Below are positions 1-64,000 of a DNA stretch of 64,000 nt, piece after piece. The stretch is from contig NZ_SBKP01000011.1 of the NCBI RefSeq assembly GCF_004122115.1, positions 1 through 64,000 on the forward strand, in the 5' to 3' direction. A program made the translations under genes and the position numbers. The notes beneath the pieces were generated by a model. It made no database searches, had not been told where the DNA came from, and saw nothing but the letters and a program-made list of their open reading frames with translations. This stretch comes from Sphingobium fluviale. GTDB lineage: Bacteria > Pseudomonadota > Alphaproteobacteria > Sphingomonadales > Sphingomonadaceae. The number at the start of each line of letters is the position of its first letter. Within the stretch, counting starts at the first letter, position 1.

Positions 1-217
1 ACCGGCGACTGCGGTCGGTCCCACCACGGAAATCAGCGGATCAGCCTCCGAAACCGGGGCTCACCATCCTCTCATGCGCCTTCACGTCGATATCATGCCA
101 AAATCAGGCGGTTCTTCGAGGTGTCCAGCTTTTTGACCTTTGATAAAGGCCAGGCTCAATCCCATCCCTGAGAATAGACCCGCCCACACAGGCTGCTCTG
201 TCTGTTTCTGTGAAAAA
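1..217. other. No gene recognised at window edge
   Basis: This stretch precedes the tRNA-Arg gene. One forward frame is open from base 1 to about 168, but the peptide resembles nothing I know. A reverse-strand frame reading ISVVGPTAVAG near bases 1-33 could be the start of a gene leaving the window, but it has no convincing start codon. I annotate nothing here. Confidence 0.4.
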
Positions 218-294
218 TGGTGCACCCGGAGCGATTCGAACGCCCGGCCCTCAGATTCGTAGTCTGATGCTCTATCCAGCTGAGCTACGGGTGC
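218..294 (-). tRNA. tRNA-Arg (anticodon ACG)
   Basis: The reverse strand folds as a complete cloverleaf. The 7-bp acceptor stem begins GCACCCG and pairs with CGGGTGC. The anticodon stem TCAGA/TCTGA encloses the loop CTACGAA, giving anticodon ACG. The T arm has TTCGAAT. The CCA end is encoded at 220-218. ACG is normally deaminated to ICG and reads CGU, CGC and CGA codons. Confidence 0.95.
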
Positions 295-345
295 ACACTG
301 CCTATACGGCGGGGGCTGCTGCCCCTTGGAGGTGCCGCAGATAGA

Positions 346-371
346 GGGGGATGCCGGTTATGGCAACCCCC
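346..371 (-). terminator. Hairpin downstream of ppdK
   Basis: GGGGG-A-TGCC (346-355) pairs with GGCA-A-CCCCC (362-371) around a 6-base loop, with one A-A mismatch. It lies about 50 bases past the ppdK stop codon. The reverse strand continues CTCTATCT, so a classical T-run is weak. A terminator is plausible but not certain. Confidence 0.4.
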
Positions 372-420
372 TTTATCCGAAATTATTTGCGGGATTTGCG
401 CGCCGCCCGCGCCGCAAGAG

Positions 421-3084
<2,664 letters not shown>

Positions 3085-3147
3085 GTGCCCTTTTCCTTGG
3101 TTTTTTCGTCGCTGCCCAGGCGCTGCACCGCTAGTGGCGCTGCCCTA

Positions 3148-5463
3148 TTAGCCGCCAATTCTTGAAAAATCAGCTACTTTGTGCACTGCAACGCGAACGC
3201 GCTGCAACAGGGCAAGGCGCGCGGCGCGTTTGGCGGGATCGGGATCGTTGACGATGACGCTCTCGAAGAAGGAATCGATGGGCACGCGCAGGGTTGCAAG
3301 CGCGGACATCGCCCCCTCGAAATCCTCCGCCTCGATGGCGGCGGCGGCGCGCGGCTCTGCAGCATCGAGCGCGACGGAGAGGGTGGATTCGGCGGGTTCT
3401 GACAAGTAAGCCGCTTCCGCACCGTCATGCCGGACCTGATCCGGCATCCCGCTACCTTCATCGGTGAATGAGCGGGACCCCGGCTCAAGGCCGGGGTGAC
3501 GGCTGGTGGGGGCGTCATAGCCCTCTTTCTTGAGGATATTGGCCGCGCGCTTGTATCCCGCGAGCAGGTTCGCGCCGTCCGGCGTCTCGACAAAGGCCTG
3601 AAGCGCACGGACGCGGGCGAGCAGGCGGACGAGATCGTCCTCGCCCCCAAGCGCGAACACGGCGTCGATCAGATCATGGCGGACACCCGCTTCCTTTTGC
3701 TGGACCTTGAGGCGGTCTGCGAAGAAGTCCAGGAGTTTGTATGGCTTATGATTCCGTCCCCTCAGTATCTCCTCTGCACGACGTACAGCATTAGTCTTTT
3801 CGACTGCCAATCGCGCAATCAATTTACCATTTTTATATACATTGTAATGGCTTGCATCATCATCAAAAACCACCTCATCACCATCATAAATTTCCAATGG
3901 CTTGAAGTCGTCATTGGAAAAATTTTTCGATTGTGCACTAACTCTAATGACATATGCGGGATCGAATATTTTTAATAATGGCAACCGAATATTATTTTTG
4001 ATCAGCAAAGACAAAACGCCAATTGCAGCCCTTCGCAGTGCAAATGGATCTTTTGATCCTGTTGGTATTTCATCAATACTAAAAAATTCTAATAATGTAT
4101 CCAGCTTATCCGCCAGACTGACCGCCACTGTCACCGGCGCGGTGGGGACATCATCCCCCTGCCCCACAGGCTTGTAATGATCGCGGATCGCATCGGCGAC
4201 TGCATCGGGCAGGCCTTCTGCCCGCGCATAGTATCCGCCCATCAGCCCCTGCAATTCAGGGAACTCGCCAACCATCTCCGTCACCAGATCGGCTTTAACA
4301 AGCCTGCCCGCTTTCTCTGCTTCAGTAATATTTTGCCATTCAATTACACCACCCTCCACCAGCCAGCGCGCCAGCTTGGCCACGCGCTCGACCTTGTCGG
4401 CCACGGTGCCGAGTTTCTCGTGGAAGGTAATGCGCGAGAGCTTCTTCGCGTGATCCGCGAGCTTGGTCTTCTTGTCCTGTTCCCAGAAGAAGCGCGCATC
4501 GGAGAGGCGCGCGGCGAGGACCTTGCCGTTGCCCGCAACAATCGCCGCGCCGCCGTCCTTCGCTTCGATATTCGCGGTGCAGATGAAGGCAGGGGCGAGC
4601 TTGCCGTCCGTGCTCCGCAGCACGAAATATTTCTGGTTGATCCTGAGGGTTAGCTGAATAACCTCAGGAGGCACCTCAAGAAACGCGGGGTCGAAATGCC
4701 CCAGCAGCGGCACTGGCCACTCGGTCAGCCCCGCATTTTCGGCGACCAGCCCGGCGTCCTCGATGAGTTCATAGCCAGCATCGGCGGCCAGCGCCTTCGC
4801 GCGGCTTTCGATGATCGCCTTGCGCTCCTCCTGATCGACGATCACATGGGCTGCGCGCAGCTTTTCGACATAGTCCGCCGCACTGCCGATGGTAATAATG
4901 CCGGGATGATGGAAGCGGTGGCCGACCGTGGCATAGCCGGAGGTGACGCCCTCGACCTCTATCCCCACCAGCTCCTCACCCAGCAGCGCGACGATGCCCT
5001 GAAGCGGGCGCACCCAGCGCAAGCTCTCAGTCGTCTCGCTCGCCGCGCCCCAGCGCATCGACTTGGGCCAGGGGAAGGCGCGAATGATCGCGGGGATGGC
5101 TTGCGCCAGAACGTCGGTGGTCGCTCGACCGGGCTTCTCGACAACCGCGAACCACACGCCATCGCGGTCTTCGAGCTGATCCTTGGTCAGCCCCGTCTTG
5201 CGCAGAAAGCCCTCCAGCGCCTGCTCCGGCGCGGAGGTGCGCGGGCCTTTGAACTCTTCGCTCACCGCCTGCGTCTGAAGCGGGAGGCCATGCGCGATGA
5301 GGGCCAAACGGCGCGGCGTGACGTAGGAAGTGATGCGTTCCGCCTTCAGACCCGCCTGTGCCAGCTGTTCGGTAAACAGCCGCGCGAGATCGTCCGACGC
5401 CTTCGCCTGCATCCGCGCCGGGATTTCCTCACAGCGCAGTTCGAGAAGAAAATCCGCGCTCAT
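3148..5463 (-). CDS. glyS: Glycyl-tRNA synthetase beta subunit, with in-frame insertions
   Basis: GlyS pairs with GlyQ in the alpha2beta2 enzyme that charges tRNA-Gly; the beta subunit supplies tRNA binding. The start is ATG at 5463 ([19 protein letters not shown]), overlapping the glyQ stop as ATGA; an upstream start at 5490 is less likely. Recognisable blocks include [40 protein letters not shown] and [15 protein letters not shown]. At 771 residues it is longer than the E. coli protein (689). Two segments explain much of the excess. One is an 81-bp palindromic repeat read through as [12 protein letters not shown]...[10 protein letters not shown] near residues 654-681. The other is an unusual acidic segment (about residues 460-560) encoded by AT-rich DNA. 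No stop codon or frameshift is seen, so the gene appears intact. Confidence 0.96.
3422..3502. repeat. 81-bp palindromic repeat inserted in frame in glyS
   Basis: The element is bounded by the inverted ends CCGTCA (3422-3427) and TGACGG (3497-3502). It contains three hairpins: ATGCCGGA/TCCGGCAT (3427-3447), CCCGCT/AGCGGG (3448-3476) and CCCCGGC/GCCGGGG (3478-3496). Its length of 81 bases is exactly 27 codons, so glyS stays open. It resembles the dispersed palindromes common between genes in sphingomonads, and the two hairpin half-motifs that flank the GIY-YIG gene near 12.1-12.6 kb. Confidence 0.85.
3735..4100. other. AT-rich patch inside glyS
   Basis: By hand count, 3781-4080 is 109/300 G+C (36%), far below the rest of the gene and window. 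The patch encodes both conserved GlyS sequence ([20 protein letters not shown]) and an unusual acidic stretch (around [18 protein letters not shown]). A smaller AT-rich spot lies near 4300-4350. The base composition suggests recombination with a low-GC donor, which is inference. Confidence 0.7.
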
Positions 5464-6353
5464 TCCGCCCACCCGTTCACCTGCATCCATGCGGCGCAGC
5501 TGCCCTTGGCGAGATCACGCACCCGGCCGATATAGTTCGCCCGCTCCTGCACGCTGATGACGCCGCGCGCCTGCAGCAGGTTGAAGAGATGGCTCGCCTC
5601 GATCGCCTGATCATAGGCAGCCAAGGGCACGCCCGCCGCGATGCTGCGCTGGCATTCCGCCTCCGCCGCCTCGAAGCCGCGCAGCAGGCTGTCCGTATCC
5701 GCCACCTCGAAATTCCATTTCGACATCTGCTGCTCGTTGGCGAGGAACACATCGCCATAGCTCACGGCGGGCCTGTCTCCCACCGCATTGTTGAAGCGCA
5801 GGTCATAGACGCTGTCGACGCCCTGAATATACATGGCCAAACGCTCCAGCCCGTAGGTCAGCTCACCCGCGACCGGCTTGCAGTCAAACCCGCCCATCTG
5901 CTGAAAATAGGTGAACTGCGTCACCTCCATGCCATCGCACCAGACCTCCCAGCCCAGCCCCCATGCGCCCAATGTCGGGCTTTCCCAGTCATCCTCGACA
6001 AAGCGGATATCGTGCAGCAGCGGGTCTATGCCGATGGCGGCGAGGCTGCCGAGATAGAGCGCCTGCAGATCCGGCGGGGATGGCTTCATGATCACCTGAT
6101 ACTGGTAATAATGCTGGAGCCGGTTGGGATTCTCGCCATAGCGGCCGTCGGTCGGGCGGCGGCTGGGCTGAACATAGGCGCAGTTCCACGGATCGGGGCC
6201 GAGGCTGCGCAGCGTGGTGGCAGGGTGAAAGGTGCCCGCGCCCACGCGCATGTCATAGGGCTGAAGGATCACGCAGCCCTGCCTGCTCCAATAATCATGC
6301 AGGGTAAGGATCAGCCCCTGAAAGCTGAGTGGTTCTGCCGCCTGTTCAGCCAT
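5460..6353 (-). CDS. glyQ: Glycyl-tRNA synthetase alpha subunit
   Basis: This 297-residue catalytic subunit of the tetrameric GlyRS activates glycine with ATP and charges tRNA-Gly. The class II signature region begins [18 protein letters not shown] and continues [42 protein letters not shown] and [12 protein letters not shown] are also diagnostic. The ATG at 6353 ([11 protein letters not shown]) matches the family start; a longer reading from 6626 would add a meaningless N terminus. The stop overlaps the glyS start by four bases (ATGA), so the two subunits are translationally coupled. The divergent TraB/GumN gene starts 110 bases away. Confidence 0.97.
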
Positions 6354-6462
6354 GTTGCCCTTCGCGCGCGGGTGAAGAAAGTGGCGCTCGCCTTGGCCCA
6401 AGGGCGCGCGCGGGTCAAGAGAAGGCTTGCATGGCGCCGGGCATTGCGGCCATGAAGCGGGG

Positions 6463-7386
6463 ATGATCGCACGGATGCTCCGTTTCATGCCGCTGTTGAC
6501 GACGGTCGCGCTCGCCTGTTCCGCCCCGGTTTCGGGCGGGGCGAAGACGGGTGCGGTTCCGCCGAGCGATGGCCTGATCCACGCCACGCCCGCTTTGTGG
6601 GCGGTGAAGGATGCCGATACGACCATCTATCTTTTCGGCACCGTGCATCTGCTCAAGCCCGATGTGCGCTGGTTCGAGGGCGATGTGAAGGCCGCGTTCG
6701 ATAGCGCCGATACGCTGGTTATCGAGGTGTCTCAGGATGACCCCGCCAAGCTCGCCGCCACCTTCGCGCGCCTCGCCACCAATCCGAACGGTCCCACTGT
6801 CAGCCAGCTTCTCACCCCCAAGCAAAATGCGCGCTATGCCGCCGCGCTCAAGACATACAATATTCCGCCTGAGGCGATGGAGCGCGTTGACCCGTGGCTG
6901 GTGGCGATAAACCTCTCGGTCACGCCGCTGATGCAGCTTGGCTATCGGCAAGAGTTAGGCGCGGACAAGGTTTTGGAGGCCGCCGCCGCGCAATCGGGCA
7001 AGGCGGTAGTGGGCCTTGAAAGCGCGGAGGAACAGCTCGGTATCTTCGACGCCCTGCCGCGCGATGTGCAGATCGAGTATCTCAACGCCACGCTCGAAGG
7101 GCTGCCCGAAGCGGAGAAGGAATTCTCCACCCTGATCGGCAACTGGTCACGCGGGCGGGCGGATGCGCTCGCCAGGCAGATGAACGAGTCGCTGAAAGAC
7201 ACGCCGGAGCTGGCCAAGCCCCTGCTGCTTGATCGCAATGTGCGCTGGGCCGCGTGGATCGAGAAGCGGATGGATCAGCCGGGCACGGTGTTCATAGCGG
7301 TGGGCGCGGGGCATCTGGCCGGCAAGGGCAGCGTGATCGAACTGCTGGGGCAGAAGCGGTTAGTGGTGCGGCGCTCAACGAAGTAG
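6463..7386 (+). CDS. TraB/GumN family protein
   Basis: This 307-residue protein of the TraB/GumN fold (related to Tiki metalloproteases) begins with a signal-like stretch ([22 protein letters not shown]). The Cys in ALAC could be a lipoprotein attachment site, although Ala at -3 is not ideal. The core motif [13 protein letters not shown] follows near residue 45. The C terminus has [13 protein letters not shown] and [16 protein letters not shown], where the conserved GxxH of the family is seen. It is probably exported and peptidase-like, but its substrate is unknown. ATG 6463 is preferred over a TTG at 6427. Confidence 0.85.
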
Positions 7387-7412
7387 AGGAATACTGCAAT
7401 TTAGGCTCGTTC

Positions 7413-7445
7413 GCGATTTTATTACTGTAATAATTTTGTATTTTT
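7413..7445 (+). terminator. Possible terminator after the GumN gene
   Basis: Just after the gumN-like gene, TTATTAC-T-GTAATAA forms a short AT-rich palindrome followed by TTTTG and a run of six T bases. The stem is weak because it is all A/T apart from one pair, so termination efficiency is uncertain. The surrounding 7387-7487 is strikingly AT-rich and probably also holds the promoter of the next small gene. Confidence 0.35.
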
Positions 7446-7487
7446 TACTTTATACACAGATTCTAATATTGTTCTACGGGAGTTTAT

Positions 7488-7826
7488 ATGCGGATCGCCA
7501 TCATATCGTTTAGCGTATTCATCGCCGTTCTCCCATCGACATCTACTGCTCAGGCATGGAGGAACTGTACTCCCGGATCTATCGGACCCGGAGGATGCGA
7601 CTCTATCGGCCCAGGCGGAGGGCAATCCATTGGTCCCGGCGGTGGACAGTCCATCGGCCCTGGGGGCGGGCAATCAATTGGACCCGGAGGGGGTCAATCC
7701 ATCGGTCCGGGAGGAGGGCGCTCGATTGGACCCGGAGGGGGTTTGTCTTCGGATCGCGACTGGAGCAAGGGCCTTGATCCCGACACTCTGAAACCTGCGC
7801 CAGACGGTCGTAACCCTCGCTGGTAA
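7488..7826 (+). CDS. Small secreted protein with SIGPGGGQ octapeptide repeats
   Basis: A 112-residue protein. Residues 1-22 look like a cleavable Sec signal peptide (AVLPSTSTAQA before the cut). The mature part has about seven tandem octapeptides of the type SIGPGGG[QRL], the first being a variant with CD. It ends with a short polar tail containing GLDPDTLKPAPDGRNPRW. Similar Gly/Pro-rich repeats followed by a LDP-TLKP tail occur in small exported proteins of other proteobacteria; no function is known to me. Two Cys flank the first repeat. The repeats are also near-identical at DNA level, so copy number may vary. The start is preceded by GGGAG at a good distance. Confidence 0.75.
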   Translation: MRIAIISFSVFIAVLPSTSTAQAWRNCTPGSIGPGGCDSIGPGGGQSIGPGGGQSIGPGGGQSIGPGGGQSIGPGGGRSIGPGGGLSSDRDWSKGLDPDTLKPAPDGRNPRW

Positions 7827-7994
7827 AGCATGCGGCCCGCTTGATCCTCGACCCCGTTGCACGAGTTAGATTGATCACAATATCTAACCCTCCCTTGCTT
7901 TCCCGCGCATTTCTGCTAAAGGCCCGCCTTCCCGTCATGGTCATCCCTGGAGGCGTGGCGGGTTGAACTGCAAACCAACACTTGGAGACATGCA

Positions 7995-8603
7995 ATGAGC
8001 GATGTGCTTACGCTGTCGGCCGAGGCACGCGATCGGGCTGGCAAGGGAGCCTCCCGCGCTCTCCGCCGAGAGGGCCGCGTACCCGCCGTCATATACGGAA
8101 TGAACGAAGAACCGACTCTGGTTCATGTCGAGGAAAAGCTGCTGAACAAGCTGCTTGGAACCGGCCACTTCTTCAACTCGGTCGTCATGGTCGAGGTGGG
8201 CGGCAAGGCTGTCCGCACGCTTCCCAAGGACGTGGAGTTTCACCCCGTCACGGATCGCCCGCTGCACGCGGATTTCCTGCGCGTTTCGGAGCATGCCAGC
8301 GTGCATGTCAACGTGCCTGTGCACTTCATCAACGAAGAGAAATCGCCCGGCCTGAAGCGCGGCGGCGTGCTCAACATCGTGCGCCACGAGGTAGAGCTGA
8401 TCTGCGATGCGGCGGAAATCCCTGATGACATCACGGTCGATCTCACCGGCTTCGATGTCGGCGAGTCGATCCACATCAGCGCAGCGACCCTGCCCGCAGG
8501 CGCCAAGCCCGCGATCACGGATCGTGATTTCACCCTCGCGACCATTGTTGCGCCCTCGGCGCTCAAGTCGAGCGAAGGCGACACCTCGACCGAGGGCGAA
8601 TAA
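7995..8603 (+). CDS. rplY: 50S ribosomal protein L25 (Ctc form)
   Basis: This 202-residue long form of L25 binds 5S rRNA in the large subunit. The N-terminal L25 beta-barrel starts [29 protein letters not shown]. The C-terminal TL5/Ctc domain includes [21 protein letters not shown] and [17 protein letters not shown]. The C-terminal tail is acidic. ATG 7995 has a GGAG ribosome site (TTGGAGACATGCA). It precedes pth, a common bacterial pairing, and here the two are separated by a 149-bp palindromic repeat. Confidence 0.97.
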
Positions 8604-8631
8604 CCCTCCCTACTTGCGGGCAAAAGCCTGT

Positions 8632-8780
8632 TCAGGGTCTTTGGAGATTGAGTTCAGGCGGAGCCGGGAATGGTGGATTTCGAGAACCGGAGCGCAGTGT
8701 ACTTTGAAGTACATGAGCACCGGAAGCACAGAAAGCCACCGTTCGCAGGCCCGCATGGGCTCAATATGCAAAGACCCTGA
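8632..8780. repeat. 149-bp imperfect palindrome between rplY and pth
   Basis: Perfect 12-base terminal arms TCAGGGTCTTTG (8632-8643) and CAAAGACCCTGA (8769-8780) enclose further matching inner arms (GGAATGGTGGATTTC against AAAGCCACCGTTC). The centre is GTACTT-TG-AAGTAC. The whole unit can fold as one long hairpin, like a miniature inverted-repeat element, and has no coding capacity. Its last base is the A of the pth ATG. The core around GAACCGGAGCGCAG resembles dispersed intergenic repeats I associate with sphingomonads (from memory). Confidence 0.75.
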
Positions 8781-9349
8781 TGCAAATCTGGGTTGGCCTC
8801 GGCAATCCCGGCGCTCAATATGCGCTCCACCGGCACAATGCAGGCTTTATGGCACTTGATGTCATTGCCGGCCTCTATGATTTCTCCCCCTGGAAGAAGC
8901 AGTTTCACGGGCTGACCGCCGAAGGGCGGATCGGCGGGCAGAAAATACTGCTGTTGAAGCCCGAAACCTTCATGAACGAAAGCGGGCGCGCCATTCGCGC
9001 CGCGATGGATTTCTACAAGTGCGCGCCCGAAGACGTCACCGTCTTTCATGACGAGCTGGATCTTGCGCCCATGAAGGTGAAGGTTAAGCGCGGCGGCGGC
9101 GCGGCGGGGCATAATGGCCTGCGCTCAACAGACGCACATATCGGCCCGGATTTCCGCCGTGTGCGGCTTGGAATAGGTCATCCCGGCCACAAGGACCGGG
9201 TGCACGGCTATGTCCTCTCCAACTATCACAATAGCGAGACAGACGCGCTGTCCGACATGCTCGGCGCGATCGGCGCGGAGGCGGGCTGGCTCGCGGCGGG
9301 CGATGACGCCCGCTTCATGAACGACGTTGCGATGCGGCTGGCGGAATAA
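8780..9349 (+). CDS. pth: Peptidyl-tRNA hydrolase
   Basis: Pth cleaves peptidyl-tRNA released from stalled ribosomes, recycling tRNA. The 189-residue protein has the full family pattern: GLGNPGAQYALHRHNAGFM with catalytic His near residue 21, KPETFMNESGRAI with the conserved Asn, HDELDLAPMKVKVKRGGGAAGHNGL, and RVRLGIGHPGHKDRVHGYVLSNY. The ATG at 8780 fits the family start exactly. No ordinary Shine-Dalgarno precedes it, because the start codon sits at the foot of the 149-bp palindrome. Translation may therefore depend on folding of that element or on read-through from rplY. Confidence 0.96.
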   Translation: MQIWVGLGNPGAQYALHRHNAGFMALDVIAGLYDFSPWKKQFHGLTAEGRIGGQKILLLKPETFMNESGRAIRAAMDFYKCAPEDVTVFHDELDLAPMKVKVKRGGGAAGHNGLRSTDAHIGPDFRRVRLGIGHPGHKDRVHGYVLSNYHNSETDALSDMLGAIGAEAGWLAAGDDARFMNDVAMRLAE

Positions 9350-9407
9350 GCCATTGCCGTTGTATATTTCATCGATCCAGTAGCCGTTTGGGCTGCGCGC
9401 TCCTCGT

Positions 9408-9480
9408 GTTCCCGTGAAAACGGGAACCCAGAGTCAGGATAAGCTGCACGACAAGCCCTGGGCTCCTGCTTTCGCAGGAG
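9408..9480. terminator. Paired hairpins between convergent pth and topA
   Basis: Two GC-rich hairpins lie between the convergent genes: GTTCCCGT-GAAA-ACGGGAAC (9408-9427) and CTCCTGC-TTTC-GCAGGAG (9463-9480). CCCAGAG and CCCTGGG lie between them. The design matches widespread two-hairpin intergenic repeats of alphaproteobacteria. Position suggests a bidirectional stop for both genes, but there is no T-run. Confidence 0.55.
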
Positions 9481-9492
9481 AACAATGATGTT

Positions 9493-12045
9493 CTATCCCG
9501 CCTTCTTCGCCGCAGCTTTCTTCGGCGCGGCCTTCTTGGCGGGCGCAGCTTTCTTTTTCGTCGCCGGTTTCTTGCCCTTCTTCGCCGGTGCCGCCGCAGC
9601 GCGCGCATCGATCAGCTGCGCGGCCTCCTCCAGCGTCAGCGCATCCTGCTCGATGCTCTTGGGCAGCGTGGCGTTGGTGGTGCCGTCGGTCACATAAGCG
9701 CCAAAGCGCCCGGCCATCAGCTTGATCTCGGCTTCCGTGCGCGGATGCTTGCCCAGAACTTTGAGCGGCTCGCGCGATGCCCCGCCCGCGCGTGGGCCTT
9801 TGACCGCTGCCTCGGCGAGCTTAACGACGGCAGCGTTCATGCCGGTCTCGAATATCTCGGCGGTGGAAGACAGCCGCGCATATTTGCCGTCATGCAGCAG
9901 ATATGGCCCATAACGCCCCAGATTGGCGACGATCGGCAGGCCGGTCTCCGGGTGGTTGCCCACCTCGCGCGGGAGGCTCAAGAGCTTCACCGCCCAGTCC
10001 AGCGTCAGCTCACCATCGGGCAGATCCTTGGGTATGGAGCCCCGCTTGGCGTCCTTGCCCGATCCCATCTCGACATACGGCCCAAAGCGGCCTGATTTCT
10101 TGACGATGTCCTCGCCCGTCTCCGGGTGCTTGCCCAGAATTTCCGGCCCGCTGTCCGCGCCCTCGCCCGTACCGCCCGGCTGGCCGAACTTGCGGGTGAA
10201 CTTGCATTCGGGATAGTTGGAGCACGCAATGAACGCGCCAAAGCGCCCGCCGCGCAATGACAGGCGCCCTTCGCTGCACAAGGGGCAGGCGCGCGGGTCT
10301 GTGCCGTCGCCCTTGTCGGGGAACAGCATGGGGCTAAGGAATTCATCGAGCGCCGCCGTCACTTCAGACGGCTTCTGCTCCATCACCTCCGCCGTCTTGG
10401 GCTTGAAATCACGCCAGAAGGCATCCAGTACCGCCTGCCACTGCGCCCGCCCGCCGGAAATATCGTCCAGCTCCTCCTCAAGCCCGGCAGTGAAGTCATA
10501 GCTCACATAGCGGTCAAAGAAGCGCTCCAGAAACGCCGTGACCAGCCGCCCGCTTTCCTCTGCGAAGAAGCGGTTCTTCTCGACGCGGACATAGTCCCGG
10601 TCTTTCAGCACCTGAATGGTCGATGCGTAGGTCGATGGCCGCCCAATGCCCAGCTCCTCCAGGCGCTTGACCAGCGACGCCTCGGAATAGCGCGGTGGCG
10701 GTTGGGTGAAATGCTGCTCGGCGCTCACCGCCTTCTTCGCGGGCGCATCGCCAGCATTGAGACGCGGCAGCAGTTTGCTGTCGTCGTCCGCATCGTCATC
10801 CGTGCCTTCCTCATAGAGCGAGAGGAAGCCGGGGAAGATCACCACCTGGCCCGTGGCGCGCAGGCCGTGGCTGCCGGTGCCATCCAGCATCTCGACCGTG
10901 GTGCGCTCCAGCCGGGCAGACGCCATCTGGCTCGCCAACGCCCGCTTGAAGATGAGGTCATAAAGCCGGGCATGATCGCCGCTCCCTGCCTTATCCTTGG
11001 CAAAGTCCGTCGGGCGGATCGCCTCGTGCGCTTCCTGCGCGTTCTTGGCCTTGGTGGTATATTGGCGGGGCTTGTCCGGCAGATATCCACCATCGAATCT
11101 GTCCGCTATCGCCTTGCGCGCAGCGGAAATGGCGCTGCCGTCCATCTGCACGCCGTCGGTCCGCATATAGGTGATCGCGCCGTCCTCATACAGCCCCTGT
11201 GCCACCCGCATCGTATGGCTGGCGGAAAACCCGAGCTTGCGCGCGGCCTCCTGTTGCAGGGTCGAGGTCGTGAACGGCGGCGGCGGATTGCGGGTGAGCG
11301 GCTTGGTCTCGACGCTCTCGACCGTGAAGCGCCCGGCCTCGACATCGGCCTTGGCGGCGAGCGCATCGCCTTCCTTGCCGATGGTCAATCGCTCGATCTT
11401 CTCGCCGCGCCACTTGACCAGCCGCGCGGTAAAGGTCCGCCCATCCTGCTCCATCTCGGCGGCGACGGACCAGTATTCCTGCGGCGTAAACGCCTCTATC
11501 TCGCGCTCGCGTTCCACAATCAGCCTAAGCGCGACCGACTGCACCCGGCCAGCAGACTTCGCGCCCGGCAGCTTGCGCCACAGCACCGGCGAGAGCGTGA
11601 AGCCGACAAGATAATCGAGCGCCCGCCGCGCACGATAGGCATCGATCAGGTCATGATCGAGATCGCGCGGGGCAGCCATCGCCTCGGTCACGGCCTGTTT
11701 GGTGATGGCATTGAAGGTCACGCGCACCACATCCTTGGGCGCCGCCTTCTTGGCTTTGAGCACCTCCAGCACATGCCAGCTTATCGCCTCCCCTTCCCGA
11801 TCAGGGTCGGTCGCGAGGATAACGCGGCTCGATTGCTTGGCGGCATCGGTGATGGCTTTGAGCTGGCGGCCCTTGTCGCCATAATTTTCCCATTGCATCG
11901 CAAAGCCGTCATCAGGATCGACCGATCCATCCTTGGGCGGCAAATCCCGCACATGGCCGTAAGACGCGAGGACATGATAATCCCCGCCCAGATATTTCTC
12001 GATGGTCTTGGCCTTGGCGGGAGATTCGACGATGACAAGCTGCAT
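9493..12045 (-). CDS. topA: DNA topoisomerase I
   Basis: This 850-residue type IA topoisomerase relaxes negative supercoils. The Toprim domain opens MQLVIVESPAKAKTIEKYLG and has ATDPDREGEAISWH. SAGRVQSVALRLIVERE and the active-site Tyr in AITYMRTDGVQMDG are intact. At least one four-Cys zinc ribbon (ACPLCSEGRL...ACSNYPECKF) follows, then repeats of GRFGAY/GRYGPY type. The tail is a Lys/Ala-rich histone-like extension (KKAAPAKKAAPKKAAAKK), common in alphaproteobacterial TopA. ATG 12045 is the family start; a longer reading to 12435 runs through non-coding DNA. It lies downstream of dprA, now separated from it by a 460-bp inserted block. Confidence 0.96.
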   Translation of the reverse strand: MQLVIVESPAKAKTIEKYLGGDYHVLASYGHVRDLPPKDGSVDPDDGFAMQWENYGDKGRQLKAITDAAKQSSRVILATDPDREGEAISWHVLEVLKAKKAAPKDVVRVTFNAITKQAVTEAMAAPRDLDHDLIDAYRARRALDYLVGFTLSPVLWRKLPGAKSAGRVQSVALRLIVEREREIEAFTPQEYWSVAAEMEQDGRTFTARLVKWRGEKIERLTIGKEGDALAAKADVEAGRFTVESVETKPLTRNPPPPFTTSTLQQEAARKLGFSASHTMRVAQGLYEDGAITYMRTDGVQMDGSAISAARKAIADRFDGGYLPDKPRQYTTKAKNAQEAHEAIRPTDFAKDKAGSGDHARLYDLIFKRALASQMASARLERTTVEMLDGTGSHGLRATGQVVIFPGFLSLYEEGTDDDADDDSKLLPRLNAGDAPAKKAVSAEQHFTQPPPRYSEASLVKRLEELGIGRPSTYASTIQVLKDRDYVRVEKNRFFAEESGRLVTAFLERFFDRYVSYDFTAGLEEELDDISGGRAQWQAVLDAFWRDFKPKTAEVMEQKPSEVTAALDEFLSPMLFPDKGDGTDPRACPLCSEGRLSLRGGRFGAFIACSNYPECKFTRKFGQPGGTGEGADSGPEILGKHPETGEDIVKKSGRFGPYVEMGSGKDAKRGSIPKDLPDGELTLDWAVKLLSLPREVGNHPETGLPIVANLGRYGPYLLHDGKYARLSSTAEIFETGMNAAVVKLAEAAVKGPRAGGASREPLKVLGKHPRTEAEIKLMAGRFGAYVTDGTTNATLPKSIEQDALTLEEAAQLIDARAAAAPAKKGKKPATKKKAAPAKKAAPKKAAAKKAG

Positions 12046-12100
12046 GGGGGTGTTGGCTTCCTTACGCGTACACGCGCGAGGATGTAGGGGGTTGGGCCGA

Positions 12101-12120
12101 GCCGTCAAGCGATAAGCGAG
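12101..12120. repeat. 20-bp direct repeat, left copy
   Basis: GCCGTCAAGCGATAAGCGAG at 12101-12120 is identical to 12561-12580, exactly 460 bases away. The right copy contains the dprA stop codon, so the sequence is native to the dprA 3' end and the left copy is a duplicate. Confidence 0.9.
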
Positions 12121-12137
12121 GGCCACCCCGATCCGTC

Positions 12138-12159
12138 TGCCAGCGCAGGCTGGCATCTC
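12138..12159. repeat. Palindromic repeat left of the GIY-YIG gene
   Basis: TGCCAGC (12138-12144), loop GCAG, GCTGGCA (12149-12155), then TCTC. The identical 22 bases occur at 12537-12558. The half-motif TGCC...GGCATC also occurs in the element inside glyS. Confidence 0.85.
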
Positions 12160-12186
12160 GTGCGGCGATGTGCCAAACTCTGATGC

Positions 12187-12474
12187 ATGCGCGGCGGATG
12201 GACCTACATCATGACCAACAAACCGTGCGGCGTTCTTTATGTCGGCGTTACGAGCCGCCTGCATGCGCGGATCGAACAGCACAAGCGAGGCAAGGGATCG
12301 GAATTTTGCCGCCGCTATAACCTGCACACCCTTGTGCTGGCCGAGCGACATGAACGCATCGAAGATGCCATCGCGCGGGAAAAGGCAATGAAGGCGTGGA
12401 AGCGGGAATGGAAAATCCGCCTCATCGAGGAGCAAAACCCTGAATGGCGAGATTTGTTCTCATTGTTGGCGTAA
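12187..12474 (+). CDS. GIY-YIG family nuclease
   Basis: A 95-residue single-domain GIY-YIG protein (UPF0213/UvrC-N-like). GWTYIMTNKPCGVLYVGVTS holds the two signature strands, with TYI for GIY and YVG for YIG spaced as in the family. The conserved Arg follows in RLHARIEQHKRG, and the Glu in IAREKAMKAWKREWK. All residues expected for a magnesium-dependent nuclease appear present. Standalone copies of this small gene are multicopy in many alphaproteobacteria, and their role is not established. Here it is bracketed by palindromic repeats and a 20-bp direct repeat. No clear Shine-Dalgarno is seen; ATG 12187 gives the family start MRGGWTYIM. Confidence 0.85.
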   Translation: MRGGWTYIMTNKPCGVLYVGVTSRLHARIEQHKRGKGSEFCRRYNLHTLVLAERHERIEDAIAREKAMKAWKREWKIRLIEEQNPEWRDLFSLLA

Positions 12475-12484
12475 AACTCTGAGA

Positions 12485-12502
12485 CCCCAGCCTTCGCTGG
12501 GG
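12485..12502. repeat. Hairpin right of the GIY-YIG gene
   Basis: CCCCAGC-CTTC-GCTGGGG followed by TGACGG. It matches the second half of the glyS element (CCCCGGC/GCCGGGG followed by TGACGG). It could also terminate the nuclease transcript, being 10 bases past its stop. Confidence 0.75.
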
Positions 12503-12536
12503 TGACGGGAAGGATCCACCCAACATTTCATCGTCA

Positions 12537-12558
12537 TGCCAGCGCAGGCTGGCATCTC
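12537..12558. repeat. Palindromic repeat, second copy
   Basis: Exact copy of 12138-12159, here preceded by CGTCA, which restores the CGTCATGCC start seen in the glyS element. It lies just inside the right 20-bp direct repeat. Confidence 0.85.
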
Positions 12559-12560
12559 AT

Positions 12561-12580
12561 GCCGTCAAGCGATAAGCGAG
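12561..12580. repeat. 20-bp direct repeat, right copy (dprA end)
   Basis: Identical to 12101-12120. Bases 12565-12567 are the dprA stop codon (reverse strand TGA), showing that this copy is the functional, ancestral one. Confidence 0.9.
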
Positions 12581-13614
12581 ACTTTGCCGCCCGCGTGCCG
12601 CTCCAGCCTGCCCGCCAGCTCCAGCTCCAGCAGCGCCATCTGCACGGCGGTGGAGGGCTGGCCGGACTGGCGGATCAGCTCATCAAGCGGCACCGGAACT
12701 GGTCCCAGCAGCGCGATGATGTCTGCCGGGTCAACCGCTTCGGCAGCGGGCTTTTCCCCTGCAAAAAGCGAGAGCTGCGGCGCGCGTGGTCCTGCGCGGG
12801 GATCGAGGTTGCTCAGCGCCTCCATCACATCGGCGGCGGACTGGATCAGCGTCGCGCCCTCGCGGATCAGCAGGTTGCACCCCTGCGCGCGAGGATCGAG
12901 CGGAGAGCCGGGCACGGCCAGCACCTCGCGCCCATATTCGCCCGCCAGACGCGCGGTGATGAGCGAGCCGGATTTCGGCGCCGCCTCTACCACGATCGTC
13001 GCGCGAGAGAGGCCCGCGATCACGCGGTTGCGATGCGGGAAATAGCGCGCCTTCGGCTCTGTGCCGGGCGGCTGCTCGGCGATCAGCAGCGCAGCCTCGG
13101 CAATCTGCTCCTGCAGGTCAGCGTTTTCGGGCGGATAGTGGCTGTCGATCCCGCCCGCGATCACCGCGACGGTGCGTTCCTCCGCCCCATGATGCGCGGC
13201 GGTGTCTATCCCGCGCGCGAGGCCGGAGACGATCACCAGCCCCTCTCCCGCCAGCTCCCGCGCCAGCCCCCGCGCAAAGCGGCAGGCAGCGGCAGAGGCA
13301 TTGCGCGCGCCCACCATCGCGACGCATGGGCCGTTCGCCAATGCTATGTTTCCGCGATAGGTCAACACCGGCGGCGCGTCTTCCGTCTCGGCGAGCAGCG
13401 CGGGATAATCCGCATCGCCCCAGACAAGCCATCGCGCACCCAGCCGCTCTGCCGCCTCTATCTCAGCGGCAATAGCGCGTTCGTCCGCCCGTTCGCGCAG
13501 CGCCCGCAGCGCCTCGCTGGCGTTACCGAACCGCCCGATCAAATGCCGATAGCTGACAGGCCCGATGCGGGGCGAGCGCGCCAGCCGGATCGCATCGAAC
13601 CGCGCCTGATCCAT
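12565..13614 (-). CDS. dprA: DNA-processing protein DprA
   Basis: DprA loads RecA onto incoming single-stranded DNA during transformation; many non-competent bacteria also keep it. The 349-residue protein has an N-terminal SAM-like helical region, then a Rossmann-like DNA-binding fold (WGDADYPALLAETEDAPPVLTYRGN, VGARNASAAA, VSGLARGIDTAAHHGA, FPHRNRVIAGLSRATIVVEA). It ends in a winged-helix domain (IALLGPVPVPLDELIRQSGQ). Start is ATG 13614. The plsY stop lies 7 bases upstream, so plsY-dprA form an operon that probably once ran into topA. The final seven codons lie in the 20-bp repeat duplicated on the far side of the GIY-YIG block. Confidence 0.95.
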   Translation of the reverse strand: MDQARFDAIRLARSPRIGPVSYRHLIGRFGNASEALRALRERADERAIAAEIEAAERLGARWLVWGDADYPALLAETEDAPPVLTYRGNIALANGPCVAMVGARNASAAACRFARGLARELAGEGLVIVSGLARGIDTAAHHGAEERTVAVIAGGIDSHYPPENADLQEQIAEAALLIAEQPPGTEPKARYFPHRNRVIAGLSRATIVVEAAPKSGSLITARLAGEYGREVLAVPGSPLDPRAQGCNLLIREGATLIQSAADVMEALSNLDPRAGPRAPQLSLFAGEKPAAEAVDPADIIALLGPVPVPLDELIRQSGQPSTAVQMALLELELAGRLERHAGGKVSLIA

Positions 13615-13621
13615 CTGCGGA

Positions 13622-14221
13622 TCAGGCCTTCTTGCTGCCGATGCGCGGTTCCTCGCCCTTGATCAGGCGCGCGATGTTCGTGCGGTGCCGCCACAGCACC
13701 ACCGCCGCCATCGCCGCACAGGGAATGACCAGCTCTGGCCGTCCGCCAAGCATTGCGGCTGCAGGCGCGCTCAGAGCCGCGCTCATGCCGCCCGCCGAGG
13801 AAATGCGGGTGAGGAGCAGCATCCCGATCCAGACAGCCGCAAACACAAGCCCCACCGGCCAGGCGAGCGCGAGGCACACGCCCATCATCGTCGCCACGCC
13901 CTTGCCGCCCGCAAAGCGCAGCCAGACCGGGTAGCAATGGCCGATAAACGCCATCACGCCCGCCATCGCCCCGCCACCACCGGGCAACAGCGCCTCACCC
14001 AGCATTACTGCCGCCGCGCCCTTGCCCAGATCGAGCAGCAACGTCGCCGCCGCCAGCCCCTTGCGCCCGGTGCGCAGCACATTGGTCGCGCCGATATTGC
14101 CAGAGCCGATGGCGCGCAGGTCTCCCGCCCCGCCAAGGCGCGTCAGGATGATGCCGAAGGGGATCGAACCAAGGAAATAACCGAGCGCCATGATGAACGC
14201 GGGCATCTGCCACAGGGTCAT
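13622..14221 (-). CDS. plsY: Acyl-phosphate glycerol-3-phosphate acyltransferase
   Basis: PlsY transfers an acyl group from acyl-phosphate to glycerol-3-phosphate, the first step of phospholipid synthesis, in the inner membrane. The three conserved cytoplasmic loops are visible: GYFLGSIPFGI, LRAIGSGNIGATNVLRTGRKG, and the glycine-rich FIGHCYPVWLRFAGGKGVATMMG. About five membrane helices are predicted by eye. ATG 14221 (MTLWQMPAF) has GGAG nine bases upstream and gives 199 residues, normal for the family; a start at 14260 would add an acidic leader. The next gene downstream is dprA, 7 bases away. Confidence 0.94.
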   Translation of the reverse strand: MTLWQMPAFIMALGYFLGSIPFGIILTRLGGAGDLRAIGSGNIGATNVLRTGRKGLAAATLLLDLGKGAAAVMLGEALLPGGGGAMAGVMAFIGHCYPVWLRFAGGKGVATMMGVCLALAWPVGLVFAAVWIGMLLLTRISSAGGMSAALSAPAAAMLGGRPELVIPCAAMAAVVLWRHRTNIARLIKGEEPRIGSKKA

Positions 14222-14279
14222 GAAATCAGGCTCCGTTGCATCCTCTATCTCCCCATCCATAGCCGCGCGGAGGCGCTTG

Positions 14280-15026
14280 TCACTCGTTTTCGAGCGGCAC
14301 CGAATATTCGGGGAGAGACTTGAACGCCTGTTTCAGCGCCGCGCCCCAGCCGCGTGAAATCTCGTTATAATAGGGGTCGTCCGCGCCGATCCGCGTCTCG
14401 AAGCCGACGCGGCAGGTTCCGGCAGGCACCACCTGTAAATCGAACGGCAAGCCGACCGACAGATTGGCCTTCAGCGTCGAATCAAAGCTGACCATCAACA
14501 GCTTGGCGGCCTCGGCAAAAGACATGCGCGGATCATATGCGCGCACGAGGATCGGGCGGCCATATTTCGTCTCGCCGCTCTGGAAAAAGGGCGTGTCGGC
14601 CGATGCCTCGATGAAATTGCCTTCGGGATAGATCAGGAACAGGCGCGGCGGGCTGCCCAATATCTGCCCGCCCAAGATGATCGTCGCATCGAACTTGCTT
14701 TCGGCCTCGCTGCCGCTCATCGCGCCGGAGCGGATCGTGTCGCGCAATGTCTCGCCTACGATATTGGCGACCTGAAACATGCTGGGCGCTTCGAGAATCG
14801 AGGGCCGACGATCAGCCGGCCGCTTGTTGCGCTCCTCAAGCTGGCTGACGACCGACTGGGTGGTGGCGAGGTTGCCCGCGGTGAGCATCGTGATCACGCG
14901 CTCGCCCGCCGCCTCCCAGGTGAACATCTTGCGGAACACCGAGATATTATCGACCCCTGCGTTGGTCCGCGTGTCAGACATGAAGATCAGGCCTGCATCC
15001 AGCTGCATGCCCACGCAATACGTCAT
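14280..15026 (-). CDS. Anbu proteasome-type peptidase
   Basis: This 248-residue Ntn-hydrolase of the proteasome beta/HslV superfamily is the Anbu (ancestral beta subunit) form. The N terminus MTYCVGMQLDAGLIFMSDTRTNAG has Thr2, which would become the catalytic N-terminal residue after Met removal. The Asp of SDTR and the GVDNISVFRKMF region are typical. FDATIILGGQI and FLIYPEGNFIEASADTPFFQ are also Anbu-like. Anbu forms helical or ring assemblies with poorly known substrates. The preceding transglutaminase, alpha-E and ATP-grasp genes are the characteristic partners of this peptidase. A 144-base gap with palindromes separates it from the transglutaminase gene. Confidence 0.93.
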   Translation of the reverse strand: MTYCVGMQLDAGLIFMSDTRTNAGVDNISVFRKMFTWEAAGERVITMLTAGNLATTQSVVSQLEERNKRPADRRPSILEAPSMFQVANIVGETLRDTIRSGAMSGSEAESKFDATIILGGQILGSPPRLFLIYPEGNFIEASADTPFFQSGETKYGRPILVRAYDPRMSFAEAAKLLMVSFDSTLKANLSVGLPFDLQVVPAGTCRVGFETRIGADDPYYNEISRGWGAALKQAFKSLPEYSVPLENE

Positions 15027-15066
15027 TGTGCTCCCCTTCGTACCCCTATGGTTCAGCGCCAGCCCG

Positions 15067-15119
15067 CTCCCCCTCCCAATCTCCCATAAGATAGCCTGTC
15101 GGGAGGTTGGGCGGGGGAG
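15067..15119. repeat. 19-bp inverted repeat before the Anbu gene
   Basis: The left arm at 15067-15085 and right arm at 15101-15119 pair over 19 positions with one mismatch and one G-U pair, around a 15-base loop. It sits within the Anbu operon about 40 bases upstream of the peptidase start. It could be a dispersed repeat, an attenuator or an mRNA processing site. Confidence 0.6.
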
Positions 15120-15139
15120 AGGGCCGGTGCCGTCCCCGG

Positions 15140-15159
15140 AAATGCGCGTCAGCGCATTT
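15140..15159 (-). terminator. Hairpin after the transglutaminase gene
   Basis: AAATGCGC-GTCA-GCGCATTT is a perfect 8-bp stem starting 12 bases past the transglutaminase stop. There is no T-run after it on the reverse strand, so it may attenuate or process rather than terminate. Confidence 0.35.
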
Positions 15160-15170
15160 CGATAAAATAC

Positions 15171-15977
15171 CTACTGATCGACGCGCAGAGATACAAGCAT
15201 AGTTGAATCGCCCCCGCCGAAAGTCATCGCATGCACCGGCGACGCATCGGCATAATCCCGCCCGGTCGCGACGCGGACATAATGCTTGTCTGGGCACACC
15301 CGGTTAGACACATCGAAGCCGACCCAGCCCAGCCCATCCAGATAGGCCTCGGCCCATGCGTGGCCTGCCTCCTGCTCCACCCGGTCTTCCATGAACAGAT
15401 AGCCCGACACATAGCGCGCCGGGATGCCCAGCAGCCGCGCGGCGGCGATAAAGATATGCGCATGATCCTGGCACACGCCCTGCCCGATCTGCATCGCCTC
15501 CTCCGCCGAAGTCCGGGCGTCGGTAAAGCCGATCTGGTAGGCGACGGCATCGGCTATGGCGTTGCTGAGGCCATGCATCAGCGCAACGTCGCCCTCATGC
15601 CCCTCTGCTTTCACTCGGTTCGCCAGCGCGCTCACGCTTGCGCCCGCCTTGGTGAGTGCGGTGGGCTGGCGAAACAGCCAGAGCGGCGTATAGCCCTGAT
15701 GCGCACCAACGACGCCGTGATAGTCTTCCACCGTCTCCACCTCGCCGGAGCAGACGATCGCTACGCTGCCCGCGCCCTCTTCCACCCGGATCAGCGAGCA
15801 ATGGTTGCGGTGCGCATCATCATATTCCGCCTCGCATGTCCCGCCCTGCACCTCCATCGACCAGCTTACCACCTTCTGATGCGCGTTGTCCTTGGGCTTC
15901 AGCCGCACCCGCTGAAGGCCATAGGGAACCGGCTGGTCAAAGTGATAGGCTGTGGTGTGATGAAAGCGGATCTTCAT
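15171..15977 (-). CDS. Transglutaminase-like cysteine protease of the Anbu cluster
   Basis: This 268-residue protein has the bacterial transglutaminase N-terminal beta domain (MKIRFHHTTAYHFDQPV) and a papain-like core. The triad is visible: Cys near residue 169 in GQGVCQDHAHIF, His in AGHAWAEAYLDGLGWVGFD, and Asp in FDVSN. Such COG1305 proteins usually act as peptidases or amide-bond enzymes rather than crosslinkers. It is the third gene of the Anbu cluster, 36 bases after the alpha-E gene, and so probably works with the ATP-grasp ligase to add or remove a peptide tag. The substrate is unknown. Confidence 0.93.
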   Translation of the reverse strand: MKIRFHHTTAYHFDQPVPYGLQRVRLKPKDNAHQKVVSWSMEVQGGTCEAEYDDAHRNHCSLIRVEEGAGSVAIVCSGEVETVEDYHGVVGAHQGYTPLWLFRQPTALTKAGASVSALANRVKAEGHEGDVALMHGLSNAIADAVAYQIGFTDARTSAEEAMQIGQGVCQDHAHIFIAAARLLGIPARYVSGYLFMEDRVEQEAGHAWAEAYLDGLGWVGFDVSNRVCPDKHYVRVATGRDYADASPVHAMTFGGGDSTMLVSLRVDQ

Positions 15978-16013
15978 GAAACTCTGTGCGCCCTTGTCCG
16001 TTCGCTGATGCCG

Positions 16014-16961
16014 TTATTCGGTAAAGCGGTAATCCTTCTCGATCTGCCATGCGATGGCGGCGTTACTCGCCATGAAATCCTGCAGAAACTCGTGCAGCCC
16101 GCGCTCGAATATCTGTTCGACGCTGATGCTCTCAAGGTCTTTTGCCAGCTTCAGCGCCTGCGCATGGACCGGCTTTTCCTCGTTATAGTCAAAGCCAAGC
16201 CATTTCAGATTTTCGCTGATCTTGAGCGCGCAGAACAGGATGGAGCGCGGGAACCGCCCGTCGAGGATGAGGAAACGCGCGATGTCGATCGCCTTGGTCT
16301 CGTTGGGATTGAGCCAGCGATAGCTGCGCTGGGCCGAGAGCGAGCGCAGCAGCATATCCCACTGGTTGGTATCGAGCGTGGAGCCGACATGGCTCAGCGA
16401 GGGCAGCAGCAGATAATATTTCACATCCATGATGCGTGCTGTGTTGTCCGCCCGCTCCACAAAGGTGCCAAGGCGCGCGAAGTTGTAGATGTCGTTGCGC
16501 AGCATCGTGCCGTGCAGCGCCCCGCGCACCAGCGCGCTGTGCTGGCGGATCATGCCCAGCGCCTGCGGCATATCCGCCTCGCGCAGAGGCCGCGCCATCG
16601 TGTCCCGCGTGGTGATGAAGCACTCGTTCGTCGCTTCCCACACTTCGCGGGTGATGGCGGTGCGGGCTATGCGCGCATTGTCGCGCGCGCGTTCGATCAT
16701 CGAGAGCACGGATCCACCCTGATTACGCCCGCGCAGCAGGAAGTTCACCACCTGGGCAGGCTCATAGGCCAGCCCCGTCTCTTCATAGGCCTGCGCCAGC
16801 CCGACAGTTGTGAGCACAGAGCGCCATTCCTGCACCGCCGTGTCGCCGCGCGTCAAAGACATGCGCAGCCCGGCCTCCGTCAACCGCGCCAGATTTTCGC
16901 TGCGTTCGAGGTAGCGAAACATCCAGAACAGCGCGCCGGCGGTTTTGCCAAGGGTGGTCAT
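16014..16961 (-). CDS. Alpha-E domain protein of the Anbu cluster
   Basis: A 315-residue all-helical protein of the alpha-E family (COG2307, once DUF403). ALFWMFRYLERSENLARLTEAGLRM at the N terminus, VERADNTARIMDVKYYLLLP in the middle, and FLILDGRFPRSILFCALKISENL towards the C terminus are characteristic. No catalytic role is established. It is consistently encoded next to the circularly permuted ATP-grasp and transglutaminase genes, as here: the ATP-grasp stop lies 7 bases before this start. It is predicted to be a cytoplasmic partner of that peptide-ligase module. Confidence 0.92.
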   Translation of the reverse strand: MTTLGKTAGALFWMFRYLERSENLARLTEAGLRMSLTRGDTAVQEWRSVLTTVGLAQAYEETGLAYEPAQVVNFLLRGRNQGGSVLSMIERARDNARIARTAITREVWEATNECFITTRDTMARPLREADMPQALGMIRQHSALVRGALHGTMLRNDIYNFARLGTFVERADNTARIMDVKYYLLLPSLSHVGSTLDTNQWDMLLRSLSAQRSYRWLNPNETKAIDIARFLILDGRFPRSILFCALKISENLKWLGFDYNEEKPVHAQALKLAKDLESISVEQIFERGLHEFLQDFMASNAAIAWQIEKDYRFTE

Positions 16962-16968
16962 GCTGCGC

Positions 16969-18396
16969 TCACTCCCCCAGCACCCAGCTGTCCTTGGTGC
17001 CGCCGCCCTGGCTGGAGTTCACCACCAGCGAGCCTTTCTTGAGCGCCACGCGGGTCAAGCCACCGGGCGTGATGTCGATCCGCTCTGGCGAGACGAGCAC
17101 GAACGGGCGCAGGTCGACATGCCGGGGCGCCAGTCCCTTTTTGGTTAGGATCGGCACGGTCGAGAGCGCAAGCGTCGGCTGCGCGATATATTTGGCGGGC
17201 GCGCGTTTGAGCTTGGCCGCAAAGTCCGCCAGCTCGCGTTTGCTCGCCGCCGGGCCAACCAGCATGCCATAGCCGCCAGAGCCATGGACCTCCTTCACCA
17301 CCAGCTCGGCGAGATGCTCCAGCACATATTTCAGCGAGTCCGGCTCGGAGCAGCGCCACGTCGGCACGTTCTGGAGCAGTGGCTCCTCGCCTGTGTAAAA
17401 GCGCACGATATCGGGAACATAGCTGTAGATCGCCTTGTCATCGACAATGCCCGCGCCCGGCGCATTGGCGATCGTGATGCCGCCCGCGAGGTAGATGTCC
17501 ATGATGCCGGGCACACCCAGCGCCGAATCCGGCAGGAACGACATCGGATCGAGATAGTCATCATCCAGTCTGCGATAGAGGACATCAATCGGCTGATAGC
17601 CCTGCGTCGTGCGCATCGCGACCCGGCCATTGACGATGCGCAGATCATGCCCCTCGACCAGCTCCGCCCCCATCTGGTCCGCCAGAAACGCATGCTCGAA
17701 ATAGGCGCTGTTGTAGATACCCGGCGTCAGCACCGCGACGACTGGGTCGCCCTTGCACGCTGGCGGCGCGCAGGCGGAGAGCGAACGGCGCAGGCGCTTT
17801 GGGTAATCGGACACCTCGCGCACCTTCATCTGCGTGAACAGTTCGGGGAACATGCGCATCATCGTCTCACGATTTTCGAGCATGTAGGATACGCCCGACG
17901 GCGTGCGCGCATTGTCCTCCAGCGCGTAAAACTCGTTCGGCCCGGTGCGCACCAGATCGACGCCGACAATATGGCTATAGACCCCACCGGGTGGCGTGAA
18001 ACCCACCATCCGGTCGAGGAAGGCGCTGTTGGTGCTCACCATATGCTCCGGCAGGCGGCCCGCCCGCACGATTTCCTGCCTGTGATAAATGTCATGCAGA
18101 AAGGCGTTCATCGCCCGCACCCGCTGCTCTATCCCGCGCGAAAGCCGTGCCCATTCGGCGGCGGCGATGATGCGCGGCACGATATCGAACGGGATCAGCC
18201 GCTCCTCGGCCTCCTCCTGCCCATAGACGGCAAATGTAATGCCGGTCTTGCGAAACAGGTCTTCAGCCTCATAGGCCTTTTTCAGCAGCTTGGCCGGCTC
18301 CTGCTGGGCCAGCCATTCGCCATAGGCAGTAAACGGGGGGTGAGGCTGTCCGGCCTCGTCATACATCTCGTCGAAGAAACTTTTATCCGTCCCCAT
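16969..18396 (-). CDS. Circularly permuted ATP-grasp protein of the Anbu cluster
   Basis: A 475-residue protein of COG2308, a circularly permuted ATP-grasp of the glutathionylspermidine-synthase-related class. Motifs include MYDEAGQPHPPFTAYGEWL at the N terminus, GVDLVRTGPNEFYALEDNARTPSGVSYMLENRE (ATP/metal-binding) in the middle, and KEVHGSGGYGMLVGPAAS and DLRPFVLVSP in the second half. The family is thought to ligate peptides or amines by an acyl-phosphate route. It is the first gene of the four-gene Anbu operon, so the promoter should lie in 18397-18465. Confidence 0.93.
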   Translation of the reverse strand: MGTDKSFFDEMYDEAGQPHPPFTAYGEWLAQQEPAKLLKKAYEAEDLFRKTGITFAVYGQEEAEERLIPFDIVPRIIAAAEWARLSRGIEQRVRAMNAFLHDIYHRQEIVRAGRLPEHMVSTNSAFLDRMVGFTPPGGVYSHIVGVDLVRTGPNEFYALEDNARTPSGVSYMLENRETMMRMFPELFTQMKVREVSDYPKRLRRSLSACAPPACKGDPVVAVLTPGIYNSAYFEHAFLADQMGAELVEGHDLRIVNGRVAMRTTQGYQPIDVLYRRLDDDYLDPMSFLPDSALGVPGIMDIYLAGGITIANAPGAGIVDDKAIYSYVPDIVRFYTGEEPLLQNVPTWRCSEPDSLKYVLEHLAELVVKEVHGSGGYGMLVGPAASKRELADFAAKLKRAPAKYIAQPTLALSTVPILTKKGLAPRHVDLRPFVLVSPERIDITPGGLTRVALKKGSLVVNSSQGGGTKDSWVLGE

Positions 18397-18465
18397 GCGC
18401 GCATGATGTCGCGCGATTCGCCGCTTGGCAAGAATTATGTTGCAAGTGCGAAATGATCCTGCCGA

Positions 18466-19368
18466 TCAGGCGAGATCTATGACCTCGACCGCCGGAAGCG
18501 AGGGCGGCGCCCCCAGATATTGCTCTGGCCAGTGTGCGAAGGGCCGCACAGCGCCCGCCTCGCGCCATTGATCGACCTTGGCGCAATCCACGGCGCCATA
18601 GGTCCAGCCGCTTGCACCCTCCTCACCCAGACTGAGCACACCATCGTCAGGGGTATTGAGCACGGGCGGCCCATAGAGCGCTGCCAGTCCGTAATTCTCA
18701 TCCACTGCCGGGGACCACGGCGCCATGCCCACGGTCGGCGCCTGCGCGACATGAATCTGGTTTTCCAGCGCGCGAGCCTGCGCGCCTATCCGCACGCGCC
18801 AATAGCCCTGCATGCTGTCCGTGCAGGAGGGGGTAAGGATCAGCCGCGCCCCTGCCTCTGCCTGCGCCCGCGCAATCAGCGGGAACTCGACATCATAGCA
18901 GATCGAAACGCCGATAACGCCGAGCGCGGTGTGGAACACACGCAGATGATCGCCCCCGCTGATGCCCCATTGCTCCCGCTCGAACCGGGTCATCACGATC
19001 TTGTCCTGATAGCCACTGCGGCCATTGGGCGCGAACAGGCGCGCCCGGTTGACGATGCGGCCGTCATCGAGCGCGACCGGCCTGCTGGCGCCGAGGATAT
19101 GCACCTGATGCGTTGCCGCAAGCGCCGCGTGATGCGCATCCATCGCCTCGCCCGCGTCCATCACGGTGCGCAGGCTGGCATGCAGGTCGCCCATCGTCGC
19201 CGGGGCGCTCGCCGCGATTTCCATCGAGCCATATTCGGGAAACACCAACAGCGCCGCCCCACCCTGCACCGCTTCCCCTACCCAACGTCCAATCTTTTCC
19301 TGCCAAGCATCAAGGCTCGCCATTGGCTCGATCGGATATTGCGCGCAGGCGATGCGAAAGCCGCTCAC
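18466..19368 (-). CDS. Carbon-nitrogen hydrolase (nitrilase superfamily)
   Basis: A 300-residue amidase-like enzyme with the nitrilase triad: Glu in LLVFPEYGSME, Lys in GYQDKIVMTRFE, and Cys in GVSICYDVEFPLIARAQ. The start is a GTG at 19368 (VSGFRIACAQYPIEPM), overlapping the stop of the upstream acetyltransferase as GTGA; a longer reading from 19443 would overlap that gene by 79 bases. It resembles amidohydrolases fused or paired with GNAT acetyltransferases (ribosomal-protein-like RimI plus nitrilase), which matches the gene order here. The substrate is unknown. It is the last gene of a three-gene operon. Confidence 0.9.
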   Translation of the reverse strand: MSGFRIACAQYPIEPMASLDAWQEKIGRWVGEAVQGGAALLVFPEYGSMEIAASAPATMGDLHASLRTVMDAGEAMDAHHAALAATHQVHILGASRPVALDDGRIVNRARLFAPNGRSGYQDKIVMTRFEREQWGISGGDHLRVFHTALGVIGVSICYDVEFPLIARAQAEAGARLILTPSCTDSMQGYWRVRIGAQARALENQIHVAQAPTVGMAPWSPAVDENYGLAALYGPPVLNTPDDGVLSLGEEGASGWTYGAVDCAKVDQWREAGAVRPFAHWPEQYLGAPPSLPAVEVIDLA

Positions 19369-19955
19369 AGGTCGCGCATCCAGAACTGCATCGGGTGTGC
19401 CGTCTCGCCCGGCTGATCGATATCCTTCCAGTCGAAGCTGCATGTCAGGCCATCGACCGGGGCATAGCCCCGCGCGCGCCAGAAGGGGTGCAGATCCCGC
19501 GCGTCAACGGGACGCAGCGGGTGGTCCTGCGGGCGCAGCACCGCGCAAAATGTCGCCGCCTTGGCTCCCGCCGCCCGCGCCGCCGCCTCACGCGCATCGA
19601 AAAAGCCGTGGCCGATGCCAAGGCCGCGAAACCCGCTCTTCAGCACCGACTCGCCGAAATAGAACAGGCTGCCTGTATCAAAGCCCCGCTGCTCGAATGG
19701 CGCGCGAAATTCCGCCTTCTGCCCGGCCATCGGAGAGGCGGTGGCGGCGCCCACAATCGCGCCACCCACTTCCGCCACCACCAGCACCGATCCCGCCTCG
19801 GCCATGAACTCGGTCAGATAGTCCGCCTCATAGTCTTCCGTGCCGTCATAGAGATAGGGCCAATCACGGAACACCTCGATCCTCAGGGCCGCCAGTGCAG
19901 GCAAAGCCGCCTGCCGCTCGGCCGCATCGGTCAGGGTGCGGATCACCGCCTTCAT
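19365..19955 (-). CDS. GNAT family N-acetyltransferase
   Basis: A 196-residue GNAT-fold protein. RIEVFRDWPYLYDGTEDYEADYL near the N terminus, then VLVVAEVGGAIVGAATASPM, and the acetyl-CoA pyrophosphate loop FRGLGIGHGFFDAREAAARAAG, are as expected. The C-terminal part has LHPFWRARGYAPVDGLTCSF. It overlaps the upstream NTF2-like gene by four bases (ATGA) and the downstream nitrilase by four bases (GTGA), so all three are probably translated together. The acceptor substrate is unknown; pairing with a nitrilase is a recurrent arrangement. Confidence 0.9.
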   Translation of the reverse strand: MKAVIRTLTDAAERQAALPALAALRIEVFRDWPYLYDGTEDYEADYLTEFMAEAGSVLVVAEVGGAIVGAATASPMAGQKAEFRAPFEQRGFDTGSLFYFGESVLKSGFRGLGIGHGFFDAREAAARAAGAKAATFCAVLRPQDHPLRPVDARDLHPFWRARGYAPVDGLTCSFDWKDIDQPGETAHPMQFWMRDL

Positions 19956-20365
19956 GAAACCTGCGCGATCCAGTCGGCAAGATTGTAATAAACGGAAACG
20001 CGGGCGATCAGCCCGTCGCGCACCTCGAAAAACGCGCCGGCGGGCAGCACATAGCTCTGCCCATGCGCGGGCGGCAGGCCTTCGTCTGCTTGTCTGTAAA
20101 CCCCATGCACCACAAACTCGGCGGCAGCGCGCGCGCCATCCGCGCTGGTCAGCAGCACGATGTCCTTGAGCTGCTCGGCATAGGCGGTGTCCATCCGCCC
20201 AAGGAAGGTGCGAAAGGCATCCTTGCCAACCTGCCGCTCGCCCTGGTTGATGTCATGCGCCACATCATCCGCGAGGCAGCCCAGCATCGCCTCATGATCG
20301 CCCGCGTTAAATGCGGCGTAATAGCGGGCAAGCAGGGCTTCGGTCTGGTCGCGGCTGGTAGGCAT
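19952..20365 (-). CDS. NTF2/ketosteroid-isomerase-like protein
   Basis: This 137-residue protein has the SnoaL/NTF2 cone fold pattern: LLARYYAAFNAGDHEAMLGCLADDVAHDINQGE at the N terminus, FRTFLGRMD, then alternating strands ending FFEVRDGLIARVSVYYNLADWI. It belongs to the group annotated as ketosteroid isomerase-related. Enzymatic or binding function is not known. It is the first gene of the overlapping NTF2-GNAT-nitrilase operon and starts 23 bases downstream of the tRNA gene, on the same strand. Confidence 0.85.
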   Translation of the reverse strand: MPTSRDQTEALLARYYAAFNAGDHEAMLGCLADDVAHDINQGERQVGKDAFRTFLGRMDTAYAEQLKDIVLLTSADGARAAAEFVVHGVYRQADEGLPPAHGQSYVLPAGAFFEVRDGLIARVSVYYNLADWIAQVS

Positions 20366-20387
20366 CGTCTCTCGCTCATCGGGAAAA

Positions 20388-20464
20388 TGGTGGGCCCGGC
20401 AGGACTCGAACCCGCGACCTAGCCGTTATGAGCGGCCAGCTCTAACCAACTGAGCTACAGGCCC
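20388..20464 (-). tRNA. tRNA with CAT anticodon, probably tRNA-Ile2
   Basis: A full cloverleaf with encoded CCA. The acceptor GGGCCTG pairs with CGGGCCC, the anticodon stem GGCCG/CGGCT encloses CTCATAA (anticodon CAT), and the T loop is TTCGAGT. CAT can mean initiator Met, elongator Met or Ile2 (lysidine-modified). C4-G69 and C5-G68 in the acceptor stem are recognition features of TilS in E. coli and favour Ile2. Elongator Met is the alternative. Confidence 0.85.
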
Positions 20465-20508
20465 CACCTGACGCGGGGGATTAGCCGCCGCCATGCGCGA
20501 AGGCAAGC

Positions 20509-21528
20509 CTATCTTGGCCCGCATGCCGCAAGAACATCGCCCAGCGCGGCTGGGGTCACTCCGCGCCGCGCCAGATGAAGCAGCACGCTGTCCCACCAGC
20601 GATAAAATGCAGCAAGGTCCGCCTGCGTGCGCACATAAGGCGTGTTGCCCGGTGCCAAAGTGGGCGAGTGAAAGCTGAACAGCAACAGGCGCGCACCTTC
20701 CGAGAGCAGCGCATCTATGCCGCGCGCGGTTTCCTCGGCGCTCACCCCTTCGGGCGTCAGCGGTATGCGCTCCAACAGGCGTGCGCGGGATAGCACTCCC
20801 GCCGCCAGCCCGCCGCGCTCGATCATGGACTGAAGCCTGCCCCCCATCCGCCCCAATGGCCCTGCCCATGCTGTGGAAAGCGGCAGCTCGATCAGCGCCC
20901 TGCCCGGCCCCGCGCGCCACGGCTTTACCGGCAGCCCGGAGAAATCCGGCCCCGCCTGCGCGCTGTAATCGAAGCGGCTGCGCACCGAGGTATCGAGCCG
21001 GAAGCCGAGATCGGCAAGAATCCGCCCCGTGTTCGGCCCCACCCCATAACGCCCCGCGCGAAACGCCAGCGGCGCGCGGCCTGTGACCTCGGTAATGCGA
21101 TCCCTCAGCAGTGCGATCTTCGCCCGCTCCAGCGCTTCTGGCAGATTGCCCGCAAAGCTGTGCGCGACGCTCACCACCTCCTCATGCGGCGGATTGACCC
21201 AGGGGTGGCAATGCGCGCCGACATCGGCCTCGCCGTTCGCCTGCCACTCGCCCAGCATAGGCCCGGCCTCTGCGTCGTCGATTACCGGATAATCCGTGAC
21301 ATAAAGCGGCTTCACCCCCGCCGACTTGAAATAGTCCTGCCCGCGCCGCATCGGTTCGCAAATCGTGACCGAGCGGCTTTCCCGATTGAACGGCGCGCCC
21401 CAGTCAAACTCTTCTTCGGTATCGACCACCAGCATGAAGCGCGTGCCGAAATCAGGCGGCAAGGCGATACAATCCTCCGGCGCGGGCGGCGCGCGCAGAT
21501 CATCTGGCAGGAGGGCGGATGCGCTCAT
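20509..21528 (-). CDS. Polysaccharide deacetylase-like protein (WalW type)
   Basis: A 339-residue protein with NodB-like features: the metal-binding Asp region FMLVVDTEEEFDWGAPF, a paired-His motif VGAHCHPWVNPPHEEVV, and FRAGRYGVGPNTGRIL. A C-terminal LLLFSFHSPTLAPGNTPYVR supplies the last conserved His. Such WalW-family proteins sit with glycan biosynthesis genes in sphingomonads. No signal peptide is seen, so it may be cytoplasmic or act on lipid-linked glycans at the inner face. The next gene upstream on the same strand is a sensor kinase, but the 48-base gap gives no clear coupling. Confidence 0.82.
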   Translation of the reverse strand: MSASALLPDDLRAPPAPEDCIALPPDFGTRFMLVVDTEEEFDWGAPFNRESRSVTICEPMRRGQDYFKSAGVKPLYVTDYPVIDDAEAGPMLGEWQANGEADVGAHCHPWVNPPHEEVVSVAHSFAGNLPEALERAKIALLRDRITEVTGRAPLAFRAGRYGVGPNTGRILADLGFRLDTSVRSRFDYSAQAGPDFSGLPVKPWRAGPGRALIELPLSTAWAGPLGRMGGRLQSMIERGGLAAGVLSRARLLERIPLTPEGVSAEETARGIDALLSEGARLLLFSFHSPTLAPGNTPYVRTQADLAAFYRWWDSVLLHLARRGVTPAALGDVLAACGPR

Positions 21529-21576
21529 ACCCGATCGCCTATAGCATAATTCTTGCGATTGGCTTGATAGCGTCGC

Positions 21577-23322
21577 TCAGGCCGGGCCGACATCTGCCAT
21601 TGCGTCGCCCTGCGCCACCGGCATTTCAAGCAATATGCGCTCCGCCTCTATGCGCAGCGCGCAATCCTGCGCCTGCGCCAGGCTGCGCACCAGCCGCATC
21701 GAGAAGCCGAGGCCAAGCAACGGTGCATCGGGCCAGTCTCCGTCCGATCCATAGCCGGGATCGAGCAGTTCGTGCTCATCCAGCCCCTTCAGCCGCGCGG
21801 GCCGGTCAAAGCCGAGGACCAGCCTGCCGCCCGCGCCATCCGGCTGAAACCACAGCGCGCCCTGCACCGGCTCCTCGCCCTGCGTCAGCGGCATCAGCGT
21901 GCGCACCAGATGCTGGATCATGCGCTCTGCCTGCACCGGCTCGATATAGGCGCACGGCAGATCGGCCGAGGCGGCGATGCGCAGGCGCGATGCCCCCTCG
22001 TTTTCAAACAGCGCGGTGGCCTGATCGACCAGCGCCCCCACATCGACGGCGCTGCGTTCGGCTGCGGCCGAGCCATCTCCATCATGGGCGGCGGCGGCGC
22101 GGGCAGCGGCGTCTATTTCTTCGAACGCAGCGAGCAGACGGCGCGCATCGGAGAGGATATTGCCCGCCATCTCGCGATAATGCACGCCCGCCGGGCCAAA
22201 GAGCTGCTGCTCGATGATCTCGGCAAAGCCCAGAATGGCGTTCAGCGGCGTGCGCAGTTCATGAATCAGCTGCCGCACCGAATCGAGCGAGGGCTGCGGT
22301 GCCGCAACGGGCGCAGCACCAGAGGCAGTATGCGGGATCTCGTGCACCAGTGGCCGCCGCGCCTGCCCGCGATAGCCCTGAAAGCGCCCCGACGCAGGAT
22401 CGAAGAACGGCACGGCAGACAGGCGCCACTCGCCTTCATAAAGCCCCTCTCCTATGAAGAATCGACCATGCTGAAAGCTGCTGCGCCGGGCAAAGGCGCC
22501 GGCGACATGGCCATCCGGCCCGGTTTCGCCCGGCAGCGCGATCTGCGCGATAGACAGGCCCACCAGTGCCGGGCGCGAAGCATCCCCCACCCAGATGAGC
22601 GTGCCTTCCGCATCCGTCTCAAACGGAAAAATGCGCAGCGCCGCCTGCTCGCTCGCCCGCTGATCTGGCTCAGCGGGCGTCCCGATGGCCCTTAGCCTGC
22701 CGGTGCTGGTAAACCGCTCAATCCGCTCGACCAGCTGGCGGATCTGGCTGCGCTCGCCCTCCTGCCCGGTCGGCTGGGGCGTATCGAGCACCAGCTCCTG
22801 CCCCAGATCGGCCACGCCCGCCGAGCCGAGATCGTTCGATACGACAGCCGCGCCATTATCGCCCAGCACAAGGTCGGTCGGCCCAAAGGCATCGAGCGCG
22901 CGCCGTGTCTCCGGCCCCATGTCGCGCCGCCCACGCAGCACGCCGCGCGCCGTCGGACCAAGGCGGGAGAGCAGCACCGGCCACATCGCATCGGGCAGGC
23001 GCGCGCGCGCCAGCGCGGCGACGCAAACCGCCGGGCGGTCGGTCGCGAAAAACTCCACCAGCGCGGGCGAGCGCAACCGGCTGCCCAGCTCCACCACGCT
23101 GGCGATGCGCTGTGCCTCGCTCAGCTCCGAACGCAGATCATGCAGCCGCGCCACCAGCGCGGCGCGGTCTTCCTGCCGCAGCATAATCTTGCCCGCCTGA
23201 TCGTGCTGGGCCAGCATATCGACGCACTGGCGCCACAGGCTCCCGGCGGCGGTGCCGGTCCTGTCTTCCACCGCAAGGATGGTCTGCGTCAGATCGTTGA
23301 AACGCACTGCCAAGGTCTCCAT
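21577..23322 (-). CDS. Sensor histidine kinase with degenerate ATPase domain
   Basis: A 581-residue protein. Residues 1-200 form an Arg/Leu-rich helical region without transmembrane segments. The middle has a PAS-like part (ALRIFPFETDAEGTLIWVGDASRPALVG). A HisKA domain follows, with phospho-acceptor His354 in LIHELRTPLNAILGFAEIIEQ. The C terminus is HATPase-like, but the N box reads RMIQHLVRTLMPL without the usual Asn residues; a G-box remnant LGLGFSMRLVRSLAQ is present. It is cytoplasmic by appearance and may act as a phosphotransfer or pseudokinase protein. No response regulator lies nearby. ATG 23322 gives a full-length reading. Confidence 0.78.
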   Translation of the reverse strand: METLAVRFNDLTQTILAVEDRTGTAAGSLWRQCVDMLAQHDQAGKIMLRQEDRAALVARLHDLRSELSEAQRIASVVELGSRLRSPALVEFFATDRPAVCVAALARARLPDAMWPVLLSRLGPTARGVLRGRRDMGPETRRALDAFGPTDLVLGDNGAAVVSNDLGSAGVADLGQELVLDTPQPTGQEGERSQIRQLVERIERFTSTGRLRAIGTPAEPDQRASEQAALRIFPFETDAEGTLIWVGDASRPALVGLSIAQIALPGETGPDGHVAGAFARRSSFQHGRFFIGEGLYEGEWRLSAVPFFDPASGRFQGYRGQARRPLVHEIPHTASGAAPVAAPQPSLDSVRQLIHELRTPLNAILGFAEIIEQQLFGPAGVHYREMAGNILSDARRLLAAFEEIDAAARAAAAHDGDGSAAAERSAVDVGALVDQATALFENEGASRLRIAASADLPCAYIEPVQAERMIQHLVRTLMPLTQGEEPVQGALWFQPDGAGGRLVLGFDRPARLKGLDEHELLDPGYGSDGDWPDAPLLGLGFSMRLVRSLAQAQDCALRIEAERILLEMPVAQGDAMADVGPA

Positions 23323-23487
23323 CGCCCCCCAAGGTGAATCCCTCGCTAAGCCTTTTCGGGCTTATTGACTTCGGCGTCAAAGGGAAAGGGCAGTTCAGGG
23401 TTAAAATCAATCCGTCGCATTGTGGGACGGTTGCAAAGACGGGGAATATTATTATCGTGCTGCCAATCAACCGATAAGGAAATTACC

Positions 23488-23964
23488 GTGACCGCCGGCT
23501 CCAGGCTCGACGAAACCGATTTTGCGATCCTCGCCCTGCTCCAGCAGGATGGGAGGATGACCAACATCGAGCTGGCGACCAGCGTCGGCCTCACCGCCCC
23601 GCCCTGCCTGCGCCGGGTGAAGGCGCTGGAGCAGAGGGGCGTCATCCGCTCTTATCATGCCGATCTTGATGCCGCCGCGCTGGGCTATGGCATCACCGTG
23701 TTCGCGATGGTCAGCCTCAAGAGCCAGGCAGAGGCAGACCTGCGCGCGTTCGAGGATCATGTCGCCGCGCTGCCACAGGTGCGCGAATGTCATATGCTCA
23801 ACGGCGAGATAGATTTCATGCTCAAGGTGGTGGCGCGCGATCTGCAAGGCTTTCAGAGCTTCCTCACCGCGCATCTCACCTCCGCGCCCAATGTCGCGAG
23901 CGTCAAGACCTCGCTGACGATCCGCACGTCGAAAAGCCTGCCGGGCGTACCGATAGATCGCTAA
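23488..23964 (+). CDS. Lrp/AsnC family transcriptional regulator
   Basis: A 158-residue regulator. The N-terminal winged helix-turn-helix reads LDETDFAILALLQQDGRMTNIELATSVGLTAPPCLRRVKALEQRGVI. The C-terminal RAM ligand domain includes VRECHMLNGEIDFMLKVVARDLQGFQSFL. These proteins assemble as dimers or octamers and respond to amino acids. The start is GTG 23488 (VTAGSRLDETD) with AAGGA eight bases upstream; a reading from 23365 would add an implausible basic leader. It is divergent from the sensor kinase gene and could regulate it or itself, but no operator was identified. Confidence 0.93.
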   Translation: MTAGSRLDETDFAILALLQQDGRMTNIELATSVGLTAPPCLRRVKALEQRGVIRSYHADLDAAALGYGITVFAMVSLKSQAEADLRAFEDHVAALPQVRECHMLNGEIDFMLKVVARDLQGFQSFLTAHLTSAPNVASVKTSLTIRTSKSLPGVPIDR

Positions 23965-23970
23965 TAGAAA

Positions 23971-23998
23971 AGGGCGGCAGGATCGCTCCCGCCGCCCT
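23971..23998. terminator. Bidirectional terminator
   Basis: AGGGCGGC (23971-23978) pairs with GCCGCCCT (23991-23998) between two convergent genes. On the reverse strand the stem is followed by TTTTC, and on the forward strand by GTTTC. It is a good intrinsic terminator for the TPR gene and an adequate one for the Lrp gene. Confidence 0.75.
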
Positions 23999-24021
23999 GT
24001 TTCGGTTGCAGTCGACAATCC

Positions 24022-25299
24022 CTATGCGGCAGGGGCGCGGCTCAGCCATTTCAGCCAGTATTGCGCAATTGCGCCGCGCGCGCCGCCCGTCACCTTGGCG
24101 AAGCTCGCCTTGGCCGCTTCGATGTTGCCCGCGCGCGCCTGCACGATGCCGAGGCGGGTGTTGACCTCAGCCGCATCAACGCCGCCTTTTTGCAGCGCCA
24201 TTTCATAAAGGCTGATCGCCTTGGCGTTGTCGCCATAGCCCATATAGGCATCAGCCGTAGCGGCCGCGATCTTGCCGGTGGCAGACTTGGCGGAATCGGC
24301 CGCGGCGGCGCCAAGCGTCGCCTTATCGCCAGCGATCTTGCCCGTGGCTACGGTGTAGTTTTCCACGCCATCTACCGAGGTCAGGTAGAAGTTGCTGCGT
24401 GCGTCGCGGGTGGTGCGGCCCGTCTCGATCACGGATTTCACTTCGCCATAAATCCCGCCCTTGAAGGCCATTTCGGCATATTCGAGGAAGTCCCCCTTCA
24501 CCGCAAGGCCGCCGGAATATTGCATCAGCCTGAGCAGATCCAGATTCTCGCGATTGCTCATCGTCGGGTTGTCACGCTGAAAGATGCGCAGCACGGTGCG
24601 CAGGTTGTCGCCAGACGGCTTGGCCTCATAGGCCATTGCCGCCCACTCGGTGATTTGTGGCAGATTGGCGTTCGAGGCCTGCTGCACGCCGACCTGATAC
24701 CATTGCGGATCGACGGTCATCCCCGCGGCCTTGCGCGCCTCTATGCCCTTTTTGAAATAGTCCAGCCCACGCGCGACTTCGGCAGGGTTGCGGTTCGCTT
24801 TGCCCCATATCGCCTGAGCCATGATGATATTGGTTTCCTCAGGCTTGTAGCCCAGCGCCAGTGCCTTTTCGGCATAGCTGATCGCGGTGCCATAATCCTT
24901 GGCATCTTGGGCACGGCTCGCGAGAATTGCACTGAACTGACCCTGCTGTTCGACAGGCGTGAAGCCGGATTCCAGCATGCCCTTCAGTGCCTCACCCTGC
25001 ATCGCGCCGTCGTTGGCCAGGATGCTGAGGTTGAGCTTCATGGAATTGAGGTAATAGGCGTCATCCGGTGTCTTGGCGGCAGCCTGCGCGACGGGCAACG
25101 CGGCCTGCGCGGCGGCGACATCCTTCTTGTTGATCGCCTCCTGAAGCTTTTGCACCGGGCCGATGAACCCCGCGCTCGGCTTTGCCTGAGGCGCTTTCGG
25201 CGCCTTTTCCTTGGCGATGGCGACAGGCGCGGATACGCCCAGCGATACCCCCCCCAGTGCCAGCATCAATCCCAGTGCGACCGGCGAAACTTTACGCAT
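24022..25299 (-). CDS. Secreted TPR-repeat protein
   Basis: A 425-residue protein with a signal peptide (MRKVSPVALGLMLALGGVSLGVSAPVAIA). The rest is helical with tetratricopeptide-like hairpins, such as YGTAISYAEKALALGYKPEETNIIMAQAIWGKANR and AKAISLYEMALQKGGVDAAEVNTRLGIVQARAGNIEAAKASF. It is probably periplasmic. TPR scaffolds mediate protein contacts; no enzymatic motif is visible. It stands alone between two convergent or divergent genes, with gyrA divergent 284 bases away. Function is unknown. Confidence 0.8.
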   Translation of the reverse strand: MRKVSPVALGLMLALGGVSLGVSAPVAIAKEKAPKAPQAKPSAGFIGPVQKLQEAINKKDVAAAQAALPVAQAAAKTPDDAYYLNSMKLNLSILANDGAMQGEALKGMLESGFTPVEQQGQFSAILASRAQDAKDYGTAISYAEKALALGYKPEETNIIMAQAIWGKANRNPAEVARGLDYFKKGIEARKAAGMTVDPQWYQVGVQQASNANLPQITEWAAMAYEAKPSGDNLRTVLRIFQRDNPTMSNRENLDLLRLMQYSGGLAVKGDFLEYAEMAFKGGIYGEVKSVIETGRTTRDARSNFYLTSVDGVENYTVATGKIAGDKATLGAAAADSAKSATGKIAAATADAYMGYGDNAKAISLYEMALQKGGVDAAEVNTRLGIVQARAGNIEAAKASFAKVTGGARGAIAQYWLKWLSRAPAA

Positions 25300-25583
25300 C
25301 CATTCTTCTCCTCTTGCGCCGGCAATATCCGGCGGAAAGCTCTGCCTTCACGCTGGCAGATACTGGCTGCAGCGTGAATGGCGGTTGAATGGCGGCTTGC
25401 ATAGCGAGCGCAAGAGCGCTTGTCATGCGTGGTGATGCGCTTTAACGCCGCCTTGCCTCGTTCCGTCGCCTGCCCCCTCGCGCGCGTACACGCGAGCGCA
25501 CGCGCGAGGGGTGACATAGCGTCCCGAACCGGCTAGGACGTGCCATCATTCTGTAACAGCCTCCAACCGAAAAGAGAGTCGCC
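25300..25583. other. Divergent intergenic region, TPR gene/gyrA
   Basis: These 284 bases separate the divergent TPR and gyrA genes and should hold both promoters. An alternating CG-rich stretch (GCGCGCGTACACGCGAGCG) lies near 25486-25504. I see no coding sequence and no clear -35/-10 pair. Confidence 0.5.
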
Positions 25584-28280
25584 TTGACCGACGGGACATT
25601 GCTCGCCGAACCTTCAGACATCAGCCCGATCGACATCGTCGATGAGATGAAGTCCAGCTATCTCGATTATGCGATGTCCGTTATCGTGTCGCGCGCGCTG
25701 CCCGATGTGCGCGATGGCCTGAAGCCCGTTCACCGCCGCATCCTGTTCGGCGCGCACGAGCAGGGCTTTGTCGCGGGCAAGCCCTATCGCAAGTCTGCGC
25801 GCATCGTCGGCGATGTAATGGGTAAATATCACCCGCATGGCGACAGCTCGATCTATGATGCGCTCGCCCGCATGACGCAGGATTGGTCGATGCGGGTGCC
25901 GCTGATCGACGGTCAGGGCAATTTCGGCTCGATGGACCCGGATAGCCCGGCGGCCATGCGCTATACCGAGGCGCGGCTGGCGAAGGTGGCGAACGCGCTG
26001 CTCGACGATCTCGACAAGGATACGGTCGATTTCACGCCCAACTATGACGGGTCTGAGCTTGAGCCGCAGGTTCTGCCCGCGCGCTTTCCCAATCTGCTGG
26101 TCAATGGCGCTGGCGGCATCGCCGTCGGCATGGCGACCAACGTGCCGCCACATAATCTGGGCGAGGTGCTGCGCGCTTGCCTCGCGATGATGGACAATCC
26201 GCTGATTGCGCTGGAAGAGCTGATGCAGATCGTCCCCGCGCCCGATTTTCCGACCGGCGCGCTGATCCTCGGCCAGTCCGGCGCGCGCAGCGCCTATGCA
26301 ACCGGGCGCGGATCGATCATCATGCGCTCGCGCCATGTGGTGGAGGAAGGGCGCGGTGATCGCCGCTCGATCGTCCTTACCGAAATCCCCTATCAGACCG
26401 GCAAGAACGGCCTCGTTGAAAAGATCGCCGAGGCCGCGAAAGACAAGCGGATCGAGGGGATCAGCGACATCCGCGACGAATCGAGCCGCGAAGGCGTCCG
26501 CATCGTCATAGACCTGAAGCGCGACGCAACGCCCGACGTGGTTTTGAACCAGCTCTGGCGCCATACTCCGGCGCAATCTTCCTTCCCGGCCAATATGCTG
26601 GCGATCCGCGGCGGCAGGCCGGAGCTGTTGAACCTCAAGGACATCATCGAGGCGTTCATCAAGTTCCGTGAGGAGGTCATCACCCGCCGCACCAAGTTTG
26701 AGTTGAACAAGGCGCGCGAGCGGGCGCATCTGTTGCTGGGCCTCGTCGTCGCCGTCACCAATCTCGACGAAGTAGTGCGGATCATCCGCGGGTCTTCCAG
26801 CCCGGCGGAAGCGCGCGAAAAACTGTTGGCGCGCGAATGGCCGGTGGCGGAGATCGCACCCTATATCCGCCTGGTCGAGGCGATAGAGACAGAGATCGAG
26901 GGCGATACCTATCGCATGTCTGAGCTTCAGGTGCGTGCCATCCTCGATCTGCGCCTGCATCGCCTCACCGCGCTGGGGCGGGACGAGATCGGCAACGAGC
27001 TGCAAGGGCTGGCGACCGCGATTGAGGGCTATCTCGCGATACTTGCAGACCGGGCCAAGCTCTATGCCGTGATGCGCGAGGAGTTCGAGGCGATCGAGGC
27101 CGAATTCGCCACGCCGCGCAAGTCCACCATCGCGCCCGCCGCAGACGGCATTGACGACGAAGACCTGATCGAGCGCGAGGACATGGTCGTCACCGTCACG
27201 CTGCAAGGCTATATCAAGCGCACCCCGCTCGATGCTTTCCGTGCGCAGGCGCGCGGCGGCAAGGGCCGCGCCGGCATGGCCACCAAGGACGAGGACGCGG
27301 TTACAGAGCTGTTCGTCACCAGCACTCACACGCCGGTGCTGTTCTTCTCCACGCTGGGCAAGGTCTATCGCATGAAGGTGTGGCGCCTGCCCGAAGGCGG
27401 CCCCGCCACGCGCGGGCGGCCGATGGTCAACCTGCTGCCCCTGAGCGAAGGCGAGACGATCCGCACCGTGCTGCCGCTGCCGGAGGACGAGGAAAGCTGG
27501 AAAGACCTGCACGTGATGTTCGCCACGGCGAAGGGATCGGTGCGGCGCAACAGCATGGACGCCTTCACCAACATCCCGTCCAACGGCAAGATCGCCATGA
27601 AATTCGAGGGCGAGGATGCCGATGACCGGCTGATCGGCGTCGCGCTGCTGACCGAGGGTGACGACGTGCTGCTCGCCAGCAGACAGGGCAAGGCGATCCG
27701 CTTCATGGGGTCCGACATCCGCGAGTTCCAGAGCCGCTCGTCCACCGGCGTGCGCGGCATGAGCCTGAAGGCGGGCGACGAGGTGATCTCGCTCTCTATC
27801 CTCCATCGCTCTGGAGCCAGCTCAGACGAGCGCGAGGCCTATCTGCGCTTCGCCCCATGGAAGGCAGAGAAGGAAGGCGAGCCGGATCTCGCGCCGGAGC
27901 GCTTTGCCGAACTGGCCGAGAAGGAGCAGTTCATCCTCACCGTCTGCGCCAATGGCTATGGCAAGCTTTCTTCCGCCTATGAATATCGGCGCACCGGGCG
28001 CGGCGGGCAGGGCATAACCAACATCGACAATATCGCCCGCAACGGTCTTGTGCTCGCCAGCTTCCCCGCCACGCGCGAGGATCAGCTGATGCTCGTCACC
28101 GATCAGGCAAAGCTCATCCGCATGGGCTTGGGCTCCATGCGCGTGATCGGGCGCGGATCGGCGGGCGTGCGCCTGTTCAACGTGGCGGATAACGAGCATG
28201 TCGTCTCCGCCGCCAAGATCGGCGAGAGTAGTGATGGCGAGGAGGCCAGCGAGCTGGATGCTTCCCCGGCATCCGAATGA
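25584..28280 (+). CDS. gyrA: DNA gyrase subunit A
   Basis: GyrA forms the A2B2 gyrase that introduces negative supercoils; it carries the DNA-breaking Tyr. This 898-residue protein begins with the GyrA winged-helix region ([27 protein letters not shown]) and has the quinolone-determining loop [17 protein letters not shown]. Active-site Tyr127 lies in [10 protein letters not shown]. The C-terminal beta-pinwheel includes the GyrA box [10 protein letters not shown]. The start is TTG 25584, the reading that gives the usual N terminus; AAAGAGAG lies upstream. The stop overlaps the DUF952 start by four bases. Confidence 0.97.
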
Positions 28281-28624
28281 CCGATCTCTTCGCCTATAAA
28301 GTCCTGACGCGCGAGCAATGGACCGCCTTTCGTGAGGAAGGAACGTTTACTGGCGCTCCGGTCGATCTCGCGGATGGCTATATTCACCTCTCCGCGCGCG
28401 AGCAGCTTATGGAAACAGTCGCCAGGCATTTCACCGGTCAGGATGACCTCGTGCTGGCGATGATAGACCTGCCCGCGCTGGGCGATACCGTCAAATGGGA
28501 GCCATCGCGCGGCGGCGCGCTCTTCCCTCATGTCTATGGCCCCATCCCGATGAGCGCCGTCACCACCAAGGCGACCCTGCGCCTTGGCGCAGACGGCAGC
28601 CACGTCTTTCCCGCGGGGTTTTAG
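28277..28624 (+). CDS. DUF952 domain protein
   Basis: A 115-residue protein of the DUF952 family, with the pattern LADGYIHLSAREQLMETVARHFTGQDDLVLAMIDL and the C-terminal LFPHVYGPIPMSAV. The fold resembles ADP-ribosyltransferase-like small proteins, but no function is established. The start codon overlaps the gyrA stop (ATGA), so it is translationally coupled to gyrA. The trmFO start lies 9 bases after its stop. These three genes look like one transcript. Confidence 0.88.
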   Translation: MTDLFAYKVLTREQWTAFREEGTFTGAPVDLADGYIHLSAREQLMETVARHFTGQDDLVLAMIDLPALGDTVKWEPSRGGALFPHVYGPIPMSAVTTKATLRLGADGSHVFPAGF

Positions 28625-28633
28625 GGCACCCGC

Positions 28634-29983
28634 ATGACGCATCAGGTTCACATCATCGGCGGCGGGATGGCCGGGTCCGAGGCGGCGTGGCAGCTTGCCC
28701 AGGCGGGAATAAGGGTACGCCTCTCCGAGATGCGCGGCGCGGGGCATATGACGCCCGCGCACCAGAGCGACGGCCTTGCCGAACTCGTCTGCTCCAACAG
28801 TTTCCGCTCTGACGACGCGCAGAACAATGCCGTAGGGCTGCTGCATCAGGAGATGCGCGATCTCGGCTCCATCATCATGCGCCAAGCGGCAGAGGCGCGC
28901 GTGCCCGCCGGATCGGCCTTGGCTGTAGACCGGGACATCTTCTCCGGCCTCGTCACCCGCGTCCTGTCCGAGCATCCCAATATCGAAATCGTGCGCGAAC
29001 GCATCGATGCCCTCCCCGCCACCGGCTCCACCATAATCGCCACCGGCCCGCTCACAGCCGAGCCATTGAGCCACAGCATCGGCACGGCGACGGGGATGGA
29101 CAGCCTCGCGTTTTTCGATGCCATCGCGCCTATCGTCTATCGCGAGAGCATCGACATGAGCATCTGCTGGATGCAGTCGCGCTGGGACAAGGGCGAGACC
29201 AAGGATTACATCAACTGCCCGATGGACAAGGCGCACTATGACGCCTTTGTGCAGGGTCTGCTCGATGGCCCCAAGACCGAGTTCAAGGAATGGGAGACGA
29301 ACACGCCCTATTTCGAGGGCTGTATGCCGATCGAGGTAATGGCGTCGCGCGGGGTCGAGACATTGCGCCACGGGCCGATGAAGCCGATGGGGCTGGATGA
29401 TCCGCGCACCGGGCGCTGGCCCTATGCGGTGGTGCAATTGCGGCAGGATAATGCGCTCGGCACGCTGTGGAACATGGTCGGTTTCCAGACCAAGCTCAAA
29501 CATGCCGCGCAGGTCGAGCTGTTTCGCACGATTCCGGGTCTGGAAGGGGCGGAATTTGCCCGGCTGGGCGGGCTGCATCGCAACACCTTCATCCAGTCGC
29601 CCAAGCTGCTCGATGGGACTTTGCGCTTAAAGTCCGCGCCGCATATCCGCTTCGCCGGGCAGATGACCGGGTGCGAAGGCTATGTCGAAAGCGCCGCCAT
29701 CGGGTTGATCGCAGCGCGGTTTGCGGTGGCGGAATTAGGCGGACGAACGCTTCCCCCGCCGCCGGTGACGAGTGCGCTGGGGGCATTGCTCAGTCATGTG
29801 ACCGGGGGAGCTGAGGCCGAGACGTTCCAACCCATGAACGTCAACTTCGGTCTGATGCCTCCGCCAGACGGGCGTGTGAAGAAAAAGGAGCGCAAGGCCG
29901 CTTACACCGCGCGGGCGCGGGCGGATTTCGGCGCATGGGCGCGCAAGTGTGGGCTGTTGGAGGGCGCGGCCCTGCCCGCCTGA
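28634..29983 (+). CDS. trmFO: Folate-dependent tRNA (uracil-5-)-methyltransferase TrmFO
   Basis: TrmFO makes ribothymidine at position 54 of the tRNA T loop, using methylenetetrahydrofolate and reduced FAD. The 449-residue protein opens with an FAD Rossmann motif ([18 protein letters not shown]). It continues [43 protein letters not shown] and [25 protein letters not shown], all diagnostic. The C-terminal [29 protein letters not shown] is also typical. Many alphaproteobacteria use TrmFO instead of TrmA. It is the last gene of the gyrA transcript. Confidence 0.96.
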
Positions 29984-30060
29984 TCTGTTGGAAACGCCCC
30001 TGTTGGAAACCGGGCTGTAGGATCGCCAAAAACACGTTTCCACATGGAAAAAGCCCTCTA

Positions 30061-30525
30061 CTAGCACCGGCACCTTGGCTTGGGTTCCGGCTTCGGCGCG
30101 GTCGTCGCAAACTCCGCGCGCGTCAGCCTCCCGTCGCCATTGCCATCCGCTCCGGCAAAGCGATCCGCCGTCTTCACCGCCCACTCCTCAAAGCTCAGCA
30201 GATTGTTGCCGTCCGTATCCAGCTTCTTGAAATCCTTGGTCCGGCTGCCCAGCATTTCCGTGCGGGTAATAATCGCATCCCGGTTCCTGTCATAGCGGTT
30301 GAAGCGCTGTGCCTCGCGGTCTTCCGCACGCGCTTCCGGCGGCATCGGCGGCGCCGCGCCAAAGGCGTTCTCATCTCCCTCCGGCAGCCCCTCATCCGCA
30401 AGTACAGCGGCTGAGACTGGCGGGCGCGCGCTTTCTCGCTGGCTCTCCGCTTGCCCCTGCCACCAGAACAATCCGCCCGCGGCCATAAGCAGGCCCGCCA
30501 CTCCACCCGCAACAAACCGGTTCAT
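30061..30525 (-). CDS. EF-hand domain protein, membrane-anchored or secreted
   Basis: A 154-residue protein with an N-terminal hydrophobic segment (VAGGVAGLLMAAGGLFWWQG) that may be a signal anchor. It carries three EF-hand-like loops: NRYDRNRDAIITRTEML, KLDTDGNNLLSFEEWA and GADGNGDGRLTRAEF. The last two have the canonical Asp/Asn and Glu positions, so calcium binding is likely. The tail is PKPEPKPRCRC. It is probably periplasmic; its partner is unknown. It is convergent with trmFO and lies 17 bases downstream of the squalene-synthase-like gene. Confidence 0.85.
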   Translation of the reverse strand: MNRFVAGGVAGLLMAAGGLFWWQGQAESQRESARPPVSAAVLADEGLPEGDENAFGAAPPMPPEARAEDREAQRFNRYDRNRDAIITRTEMLGSRTKDFKKLDTDGNNLLSFEEWAVKTADRFAGADGNGDGRLTRAEFATTAPKPEPKPRCRC

Positions 30526-30542
30526 AGTCCCCTCGCATCGCT

Positions 30543-31193
30543 CTATCGCCCGAAAATATGAAACCGCATCATCCGGGCATAGAGGCCGGGCGTCAACACC
30601 GGTGGCGCGCCCCTGCCCCGCCGCACGTCAGAGAGAGCGGGGCCGACCAGCATCGTAATTATGCGCGGCAGTCCGGCAATGTTTGCACTCTCGGCAATCT
30701 GACACGCCAGCCCAATCGCAGCCTCTCTCAATGCCGCATCGGTCACATGCCCAGCCAGATCCCATAATGCCCAGACCTGCCCTGCCCTCGCGCTGCGCTC
30801 CGCATATTCCGGGACCAGCGCAGCAAGCAGGCCCGCCCCTCTCCCTGCCGCATAAGCCAGGAGCATATCCCGGTCGTTTCCGTCGCCGCCTGCTATCAGT
30901 TCCTCCCAGCCGTCAATTATTGCGACAAGGCCGAGCCGCGCCTGCGCAAACTCATCGATCGACCGAAGAGCTAACATATCCGGCGCAACATGCTGAGCCG
31001 AGAGCGCCTCTGCCATCAGGCCATCCCGCCACCACGCGAGACGAATCTGCGCCATAATCGGCTCCGTAACCGTCCGCGCAATCTGGGCGCAGGCATTGTC
31101 GAGCGCGAATATCCCGGCGGCACGCCCGGCCTTCCTCCCCGCCGCCGTGCAAACAAGTCTCTGAAACGGCGAAATTTCGGACATCTCATCCAT
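30543..31193 (-). CDS. Squalene/phytoene-synthase-like protein
   Basis: A 216-residue protein related to the squalene/phytoene synthase superfamily, with IMAQIRLAWWRDGL near residue 50 matching the IRLQWWRD motif. The protein is shorter than true synthases (about 280 residues or more), and the Asp-rich catalytic pairs are not clear; only DLAGHVTD is suggestive. This points to the NDUFAF6-like branch, assembly-factor relatives without proven prenyl synthase activity, rather than a carotenoid or hopanoid enzyme. No isoprenoid genes lie nearby. Start ATG 31193; an alternative is the next Met at 31184. Confidence 0.72.
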   Translation of the reverse strand: MDEMSEISPFQRLVCTAAGRKAGRAAGIFALDNACAQIARTVTEPIMAQIRLAWWRDGLMAEALSAQHVAPDMLALRSIDEFAQARLGLVAIIDGWEELIAGGDGNDRDMLLAYAAGRGAGLLAALVPEYAERSARAGQVWALWDLAGHVTDAALREAAIGLACQIAESANIAGLPRIITMLVGPALSDVRRGRGAPPVLTPGLYARMMRFHIFGR

Positions 31194-31329
31194 GTGTTAA
31201 GAGTATCTTCATTCCACTGGAACACCAAATTTTAAGACCACGGCCCTATTCCCTCAGGATAGCTCGTAATGCGTCCGCATGGCGGATACCCGCCGCTGCG
31301 CGCCATTCGGGATGTGGGACCAAGGCAAG

Positions 31330-33606
31330 ATGGGCAATCGCATGGCACGGAAACCAGATGGGCAAAAGGGCTTTCTCGCCCGCCTGCTGAGCAATCAGGC
31401 AGGCAATGTGCTGTTCATGACGGCTGCCTTCCTGATTCCTCTGCTCGGCCTTGTCGGCGGCGGCGTGGATATGAGCAGGCTTTATCTTGCCAAGACACGG
31501 CTTCAGCAGGCATGCGATGCCGGAGCGCTTGCCGGACGCAAGGCCATGGACACTGGCGCCTGGACCGCCGGGACCGGTCCATCCACTACTGAGGGCCGTG
31601 CTCTCAACATGTTTTCTGGCAATTTCAAGGATGGAGACTTCGGCACCGGCACGGTCACGAAGAGCTTTACCGAATCCGGCGGGGTCGTCAGCGGCACCGC
31701 CTCGGTTACAATGCCGATGATGGTGATAAAGGTATTGGGCATCACGTCGAAGACGATCAACGTCTCATGCACCGCCAAGATGGAAATCCCGAATACCGAC
31801 GTGATGTTCGTGATCGATAACACCGGTTCGATGAACTGTCAGGTCGCACACAGTGGTTATAGCTGCCCAGGTGGCGACAATAACGGCGTGGAAGACAGCA
31901 CAGCCAAGATGAAGGGGCTTCGCTCTGCCATAAAGTGCTTCTATGAGGCGCTGGCCAAGATCGACACAACCGAAAATTGCGGATCGACGCCTGCCGGAAC
32001 AGTAACGGCACAAATCCGCTTTGGATTCATGCCCTATTCGGTCAACGTCAATGTCGGTAAGCTGTTGCCTAACAGCTACTTCGCCGACACATGGAATTAT
32101 CAGTCGAGAGAGCCTGTTTATACGACGGTTTACGCTTGGACGGCGGGCACCGAAAGCCCTGTTTCGTGGGGAAGCTGGCCGTCCAACCCTTCGAGCCTTA
32201 CGAACGCAGGCACGTATTCTGGTTGGGGCGATATCAACACATCAGGCGGATCTACCGTCACCGTTAACGGTATAGCATATACCAAAAGGCCCGCCGGTCT
32301 TAACAACACTACCTGTCTGGCGCTCAATACGATGACGCCGACCACGTTGTTGACCTATAGCTATACCACAAATATTCAGACTCCAACATACACCAGTAGC
32401 ACGCCAACTTATCCAGCGGATACGAACCAGACACTAAGCTACTCGGAGGATGACAACCGGCAGGCGATTGGTTATCGTTACAGATGGAATTCGAGCGGAA
32501 CCGGCACCTGCCGTCTCCAAAGTTCCAACAATTATAATTATACCGTCACTCGCACTGGCACCTCAACCAAGCCTTTGACTTGGACCAGCCACAACAACCT
32601 TACCGGCTGGACATACAAGCAGGTTGCCCACAACATCTCAGGTCTGAAAGCTGGCGGATCTAGTTGGAATAACAGTGTTGCGCTGCCTTTAGCGACTGCG
32701 AATGGTGCTAGCGTCACCCTCTCTGGTTCGACCACAGCAAGCTATCTTAAGACTGTAGCGAACACAAATATCGATTGGGACGGCTGCATAGAGGAACGCC
32801 AAACCTTTCAGAATACAAATAATACCACCATCACCACGAGCGACTGGAATCCGATCCCCGCCACGGCCTATGATACGGATTTCAACACAGTGCCGACGGC
32901 GATCACTCCCGCAACCTTGTGGGGGCCGATTTTGGATGGTGCTGTTTGGGCGCGCTATACGGGCAGCGGTTGGTCTTCGAGCAACACAGTTGCAGATGTG
33001 GTCACGGCGGCTTCCCCTGACCTCAGCCGCAACTTCAGCTATTCCTGCCCCACACAGGCAAAAAAGCTTCAGGTGTGGTCCACTGCCAGTGCATTGGAAA
33101 CCTATCTGGGCACGTTGGTAGCGGGCGGCAACACATATCATGATATCGGCATGGTCTGGGGTGCGCGCTTCATCTCTCCCACCGGCATTTTCGCCAGCGA
33201 GAACGCGGCAACGCCCTCTGGCCAACCGATTCAGCGCCACATCGTTTTCATGACCGATGGTGACACCGTTACGACTACCAGCAACTACTCCGCTTATGGC
33301 GTAACATGGTGGGATCGCCGGCAGACCAGCTATGCGCCCACAAGCACAGACACAAACAACATCGTCAACGCGCGCACTACTGCGCTATGTAACGCGATAA
33401 AAAATCAGAATATTACGCTCTGGGTGGTGTCCTATGGCGGCGGCGTGAATAGTACCACGGAAGCGCGCTTGCAGAACTGTGCCTCTACCCCAAACACGCC
33501 CGGCGCAGCGAACACCCACTTCTTCAGCGCGACAGACACAGCGACGCTGATCGCCAAATTCCAGCAGATCGCATCCGAAATCGCGGATCTGAGGTTGATA
33601 AGCTGA
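31330..33606 (+). CDS. TadG-like protein with von Willebrand A domain, copy 1
   Basis: A 758-residue protein. The TadE/G-type N terminus GNVLFMTAAFLIPLLGLVGGGVDMSRL is a membrane segment, followed by LYLAKTRLQQACDAGALAGRKA. A von Willebrand A domain begins near residue 157 with the metal site DVMFVIDNTGSMN. A Ser/Thr/Tyr-rich extracytoplasmic region with scattered Cys follows. The C terminus has TYHDIGMVWGARFISP and HIVFMTDGDTV, closing the A domain. Such TadG proteins assist Flp/Tad pilus assembly or surface adhesion. ATG 31330 is preferred (weak AAGG upstream) over 31279. The stop overlaps the next start by one base. Confidence 0.85.
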   Translation: MGNRMARKPDGQKGFLARLLSNQAGNVLFMTAAFLIPLLGLVGGGVDMSRLYLAKTRLQQACDAGALAGRKAMDTGAWTAGTGPSTTEGRALNMFSGNFKDGDFGTGTVTKSFTESGGVVSGTASVTMPMMVIKVLGITSKTINVSCTAKMEIPNTDVMFVIDNTGSMNCQVAHSGYSCPGGDNNGVEDSTAKMKGLRSAIKCFYEALAKIDTTENCGSTPAGTVTAQIRFGFMPYSVNVNVGKLLPNSYFADTWNYQSREPVYTTVYAWTAGTESPVSWGSWPSNPSSLTNAGTYSGWGDINTSGGSTVTVNGIAYTKRPAGLNNTTCLALNTMTPTTLLTYSYTTNIQTPTYTSSTPTYPADTNQTLSYSEDDNRQAIGYRYRWNSSGTGTCRLQSSNNYNYTVTRTGTSTKPLTWTSHNNLTGWTYKQVAHNISGLKAGGSSWNNSVALPLATANGASVTLSGSTTASYLKTVANTNIDWDGCIEERQTFQNTNNTTITTSDWNPIPATAYDTDFNTVPTAITPATLWGPILDGAVWARYTGSGWSSSNTVADVVTAASPDLSRNFSYSCPTQAKKLQVWSTASALETYLGTLVAGGNTYHDIGMVWGARFISPTGIFASENAATPSGQPIQRHIVFMTDGDTVTTTSNYSAYGVTWWDRRQTSYAPTSTDTNNIVNARTTALCNAIKNQNITLWVVSYGGGVNSTTEARLQNCASTPNTPGAANTHFFSATDTATLIAKFQQIASEIADLRLIS

Positions 33607-34217
33607 TGACTACGCTTACCCTTAAATCAAACGAGGAAGGCATAGCCGCAACGGAGTTTGCACTGATCGCACCCGTCTTTGCCATGCTCCTAATGGGTGC
33701 GCTTGATATCGGCCACACTCTCTATATGCAGGCTGTGCTTCAGGGTACAATCCAGAAGGCGGCCCGCGATAGCTCGCTGGAGTCAGGCACTGCCACTGCC
33801 ACACAAACCACGATTGACACACGCATCCGGACTGCTGTCAAGCAACTCAATCACTCTCTTGCGGATGCCGACATTGCAATCACGCGTCGGTATTACAAGA
33901 CGTTCTCGACAGCCTCCGCCGCTCTGGCAGAGACCTGGACTGATACGAACACGAATGGCACCTGCGATGCGGGCGAACCCTATACCGACGCCAACAATAA
34001 CAGCGTGTGGGATCGGGACGGCGGCAATGCCGGCCAGGGAGCGGCGCGAGACATCACCGTCTACAATGTCACGGTCACTTACCCCCACATGTTCCCCCTG
34101 TGGAAAATGCTTGGTACGACCAGCATTAGCACCGTAAGGGCGACGACAGTCGTGGCAAACCAGCCTTATGGTGCGCAATCGCAATATGGCGCCGCGACGG
34201 CGAGGACTTGCCCGTGA
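33606..34217 (+). CDS. TadE-like pseudopilin with calcium-loop-like insert, copy 1
   Basis: A 203-residue protein with a prepilin-like N terminus: a short basic leader, then EEGIAATEFALIAPVFAMLLMGALDIGHTLYMQ, where the Glu in ATEF is the conserved +5-type residue of TadE pilins. LQGTIQKAARDSSLES follows. The middle has two Asp/Asn-rich loops (DTNTNGTCDAGEPY and DANNNSVWDRDG), resembling calcium-binding type-3 or dockerin loops. It probably sits in the inner membrane with the bulk in the periplasm. It starts one base within the TadG stop and ends overlapping the next gene. Confidence 0.82.
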   Translation: MTTLTLKSNEEGIAATEFALIAPVFAMLLMGALDIGHTLYMQAVLQGTIQKAARDSSLESGTATATQTTIDTRIRTAVKQLNHSLADADIAITRRYYKTFSTASAALAETWTDTNTNGTCDAGEPYTDANNNSVWDRDGGNAGQGAARDITVYNVTVTYPHMFPLWKMLGTTSISTVRATTVVANQPYGAQSQYGAATARTCP

Positions 34218-34924
34218 TCCGCCCTTCTATGATCCGCAGGGTCCGCTGCCATCTGCATCGCCTTCTGCGAGACAGTAGCGCGCTCGCTATCGTTGAATTT
34301 GCCACTGCCCTGCCATTCATCCTCGTTACTATGCTGAGTGCAACGGAACTGACGAATTTCACGATCGTGAGGATGCGCGTAGGACAAACGGCACTGCAAA
34401 TAGCGGATAATGCTTCACGCATGGGCAGGGTTAGCCTGACAGGTAACCCACAGGTTACTGAAACGGACATTAACGACCTGCTGACCGGCGCTGATATGCA
34501 GGCGCGCAACCTCAATCTATACACTCACGGCCGCGTTATTGTTTCCAGTCTGGAGCCGGTATCCAACCCCAATTCGTCTCCGCCAAAATTCAAGATCCGC
34601 TGGCAGCGTTGTCGGGGATTGAAAAACTCGACATCCACATGGGGTTTGCAAGGAGATTCCAACCTAGATGGCATGGGGCCAGCTGGCCAGATCGTCACTA
34701 CGCCAGATGACACGGGTGTAATGTATGTCGAGGTCTTCTACGACTATCAGCCACTATTTACATCAGGATTGGTCCCGCATACGACCATTCACGAATTTGC
34801 CTCAATGATCGTCCGCGACAGCCGCGATTATGTTGGCCCGACCAGCGGTCCGGGCGCTAACGGCGGCATCTATAATGTCGAGGCAGCCACTGCCCACACC
34901 TGTAACATCTATTCCACCACCTGA
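34214..34924 (+). CDS. TadE/TadG-like protein, copy 1
   Basis: A 236-residue protein with a basic N terminus and the TadE-type membrane segment SALAIVEFATALPFILVTMLSATELTNF, followed by GQTALQIADNASRMG. The start is taken as GTG 34214, which overlaps the stop of the previous gene as GTGA; a TTG at 34208 is also in frame. The remainder is a periplasmic domain (WQRCRG, GVMYVEVFYDYQPLF) with two Cys. Its paralogue in the second module starts with the same GTGA overlap. It closes the first module; a weak hairpin follows. Confidence 0.82.
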   Translation: MIRPSMIRRVRCHLHRLLRDSSALAIVEFATALPFILVTMLSATELTNFTIVRMRVGQTALQIADNASRMGRVSLTGNPQVTETDINDLLTGADMQARNLNLYTHGRVIVSSLEPVSNPNSSPPKFKIRWQRCRGLKNSTSTWGLQGDSNLDGMGPAGQIVTTPDDTGVMYVEVFYDYQPLFTSGLVPHTTIHEFASMIVRDSRDYVGPTSGPGANGGIYNVEAATAHTCNIYSTT

Positions 34925-35100
34925 TCATCCAACAGTTTTATTATTTGTTTCTATTTTTTGTTCAATTCAACTTAGGTTGAATAATTAATTATTAACTATC
35001 ATGCACTATTTGCTTAACCATAGCGAATGGCTCTGCATGAAGTTTATTCAAAATTTCAAACAAGCCCTGAGCGAACAAGACTATGTGGGCAACATAACGC
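34925..35100. other. AT-rich spacer between the two TadG/E modules
   Basis: A 176-base AT-rich region. ATTCAAC-TTAG-GTTGAAT forms a 7-bp stem at about 34965-34982, and T-rich stretches lie upstream. A CtrA-like TTAACCAT lies at 35014-35021. The region probably ends module 1 and holds the promoter for module 2. No coding sequence is seen. Confidence 0.5.
35014..35021 (+). promoter_or_regulatory. CtrA-like half-site
   Basis: TTAACCAT, a recurrent half of the alphaproteobacterial CtrA motif, lies 80 bases upstream of the second TadG gene. CtrA controls pilus and cell-cycle genes in several alphaproteobacteria. One half-site is weak evidence. Confidence 0.25.
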
Positions 35101-37131
35101 ATGTTTCAGGGGCAAGCTAAAATAGACCGTTTTCTGCTTCGATTGAAGCTGAACCAATCGGGCAATGTATTGGCGATTGTTGCTGCCGCGATGATCCCCG
35201 TTATTGCCATGATCGGGGGAGGCGTCGATATAAGCCGTTATTATATCACAAAGTCTCGACTGCAGAATGCCTGTGACGCTGCTGCCATGGCGGGTCGCAA
35301 ATCCATGACTGGAACGACGTGGGCTAGCGCAGATGAAACATTGGCACGCAATTTTTTCAATACCAACTTCCCGAATGGAACTCTTGGTAGCAAAAATTCC
35401 AGCATTACTTTCAATGTGAATACAGCAGGAGTTGTGACAGGCACGGCTGTCGCGACTTCTCCATCCACTATCATGGCGCTGTTTAATGTTGGCGACAAAG
35501 TCCTGAGTACAACCTGCAAAGCAGAACTTCAGCTTCCAAATAGTGACGTCATGTTCGTGCTTGATACGACTTTGTCAATGAACGAGACAAATCCAGGCGA
35601 CACACAAACCCGCATCGCTGCAATGCGGGCAGCGGTTCAAAATTTTTACACCAATCTGGAGGCAGCAAAGGCCGCAGGCACACAAGTGCGATATGGATTT
35701 GTGCCCTACTCATCCACGGTAAATGTAGGACTTCTTCTCAAGCGAGAATGGATGGTTGACCAGTGGACCTATCAAAGCCGCGTTGCAGACATAAAGGAAA
35801 CGGTGCCGGGCAATCCACAATCGCCAACAATTACAAATTCAAATAACCCCCCTTGGGTTCCTGCTGCAACAGTGACGCCTTCCACAGTCGTATCGGAGAG
35901 CTGCAATGCTCCGGCCAACATCGGCTATTCTTCGAGCAACGGATCGTGGTCTGCCTGGTCACCCGATGCTACCAGCCTGCCGCGAACGCGCACCAGAACG
36001 GAAACCCGCAACGGAACGACCTTCAGCGCCTCTCGAAACAACTCTACGGGTGTGTGCACCATTACACGCTATGATTATAACAACAGCTCACGCACAGTAA
36101 CCCAGACAGTTTCCGCCAATCCGAACGCAGGCCAAACGTCTGGAGATACATATCGCTATTGGTTCAATTACCAACCCGTCACCTACGACGTCTCTTCACT
36201 TAAGGGCAGCCTTTCAAGTGGTCTGATGGCCGGCGGAAGCTTCGTCGTTGCAAATTTCAACGCTGGATCGAACAATGCCGCGGGCACATTCCAGCCCCAG
36301 ACCATTAACTGGGGTACAACTGCCAACAACGGTTGTATCGAGGAGCGCGCTACACTGCGTCCAGACGAAACAGTCGGAACAGCATATGATCTCGACATTG
36401 ATCTTGTTCCGATTGCCGGAAACAGCGCAACACAATGGCGCCCATCCTTGCCCCGGCTTGTCTATGCACGCTCGGTAACAAACTATTATCCGACAGCACC
36501 TGCCACGATCTCCGGCTGGAGCTACACATACCCTGTGCGAACAACAACCAACTACATCACGCCGAGCAGCTATCCGTCCGACTTCGCTTCCTGCCCTACT
36601 CAGGCGCGCAAGCTCGCTGAAATTACTTCAGCCAATCTGACGACGTATCTCAATTCGCTTACCGCTTCGGGCAGAACATATCATGACGTTGGCATGCTTT
36701 GGGGCCTGCGCCTGCTTTCAGCTCAGGGGATTTTTGGCTCCGAGAATATATCTGCTCCCAACGGAGGCTCTATTGCGCGCCACGTAATATTCATGACCGA
36801 TGGGGCAACAGAGACTAACATCGCAGATTATGATGCCTATGGCCTTGCTGCACTGGATAGACGCCGGACAGCCGCACCTTCAACCACTATTCCAACTGAC
36901 TCTGGGCAAAACACGATTGTTGAGAGCAGACTTGGCCAGATATGCACGGCAGGAAAAGCGAAAGGCATAACTGTGTGGGTGATAGCCTTCGGTACGTCAT
37001 TAACCGATCTTCTGCGCGATTGTGCTACCTCTAGAAACAACCATGCTTTTCAGGCGAACAATACGACTGAACTGGAGTCTGCTTTCTCAATCATCGCTGG
37101 TGAAATTGCCCAGCTGCGCCTGACGCAATGA
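35101..37131 (+). CDS. TadG-like protein with von Willebrand A domain, copy 2
   Basis: This 676-residue paralogue of the gene at 31330 has the same order: a TadG membrane segment (GNVLAIVAAAMIPVIAMIGGGVDISR), ITKSRLQNACDAAAMAGRKSM, and an A domain opening DVMFVLDTTLSMNE near residue 150 with an intact DxTxS metal site. A long Ser/Thr/Asn-rich region follows, and TYHDVGMLWGLRLLSAQGIF plus HVIFMTDGATE close it. DNA is noticeably less GC-rich than the housekeeping genes. ATG 35101 is the only sensible start. Its stop overlaps the next start as ATGA. Surface or pilus-related function is inferred from family. Confidence 0.85.
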   Translation: MFQGQAKIDRFLLRLKLNQSGNVLAIVAAAMIPVIAMIGGGVDISRYYITKSRLQNACDAAAMAGRKSMTGTTWASADETLARNFFNTNFPNGTLGSKNSSITFNVNTAGVVTGTAVATSPSTIMALFNVGDKVLSTTCKAELQLPNSDVMFVLDTTLSMNETNPGDTQTRIAAMRAAVQNFYTNLEAAKAAGTQVRYGFVPYSSTVNVGLLLKREWMVDQWTYQSRVADIKETVPGNPQSPTITNSNNPPWVPAATVTPSTVVSESCNAPANIGYSSSNGSWSAWSPDATSLPRTRTRTETRNGTTFSASRNNSTGVCTITRYDYNNSSRTVTQTVSANPNAGQTSGDTYRYWFNYQPVTYDVSSLKGSLSSGLMAGGSFVVANFNAGSNNAAGTFQPQTINWGTTANNGCIEERATLRPDETVGTAYDLDIDLVPIAGNSATQWRPSLPRLVYARSVTNYYPTAPATISGWSYTYPVRTTTNYITPSSYPSDFASCPTQARKLAEITSANLTTYLNSLTASGRTYHDVGMLWGLRLLSAQGIFGSENISAPNGGSIARHVIFMTDGATETNIADYDAYGLAALDRRRTAAPSTTIPTDSGQNTIVESRLGQICTAGKAKGITVWVIAFGTSLTDLLRDCATSRNNHAFQANNTTELESAFSIIAGEIAQLRLTQ

Positions 37132-37751
37132 GGCGAAAGACCGACATGCTTTGTTGTAAACGCCAGTCCCAACTCATCTCAAGAAATGAGCAGGGAGCAA
37201 CCATTGTAGAGTTTGCCGCCGTGTTACCACTGCTTACAGTAATACTTCTTGGTGGGTTTGATATTGCGTATCAGCAATATGCCCAGTCAATACTGGATGG
37301 TGAAGTAGCGAAAGCTGGACGTGATAGTGCGCTTGAGTCTGCGAGTCAGACAACACGACAGACAGCGATTGATACCAAGGTACAAAACGCGGTTAGATCG
37401 GCTGTTCCAGACGCTACACTTGCATTTTCACGCAAGTCATTTTCTTCCTACATGCGTGTTGCGAGTCCCGGCGAACCATTCATTGACGCCAACAGCAACG
37501 GCCTGTGCGACAATGGTGAGGTCTATGAGGATTCCAACCGGAATGGCACACGCGATATTCAAGGCAGTGTAGACGGCTTTTCCGGAGCAAAGGATGCCAT
37601 GGTCTACACTGTCACAGCAACATATGAGCGGGTATTCCCGATGGCAAATGTTCTGGGCTGGAGTGAAAATGTCACGATAAGCTCGACTACAATGCTTAAA
37701 ATTCAGCCCTTCACCACCAAGGCAACGATACCTCAAAGGGCTTGCTCGTGA
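37128..37751 (+). CDS. TadE-like pseudopilin with calcium-loop-like insert, copy 2
   Basis: This 207-residue paralogue of the gene at 33606 has the TadE membrane segment NEQGATIVEFAAVLPLLTVILLGGFDIAYQQ, then LDGEVAKAGRDSALESASQTT. The Asp/Asn-rich loops (DANSNGLCDNGEVYEDSNRNGTRD) are kept in the same place, including the Cys. It overlaps the upstream TadG stop (ATGA) and the downstream start (GTGA). It is predicted to be an inner-membrane pseudopilin with a periplasmic domain. Confidence 0.82.
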   Translation: MRRKTDMLCCKRQSQLISRNEQGATIVEFAAVLPLLTVILLGGFDIAYQQYAQSILDGEVAKAGRDSALESASQTTRQTAIDTKVQNAVRSAVPDATLAFSRKSFSSYMRVASPGEPFIDANSNGLCDNGEVYEDSNRNGTRDIQGSVDGFSGAKDAMVYTVTATYERVFPMANVLGWSENVTISSTTMLKIQPFTTKATIPQRACS

Positions 37752-38389
37752 TTTTGCGTCGCAACCGATTGAGAAAATGCGAGTCTGGCATGGCGGCTGT
37801 TGAGTTCGCTGTAGCCGCTCCGTTTCTGCTTACGCTATTCCTTGGCGGCAGCGAGTTGACGCACAATATTATCGCTCGCAAGAAAGTAGCGGAAATTGCC
37901 CTCATGGTGGCTGATAACGCATCGCGTATGGGCGATGACACGGTCCTCACCAATAAGCCCATTACCGAAGCGGAAATCAACGAGGTTTTCCTCGGCGCCC
38001 AGCTTCAGTCTGGTTCACTGGATTTACATGCTAACGGACGCATCGTTCTCTCCAGTCTTGAACGAAACAGTGATGGTGGCCAATGGATCCACTGGCAGCG
38101 CTGTTACGGATCGGCCAGTTTCACACCCACACATGCTGAAGGAACTGGAGCAACGGGCACTGGCTTGGCGGGTTTGGGCCCTGCTGGTAATCTTGTGGCA
38201 GCGCCTGCTGGGGACGCAGTGATGTTTGTAACAGTGGTGTATGACTATACGCCTATCGTTCCGATAGGCTTTGCAAATTATACAACTCAGCGTTTCACAT
38301 CGACAGCGGCCGTCATGGTACGTGATGATCGGGACCTCGCAGGCGTTACCAATCCAATCCCGACAGCGACAGTTGCAAACTGTTCCTAG
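37748..38389 (+). CDS. TadE/TadG-like protein, copy 2
   Basis: This 213-residue paralogue of the gene at 34214 has the membrane segment SGMAAVEFAVAAPFLLTLFLGGSELTH, followed by KKVAEIALMVADNASRMG; the NASRMG stretch is identical to copy 1. VMFVTVVYDYTPIVPIGF also matches its paralogue. The GTG 37748 start overlaps the previous stop as GTGA, the same architecture as copy 1. It ends the second module and meets pdhB convergently. Confidence 0.82.
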   Translation: MILRRNRLRKCESGMAAVEFAVAAPFLLTLFLGGSELTHNIIARKKVAEIALMVADNASRMGDDTVLTNKPITEAEINEVFLGAQLQSGSLDLHANGRIVLSSLERNSDGGQWIHWQRCYGSASFTPTHAEGTGATGTGLAGLGPAGNLVAAPAGDAVMFVTVVYDYTPIVPIGFANYTTQRFTSTAAVMVRDDRDLAGVTNPIPTATVANCS

Positions 38390-38415
38390 CCCAACGGTTC
38401 TAGCGCCACAAACCT

Positions 38416-38441
38416 GAGGATATACATCTCAGCATATCCTC
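38416..38441. terminator. Hairpin between convergent TadE and pdhB genes
   Basis: GAGGATAT (38416-38423) pairs with ATATCCTC (38434-38441) around a 10-base loop. It overlaps the pdhB stop codon at 38429-38431. It may stop transcription from the Tad side. No long T-run is present. Confidence 0.45.
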
Positions 38442-39781
38442 TTAGCTGCAGCGACCACCCGCCCCGCATCTATCAGCGCAGCCTTCTCAAGATTTGCCGC
38501 GTAGGGTAGCGGCACGTCCTCGTTAGTCACGCGTTGTACTGGGGCATCAAGGTCATCGAAGCCTTTTTCCATGCAGACAGCCATGATCTCGCTCGCGATC
38601 GAACAGACGGGCCAGCCCTCTTCAACCACCACTAAGCGATTGGTTTTCTTGAGACTTTCGAGCACAGTCTGCGTATCGAGTGGGCGCAAGGTACGCAGAT
38701 CGATCACCTCGGCGCTGATGCCCTCTGCCGCCAGCGTTTCTGCCGCTTCCAACGCCAGTCCTACACCAATCGAATAGGAGACCAGGGTCACATCCGTGCC
38801 TTCGCGCATCACGCGTGCCTTGCCGATGGGGAGGACATAATCATCCAACACCGGCACGTCGAAGCTGCGGCCATACACCAGCTCGTTCTCAAGGAACACG
38901 ACCGGATCGGGGCAACGGATCGCCGCCTTGAGCAGCCCCTTGGCATCGGCTGCGTCATAGGGCGCGATGACGATGAGACCGGGCACCGCCGCATACCAGG
39001 GGGCATAGTTCTGGCTATGCTGTGCGCCCACGCGGCTTGCCGCCCCATTGGGCCCACGAAATACAACCGGGCAGCGCATCTGCCCGCCAGACATATAGTT
39101 GGTCTTGGCAGCCGAATTGATGATCTGGTCAATCGCCTGCATCGCGAAGTTAAAGGTCATGAACTCGATAACGGGCTTGAGACCCCCCATCGCCGCACCA
39201 ACGCCGACGCCGGCAAAGCCATGCTCAGTAATCGGTGTGTCAATGACGCGCCTGGGGCCGAATTCCGCAAGCAAACCCTGCGTGACCTTATAGGCGCCCT
39301 GATATTCCGCGACCTCTTCGCCCATGACGAAAACGCGATCATCGGCGCGCATCTCCTCGGCCATTGCATCACGCAGCGCCTCGCGCACAGTGAGTTTCAC
39401 CATCTCTGTTCCAGTAGGAGGGGCAGGATCAGCCACATTATGCGCAACGACTTCGGGAGCGACGGGATCAGGCTCAGGAGCATCTGCCACGGCCACGGGC
39501 GCAGATGCAACCGGTGCCTTCACCGCTGGCACTTCGCCTGCCTCACCTGCCATCACCGCGATAACCGTGCCAACTTTCACATTCTCTGTTCCGGCGGGAA
39601 TGAGCAACTGCCCCATCACACCTTCATCGACCGCCTCGAATTCCATTGTGGCCTTGTCTGTCTCAATCTCCGCCAGAAGATCACCAGACTTTACGACATC
39701 GCCCTCTTTTACCAGCCATTTCGCGAGCGTGCCCTCCTCCATGGTAGGCGATAGCGCAGGCATTTTTATCTCGATCGCCAT
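38429..39781 (-). CDS. pdhB: Pyruvate dehydrogenase E1 beta subunit with lipoyl domain
   Basis: This 450-residue protein has an N-terminal lipoyl domain ([26 protein letters not shown], lipoylated Lys in [17 protein letters not shown]). An Ala/Pro/Val-rich linker leads to the E1-beta transketolase fold ([44 protein letters not shown]). With PdhA it decarboxylates pyruvate. A lipoyl domain fused to E1 beta is typical of alphaproteobacteria. The ATG at 39781 follows the pdhA stop with a one-base gap. No E2 gene (pdhC) follows; the Tad cluster lies downstream instead. Confidence 0.96.
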
Positions 39782-39782
39782 C

Positions 39783-40928
39783 TCAATATGCCTCCACCAG
39801 AACGTCGGTATACAATTCTTTCGCTTCTGGTTCGGCCGCCGTTTCAGCAAAATCTGCGCTGTCGTTGACGATCTTGCGGATACTCTGGTCGATGGCCTTG
39901 ATCTCGTCCTCTGTGATGCCCGCTGCGTCCATATGCTTTTTAATGCCCTCTATCGGATCGGATTTCTCTCTCATTTCCTGCACTTCCTCGCGCGAGCGGT
40001 ATTTGGCGGGGTCGGACATGGAATGGCCGCGATAGCGATAGGTTTTCATCTCCAGCAAGATCGGCCCATTGCCGCCCTGCACCCATTTCAGCGCCTCTTC
40101 AGTCGCCCCCCGCACGGAAAGAACATCCATGCCATTGACCTGAAGGCCGGGTATCCGAAAACTCTCTCCCCGGCGGAAAAGCTGATCCTCTGCCGACGAA
40201 CGATTGACCGAAGTGCCCATCGCATACTGGTTGTTTTCAATCACGAAGATGACCGGCAGCTTCCACAGCTCGGCCATGTTGAAGCTCTCGTACACCTGCC
40301 CCTGGTTAGACGCGCCATCACCGAAATAAGCGACGCATACGCCACCATCGCCCTTATATTTGTGGGCGAACCCTAGCCCTGTTCCCAACGAGACCTGCGC
40401 GCCGACAATACCATGACCGCCGAAAAATTTATGCTCGACGCTGAACATATGCATCGAACCGCCCTTGCCCTTCGATATGCCGGCGGCTCGCCCGGTGAGC
40501 TCTGCCATGATAAAGTTGGGATCGATACCATAAGCGAGCATATGACCATGATCGCGATAGCCGGTAATCACACTGTCCTTACCCGGAGTGAGAGCAGACT
40601 GAATACCAACAGCGACTGCCTCTTGCCCGATATAGAGATGACAAAATCCACCGATCAGCCCCAGACCATATAGCTGACCGGCCTTTTCCTCAAATCGACG
40701 GATGAGAACCATCTGACGATAAAATTCGAGGAGCTCTTGCTTGCTGGCCTTGTAGTCCTCAGGAAGAGCGGGACGCACAGAGGCAAGAGGCGCTTCGGGA
40801 ACAGGGGCAGAAGTAGACACGGCATTGGGCAGCGGCTTTTTTGCCGCGCGCGCTGTCGGATTTTTTGCCAAAGTAGAGACATCCTTCTTTTCGCTGGGGA
40901 GTACGGAAGGATTATAAGAGGCGCCCAT
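39783..40928 (-). CDS. pdhA: Pyruvate dehydrogenase E1 alpha subunit
   Basis: The 381-residue TPP-binding subunit of pyruvate dehydrogenase. After an Ala/Pro-rich N-terminal extension, the E1-alpha fold begins [39 protein letters not shown]. The TPP motif is [20 protein letters not shown] with the distal [11 protein letters not shown]. The phosphorylation-loop-like [20 protein letters not shown] is also seen. It catalyses oxidative decarboxylation of pyruvate to hydroxyethyl-TPP. It is followed directly by pdhB and preceded by the ftsB-like gene (92 bases). Confidence 0.97.
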
Positions 40929-41020
40929 GGATAATCCATTAAAATGCGCGTCTTGTCACCTATATGGCTAAAAGAGGAAAAATTATCTCGCCAAAACTGG
41001 AATTATGGATGGACAGCGCC

Positions 41021-41347
41021 CTATCGCAGCGGAACTACCACCTCATCTGGATGCCCGACGTTCAGTTCCTGCCGAATCATTTCATCAGCAAGATCCGGGT
41101 CCACGTGGCGAGGGTCCAATAGCTTCACCCTGTTGAGAATACGGTCCCGTTCGGCCTGCACAATTTTAAGCTCAGCCATGCTGTCGTGAAGCTTGCTGCT
41201 GTATCCGCCCCACGCCAGCAGGCCGTTACCACCAAATATCGCATATCCGAGCAGCACCGCCACCAGCAACACCGCCATCGCGGGTCCGAAAGCCGATGAA
41301 AACAAGCTTTTAAGTTTAAGCAGATGCGCCATGGCCCTTTGAATCAC
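41021..41347 (-). CDS. ftsB: FtsB/DivIC-like septum formation initiator
   Basis: A 108-residue bitopic protein: a short basic N terminus, one membrane helix (GPAMAVLLVAVLLGYAIFG), then a coiled coil (YSSKLHDSMAELKIVQAERDRILNRVKLL) and a conserved DPRHVDPDLADEMIRQELNVGHPDEVVV end. FtsB works with FtsL and FtsQ in divisome assembly. The gene lies between eno and pdhA, as in many alphaproteobacteria. GTG 41347 has GAGGGA upstream at a good distance; ATG 41332 is the alternative start. The symbol rests on family and context. Confidence 0.85.
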   Translation of the reverse strand: MIQRAMAHLLKLKSLFSSAFGPAMAVLLVAVLLGYAIFGGNGLLAWGGYSSKLHDSMAELKIVQAERDRILNRVKLLDPRHVDPDLADEMIRQELNVGHPDEVVVPLR

Positions 41348-41373
41348 ACATGATTCCCTCGCGCAACCGAAAA

Positions 41374-41381
41374 ATGGTTAA
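41374..41381 (-). promoter_or_regulatory. CtrA-like half-site upstream of ftsB
   Basis: The reverse strand reads CGTTAACCAT here, about 27 bases upstream of the ftsB start. CtrA-type regulation of a division gene would be plausible, but a second half-site is not clear. Confidence 0.25.
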
Positions 41382-41425
41382 CGTCTGAATTTCGTCAATT
41401 GTGCGGAATACCAAGGCTGATGCGA

Positions 41426-42739
<1,314 letters not shown>

Positions 42740-42906
42740 TTATTGCGCGCCCGCTTAGCCAGAGCAGGCGGCCAAGGCAAGGTGCACCCGCGCATCACGC
42801 ATCAATTTTTGATCCTGACAGGATGAAATTCGGCAAGGGAACTGTTATCTCTCTGAAAGAGTATATATGACTTCAGACTTAGCCATAACATCGGAAGGAT
42901 ATTCCC

Positions 42907-43497
42907 ATGGCCGGAATTACAGATGCACCATCGGCTCCCAAGCGCCGGGGCCGGAAACCTAACGCAGAAAAATTGGGCAAGCAGAATACAGCCAATGCTG
43001 CCGAGCCGGGTTTCACGGAGTCGGTTCAGCTTGCCACTGCCGCTGTAAGCGCGGCAAAGAAGGCCGCGCGCGCTAAAGTGACGAGCGCCAAAACTATGGC
43101 CACCGACAAGGTTCAGGCCGCAAAAGAAACTGTCTCGGCCTTTGACTGGAAAAAGCAGGCCGAGGAAGTCACTGCGCAGGCTGGCAAGATGGCGCGAGAC
43201 ACCGCCACCACCGCAAAAACGAAAACCTCATCCGCGATGGACGGCCTTGCCAAACTTATCACGGAAACTGCGCAGACCGTCGATAGCAAGCTGGGCCCGC
43301 AATATGGCGATTATGCCCGGCAAGCGGCGAATGCCGTAGCAGGTGCCGCCAAATCGCTGGATAGCAAGGATGTCGATCAATTGCTGGGTGAAGCCCGCAA
43401 TTTTGTGCGCAAAAGCCCTGCCGTCGCAATTGGCGCGGCTGCCATAGCGGGTTATGTCCTCATGCGCCTCGCCAGAGGATCGTCTGAAGAGGATTGA
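42907..43497 (+). CDS. Ala/Lys-rich membrane-anchored protein (DUF883/ElaB-like)
   Basis: A 196-residue protein. The N terminus is basic (KRRGRKPNAEKLGKQ). Residues 30-160 are Ala/Lys/Thr-rich amphipathic helix (VQLATAAVSAAKKAARAKV). The C terminus has GEARNFVRKSPAVAIGAAAIAGYVLMRLARG, the glycine-rich helix that anchors ElaB/YqjD-type proteins. These bind ribosomes at the membrane in stationary phase in E. coli; here the role is inferred. A GGAAGGA ribosome site precedes ATG 42907. It is the first of four small genes that overlap or abut. Confidence 0.75.
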   Translation: MAGITDAPSAPKRRGRKPNAEKLGKQNTANAAEPGFTESVQLATAAVSAAKKAARAKVTSAKTMATDKVQAAKETVSAFDWKKQAEEVTAQAGKMARDTATTAKTKTSSAMDGLAKLITETAQTVDSKLGPQYGDYARQAANAVAGAAKSLDSKDVDQLLGEARNFVRKSPAVAIGAAAIAGYVLMRLARGSSEED

Positions 43498-43517
43498 GCC
43501 TTCGGAGGAAACGGGCG

Positions 43518-43955
43518 GTGAAACGCGAGCAACGATCAGGCTGGGCGCCTGAGCCTCCTGCCGAACAGGACATAACCGAAGCCAGCATTTCTGTGTCTGG
43601 CGACGACGGCCTGGATACTCCTATCGGAGAACTGGTGCGGCGGGTTGTCACCGAGGGGCGCGCATACGCCGAAACAGAATTTGCGCGGCAAAGGCTTCGC
43701 GCCCATATTGTGGGGACAGCAGGAAGGGATGCTGCACTGCTGGTTCTTGCCGCGATATTTCTGTTGTTTGGAGCAATGACGGCCCTTGTTGTTGCGTGCG
43801 TATGGATATTGGCCCCGCATTTGGGCGTAGCGGGTGCGCTGGCCGTAACAATCGCAGGCGCACTCCTCTGCATAATCGCTCTGTTGGCCGCTGCGCGCGC
43901 ACGGATGCGCCGGGCACTGCATATCGCATTAGGCAAAGAGGGTGGGCATGAGTAA
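43518..43955 (+). CDS. Putative holin-X/DUF1469 membrane protein
   Basis: A 145-residue protein with two hydrophobic helices (ALLVLAAIFLLFGAMTALVVACVWILAPHLG and AGALAVTIAGALLCIIALLAA) separated by a short loop. An N-terminal part has PIGELVRRVVTEGRAYAETEFARQRLR. This matches the Holin-X (DUF1469) pattern, which in alphaproteobacteria is not phage-derived but found with DUF883 and DUF3618 genes. The start is GTG 43518, placed nine bases after GGAGG; a TTG at 43494 is less likely. The next gene starts inside its last codons. Confidence 0.75.
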   Translation: MKREQRSGWAPEPPAEQDITEASISVSGDDGLDTPIGELVRRVVTEGRAYAETEFARQRLRAHIVGTAGRDAALLVLAAIFLLFGAMTALVVACVWILAPHLGVAGALAVTIAGALLCIIALLAAARARMRRALHIALGKEGGHE

Positions 43956-44310
43956 CGCTCCTTTGCCCAAAGAACATATGCGGGATCTTGATAGTCTGGC
44001 GGAGGAGCGCCGACGCGCATTAGAGCAGAGTGTTGCCTTGTTGCGGCGCAGAACAGCCCCCGCTCACCTCAAGGCGCGTGCCCAAAACCGGCTGCTTGAC
44101 GGCACCCTCAATCTATTGGCCCGTGCAAAGGGGACTATACGGGAAAATCCTGTCCGGACCCTGGGAATAGCCGCTTTGCTCGGAGCCATATTGGCGCGAG
44201 GACCGATAATGAAGATTGCTGCACGAGGCGCTCTGTGCGCTGCAGATTATTTTAAGAACCTATACCGTAGGCATGGCACATCAGCCAGCGAAGAGGGCAG
44301 AAATGAGTAA
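43948..44310 (+). CDS. DUF3618-like small membrane protein
   Basis: A 120-residue protein. The N-terminal half is charged helix (LPKEHMRDLDSLAEERRRALEQSVALLRRRTAP). A short hydrophobic stretch (VRTLGIAALLGAILARGPIM) follows near residue 75. Similar small proteins lie with DUF883 and holin-X genes. ATG 43948 overlaps the upstream stop by eight bases. The stop overlaps the next gene by eight bases, so the cluster is tightly coupled. Confidence 0.68.
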   Translation: MSNAPLPKEHMRDLDSLAEERRRALEQSVALLRRRTAPAHLKARAQNRLLDGTLNLLARAKGTIRENPVRTLGIAALLGAILARGPIMKIAARGALCAADYFKNLYRRHGTSASEEGRNE

Positions 44311-44611
44311 GGATATGCAAGACAATTTGCGCCGCGTTCGCACAACCACCGTCAAGAATGTCAAGCGCGCGACTTCCGGGCTTACCAAAAGCGCAAAACA
44401 GGTCCGCGCGCGCGCCAAAGCAGCGAGCGAAGGCGCCGGCGACAAGCTGGACGCTGCGAAATTGCAGGCGGACAAGGCGGCAATGGAAGCGACACGGATC
44501 ATTACCGAGCATCCTTTCGCTGCGTTAGCAGCGGCAGCCGCAGTGGGCGCTCTCGCAGCAGGCCTGCTGCCCCGTTTCATGCGAGGCAAGCGCAACCAAA
44601 CGCCTGAATAG
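44303..44611 (+). CDS. Ala-rich DUF883-like small membrane protein
   Basis: A 102-residue protein of the same style as the gene at 42907: basic helix (LRRVRTTTVKNVKRATSGLTKSAKQVRARAKAA) then a C-terminal hydrophobic helix (FAALAAAAAVGALAAGLLPRF) and a basic end. GAGGG lies upstream of ATG 44303. It may be an inner-membrane or nucleoid-associated stress protein; this is inference. It is the last of the four coupled genes. Confidence 0.7.
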   Translation: MSKDMQDNLRRVRTTTVKNVKRATSGLTKSAKQVRARAKAASEGAGDKLDAAKLQADKAAMEATRIITEHPFAALAAAAAVGALAAGLLPRFMRGKRNQTPE

Positions 44612-44655
44612 GCTATCCGGTTGATTTTGGCTTGGACGGTGCGTAAACGATTGCC

Positions 44656-44892
44656 ATGAGCAAGATGCACCTCGTCATGGGGGGGCGCGTAAGCGACCCC
44701 CGCACCCTCGATTTTGAAGATCTGGACGCCATCGATTTTGTCGGCGTTTTTCCAGACTTTGCTACTGCAGAAAAAGCATGGCGCGGCGCGGCGCAGCGTA
44801 CGGTCGACGATGCCGAGATGAAGTATGTGATCGTGCATCTGCATCGCCTGCTCGATCCCTCGACCGATCACGAGGGCGGCGACGCGCACTGA
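44656..44892 (+). CDS. DUF4170 domain protein
   Basis: A 78-residue protein of the alphaproteobacterial DUF4170 family. The core IDFVGVFPDFATAEKAWRGAAQRTVDDAEMKYVIVHLHRLLDP is well conserved. No catalytic motif or membrane segment is present. Function is unknown. It is convergent with the rhomboid gene, six bases away. Confidence 0.85.
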   Translation: MSKMHLVMGGRVSDPRTLDFEDLDAIDFVGVFPDFATAEKAWRGAAQRTVDDAEMKYVIVHLHRLLDPSTDHEGGDAH

Positions 44893-44898
44893 GGCAGA

Positions 44899-45594
44899 TC
44901 AGACCGCTTTTGGGCGCCTGCCGAACCGGATCATGAGCAAAGGGCGCGTCAACAGAAGGCCTGCCACAAAGCCGCCGACATGCGCACCGACGGCCACAGC
45001 GGCCCCGCCAGTTCCAAGCCCCATTGAGCCTGCGCTGGACGCGATCCCTATCAAAAATTGCAGGACCGTCCATCCCGCCCCCAGCCATAGCATCCGCAGG
45101 GCACTCGCAGAAAATGGCCCCCAGGCTTTCACCTCGCGGCTGCCAAACAACAGCGCATAGGCGCCGATTACCGCAGAAATTGCTCCGCTAGCGCCTATCA
45201 TCGGCACTGGCATATCCGGACCCAGCGCCCATTGCCCTGCCGCCGCCGCATAAGCGCCCGCGCCATAGAGCGTCAGTATCAAGCGGCCGCCCAGCACCTG
45301 CTCTACCTGCCGCCCACAGAACACCAGCATCAATATGTTGAAGCCCAGATGCAGCCATCCCCCGTGCAGCAATGCCGAGCTGAGCGGCGTCAGCAACACT
45401 GGCACGATTGGAATAGCAAGATCCGCCTGTGCCAGCAGGTCTGGCTGTGCGATACGGGCGGGAATGAACCCTGCCGCGTAACTCAGCGCAGCATCATAGC
45501 CGCTGATGCGAGCCACCACAAACGCAATCACAGTAACCACTGCGATCTGGCCTACCGTGCTAGCGAAAGCCGAGGATGATGTCGTTGGCCGCAT
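44899..45594 (-). CDS. Rhomboid family intramembrane serine protease
   Basis: A 231-residue membrane protein with about six helices. The catalytic Ser lies in MIGASGAISAVIGAYAL (GxSG) and the catalytic His in GAHVGGFVAGLLL. The helix-1 loop motif appears as LHGGWLHLGFNILML. This serine/histidine dyad cleaves helices within the membrane; the substrate is unknown. Start ATG 45594. It lies just downstream of greA on the same strand, 24 bases from its stop. Confidence 0.92.
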   Translation of the reverse strand: MRPTTSSSAFASTVGQIAVVTVIAFVVARISGYDAALSYAAGFIPARIAQPDLLAQADLAIPIVPVLLTPLSSALLHGGWLHLGFNILMLVFCGRQVEQVLGGRLILTLYGAGAYAAAAGQWALGPDMPVPMIGASGAISAVIGAYALLFGSREVKAWGPFSASALRMLWLGAGWTVLQFLIGIASSAGSMGLGTGGAAVAVGAHVGGFVAGLLLTRPLLMIRFGRRPKAV

Positions 45595-45618
45595 GGCACT
45601 CCGAGCTGATATCAGCTC

Positions 45619-46095
45619 TCAAATAAACTCGATCTTGTCGACGCTGTAATATTTCTCGCCGGAGGGTACGATGACCTCAATGTCCTCGCCCACCTGCTTG
45701 CCGATGAGCGCGCGCCCCAGCGGGCTGTTATATGAGATCATGCCTAGCTTGGCGTCTGCCTCGGCCTGGCCGACGATCTGATAGCGCACCGGCTTGTCGT
45801 CCTCGTCGAGCAGAGTCACGGTCGCGCCGAACACGATCTTGTCTCCGGAAAGTGTCGTCGGGTCGATCACCTGCGCGCGGGAGAGCTTGTCTTCCAGATC
45901 CGCGATTGACGCTTCGACATGCCCCTGGCGCTCTTTGGCAGCATGATATTCCGCATTTTCTGACAGATCACCGTGCGCGCGTGCTTCCTCAATCGCATCG
46001 ACGATCTGGGGCCGTTCCGCCTTCAGGGCGCGCAGCTGATCGTTCAGCTTTTCGTACCCTATCGCCAGCATTGGCATTTTTTCAACGGTTGCCAT
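45619..46095 (-). CDS. greA: Transcription elongation factor GreA
   Basis: GreA rescues backtracked RNA polymerase by stimulating transcript cleavage. The 158-residue protein has the N-terminal coiled coil ([37 protein letters not shown]) with the acidic tip, and the C-terminal FKBP-like domain ([34 protein letters not shown]). Length and motifs are normal. It lies 86 bases after the carB stop on the same strand, a frequent neighbourhood. Confidence 0.97.
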
Positions 46096-46181
46096 CAGAA
46101 AATCCCCAATAAAACATCGTGCCGGATACCGAAGCGCACCGACGCATAATCGTCATCCTGATCGGAATTCACTAGTCAGGG

Positions 46182-49100
46182 TTAGTGATAATAGGATTGC
46201 AACGCCCTTACTTCAAGGGGATGCGCCTTCAAAGCTTCTATTGCATCCACCACGGCGACACTTGCCGCAGCGGTGGTGAAGCTCGGTATCTTCATCCTCA
46301 GCGCGCTTGTGCGGATAGCTTGGCTGTCTTTCAGCGATTGCCAGCCCTCGGTGGTGTTGAAGATCATAGCGATTCCGCCATCGGTTATACGATCAACGAT
46401 ATGTGGACGACCCTGTGCCACCTTGTTGATCGTCTCGACCGCAATGCCCTTCTCCACCAGATAGCGCGCGGTGCCGCCGGTGGCGACGATAGCAAATCCC
46501 ATCGCGGCGGCTTTCTGGACCGCAGGCAAGATCACCGGTTTGTCGCTGTCTTTCACCGAGACGAAGATGGCTCCCTCGCGCGGCAGGACAGTGCCCGCGC
46601 CGAGCTGTGACTTCGCAAATGCGGTCGCGAAATCGCTGTCGATGCCCATGACCTCACCCGTACTTTTCATTTCCGGGCTGAGCACCGGGTCAACACCGGG
46701 GAAGCGGTTGAACGGGAACACCGCCTCTTTCACCGCGATGTGCGAAATCGCGTTGCGATCGATCTTTGGCAGATTCGCGAGCTTTTCTCCGGCCATGACC
46801 CGCGCGGCGATTTTCGCGACCGGCGCGCCGATCGCCTTGGCGACGAAGGGGACGGTGCGGCTGGCGCGCGGGTTTACCTCGATGAGGTAGACCGAGCCGT
46901 CCTTCACCGCGAACTGAATGTTCATCAAACCGCGCACCTTGAGCGCGCGGGCGAGCGCGTCGGTCTGTCGTTCAATCTCTGCGATTATTTCGGCAGAGAG
47001 GCTGTAGGGCGGCAGGGAGCAGGCGCTATCGCCCGAATGGACCCCGGCCTCCTCGATATGCTGGAGGACGCCCGCCACCACGACATCATCCCCATCGCAG
47101 ATCGCATCGACATCGACTTCTATCGCGTCGCGTAAATATTGGTCGATAAGTACCGGAGAATCCCCGGAAACTTGCACTGCCGTCGCGATATACTCCTCCA
47201 GCTGTGCCTGCCCGTCGACGATCTCCATCGCCCGCCCGCCGAGCACATAGGAGGGGCGCATCAGCACAGGATAGCCGATGCGATTGGCGACCGCGATGGC
47301 CTCCTCCCGGCTCCGCGCGATGCCGTTGGCGGGTTGCTTCAAACCCAGCTTCGTCACCAGCGCGGCAAAGCGTTCGCGGTCTTCAGCAAGGTCAATCGCG
47401 TCCGGCGTGGTGCCGAGGATCGGGATGCCCGCATCCTCCAACGCCTGCGCCAGCTTTAACGGCGTCTGCCCGCCAAACTGCACGATAACGCCCACCAAAG
47501 TGCCGTTCTGCATCTCTTTCTGCAAGATTTCGAGCACATCCTCGACCGTCAGCGGCTCGAAATAGAGCCGGTCAGACGTGTCGTAGTCGGTGCTCACCGT
47601 TTCGGGATTGCAGTTGACCATGATCGTCTCATAGCCTGCATCTTCGAGCGCGAAACAGGCGTGGCAGCAGCAATAATCGAACTCGATCCCCTGCCCGATC
47701 CGGTTCGGCCCGCCGCCGAGGATCACGACCTTCTTGCGGTCAGTCGGCGCGCTCTCGCACTCCGGCTCGCCAAACGAAGGCGCCTCGTAGGTCGAATACA
47801 TATACGGCGTTTTCGCCTCAAACTCCGCCGCGCAGGTGTCTATCCGCTTGAACACCGGGCGTACGCCGAGCTTGTGACGCAGGGCGCGGACCTCGGACTC
47901 AGTTGTTGCGCCGGTCATCGCCTTCACCGCATCGTGCAGCAGGCCGTGGCCCTTTGCCGCCTGCGGGGCGAGCAGATGCGCCGATTGCAGCGCGAGGAAC
48001 GACAGCCGCGCGTCGGAAAAGCCCATGGATTTGAGCTTGCGCATCCCTTCCGCCGTCTGCGGCAAGCCGTTTTCCAGCACTTCAGCCTCGGCCTCGACGA
48101 TCTCCTTGATCCGCTCAAGGAACCACGGGTCGAACTTGGCGACCGAGTGGATCTCCGCCACCGAAAGCCCCTCGCGCAATGCCTGCGCGGCGATGAGCAG
48201 ACGATCCGGCGTCGGCTGGCCCAAGGCCGCGATAATGTCATCCTTGGGCGCGCCGACCAGATGATCGACGATGTTGAAGCCGCTCAGCCCCGTCTCCAGC
48301 CCGCGCAGCGCCTTTTGCATAGACTCATGGATGTTGCGGCCGATCGCCATCACCTCGCCGACGGATTTCATCGCCGTGCCGAGCAGCGGCTCCGCGCCCT
48401 TGAACTTCTCGAACGCGAAGCGGGGGATCTTGGTCACGACATAATCGATCGTCGGCTCGAAGCTGGCAGGCGTCGCACCGGTGATGTCGTTCATGATCTC
48501 ATCGAGCGTGTAGCCGACGGCAAGCTTTGCCGCGACCTTGGCAATCGGGAAGCCGGTCGCCTTGGAGGCAAGCGCCGAGGACCGCGAGACGCGCGGGTTC
48601 ATCTCGATCACGATCAGGCGGCCATCCTTGGGGTTGACTGCGAACTGTACGTTCGAACCGCCGGTCTCGACGCCGATCTCCCGCAACACTGCCAATGAGG
48701 CGTTGCGCATGATCTGATATTCCTTGTCCGTCAGCGTCAGCGCAGGCGCGACGGTGATCGAGTCACCGGTGTGTACGCCCATCGGATCGACATTTTCGAT
48801 GGAGCAGATGATGATGGCGTTGTCGTTGCGGTCCCGCACGACCTCCATCTCATATTCTTTCCACCCCAACAGCGATTCCTCGATCAGCACCTCGGTGGTG
48901 GGCGAGGCATCGAGGCCGGTGCCGACGATGTGACGGAACTCGTCCTTGTTATACGCGACGCCACCGCCGGTGCCGCCCATGGTGAAGCTGGGGCGGATGA
49001 TCGCGGGCAGGCCGGTGAAATCCAGAGCCTCCATCGCCTCTTCCATGCTGTGCGCGATGCGGCTGCGCGCGCTTTCGAGGCCGATCTTGTCCATCGCATC

Positions 49101-49499
49101 ACGGAACTTGAGACGATCCTCCGCCTTGTCGATCGCCTCCGCATCCGCGCCGATCATCTGGCAGCCATATTTCTCCAGCGTGCCATCGTTGAACAGCGCT
49201 AAAGCCGTGTTGAGCGCGGTCTGGCCGCCCATGGTGGGCAGCACGGCGTCCGGCCGCTCCTTCTCAATGATCTTGGCGACGATCTCCGGCGTGATCGGCT
49301 CGATATAGGTCGCGTCCGCGAGATCGGGATCGGTCATGATCGTCGCGGGGTTGGAGTTGACGAGGACGATGCGATAGCCCTCCTCTTTCAGCGCCTTGAC
49401 CGCCTGCGTGCCCGAATAATCGAACTCGCACGCCTGACCGATAATGATCGGCCCCGCGCCAATGATGAGGATGGAGGATATGTCAGTTCTTTTGGGCAT
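46182..49499 (-). CDS. carB: Carbamoyl-phosphate synthase large subunit
   Basis: CarB makes carbamoyl phosphate from bicarbonate, ATP and ammonia channelled from CarA. The 1105-residue protein has the two ATP-grasp halves: [22 protein letters not shown] opens the first and [21 protein letters not shown] the second. [46 protein letters not shown] and the C-terminal allosteric MGS domain ([11 protein letters not shown]-like [22 protein letters not shown]) are intact. ATG 49499 follows an unrelated gene inserted between carA and carB, whose stop is 7 bases upstream. Confidence 0.97.
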
Positions 49500-49506
49500 T
49501 ATTGGC

Positions 49507-50133
49507 CTATTTATAAAGTGTCATAAGAGAAACAAAAAATGAGCCTATTCCGGTAATAGCACTAACAACTTGCACTATCTTCCAAATCAATTCTGCAGGC
49601 GGCTCAGGTGCGTCAGCCAGCGCATGTAACGCTAATATATAGGCGCGGGCTTGAGCTTTTTCTTGGTTTGTAGCACCCGACTGCATGACCGCATCTTCAA
49701 CTATAATTAGCGCCGTCTTGAGCCTCCCTGCTGACTCTTCGGTAAGCACTCCAACTTTCGTTACTCCCGTCCACATCGAGCTATCAAATGAAGAGCCATT
49801 GTTGCTGGTTGGCGCTGTATCAATTACTAAATCATCTGAGAAACCTGCACTCTCGTAAACATAATGATCTGTGACGCGAAAAAAATTTTCTCTGACCGGT
49901 AGTCCTGAGCGAGCTTCTAAAAGGTCATCGCTGATTGCTTGCTCTAGTGCTTCCACAATATCCTCAAAGAGCACAATAGGGATATATCCGTATTTATTTC
50001 CCTTAAACTGCCATCTGGCCAACGACGCTGCCATTTCGTTGAAGCCAACCCATTCGGGATTACCATTCTCATCAGTGCTATTGGACAAAAATTGAAGAAT
50101 GGCCTCAGCAAGGCCTTCAATCCTATCTCTCAC
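49507..50133 (-). CDS. AT-rich orphan gene inserted between carA and carB
   Basis: A 208-residue protein that I do not recognise. The N-terminal half is mixed helical ([57 protein letters not shown]) and could be a winged-helix-like domain. The C-terminal part has [26 protein letters not shown] followed by a hydrophobic helix ([23 protein letters not shown]) at the very end. GC is about 46% by hand count (49621-49920). The start is GTG 50133, overlapping the carA stop as GTGA, and the stop is 7 bases before carB. It is thus built into the carAB transcript. Helix-plus-sensor architectures of this kind occur in defence or toxin proteins; that is speculation here. Confidence 0.75.
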
Positions 50134-51287
50134 CTCAATCCCCCCACAAACTTCTCGAACAGGTAGAAGCTGTCCTGCGGGCCGGGGGAGGCTTCGGGGT
50201 GGTATTGTACGCCGAAGGCTTGTCTGTCGGTGAAGGCGATGCCGCAGTTGGAGCCATCGAACAGGCTCACATGCGTTTCGACCACATTGTCGGGCAGAGT
50301 CTTGGCGTCCACCGCGAAGCCGTGGTTCATGCTGGTGATCTCCACCACGCCTTTTTCCAGATGCTTGACCGGGTGGTTCGCGCCGCGATGGCCTTGGTGC
50401 ATCTTGATCGTCTTGGCGCCGCCCGCCAGCGCCAGCATCTGGTGGCCCAGGCAGATGCCGAAGATCGTCATGTTGGCGTCCAAGAGCTTGCGGATTACCG
50501 GGACGGCATATTCGCCCGTCGCCGCCGGATCGCCGGGGCCGTTGGAGAGGAACACGCCCGCAGGATTGAGCGCCATGATGTCTTCGTAGCTCGCCGTGGC
50601 GGGCAGCACGGTGACGCGCGCGCCGGCCTTTACCAGCGAGCGGAAGATATTGTCCTTCGCGCCATAGTCTATCGCGACGACGTGGGGCTTCTCGCTCCCC
50701 TCGCCCTGAGCATAGCCCTGCCCCAACGACCACACGCCGCCAGCCCATTCGCGTTGCGCGCCCGTCACGCTGATCGCGAGGTCCATACCCACCAGCCCCG
50801 GCCAGCTCTTTGCCTTCTCATGCAGCGCGGCGAGATCGAACTTGCCCGCCGGATCATGCGCGATCACGGCGTTGGGCGCGCCCTGCATCCTGATGCGCCG
50901 GGTGAGCGCGCGCGTATCCACGCCCGAAATGCCGATGCGCCCGGTCTGCGCCATCCATGCGTCGAACCCCTGCACATTGCGGAAGTTCGACGGCTCGGTC
51001 ACATCCTCGCGCACGATGCAGCCCAGTGCGTGCGGCGCCTCGCGCTCCACATCCTCCGGGTTGGTGCCGACATTGCCGATGTGCGGGAAGGTGAAGGTGA
51101 TGATCTGCCCGGCATAGCTCGGGTCGGTCATGATCTCCTGATAGCCGGTGATCGCGGTGTTGAAGCATACCTCGCCCACCGCATCGCCCACCGCGCCAAA
51201 GCCCCGGCCAAAGACGCATGTGCCATCCGCCAATACCAATACCCCGGTCGCTCCTTTAGGCGTGATAGGGTATTTGGCGGTTGCCAT
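50130..51287 (-). CDS. carA: Carbamoyl-phosphate synthase small subunit
   Basis: The 385-residue glutaminase subunit supplies ammonia to CarB for arginine and pyrimidine synthesis. The N-terminal domain has GEVCFNTAITGYQEIMTDPSYAGQIITFTFPHIGN. The class I amidotransferase domain has the nucleophile in FGICLGHQMLALAGGAKT and the His/Glu pair in QYHPEASPGP. Start ATG 51287. Its stop overlaps the GTG of an unrelated gene, so carB follows only after that gene. It is divergent from yqeY, with about 190 bases of likely promoter between. Confidence 0.97.
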   Translation of the reverse strand: MATAKYPITPKGATGVLVLADGTCVFGRGFGAVGDAVGEVCFNTAITGYQEIMTDPSYAGQIITFTFPHIGNVGTNPEDVEREAPHALGCIVREDVTEPSNFRNVQGFDAWMAQTGRIGISGVDTRALTRRIRMQGAPNAVIAHDPAGKFDLAALHEKAKSWPGLVGMDLAISVTGAQREWAGGVWSLGQGYAQGEGSEKPHVVAIDYGAKDNIFRSLVKAGARVTVLPATASYEDIMALNPAGVFLSNGPGDPAATGEYAVPVIRKLLDANMTIFGICLGHQMLALAGGAKTIKMHQGHRGANHPVKHLEKGVVEITSMNHGFAVDAKTLPDNVVETHVSLFDGSNCGIAFTDRQAFGVQYHPEASPGPQDSFYLFEKFVGGLR

Positions 51288-51479
51288 GATCGTTCGTTCC
51301 TTGCTTTTGCTCTGTGGGCTTTTGCTTTGTATTGGGCCGCGCTTCTATCGCAAGAAACGCAGGCTAAACGGCCGGTTCCCTATGCCTTTGCTGCGGCGCG
51401 GTCAATGACTGTTAAAAAATGATTTCACCGTTATATGTGGTCCTTTATTTCCTAGCATCAATGAAGGATTCGCACCGTC

Positions 51480-51932
51480 ATGATCCGTGACGATATCAAG
51501 GCCGCGCAAATCGAGGCGATGAAGGGCGGGGATAAGGAACGCCTTGCCGCCGTGCGCCTCATCCTCGCCAAACTGAAGGACCGGGACATAGAGCTGCGGA
51601 CCGCATCCCAGGTGCCGGAGGATGACGCTGTCGTCGTCGATGTCTTGCAAAAAATGGTCAAGCAGCGGCGCGAATCGATCACTATGTATGAGCAGGGCGG
51701 CCGCGCCGAGCTGGCGGCGAAGGAGCAGGCCGAGCTTGATGTGATCGAGAGCTTTCTTCCCCGCCAGATGAGCGAAGACGAGACCAAGGCGGCGATCGAG
51801 GCGATCAAGGCCGAGGTCGGCGCGGCATCGGTCAAGGATATGGGCCGCGTGATGGCGCTGCTGAAGGAACGCCACGGCACCGTGATCGACATGAGCAAGG
51901 CGAGCGGCCTTGTGAAGGCGGCGCTCGCCTAA
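51480..51932 (+). CDS. GatB/YqeY domain protein
   Basis: A 150-residue YqeY family protein. MIRDDIKAAQIEAMKGGDKERLAAVRLILAKLKDRDIE and VIESFLPRQMSEDETKAAIEAIKAEVGAASVKDMGRVMALLKERHG are characteristic of the GatB/YqeY helical tail. It resembles the tRNA-binding C-terminal domain of GatB, but its own function is not settled. It commonly precedes dnaG and rpoD in alphaproteobacteria; here a convergent membrane gene separates it from dnaG. Confidence 0.94.
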   Translation: MIRDDIKAAQIEAMKGGDKERLAAVRLILAKLKDRDIELRTASQVPEDDAVVVDVLQKMVKQRRESITMYEQGGRAELAAKEQAELDVIESFLPRQMSEDETKAAIEAIKAEVGAASVKDMGRVMALLKERHGTVIDMSKASGLVKAALA

Positions 51933-51941
51933 GCCTGTTGG

Positions 51942-52721
51942 TCAGAAGCCGGGCGGCAAGAAAGGCTCCATCGGCCGCTGCGCGCCGGGGGTGCCCGCGA
52001 CGACAGCCTGCGTGACGGCCCCGCCCCAGTCGCTGAAGGCCAGCACATCGGCAACAAGCTGAGTGAGGAGGATGGCGCCTATGCCCCACGCCCACGCGGG
52101 GTGAACGCGGCCTGTGCGGCGCCTGTCCGCAATCATGCCCGCTATAGGAAACACCAGAACGAGCATCTCCGAGATCAGGAAGGCATAGGGGATCATATAC
52201 GGCATCGGCAGCAGACGCCCAAAGCCGGGGCCGACGAGAATCGCCATGCCGGTGAGCATCAGGCGGGGGTGCCAGCCGGTACTGCGCGGCATGCGCAATG
52301 CTGTGATCGCCAATATGCCAAACAGCCACAGCATCATGATATTGGCGAACAGGAACTCGCGCTGATCGAAGAAGAAGGGAGAGCCGGTTCGCCGCAGCGA
52401 GGTGAGAGAGAGCACGGTGCCGAGTACAACCATCACCGGGACGAACGCATAGGCGAACTTGCCCAACTTGCGGTGCAGGCCGATATTGCCCCGCGCTATC
52501 GAAAAGCTCTGCGCGAGGTACAACGCGACCCACCCGAAAAAGACAAAGGCATGAAAATGAAAGACCGGCGGGACCGCGAAGGTCGATCGGCCCATAGCCA
52601 GATTAACGGAAAATCCTGCAACGATCAGCAGCGCCATGATGACCGCGCAAATCGTAAAGAATGAAGACTCGGTGCTGCGGGCGCTGTTGCCCGTGGATGT
52701 GGCGTTGTTAGCAGTTGCCAT
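51942..52721 (-). CDS. Polytopic membrane protein of unknown function
   Basis: A 259-residue protein with about seven predicted membrane helices (FFTICAVIMALLIVAGFSVNLAM, FHFHAFVFFGWVALYLAQSF, FAYAFVPVMVVLGTVLSL and others). Several His residues lie near the membrane surfaces (FHFHAF, GLHRKLG, GWHPRL), so a heme or metal is possible but unproven. I do not recognise the family. The ATG 52721 is preceded by nine G residues on the coding strand, which act as its ribosome site. It is convergent with yqeY and divergent from dnaG. Confidence 0.7.
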   Translation of the reverse strand: MATANNATSTGNSARSTESSFFTICAVIMALLIVAGFSVNLAMGRSTFAVPPVFHFHAFVFFGWVALYLAQSFSIARGNIGLHRKLGKFAYAFVPVMVVLGTVLSLTSLRRTGSPFFFDQREFLFANIMMLWLFGILAITALRMPRSTGWHPRLMLTGMAILVGPGFGRLLPMPYMIPYAFLISEMLVLVFPIAGMIADRRRTGRVHPAWAWGIGAILLTQLVADVLAFSDWGGAVTQAVVAGTPGAQRPMEPFLPPGF

Positions 52722-52726
52722 GGTTG

Positions 52727-52735
52727 CCCCCCCCC
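52727..52735 (-). promoter_or_regulatory. Nine-G tract as ribosome binding site
   Basis: On the reverse strand nine consecutive G residues end five bases before the start codon of the membrane protein gene. Homopolymer runs of this length slip during replication, so the Shine-Dalgarno strength or spacing may vary between cells. Confidence 0.5.
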
Positions 52736-52809
52736 ATCAGTTTTGGTTGTTATACCGTTATTGAAGATTGAAACCAACCCGGTTCGGGGTTACACCAGTA
52801 TAATAGGTC

Positions 52810-54681
52810 ATGTCCTTATCGCCCCAGTTCCTTGACGAGTTGCGCGCGCGAACAACGCTCTCTACCCTCATCGGCAAGAGCGTGAAGGTGACGAAGGCTG
52901 GCCGCGAATATAAGGCCTGCTGCCCCTTCCATAACGAGAAGACACCCAGCTTCACGATCAACGACGAGAAGGGCTTTTACCACTGCTTTGGCTGTGGCGC
53001 GCATGGCGATGCGATCCGCTGGATGACCGATAATCGCGGGCTGCCGTTCATGGACGCCGTGAAGGAGCTGGCGGATGCGGCGGGCATGCAGGTTCCCACG
53101 CCCGATCCACGCGCCGCGCGCCAAGCAGAGGCCGCGAAAGGCTTGCACGAGGCGTGTCAGGCTGCGCAGGACTGGTTCGAGGGCCAGTTGGGCGGGATAG
53201 AAGGCGCAGAGGCGCGGGCTTACCTTGAGAAGCGTGGCATAACCGACGCCACGCGCCGCGCCTTCGGCTTTGGCTATGCGCCGGATTCGCGCGGCAAGCT
53301 CAAGGCCGCGCTGAAGGAATTTCCAGAACCGCTGCTGATCGAGGCTGGGCTGCTGATCCAGCCCGACGACAAGGGCCGCGAGCCGTATGACCGCTTTCGT
53401 GGCCGGTTGATGATCCCGATCCGCGATGGGCGCGGGCGGGTGATCGCGTTCGGTGGACGTATTATCGGAGCGGGCGAGCCGAAATATCTGAACTCCCCGG
53501 ATACCCCGCTCTTCGACAAGGGGCGCACGCTCTATAATCTAGACAAGGCGTTGCCTGCTGCGCGCTCTGCGGGGCGGATCATTGTCGTTGAAGGCTATAT
53601 GGATGTGGTTGCGCTGGCGCAGGCGGGCATCCATGAGTGCGTTGCGCCGCTGGGCACAGCGCTCACCGAACATCAGATAGAGCGGCTGTGGAAGCTGGCC
53701 GATGTGCCGATCCTCTGCTTCGACGGTGACAGTGCCGGGCAGAAGGCGGCGGACCGCGCGGCCTTGCGCGCCCTGCCCCTGCTCCAGCCGGGCCGGTCTT
53801 TAAGCTTCGTGACGCTTCCGCAAGGCATGGACCCTGATGATCTGGTGAAGGCAAGAGGTGCGGCCGGGTTTGAGAGCTGTGTCGCCTCCCCCACTCCTCT
53901 GGTCGAGCGGCTGTGGCTGCATGAACAGAGCGCAACGCCCGCCACTACACCCGAAGCCCGCGCGGGACTACAACAACGGCTCAATGAACACGCAAGCACC
54001 ATCGCGCATGATCTCGTCCGCCGCGAATATGAGCGCGCGCTCAAGGACCGCTTTTGGGCGGAGTTCGGCTGGAAACGCCAAGAACGCGCGGCCGTTCGCG
54101 GCTTCATCAATCGTTCGCGCGATGAAATCCGCGGAGGCAACGGCACCCCCGGCGATCTCGGCAATATGGCGGTTCGGATCGACCAGATGGTCAAACGGGC
54201 TATTCTGCTCGGTCTCTCGCGCTATCCCGGCGTGCTCTATACCCACCGCGAGCAACTGAGCGCTCTCGCTATGCCCAGCCCTGTGCTGGCCGAGTGGTCT
54301 TCGCTGCTCATTCGCGCATCATTTGAGCGCGCGGCCCTTGAAGAAAGCCTGATAGACGCCATATTGGCCGATGCCTCGCTTGCTGAACCCGAACGTCGGA
54401 GCATTGCTCATGACATGGCTTTTTCCTTCTACAGAGCCGATGGCGACAAGGAAGTGGCGGAAAAGGATTTGGGAGAAGTTATAAATCTGCTGGTGTTTGA
54501 GCAGGAATATCCGCCAAAGCTTGAACGATTGACAACAGAGCTTTATGCGCATCGCGACGATGACACCAGATATGAGGCCTTGTGGCAGGACCATCTCAGC
54601 CTGATCGCCAGCAAGCGACAGAATGACGAGCGCCTCAAGGAACTCAAGGCGAATATAGAAGAACAGCTCATGGCCGCCTGA
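52810..54681 (+). CDS. dnaG: DNA primase
   Basis: DnaG synthesises RNA primers at the replication fork. The 623-residue protein has the CHC2 zinc domain ([32 protein letters not shown]). The Toprim catalytic core has [41 protein letters not shown] and [17 protein letters not shown], with the metal-binding acids intact. The C-terminal DnaB-binding helices include [13 protein letters not shown]-like segments. ATG 52810 lies just after AGG. It is followed by rpoD after 28 bases, the remnant of the macromolecular synthesis operon. Confidence 0.97.
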
Positions 54682-54709
54682 ACGGCCATCAGAAACACAA
54701 GGCGAATAC

Positions 54710-56758
54710 ATGGCGAGCAAGGCGAACAAAGGTCAGGGCGATGAACTGGAAAGCGGTGATGCGCCGCTGCTTGATCTTAACGAGGCTTCGGTCAAGAAGA
54801 TGATCGCCAAGGCCGTGAAGCGCGGCTACATCACGGTAGACGAGCTGAACGCTGCGCTGCCGGAGGATCAGATGTCCTCTGAACAGATTGAGGATGTGAT
54901 GTCGGCCTTGAACGACATGGGCGTCAATGTCGTCGAGAACGAAGAAGTCGGCGAAGAAGGCGACGATGCTCGCGATGAAGAAGTCGAGGCTATCGACTCT
55001 TCCGGCGATGAGGCCACCGAAGACAACGAACTGCTCGTTACCGAGAAGAAGAAAGAAACTGTCGACCGCACGGATGATCCGGTGCGCATGTATCTGCGCG
55101 AGATGGGCGCGGTCGAGCTGCTATCGCGCGAGGGCGAGATCGCGATTGCCAAGCGCATCGAGGCCGGGCGCGATACGATGATCCTCGGCCTGTGCGAAAG
55201 CCCGACGACCTTCCACGCGATCATCGAATGGTCCAACGCGCTCAATAATGGCGAGATGCAGCTGCGCGAGATCCTCGATCTGGAGGCGATGCTCTCCAAA
55301 GACCCCGCGCCCGAAAGCCTTTCTGACGACGATGAGGGCGACGACGACGGGGAAATCTCTGAAAAGACCGCCGGCCCCAGCTTCAAGGACGAGGACGAGG
55401 TAGAGGAAGAGCCTGAAGCCTCTGACGAGGACGAGGATTCGCTGGTGGAGCGCCGCGCGCCGCGCGTTGAGGAAGAAGACGAGGACGACAACACCCTCTC
55501 GCTCGCGCAGATGGAAGAAACGCTGAAGCCGATGGCGCTGGAGAAGTTCGCCGCCATTGCCGAGATTTTCCACCAGTTCGCCGCTGCGCAGGCCGCCCGG
55601 CTGGAGGCGATGGCTTCGGGTGAGGCCATCAGCCAGAAAGACGAGGATAGCTACCAGCAGCTGCGTGAAGACCTCACTGCCGAAGTCGAAAGCGTGCAGT
55701 TCCACCAGCAGAAGATCGAATATCTCGTCGATCAGCTCTACAGCTATAACCGCCGCCTCACCACGCTGGGCGGGCAGATGCTGCGCCTGGCCGAGCGTCA
55801 TAAGGTGCCGCGCAAGGACTTCCTCGATAACTATATCAACCACGAGCTTGACGAAGGCTGGATGGAGAAGATCGCAGGGATCGACAAGAAGTGGGCCGCC
55901 TTCGCTGCCAACGAGGCGCATGCGGTGGACCGCATCCGCAACGAGGTCGCCGAAATCGCGCAGGCCACCGGCATGGCGCTCAGCGAGTTTCGCCGCATCG
56001 TCAACATGGTACAAAAAGGCGAACGCGAGGCGCGCATCGCCAAGAAGGAAATGGTGGAGGCAAACCTGCGCCTCGTCATCTCCATCGCCAAGAAATATAC
56101 CAACCGAGGGCTGCAGTTCCTCGACCTGATTCAGGAAGGCAATATCGGCCTGATGAAGGCTGTGGACAAGTTCGAGTATCGCCGCGGCTACAAGTTCAGC
56201 ACCTATGCGACCTGGTGGATCAGGCAGGCGATCACGCGCTCGATTGCGGATCAGGCGCGCACGATCCGAATCCCCGTGCATATGATCGAAACGATCAACA
56301 AGCTGGTGCACACATCTCGCCAGTTCCTGCACGAGCAGGGCCGCGAGCCTACGCCGGAGGAAATGGCCGAGCGCCTTTCGATGCCGCTCGAAAAAGTGCG
56401 CAAGGTGATGAAGATCGCCAAAGAGCCGATCTCCCTCGAAACGCCGATCGGCGACGAGGAAGACAGCCATCTCGGCGATTTCATCGAGGACAAGAACGCG
56501 ATCATTCCGGTGGACGCCGCGATTCAGGCGAATCTCAAGGAAACCGTCACCCGCGTTCTCGCCAGCCTGACCCCGCGCGAGGAACGCGTGCTGCGCATGC
56601 GCTTCGGCATCGGCATGAACACCGATCACACGCTGGAGGAAGTGGGCCAGCAGTTCAGCGTGACTCGCGAGCGCATCCGCCAGATCGAGGCGAAGGCGCT
56701 GAGGAAGCTGAAACACCCCTCGCGCAGCCGCAAGATGCGATCCTTTCTCGATCAGTAA
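54710..56758 (+). CDS. rpoD: RNA polymerase primary sigma factor
   Basis: This 682-residue housekeeping sigma-70 has region 1.1 at the N terminus ([28 protein letters not shown]). The usual acidic linker is heavily Asp/Glu-rich (around residues 200-265). Region 2 reads [56 protein letters not shown], and region 4 has the helix-turn-helix [28 protein letters not shown]. All DNA-contact and core-binding regions are intact. AAGGCGAATAC precedes ATG 54710. It is cotranscribed with dnaG. Confidence 0.98.
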
Positions 56759-56912
56759 CCATAGAATATTGGTTAACGCCTCAAAGCGGGACAAAAGAGA
56801 CAGGATTTCTGCGGCCAATTGAAAATCCGCATAAACCCGTCGTTTACTGCGCTGCCATATAATCGATCCTCGAACCCCAGGGCCAAAAACAGGGGAATGA
56901 ACGAGGTAGAAC

Positions 56913-57599
56913 ATGCAGCACACGAACTTTTCCCACGGCGCGCGAACTGACGCCATGGATTCAATATTGATGGCCCTGGTCGAGGCGGATGGCACGGCGG
57001 CACAGCCGCATGTCCAATCGCTCTGCGCAGATGCCGGCAATCATGGCGCACGCCCGCTCGCTGCGCTGGCCGATGCCGCACATTATCTCTGCCTTCTGCA
57101 TGGGCGCTTTCCGGGCGTTGTCGATCATGCCGCTACACGCAGCACAGATAATGCCGCGCGCAAATGGCTGTTGCAGGTGTGTGAGGCCTTTGCCGATGAA
57201 CGCGCTACCCTGACCCGTGTTTCCGTTGCGCTTGGCCCGGTGCCGAGCACGAGCGGCCAGAACAACTGCGATTCGGCGGTGCTGCAACAGCGGCATGCAC
57301 TGGAAATGCTCTCCCAGTCCGATCGTCGCGGTTGCGCGATGGGGGCCGCGCTGACCTTGGTTCTGGACTGGGTGGGCGTGCGCCATCTACTGGATCGTGC
57401 GGCGATCCGCGCCGGGATCGAACCGAGCAAATGCGCGCTGCCGTCTGTGGAAGATACGCTTTCCGTTGCGCGCGCTATCGCCATTGATGAGGCCTCGGCC
57501 CGTGCCATCCAGTTCGGCGCGCGTCAGCTCCTCAACCAGCATCGCGGCCTGTGGGCGCTGATGCAGGCCCGTGCGAGCATCCGCACAACCGAAGGATAA
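56913..57599 (+). CDS. Conserved hypothetical protein
   Basis: A 228-residue, Ala-rich, largely helical protein with no signal peptide and no membrane segment. Features include LADAAHYLCLLHGRFPGVVDHAATRS, DERATLTRVSVALGPVPSTSGQ and QRHALEMLSQSDRRGCAMGAALTLVLDWVGVR. The His/Arg pattern could suit a helical bundle binding metal or ferritin-like cofactor, but I do not recognise it. It lies between rpoD and the MoxR gene, so it could belong to the latter operon (77-base gap). Confidence 0.65.
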   Translation: MQHTNFSHGARTDAMDSILMALVEADGTAAQPHVQSLCADAGNHGARPLAALADAAHYLCLLHGRFPGVVDHAATRSTDNAARKWLLQVCEAFADERATLTRVSVALGPVPSTSGQNNCDSAVLQQRHALEMLSQSDRRGCAMGAALTLVLDWVGVRHLLDRAAIRAGIEPSKCALPSVEDTLSVARAIAIDEASARAIQFGARQLLNQHRGLWALMQARASIRTTEG

Positions 57600-57676
57600 G
57601 CCCGCCCTTCTTCGCTTGCTCTGGCGGCCAGCCCGTTCTACGCCCCGTGCAGTGCAACATGGGGAAGACCAGATTC

Positions 57677-58516
57677 ATGCGTTTTGAAGGCACCGCCGAT
57701 TATGTCGCCACAGCTGACCTGAAGGTCGCGGTTAACGCCGCCGTGTTGTTGCGGCGACCGCTATTGGTGAAGGGCGAGCCGGGCACGGGCAAAACCGTGC
57801 TGGCACAGCAGATCGCCGCCGCGCTCGACGCACCGCTGATCGAGTGGAACATCAAGTCCACGACCAAGGCGCATCAGGGCCTCTATGAATATGACGCCGT
57901 GGCCCGCCTGCGTGATGGGCAACTGGGCGACGAACGCGTCCATGACATTTCCAACTATATCCGCAAGGGCAAGTTGTGGGAGGCGTTCACCTCCCCCAAG
58001 CTGCCGGTGCTGCTGATCGACGAGATCGACAAGGCCGACATCGAGTTCCCCAACGATCTGCTACAGGAGCTGGATCGGATGGAGTTCCATGTCTATGAGA
58101 CGGGCGAGACGGTGAAGGCACAGGAGCGCCCGATCGTCGTCATCACCTCGAACAATGAGAAGGAGCTGCCTGACGCCTTCCTGCGCCGCTGCTTCTTCCA
58201 CTATATCCAGTTCCCGGACCGGGAGACAATGCAGGCGATCATCGACGTGCACTTCCCCGGCATCCAGAAGATATTGGTGAGCCGCGCTTTGGAGATTTTC
58301 TATAGCGTACGGGAGGTGCCGGGCCTCAAGAAAAAACCCAGCACGAGCGAGCTGCTCGACTGGCTGAAGCTGTTGCTGGCAGAGGACATGCCGCTCGACG
58401 TGCTGCAATCGCAGGATACGCGCAAGGCCATCCCGCCGCTGCACGGCGCATTGCTGAAGAACGAGCAGGACGTGATGCTGTTCGAGCGGCTGGCGTTTAT
58501 GAGCCGGCGGGGGTGA
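57677..58516 (+). CDS. MoxR-type AAA+ ATPase
   Basis: A 279-residue MoxR family ATPase. Walker A is LLVKGEPGTGKTVLAQ, and Walker B is LPVLLIDEIDKADIEFPNDLLQELD, with the sensor-1 VVITSNNEKELPDAFLRRCFFHY. MoxR proteins act as chaperone-like partners of von Willebrand A proteins, and one (CoxE-like) is encoded two genes downstream. ATG 57677 is taken because GGGGAAG lies nine bases upstream; ATG 57659 is the alternative. A GFA gene follows after 4 bases. Confidence 0.93.
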   Translation: MRFEGTADYVATADLKVAVNAAVLLRRPLLVKGEPGTGKTVLAQQIAAALDAPLIEWNIKSTTKAHQGLYEYDAVARLRDGQLGDERVHDISNYIRKGKLWEAFTSPKLPVLLIDEIDKADIEFPNDLLQELDRMEFHVYETGETVKAQERPIVVITSNNEKELPDAFLRRCFFHYIQFPDRETMQAIIDVHFPGIQKILVSRALEIFYSVREVPGLKKKPSTSELLDWLKLLLAEDMPLDVLQSQDTRKAIPPLHGALLKNEQDVMLFERLAFMSRRG

Positions 58517-58520
58517 CGAC

Positions 58521-58946
58521 ATGGCGATAGAAGGCGGATGTTTGTGCGGCCAAGTACGGTTCAGGATCAGTGCTGACCCCATGGGTGCGCGCATGTGCTG
58601 GTGCCGCGACTGTCAGAGGATTGCCAGTGGTTCAGCGACCGTCAACGTCCTTTTCCCAGAGGAAGCTGTTACCTATGTAGGGGACATCGTAACCTTTGCG
58701 ATGATTGCAGACAGCGGCAACCGGGTGGAGCGTGGATTTTGCCCGAACTGCGGCGCGCAGATGTATAGCCGCACGATTGAGCCTGCCGGCTTGCCGATGC
58801 GTGTGCGCGCGGGCACCCTCGACAACCCTGAACTCATGCCACCGCAAGCGATCATCTGGACGACAAGCGCACCGTCATGGGCACAGCTCGACCCTGCTTT
58901 GCCGCATCATCCGAAGGGGCCGGAGTCCGCGCCCCTGAACCGGTAA
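58521..58946 (+). CDS. GFA family (CENP-V/GFA) protein
   Basis: A 141-residue zinc-binding beta-tent protein of the glutathione-dependent formaldehyde-activating family. The Cys pattern is complete: GGCLCGQVRFRI, MCWCRDCQRIASG and FCPNCGAQMYSR. Most members have unknown substrates despite the family name. It is inserted between the MoxR and VWA genes, with gaps of 4 and 3 bases, so it is cotranscribed. Confidence 0.9.
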   Translation: MAIEGGCLCGQVRFRISADPMGARMCWCRDCQRIASGSATVNVLFPEEAVTYVGDIVTFAMIADSGNRVERGFCPNCGAQMYSRTIEPAGLPMRVRAGTLDNPELMPPQAIIWTTSAPSWAQLDPALPHHPKGPESAPLNR

Positions 58947-58949
58947 CTT

Positions 58950-60131
58950 ATGCTCCTTAACTTCCTCGATGAACTCCGCTCTGCCGGCATCCCTGCCTCC
59001 GTCAAGGAGCATCTGGTGCTGCTCGATGCGCTGGAGAAGGAGGTGATCGAGCGGACGCCGGAGGCGTTTTACTATCTTGCCCGCGCTACTTATGTAAAGG
59101 ACGAGGGGTTGATCGACCGGTTCGATCAGGTGTTCGCCAAAGTGTTCAAGGGCGTATTTTTGGACATTCCCGGCAATATCACCGGCGATATTCCGGAGGA
59201 CTGGCTGCGCGCCGTGGCGGAGAAGTTCCTCAGCCCGGAGGAGATGGAGAAGATCAAGTCGCTGGGTGACTGGGACGAGATCATGGAGACGCTCAAGAAG
59301 CGCCTCGAAGAGCAGCATGGTCGACATCAGGGTGGCAGCAAGTGGATTGGCACCGGCGGCACCTCGCCGTTTGGCAACAGCGGTTATAATCCCGAAGGCG
59401 TGCGCATCGGCGGCGAATCCCGCCACAAGCGCGCCATCAAGGTATGGGAAAAGCGCGAGTTCCAGAACCTCGACTCGACGCGCGAGCTGGGTACGCGCAA
59501 CATCAAGGTCGCGCTGAGGCGCCTGCGCCGCTTTGCGCGTGAGGGCGCTGCGGAAGAGCTGGACATGGGCGCTACCATCGAGGGCACGGCAAAGCGCGGT
59601 TTCCTCGACATCCAGATGCGGCCAGAGCGGCGCAATGCAGTGAAGCTGCTGCTGTTCCTCGATGTCGGCGGATCGATGGACCCGCACATCAGGCTGACCG
59701 AGGAGCTGTTCAGCGCGGCAACGAGCGAATTCAAGAAAATGGAGTTCTTCTATTTTCACAACTGTCTGTATGAGGGCGTGTGGAAGGACAACCGCCGCCG
59801 CTGGTCTGAACGGATCAATACATGGGACATCCTTCACAAATATGGCCATGATTACAAGGTGATCTTCGTCGGCGATGCCGCGATGAGTCCATACGAGATC
59901 ACGCATGCTGGCGGCAGTGTCGAGCATATGAACGAGGAGGCGGGCGCGGCTTGGCTGGAACGGGTTGCGCGCACCTATCCCGCAACCGTGTGGCTCAACC
60001 CCGAAAAGCGCGATTATTGGGACTATAGCCAGTCCAACCGCATGATCCGGCAGTTGCTAGACGAGCGGATGTTCCCTCTCTCGCTCGACGGGCTGGACGA
60101 CGCGATGCGTGAATTGAGCCGCAAACGCTGA
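58950..60131 (+). CDS. CoxE-like VWA domain protein
   Basis: A 393-residue protein of the CoxE/VWA family. The N-terminal part is helical (LNFLDELRSAGIPASVKEHLVLLDALEKEV), and FGNSGYNPEGVRIGGESRHKRAIKVWEKREFQNLDSTRELGTR is the characteristic central segment. The A domain opens LLLFLDVGGSMDPHI, a DxGxS metal site. It ends with NPEKRDYWDYSQSNRMIRQLLDERMFPLSLDGL. With the MoxR ATPase it probably forms a metal- or cofactor-insertion or chaperone pair. It is the last gene of that operon. Confidence 0.92.
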   Translation: MLLNFLDELRSAGIPASVKEHLVLLDALEKEVIERTPEAFYYLARATYVKDEGLIDRFDQVFAKVFKGVFLDIPGNITGDIPEDWLRAVAEKFLSPEEMEKIKSLGDWDEIMETLKKRLEEQHGRHQGGSKWIGTGGTSPFGNSGYNPEGVRIGGESRHKRAIKVWEKREFQNLDSTRELGTRNIKVALRRLRRFAREGAAEELDMGATIEGTAKRGFLDIQMRPERRNAVKLLLFLDVGGSMDPHIRLTEELFSAATSEFKKMEFFYFHNCLYEGVWKDNRRRWSERINTWDILHKYGHDYKVIFVGDAAMSPYEITHAGGSVEHMNEEAGAAWLERVARTYPATVWLNPEKRDYWDYSQSNRMIRQLLDERMFPLSLDGLDDAMRELSRKR

Positions 60132-60201
60132 CCCCTCTCCTCTGATTTGTAAAATCATCGCACCGTAAAAATACTGACTCAACATCGTGCGTTTATATGA
60201 T

Positions 60202-60209
60202 ATGGTTAA
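60202..60209 (-). promoter_or_regulatory. CtrA-like half-site
   Basis: The reverse strand reads CGTTAACCAT, the same ten bases as upstream of ftsB. It lies 58 bases before the small basic protein gene. It may be coincidence. Confidence 0.2.
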
Positions 60210-60266
60210 CGCAACATATTGCTTTTGATACGAATTGATGCCGGGGAACAAGCGGGGGTTAATTCA

Positions 60267-60689
60267 ATGAAGCAGAGCAGAAACCGCGGACGCGGTGCTA
60301 ACAGTCGTCGTCGCAGCAACGCACCTGCGATCATTTGTCTTCCGCATACGAAACCTCCTGTCACCCCTCCCCGCAAGGAGCCGGAAGCTCTTCGCGCCTT
60401 TGCGCTACCCCGACTGCGCGAGCCACTGACAAGGGGAACTGAGGCCTCCCCTGACATTGGCACCACCTCCCCAGCCCCGCTTCCGCGTAATCGCGCGCTG
60501 GTGGTGCAGAGAAAAGGTATCGCGACACTCGGTCAGTGGCTGCGCAAGCTGGTGATGAAGCCCAAAAAGGCCGCGCTCACTATCGACAAGGCATCGGCGA
60601 AAACACAGGTGAGAGCGCTTCGGGTCGAAGTGGCGCAGCTCCAGCGGTCTCTGGATCAACTCATGGCGCAACTTAAACAAGCGCAGTAG
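60267..60689 (+). CDS. Small basic protein with C-terminal coiled coil
   Basis: A 140-residue protein that I do not recognise. The N terminus is highly basic (MKQSRNRGRGANSRRRSN), the middle is Pro-rich, and the C terminus is coiled-coil-like (ASAKTQVRALRVEVAQLQRSLDQLMAQLKQ). There is no membrane segment. It could bind nucleic acid. ATG 60267 has GCGGGGG about seven bases upstream; a TTG at 60219 lacks such a site. It is convergent with the eda gene. Confidence 0.6.
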   Translation: MKQSRNRGRGANSRRRSNAPAIICLPHTKPPVTPPRKEPEALRAFALPRLREPLTRGTEASPDIGTTSPAPLPRNRALVVQRKGIATLGQWLRKLVMKPKKAALTIDKASAKTQVRALRVEVAQLQRSLDQLMAQLKQAQ

Positions 60690-60736
60690 CGCGCATATTC
60701 ATTCGCTTGGAGTCGTGTTCGATCTGATCGAACAGA

Positions 60737-61354
60737 TCATTTGCTTAGCAGAGAGGCTGCTTTGCGGGCATTTTCCTCTATGCCCGCCAGATCAGCTAAT
60801 CCACTCGGAACAAGCCAGCTACCACCGACACATAAAACCTGCTCATGCGCCAGCCACGATGCAGCGGTCTCAGACCGAATTCCGCCCGTGGGGCAAAACT
60901 TCACGTGCCCAAACGGGCCGCACAGCGCCTTGAGCGCCGGAAGGCCACCGCTCGTTTCTGCCGGGAAGAATTTGAAATGCTCCAGGCCAAGGTCAAGACC
61001 GCGCATCAGCTCCCCAGCAGTCACTATGCCAGGCAAGAAGGGAATGGCGCGCTCAATAGCCGCCAGACCCAGCCGTTCAGTAAGGCCAGGCGCAACGATA
61101 AATTCCGCCCCCGCCTCAATCGCCTGATCGAGAGTAAGCTCATCAATCACCGTACCAGCGCCAACGATCGCGCCATCGACCCGCCTCATTTCACGAATGA
61201 CATCAAGGGCCGCAGGGGTGCGCAGGGTTACTTCCAGCACATTCAATCCTCCCGCAACAAGCGCGCGCGCTATGGGCTGTGCATCTGCGGGATCGTGAAT
61301 TACCAGAACCGGAATTACCGGGGCTGATCGCATGATCCGTTCGACTGGTTTCAT
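60737..61354 (-). CDS. eda: KDPG aldolase
   Basis: Eda cleaves 2-keto-3-deoxy-6-phosphogluconate to pyruvate and glyceraldehyde-3-phosphate. The 205-residue protein has the TIM-barrel signatures LEVTLRTPAALDVI with the catalytic Glu, VGAGTVIDELTLDQAIEAGAEFIVAPG, and the Schiff-base Lys in HFKFFPAETSGG, then KFCPTGGI. ATG 61354 overlaps the glk stop as ATGA; a longer reading to 61597 would lie inside glk. It is the last gene of the operon. Confidence 0.96.
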   Translation of the reverse strand: MKPVERIMRSAPVIPVLVIHDPADAQPIARALVAGGLNVLEVTLRTPAALDVIREMRRVDGAIVGAGTVIDELTLDQAIEAGAEFIVAPGLTERLGLAAIERAIPFLPGIVTAGELMRGLDLGLEHFKFFPAETSGGLPALKALCGPFGHVKFCPTGGIRSETAASWLAHEQVLCVGGSWLVPSGLADLAGIEENARKAASLLSK

Positions 61355-62325
61355 AGTCCATGCTCCTGTGCGAAGGCGGCGGCGGCCCCGTAAAGTCCCG
61401 GCTGAGGGTGCGTGATAATGTGAACGGGTATCGTTTCCATCAGATGCTGAAAACGCCCCTTGGCGACAAAACGGCTCATGAACCCGGACTGGCCAAGTTG
61501 CTCCGCAATACGAAGACCAAGGCCGCCAGCTATCACCAGTGCCCTGCCGCCCTGCGCCAGCACAATATCCCCTGCAACGGAGCCGAGGCTCAGGCAAAAG
61601 CGCTCAAACGCCGCCGCAGCAAGACTATCGCTGCCTTCAAGCGCGCGGGTCCATAATTCGGCATCGCTCAATGCCACGACAGAGCGCCCCTCTTGGGCTG
61701 CCAGCACATGATAGATCACGGAAAGGCCGGGGCCGGATACCACCCGCTCGGCTGAAACGCGGGAAAACTGCTGGCGCAACCGCGAGAGGATCGCGTCCTC
61801 GATCGCGTCGAGTGGCGCATATCCGATATGCCCGCCTTCCGCTTCAACTACATGATAGTGATCTTTTCCGAGGACCAGGCTGGCAACCCCCAGCCCTGTG
61901 CCGGGGCCTATCACGCTGATAACAGCCTTGTTACGCCATGACTCAGCCGGGCCAGCGAGGTGTGTAAACTGAGTGTCAGGCAGGGTTGCGACAGCATGGC
62001 CCACCGCGCCGAAATCATTGATGAGCACGTGCCGGTCGACCTTCAATATTTGGCTGATCGTTGTGCGCTGGATGATCCATGGATTATTGGTGAGCTTGAG
62101 GACATCCCCGATAATCGTGGTGGCCAGTGCAATCGACGCCGAGCGCGGCAGTTCACGCCCAAGCATCTCGCCATATGCGTCCCAGGCGCTCTGCAAGCTG
62201 GCATAGTCTGCTGTCTTCAGCGTTACGGGTTCATCAAGCCGCACGACTTCGCCGTCGGATATTTCGGCGATTGCGAAACGGGCATGGGTTCCGCCAATAT
62301 CGACGGCAACGATCTCGTGGCTCAT
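61351..62325 (-). CDS. glk: Glucokinase
   Basis: The 324-residue enzyme phosphorylates glucose with ATP. The N-terminal phosphate loop [13 protein letters not shown], the glucose-binding NNPWII and [25 protein letters not shown], and EGGHIGYAP are all present. ATG 62325 ([12 protein letters not shown]) overlaps the edd stop as ATGA; a start at 62370 would lie inside edd. It sits between edd and eda, so glucose entering the cell feeds directly into the Entner-Doudoroff pathway. Confidence 0.96.
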
Positions 62326-64000
62326 AGCCCGGCTTCCGCAAGCATGGCGGAACCACCCTTCTCCGCGCAATCGGCATGATGCCGCATCAGTGCAAACAGC
62401 TCTCGCCCCACTCCGCTCGCTTCGGAAGGCTTGATACCATTCGGGCGTGCCGCCAGTTCTGCCGGGTCGATCAGGACATCCAGTGCGCCGTTAGTCGCGC
62501 AAAGCCGGATGACGTCGCCATCCCGTAGCTTAGCGAGTGGCCCACCCCGTGCCGCTTCCGGTGTCACATGGATGGCGGCAGGGACTTTGCCACTCGCGCC
62601 GGACATCCGGCCATCGGTCACCAATGCTACCCTGAAACCCTTGTCCTGCAGCACGCCGAGTGGGGGCGTAAGTTTGTGCAGCTCTGGCATCCCATTGGCC
62701 GCTGGCCCCTGCCAGCGCACCACAACGACCACATCACGATCAAGCTCCCCAGCTTTGAACGCAGCAACCACGGCATCCTGATCGTCAAAGACACGACACG
62801 GTGCCTCAATAGTCCAGCGCTCTGGCTCTACTGCGCTGGTCTTGAACGTCGCACGGCCGAGATTACCCTGAACCAATCGCATCCCGCCGTCCGCGCTGAA
62901 GGGGTCAGCCACCTTGCGCAGAATCTCGGCATTTTTGCTGTGCGCTTCGGCTGGACTACAGCTAAGCTGATCACCCTCCAGCGTCGGTTGCACCGCGCCA
63001 TCCGACAACCCAGCCCCATAGACAGTCAGAATGTCGTCATGGGCGAGGCCCGCATGTATCAGCTCACGGATCACGAAGGGCATCCCGCCTGCGGCCGCGA
63101 AATGATTTACGTCACCCGCGCCATTCGGGTAAATGCGCGCGATCAGGGGGACCACAGACGATAGCCTGTCGATATCTTCCCAGTTTATGATGATGCCTGC
63201 AGCGCGCGCGATAGCTGGGATATGAAGCATATGGTTGGTAGAGCCGCCTGTCGCCAGCAAGCCCACGACAGCATTGACAATAGCCTTCTCATCCACGCAC
63301 CGCCCCAATGGCCGATAGTCGTCCCCCTCTTGGCCGATTTCGGTCAGACGATGGATCGCAGCACGGTTCAGTTCCTGACGCAGCCTGGTGTTCGGCGGCA
63401 CGAAGCTGCTGCCGGGCATATGGAGGCCCATCATCTCCATCATCATCTGGTTGGAGTTTGCCGTGCCATAAAAGGTGCAGGTGCCGACGCCATGATAGCT
63501 CTGTGCCTCGGCTTCAAGCAGCTCTGCCCTGCCCACCTTGCCCTCTGCAAATAGCTGACGAACGCGCGCTTTCTCCTTGTTGGCGAGGCCCGACCCCATA
63601 GGGCCAGCGGGAATGAGGAGCGTTGGGAGATGCCCAAAGCGCAGCGCCCCGATTAACAGACCCGGCACGATCTTGTCGCAGATGCCTAGCAATGCTGCAC
63701 CCTCGAACATGCAGTGGCTCAGTGCCACCGCTGTCGACATGGCGATCACATCCCGGCTGAACAGAGACAATTGCATCCCGGCCTGCCCCTGCGTCACGCC
63801 GTCGCACATGGCAGGAACGCCGCCGGCAACCTGCGCAGTGGCCCCACGCTCACGGGCGAACAGCTTGATCTGATCGGGATAGCGACCATAGGGCTGATGC
63901 GCCGAGAGCATGTCGTTATAGGCGGTGACTATACCGATATTCATTGCCCGCGCACTGCGAATGGCCGGTTTATCCTCCTCTGCTGCCGCAAAGCCATGGG
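62322..64000 (-). CDS. edd: Phosphogluconate dehydratase, partial (5' end outside window)
   Basis: Edd dehydrates 6-phosphogluconate to KDPG. The window holds the C-terminal 558 residues or so. The reading continues past the internal [25 protein letters not shown] to the window edge ([16 protein letters not shown]), so the true start lies beyond 64000. Iron-sulfur Cys candidates are in [15 protein letters not shown] and [11 protein letters not shown], with [25 protein letters not shown]-type [20 protein letters not shown] is typical. The stop overlaps glk by four bases, and zwf may lie upstream outside the window. Confidence 0.96.

Follow-up and report, generated by a model that had tools for sequence, protein, structure and literature searches.

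Between dprA and topA, the genome of Sphingobium fluviale carries a gene for a small GIY-YIG nuclease together with several hairpins, and this block is bounded by two copies of a 20-bp sequence. The arrangement raises the question of whether a single nuclease gene and the palindromes beside it can form a mobile unit that has no transposase. We addressed this question in the window, that is, the whole stretch of 64,000 nucleotides that was analysed, and in related genomes and records from other phyla. Our reading, to which we assign a probability of roughly 60%, is that the block is a small mobile unit in which a stand-alone GIY-YIG nuclease gene is packaged with its cognate CGTC-tagged REPs. 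Its movement would, as we infer, be driven by the nuclease itself.

One nuclease gene and three hairpins between copies of a 20-bp sequence

The sequence GCCGTCAAGCGATAAGCGAG is present at 12101-12120 and at 12561-12580, and the two copies are identical at 20/20 positions. When up to 3 mismatches were allowed, these were the 2 matches in the window; in 100 shuffles the mean was 0.01 and none reached 2. The sequence-only reading had described an exact duplication with the dprA stop codon in its second copy, and this is confirmed. The dprA-side copy forms the 3' end of the flanking host gene dprA (12565-13614, minus strand), with its last codons and stop, and a conserved TTGACG, which lies upstream of the other flanking host gene, topA (9493-12045, minus strand; start taken at MQLVIVESPAKAKTI), is contained in the topA-side copy. 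TTGACG was found upstream of topA in 16/16 loci with a topA start found (30 loci, one strand read), and it overlaps the dprA stop in the window and in two related genomes, G059 and G041. Because of this overlap, the 20-bp duplication leaves both the dprA stop and TTGACG intact. TTGACG is a putative -35 box of a topA promoter; a consensus promoter scan did not call it.

The 440 bp between the two copies (12121-12560) contain one credible gene and three hairpins, as would be expected from the earlier view that only a GIY-YIG gene, palindromes and a further hairpin lie there. The gene (12187-12474, plus strand) encodes a protein of 95 aa, whose residues 4-76 match PF01541 (GIY-YIG) with an E value of 9.3e-12 and 45.5 bits against a cut-off of 22.6. 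Residues Y7, Y18, R28, H32, E65 and N84 are invariant in an alignment of 15 sequences, and the catalytic residues are kept. For GIY-YIG gene pairs, dN/dS was at most 0.27 in 14/18 and 0.31-0.70 in the other 4, which points to purifying selection on the gene in most of the 18 pairs. No transposase ORF was found between the 20-mer copies, where the GIY-YIG gene is the sole credible ORF, and a repeat search of the window found no inverted pair of at least 12 bp at the segment ends, 12121 and 12560. The description of the block as a single-gene unit lacking a transposase is thus supported. A classical insertion sequence, in contrast, has both a transposase and terminal inverted repeats.

Several other identities were considered for the locus and rejected. 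The group I intron model scored 17.6, far under its cut-off of 56.05, which speaks against an intron with a homing endonuclease. For a phage origin, there was no PHROG match, and a phage collection gave only two Staphylococcus records at 37.6% identity. A structured RNA was rejected after Rfam gave no match to an E value of 0.1.

The hairpins are CGTC-tagged REPs, which were defined by Di Nocera, De Gregorio and Rocco in 2013 by a CGTC tag, an 8-bp stem, a 4-base loop and inverted pairs (PMC3733652). REP 1 (12134-12155, plus strand) has its tag outward and its tail toward the gene, and REP 2 (12484-12507, minus strand) is inverted, also with its tail toward the gene. REP 3 (12532-12555, plus strand) repeats REP 1 almost exactly and in the same direction, the two lying within a direct repeat of 25/26. 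A search of the window for the REP 3 palindrome pattern, with as many as 3 mismatches tolerated, matched REP 1 and REP 3 only (0.05 expected), and as single-stranded DNA, REPs 1, 2 and 3 folded better than most of 200 shuffles (z of -2.75, -3.05 and -2.44). Their tag stands beside an 8-9 bp stem with a 4-5 base loop, save that the REP 1 stem has 7 bp, one base fewer beside the tag. As far as the available part of the 2013 paper describes CGTC REPs, the likeness covers tag, stem, loop and inverted pairs, and the tail differs: it is TCTC(A) in the window, whereas most, although not all, tails in that paper fit CCA (PMC3733652). CCA(G) is common among 75 loci from named records (from the best 80 of 582 confirmed stretches). 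The tagged-hairpin finder was loose, and 5 of the 10 hairpins that it called in the window do not have the look of REPs. At 3423-3500 of the window, two CGTC-tagged hairpins that belong to a different REP type form an inverted pair, with no GIY-YIG match listed nearby. The REP core occurs in 6 copies in its own genome, 3 of them at the GIY-YIG locus, and the extended form ranges from 0 to 81 copies across 94 genomes of the genus.

Empty sites and the history of the dprA-topA spacer

The inserted segment is absent from G059 and G041, in which the dprA-topA spacer is short and holds the 20-mer once (20/20 in G059 and 18/20 in G041). When one copy of the 20-mer is kept, the window can be aligned across the junction without gaps, for 199 bp with G059 (94%) and for 186 bp with G041 (86%). 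From the single copy in these empty sites and the gap-free alignment of the joined flanks, 12121-12560 appears to have been inserted, with 20 bp of the target duplicated. A 440-bp insertion plus a 20-bp duplication would account for the comparison with both genomes in one step. The sequence-only reading had proposed an insertion with target-site duplication and had looked to relatives for empty sites with one 20-mer; such sites exist in G059 and G041, and they support the proposal.

A related unit was also found in this spacer in other species, in the same orientation in G083 and in the opposite orientation in G020, G025 and G081; in G009 the match is limited to the topA side. A tree of topA gave (G083,(G059,(G000,G041))), where G000 is the window genome. 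Because G083 lies outside the window genome, G059 and G041 on this tree, the unit must have been gained twice, or gained once and lost twice. The second possibility corresponds to a history in which the unit entered the spacer before G083 split off and was later removed from G059 and from G041, in each case through recombination of the 20-bp repeats with each other, so that the present repeat is ancient. This history draws on the topA tree and on the related unit of G083, which has the same place and orientation and a remnant, CGCTTAACGCTTGACGCC, on the topA side; moreover, a common clade of the G000 and G083 GIY-YIG genes was not rejected (p-AU of 0.36, with short genes). However, it requires two precise losses and a 20/20 identity kept throughout, and the synonymous divergence between G000 and G083 is 1.49 for the GIY-YIG gene (91 codons, near saturation) as compared to 0.69 for topA and 0.72 for dprA (82 codons). 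We consider so old a residence rather unlikely.

REPs accompany GIY-YIG genes in the genus and in other phyla

Relatives of the GIY-YIG gene were found in 86/94 genomes of the genus, with up to 12 matches each among the matches listed. We counted REPs in 150-bp bins on either side of these genes in samples composed of the best-scoring matches to a query rather than of random ones. In the genus, 70/76 matches were scored, and in a sample across the phylum 28/30, the rest being too near a contig end; one frameshifted gene, L111, was counted twice. The two adjacent bins held 1.19 and 1.13 REPs per copy in the genus, and inverted REPs with their tags outward stood on both sides in 63/70 copies. 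In the phylum sample, the values were 0.82 and 0.93, with tag-out REPs on both sides in 14/28 copies. Other subfamilies of the genus gave 0.90 and 0.47 in 40 copies, 25 of which had tag-out REPs on both sides. Bins at least 300 bp out held 0-0.12 REPs, save one bin covered by 3 loci only; the outer bins are mostly coding, so this background is not purely intergenic. As a small control, the flanks of dprA in 29 loci held a REP in 1/58 bins.

Similar results were obtained with named records from many phyla, for which 75/81 matches were scored in the best 80 of 582 confirmed stretches, of which many came from metagenome-assembled genomes. In these 75 copies, the adjacent bins held 1.08 and 1.21 REPs, at least one adjacent REP was present in 72, and tag-out REPs stood on both sides in 35; REP density beside the gene was approximately 25 times that at 300 bp or more. 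Among the same best 80 of 582 stretches, a REP on at least one side was found in records named Planctomycetota, Nitrospirales, Chloroflexi, Elusimicrobiaceae, Ignavibacteria, Bipolaricaulota, Myxococcota and deltaproteobacteria, as well as alpha-, beta- and gammaproteobacteria. A Planktothrix copy of the nuclease had no CGTC REPs beside the gene. No REP was recognised at 15/110 genus copies, and 14 of these form one clade (L250, L252, L257, L265, L267 and others), which may have been domesticated.

Long direct repeats, on the other hand, were rare. An exact outer repeat of at least 16 bp was found at 4/150 GIY-YIG copies with REPs on both sides, and 3 of these 4 repeats hold REP sequence, as judged by eye, whereas that of the window does not. 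Short or decayed duplications around the 150 copies were indistinguishable from chance. The expectation that other copies of the gene would be flanked by both the palindromes and a direct repeat thus stood for the palindromes, as seen in the REP peak beside the genes, and failed for the direct repeat: among the 150 copies, a non-REP repeat of at least 16 bp was found only at the window. A 20-bp target duplication as a general rule is not borne out in this set. Because long duplications do not recur elsewhere, the usual route of insertion may differ from a wide staggered break.

REP stem type follows the nuclease clade

The clades formed by the genus copies carry CCAGC, CCGG, GCTGAA, CCCGC or CCTGC stems, except for one that has none. 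On the nuclease tree, the stem labels require 7 changes, where the minimum is 5 and the mean for shuffled labels is 50.3 (0/200 shuffles were as low). In the 19 genomes with mixed labels, 56/57 copies had the label of their nearest relative in another genome; shuffling labels within genomes gave a mean of 17.8 and a maximum of 36, and 0/2000 shuffles reached the observed value. With REP-less copies left out, the match was 37/38 in 14 genomes (shuffles: mean of 14.1 and maximum of 29). The window genome itself provides an example, in which the window copy has CCAGC REPs and the copy on contig 4 has CCCGGG REPs. By these comparisons, REP stem type follows the nuclease clade, also within one genome. 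Together with the adjacent REP peaks, the clade-specific stems support the earlier suggestion that the palindromes are tied to the nuclease.

The number of REPs elsewhere in the genome points the same way for one type. CCAGC REPs beyond two per gene had a median of 19.5 in the 42 genomes with a clade-I gene (a list compiled by hand from matches listed down to an E value of about 5e-22) and of 5.0 in the 52 genomes without one, and all 18 of the 94 genomes with zero REPs lacked a clade-I gene; kinship among the genomes is ignored in both comparisons. CCAGC REPs were nevertheless present in 34/52 genomes without the gene, with up to 42 copies. The window genome also contains 18 REPs of the GCTGAA type, on contigs C2 to C45, and both of its small GIY-YIG genes are of other types. 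These REPs may be relics, or they may have been mobilised in trans.

In one subclade (L150 and L152-L156 as compared to L074, L088, L102 and L107), the GIY-YIG unit is nested in larger units that have inverted ends, GGGTGGNNAGCGGACNGTC. The interior of such units differs between species at the same site and consists mostly of a single ORF for which no Pfam match exceeds the cut-off. They are possibly a cassette system with exchangeable cargo. Units of this kind, with other DNA in the same place in other species, would suit an account in which the nuclease is a passenger, carried as cargo while another transposase acting in trans moves the DNA. Against this, the GGGTGGNNAGCGGACNGTC ends have no match in the window's own genome at up to 1 mismatch (a reversed control pattern gave one per strand), and the clade-specific matching of REPs holds across subfamilies. 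We regard a passenger role as improbable.

Probable gain, loss and exchange of units at fixed sites

At the 3' site of polA, the orientation of the unit in G030 is opposite to that in G016 or G050, and the breakpoints coincide with the REPs. Identity is 96-98% in the flanks and 89-91% in the GIY-YIG genes, with a dS of 0.46 between G030 and G016. Simple flipping was rejected, since the genes differ by 9-11% and the flanks by 2-4%, and an exchange of copies fits better. Judging from these identities, one copy was probably exchanged for another, with turnover of the unit at a fixed site. Tandem copies were also found: G059 contains three GIY-YIG-REP units, 467 bp apart (L112, C1:658000-663000). 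In G032, the left flanks of two GIY-YIG copies (L094 and L106) are identical over at least 770 bp, whereas the right flanks do not match in this way, which suggests duplication or rearrangement through the unit.

Presence and absence of the unit were seen at further sites. At the fnrL site of Sphingobium, the match extends over the full stretch in seven records, and the gene is missing from four close ones; the alignment took in 3 of the seven full-length records and the 4 next ones. Two of the four gene-less records (L312 and L313; TomTYG74 and TomTYG64) hold one hybrid REP, tagged with CGTC at either end, in place of the entire unit that relatives have there; it is possibly an excision scar, a target or a slippage product. 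Between sufB and sufC, which belong to the iron-sulfur cluster genes, the unit is present in A. lipoferum AZO_p3 (L305) and absent from three relatives at 94.7-96.5% identity, where the adjoining bases differ too. Another site holds the unit in G018 and G050 and a short unrelated repeat in G030. At some sites, then, presence or absence is accompanied by replaced flanking DNA and not by a clean junction.

REPs without a gene were arranged in the same manner as those beside genes. In 150 listed places in 11 genomes, 35/35 close pairs of gene-less REPs were tag-out. CCAGC REPs with two tags were found at 38 sites in 25/94 genomes, as compared to 1 double-tail site in 1 genome. This excess fits a collapse of tag-out pairs, and host slippage explains it equally well.

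These observations bear on whether the nuclease moves anything at all. It could be a housekeeping enzyme of DNA repair or DNA uptake, the adjacent REPs serving as binding or regulatory sites. In favour of such roles, the Ssn nuclease of Neisseria is said to modulate natural transformation through its own repeat. In the available part of a study of Caulobacter, COG2827 genes are treated as candidates for DNA repair, and one of them has an SOS box (PMC1839093). However, a housekeeping role sits poorly with the patchy, multi-copy distribution in the genus, and with presence and absence among close strains, opposite orientations at one site and tandem copies. We give it little credence as compared to a mobile unit of nuclease gene and cognate REPs.

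A possible mechanism

In the mechanism that we propose, the nuclease would recognise its own REP as a single-strand hairpin and cut it. Host repair or recombination would then copy, replace, collapse or lose the unit, and REP pairs without a gene would be carried in trans. At dprA-topA, a staggered target break approximately 20 bp wide would have been filled in to give the duplication, with the dprA end and the sequence upstream of topA left intact. The usual route might be another one, for example recombination through REPs already at the site.

The same scheme may extend much further, although we put it forward only tentatively. Stand-alone GIY-YIG nucleases could be dedicated mobilisers of CGTC REPs across bacteria, in the manner of REPtrons, with a hydrolytic nuclease instead of a transposase cutting its own hairpin and host repair joining the ends. 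Such nucleases would spread themselves as one-gene units and gene-less pairs in trans, and units at one site would be replaced in either orientation.

Comparison with known systems

CGTC REPs were found in all alphaproteobacterial orders surveyed in 2013 and in other phyla; they are described as not associated with transposase genes and apparently without a dedicated transposase, and what moves them was left open in the available part of the paper (PMC3733652). Head-to-head dimers were the commonest arrangement, where "head" may differ from the definition used here (PMC3733652). N. aromaticivorans, A. lipoferum, S. meliloti and Neisseria are named among the carriers (PMC3733652). We found the nuclease with CGTC REPs on both sides in N. 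aromaticivorans, A. lipoferum, S. meliloti and N. gonorrhoeae. Because related genes lie beside their own matching hairpins in many bacteria, the GIY-YIG nuclease is, on this genomic evidence, a candidate for the missing enzyme behind the widespread CGTC REPs. The words GIY-YIG and COG2827 are absent from the available part of the 2013 paper (PMC3733652). Among the open-licence papers listed by the searches, no title or abstract linked GIY-YIG or COG2827 genes to REPs; a GIY-YIG match in that literature, a Moraxella study, merely lists both genes in its available part.

GIY-YIG homing endonucleases resemble the protein described here in their catalytic domain and in their presence or absence at conserved sites. 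They differ in that no intron or intein was seen here, and in that this protein has only 95 aa, mostly catalytic domain.

The N. gonorrhoeae homolog, probably Ssn, is 48% identical and sits among CGTCATTCCCGC repeats. Ssn proteins, according to a 2025 paper in Nature Communications, are reportedly site-specific single-strand GIY-YIG nucleases that cut single-stranded DNA at a cognate repeat, and thousands of homologs are said to exist, every one paired with a repeat of its own. The GIY-YIG superfamily and the pairing of enzyme and repeat would thus be shared with the window unit. If that work covers the pairing of enzyme and repeat, the pairing is already known, and what is added here is the evidence for a mobile unit.

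The RAYT REPtrons and REPINs, which are based on GTAG REPs, share with the window unit a single gene with cognate REPs, scattered gene-less pairs and co-variation of repeat and enzyme (in part from the available text of PMC3733652). The RAYT REPtron combines a HUH tyrosine transposase with a GTAG tag, whereas the window unit combines a GIY-YIG nuclease with a CGTC tag. With the pairing described here, there is a gene whose role can be tested, a substrate for every clade, and naturally empty sites as well as exchanged units that can be assayed; it also offers a transposase-free REP system for comparison with the RAYTs.
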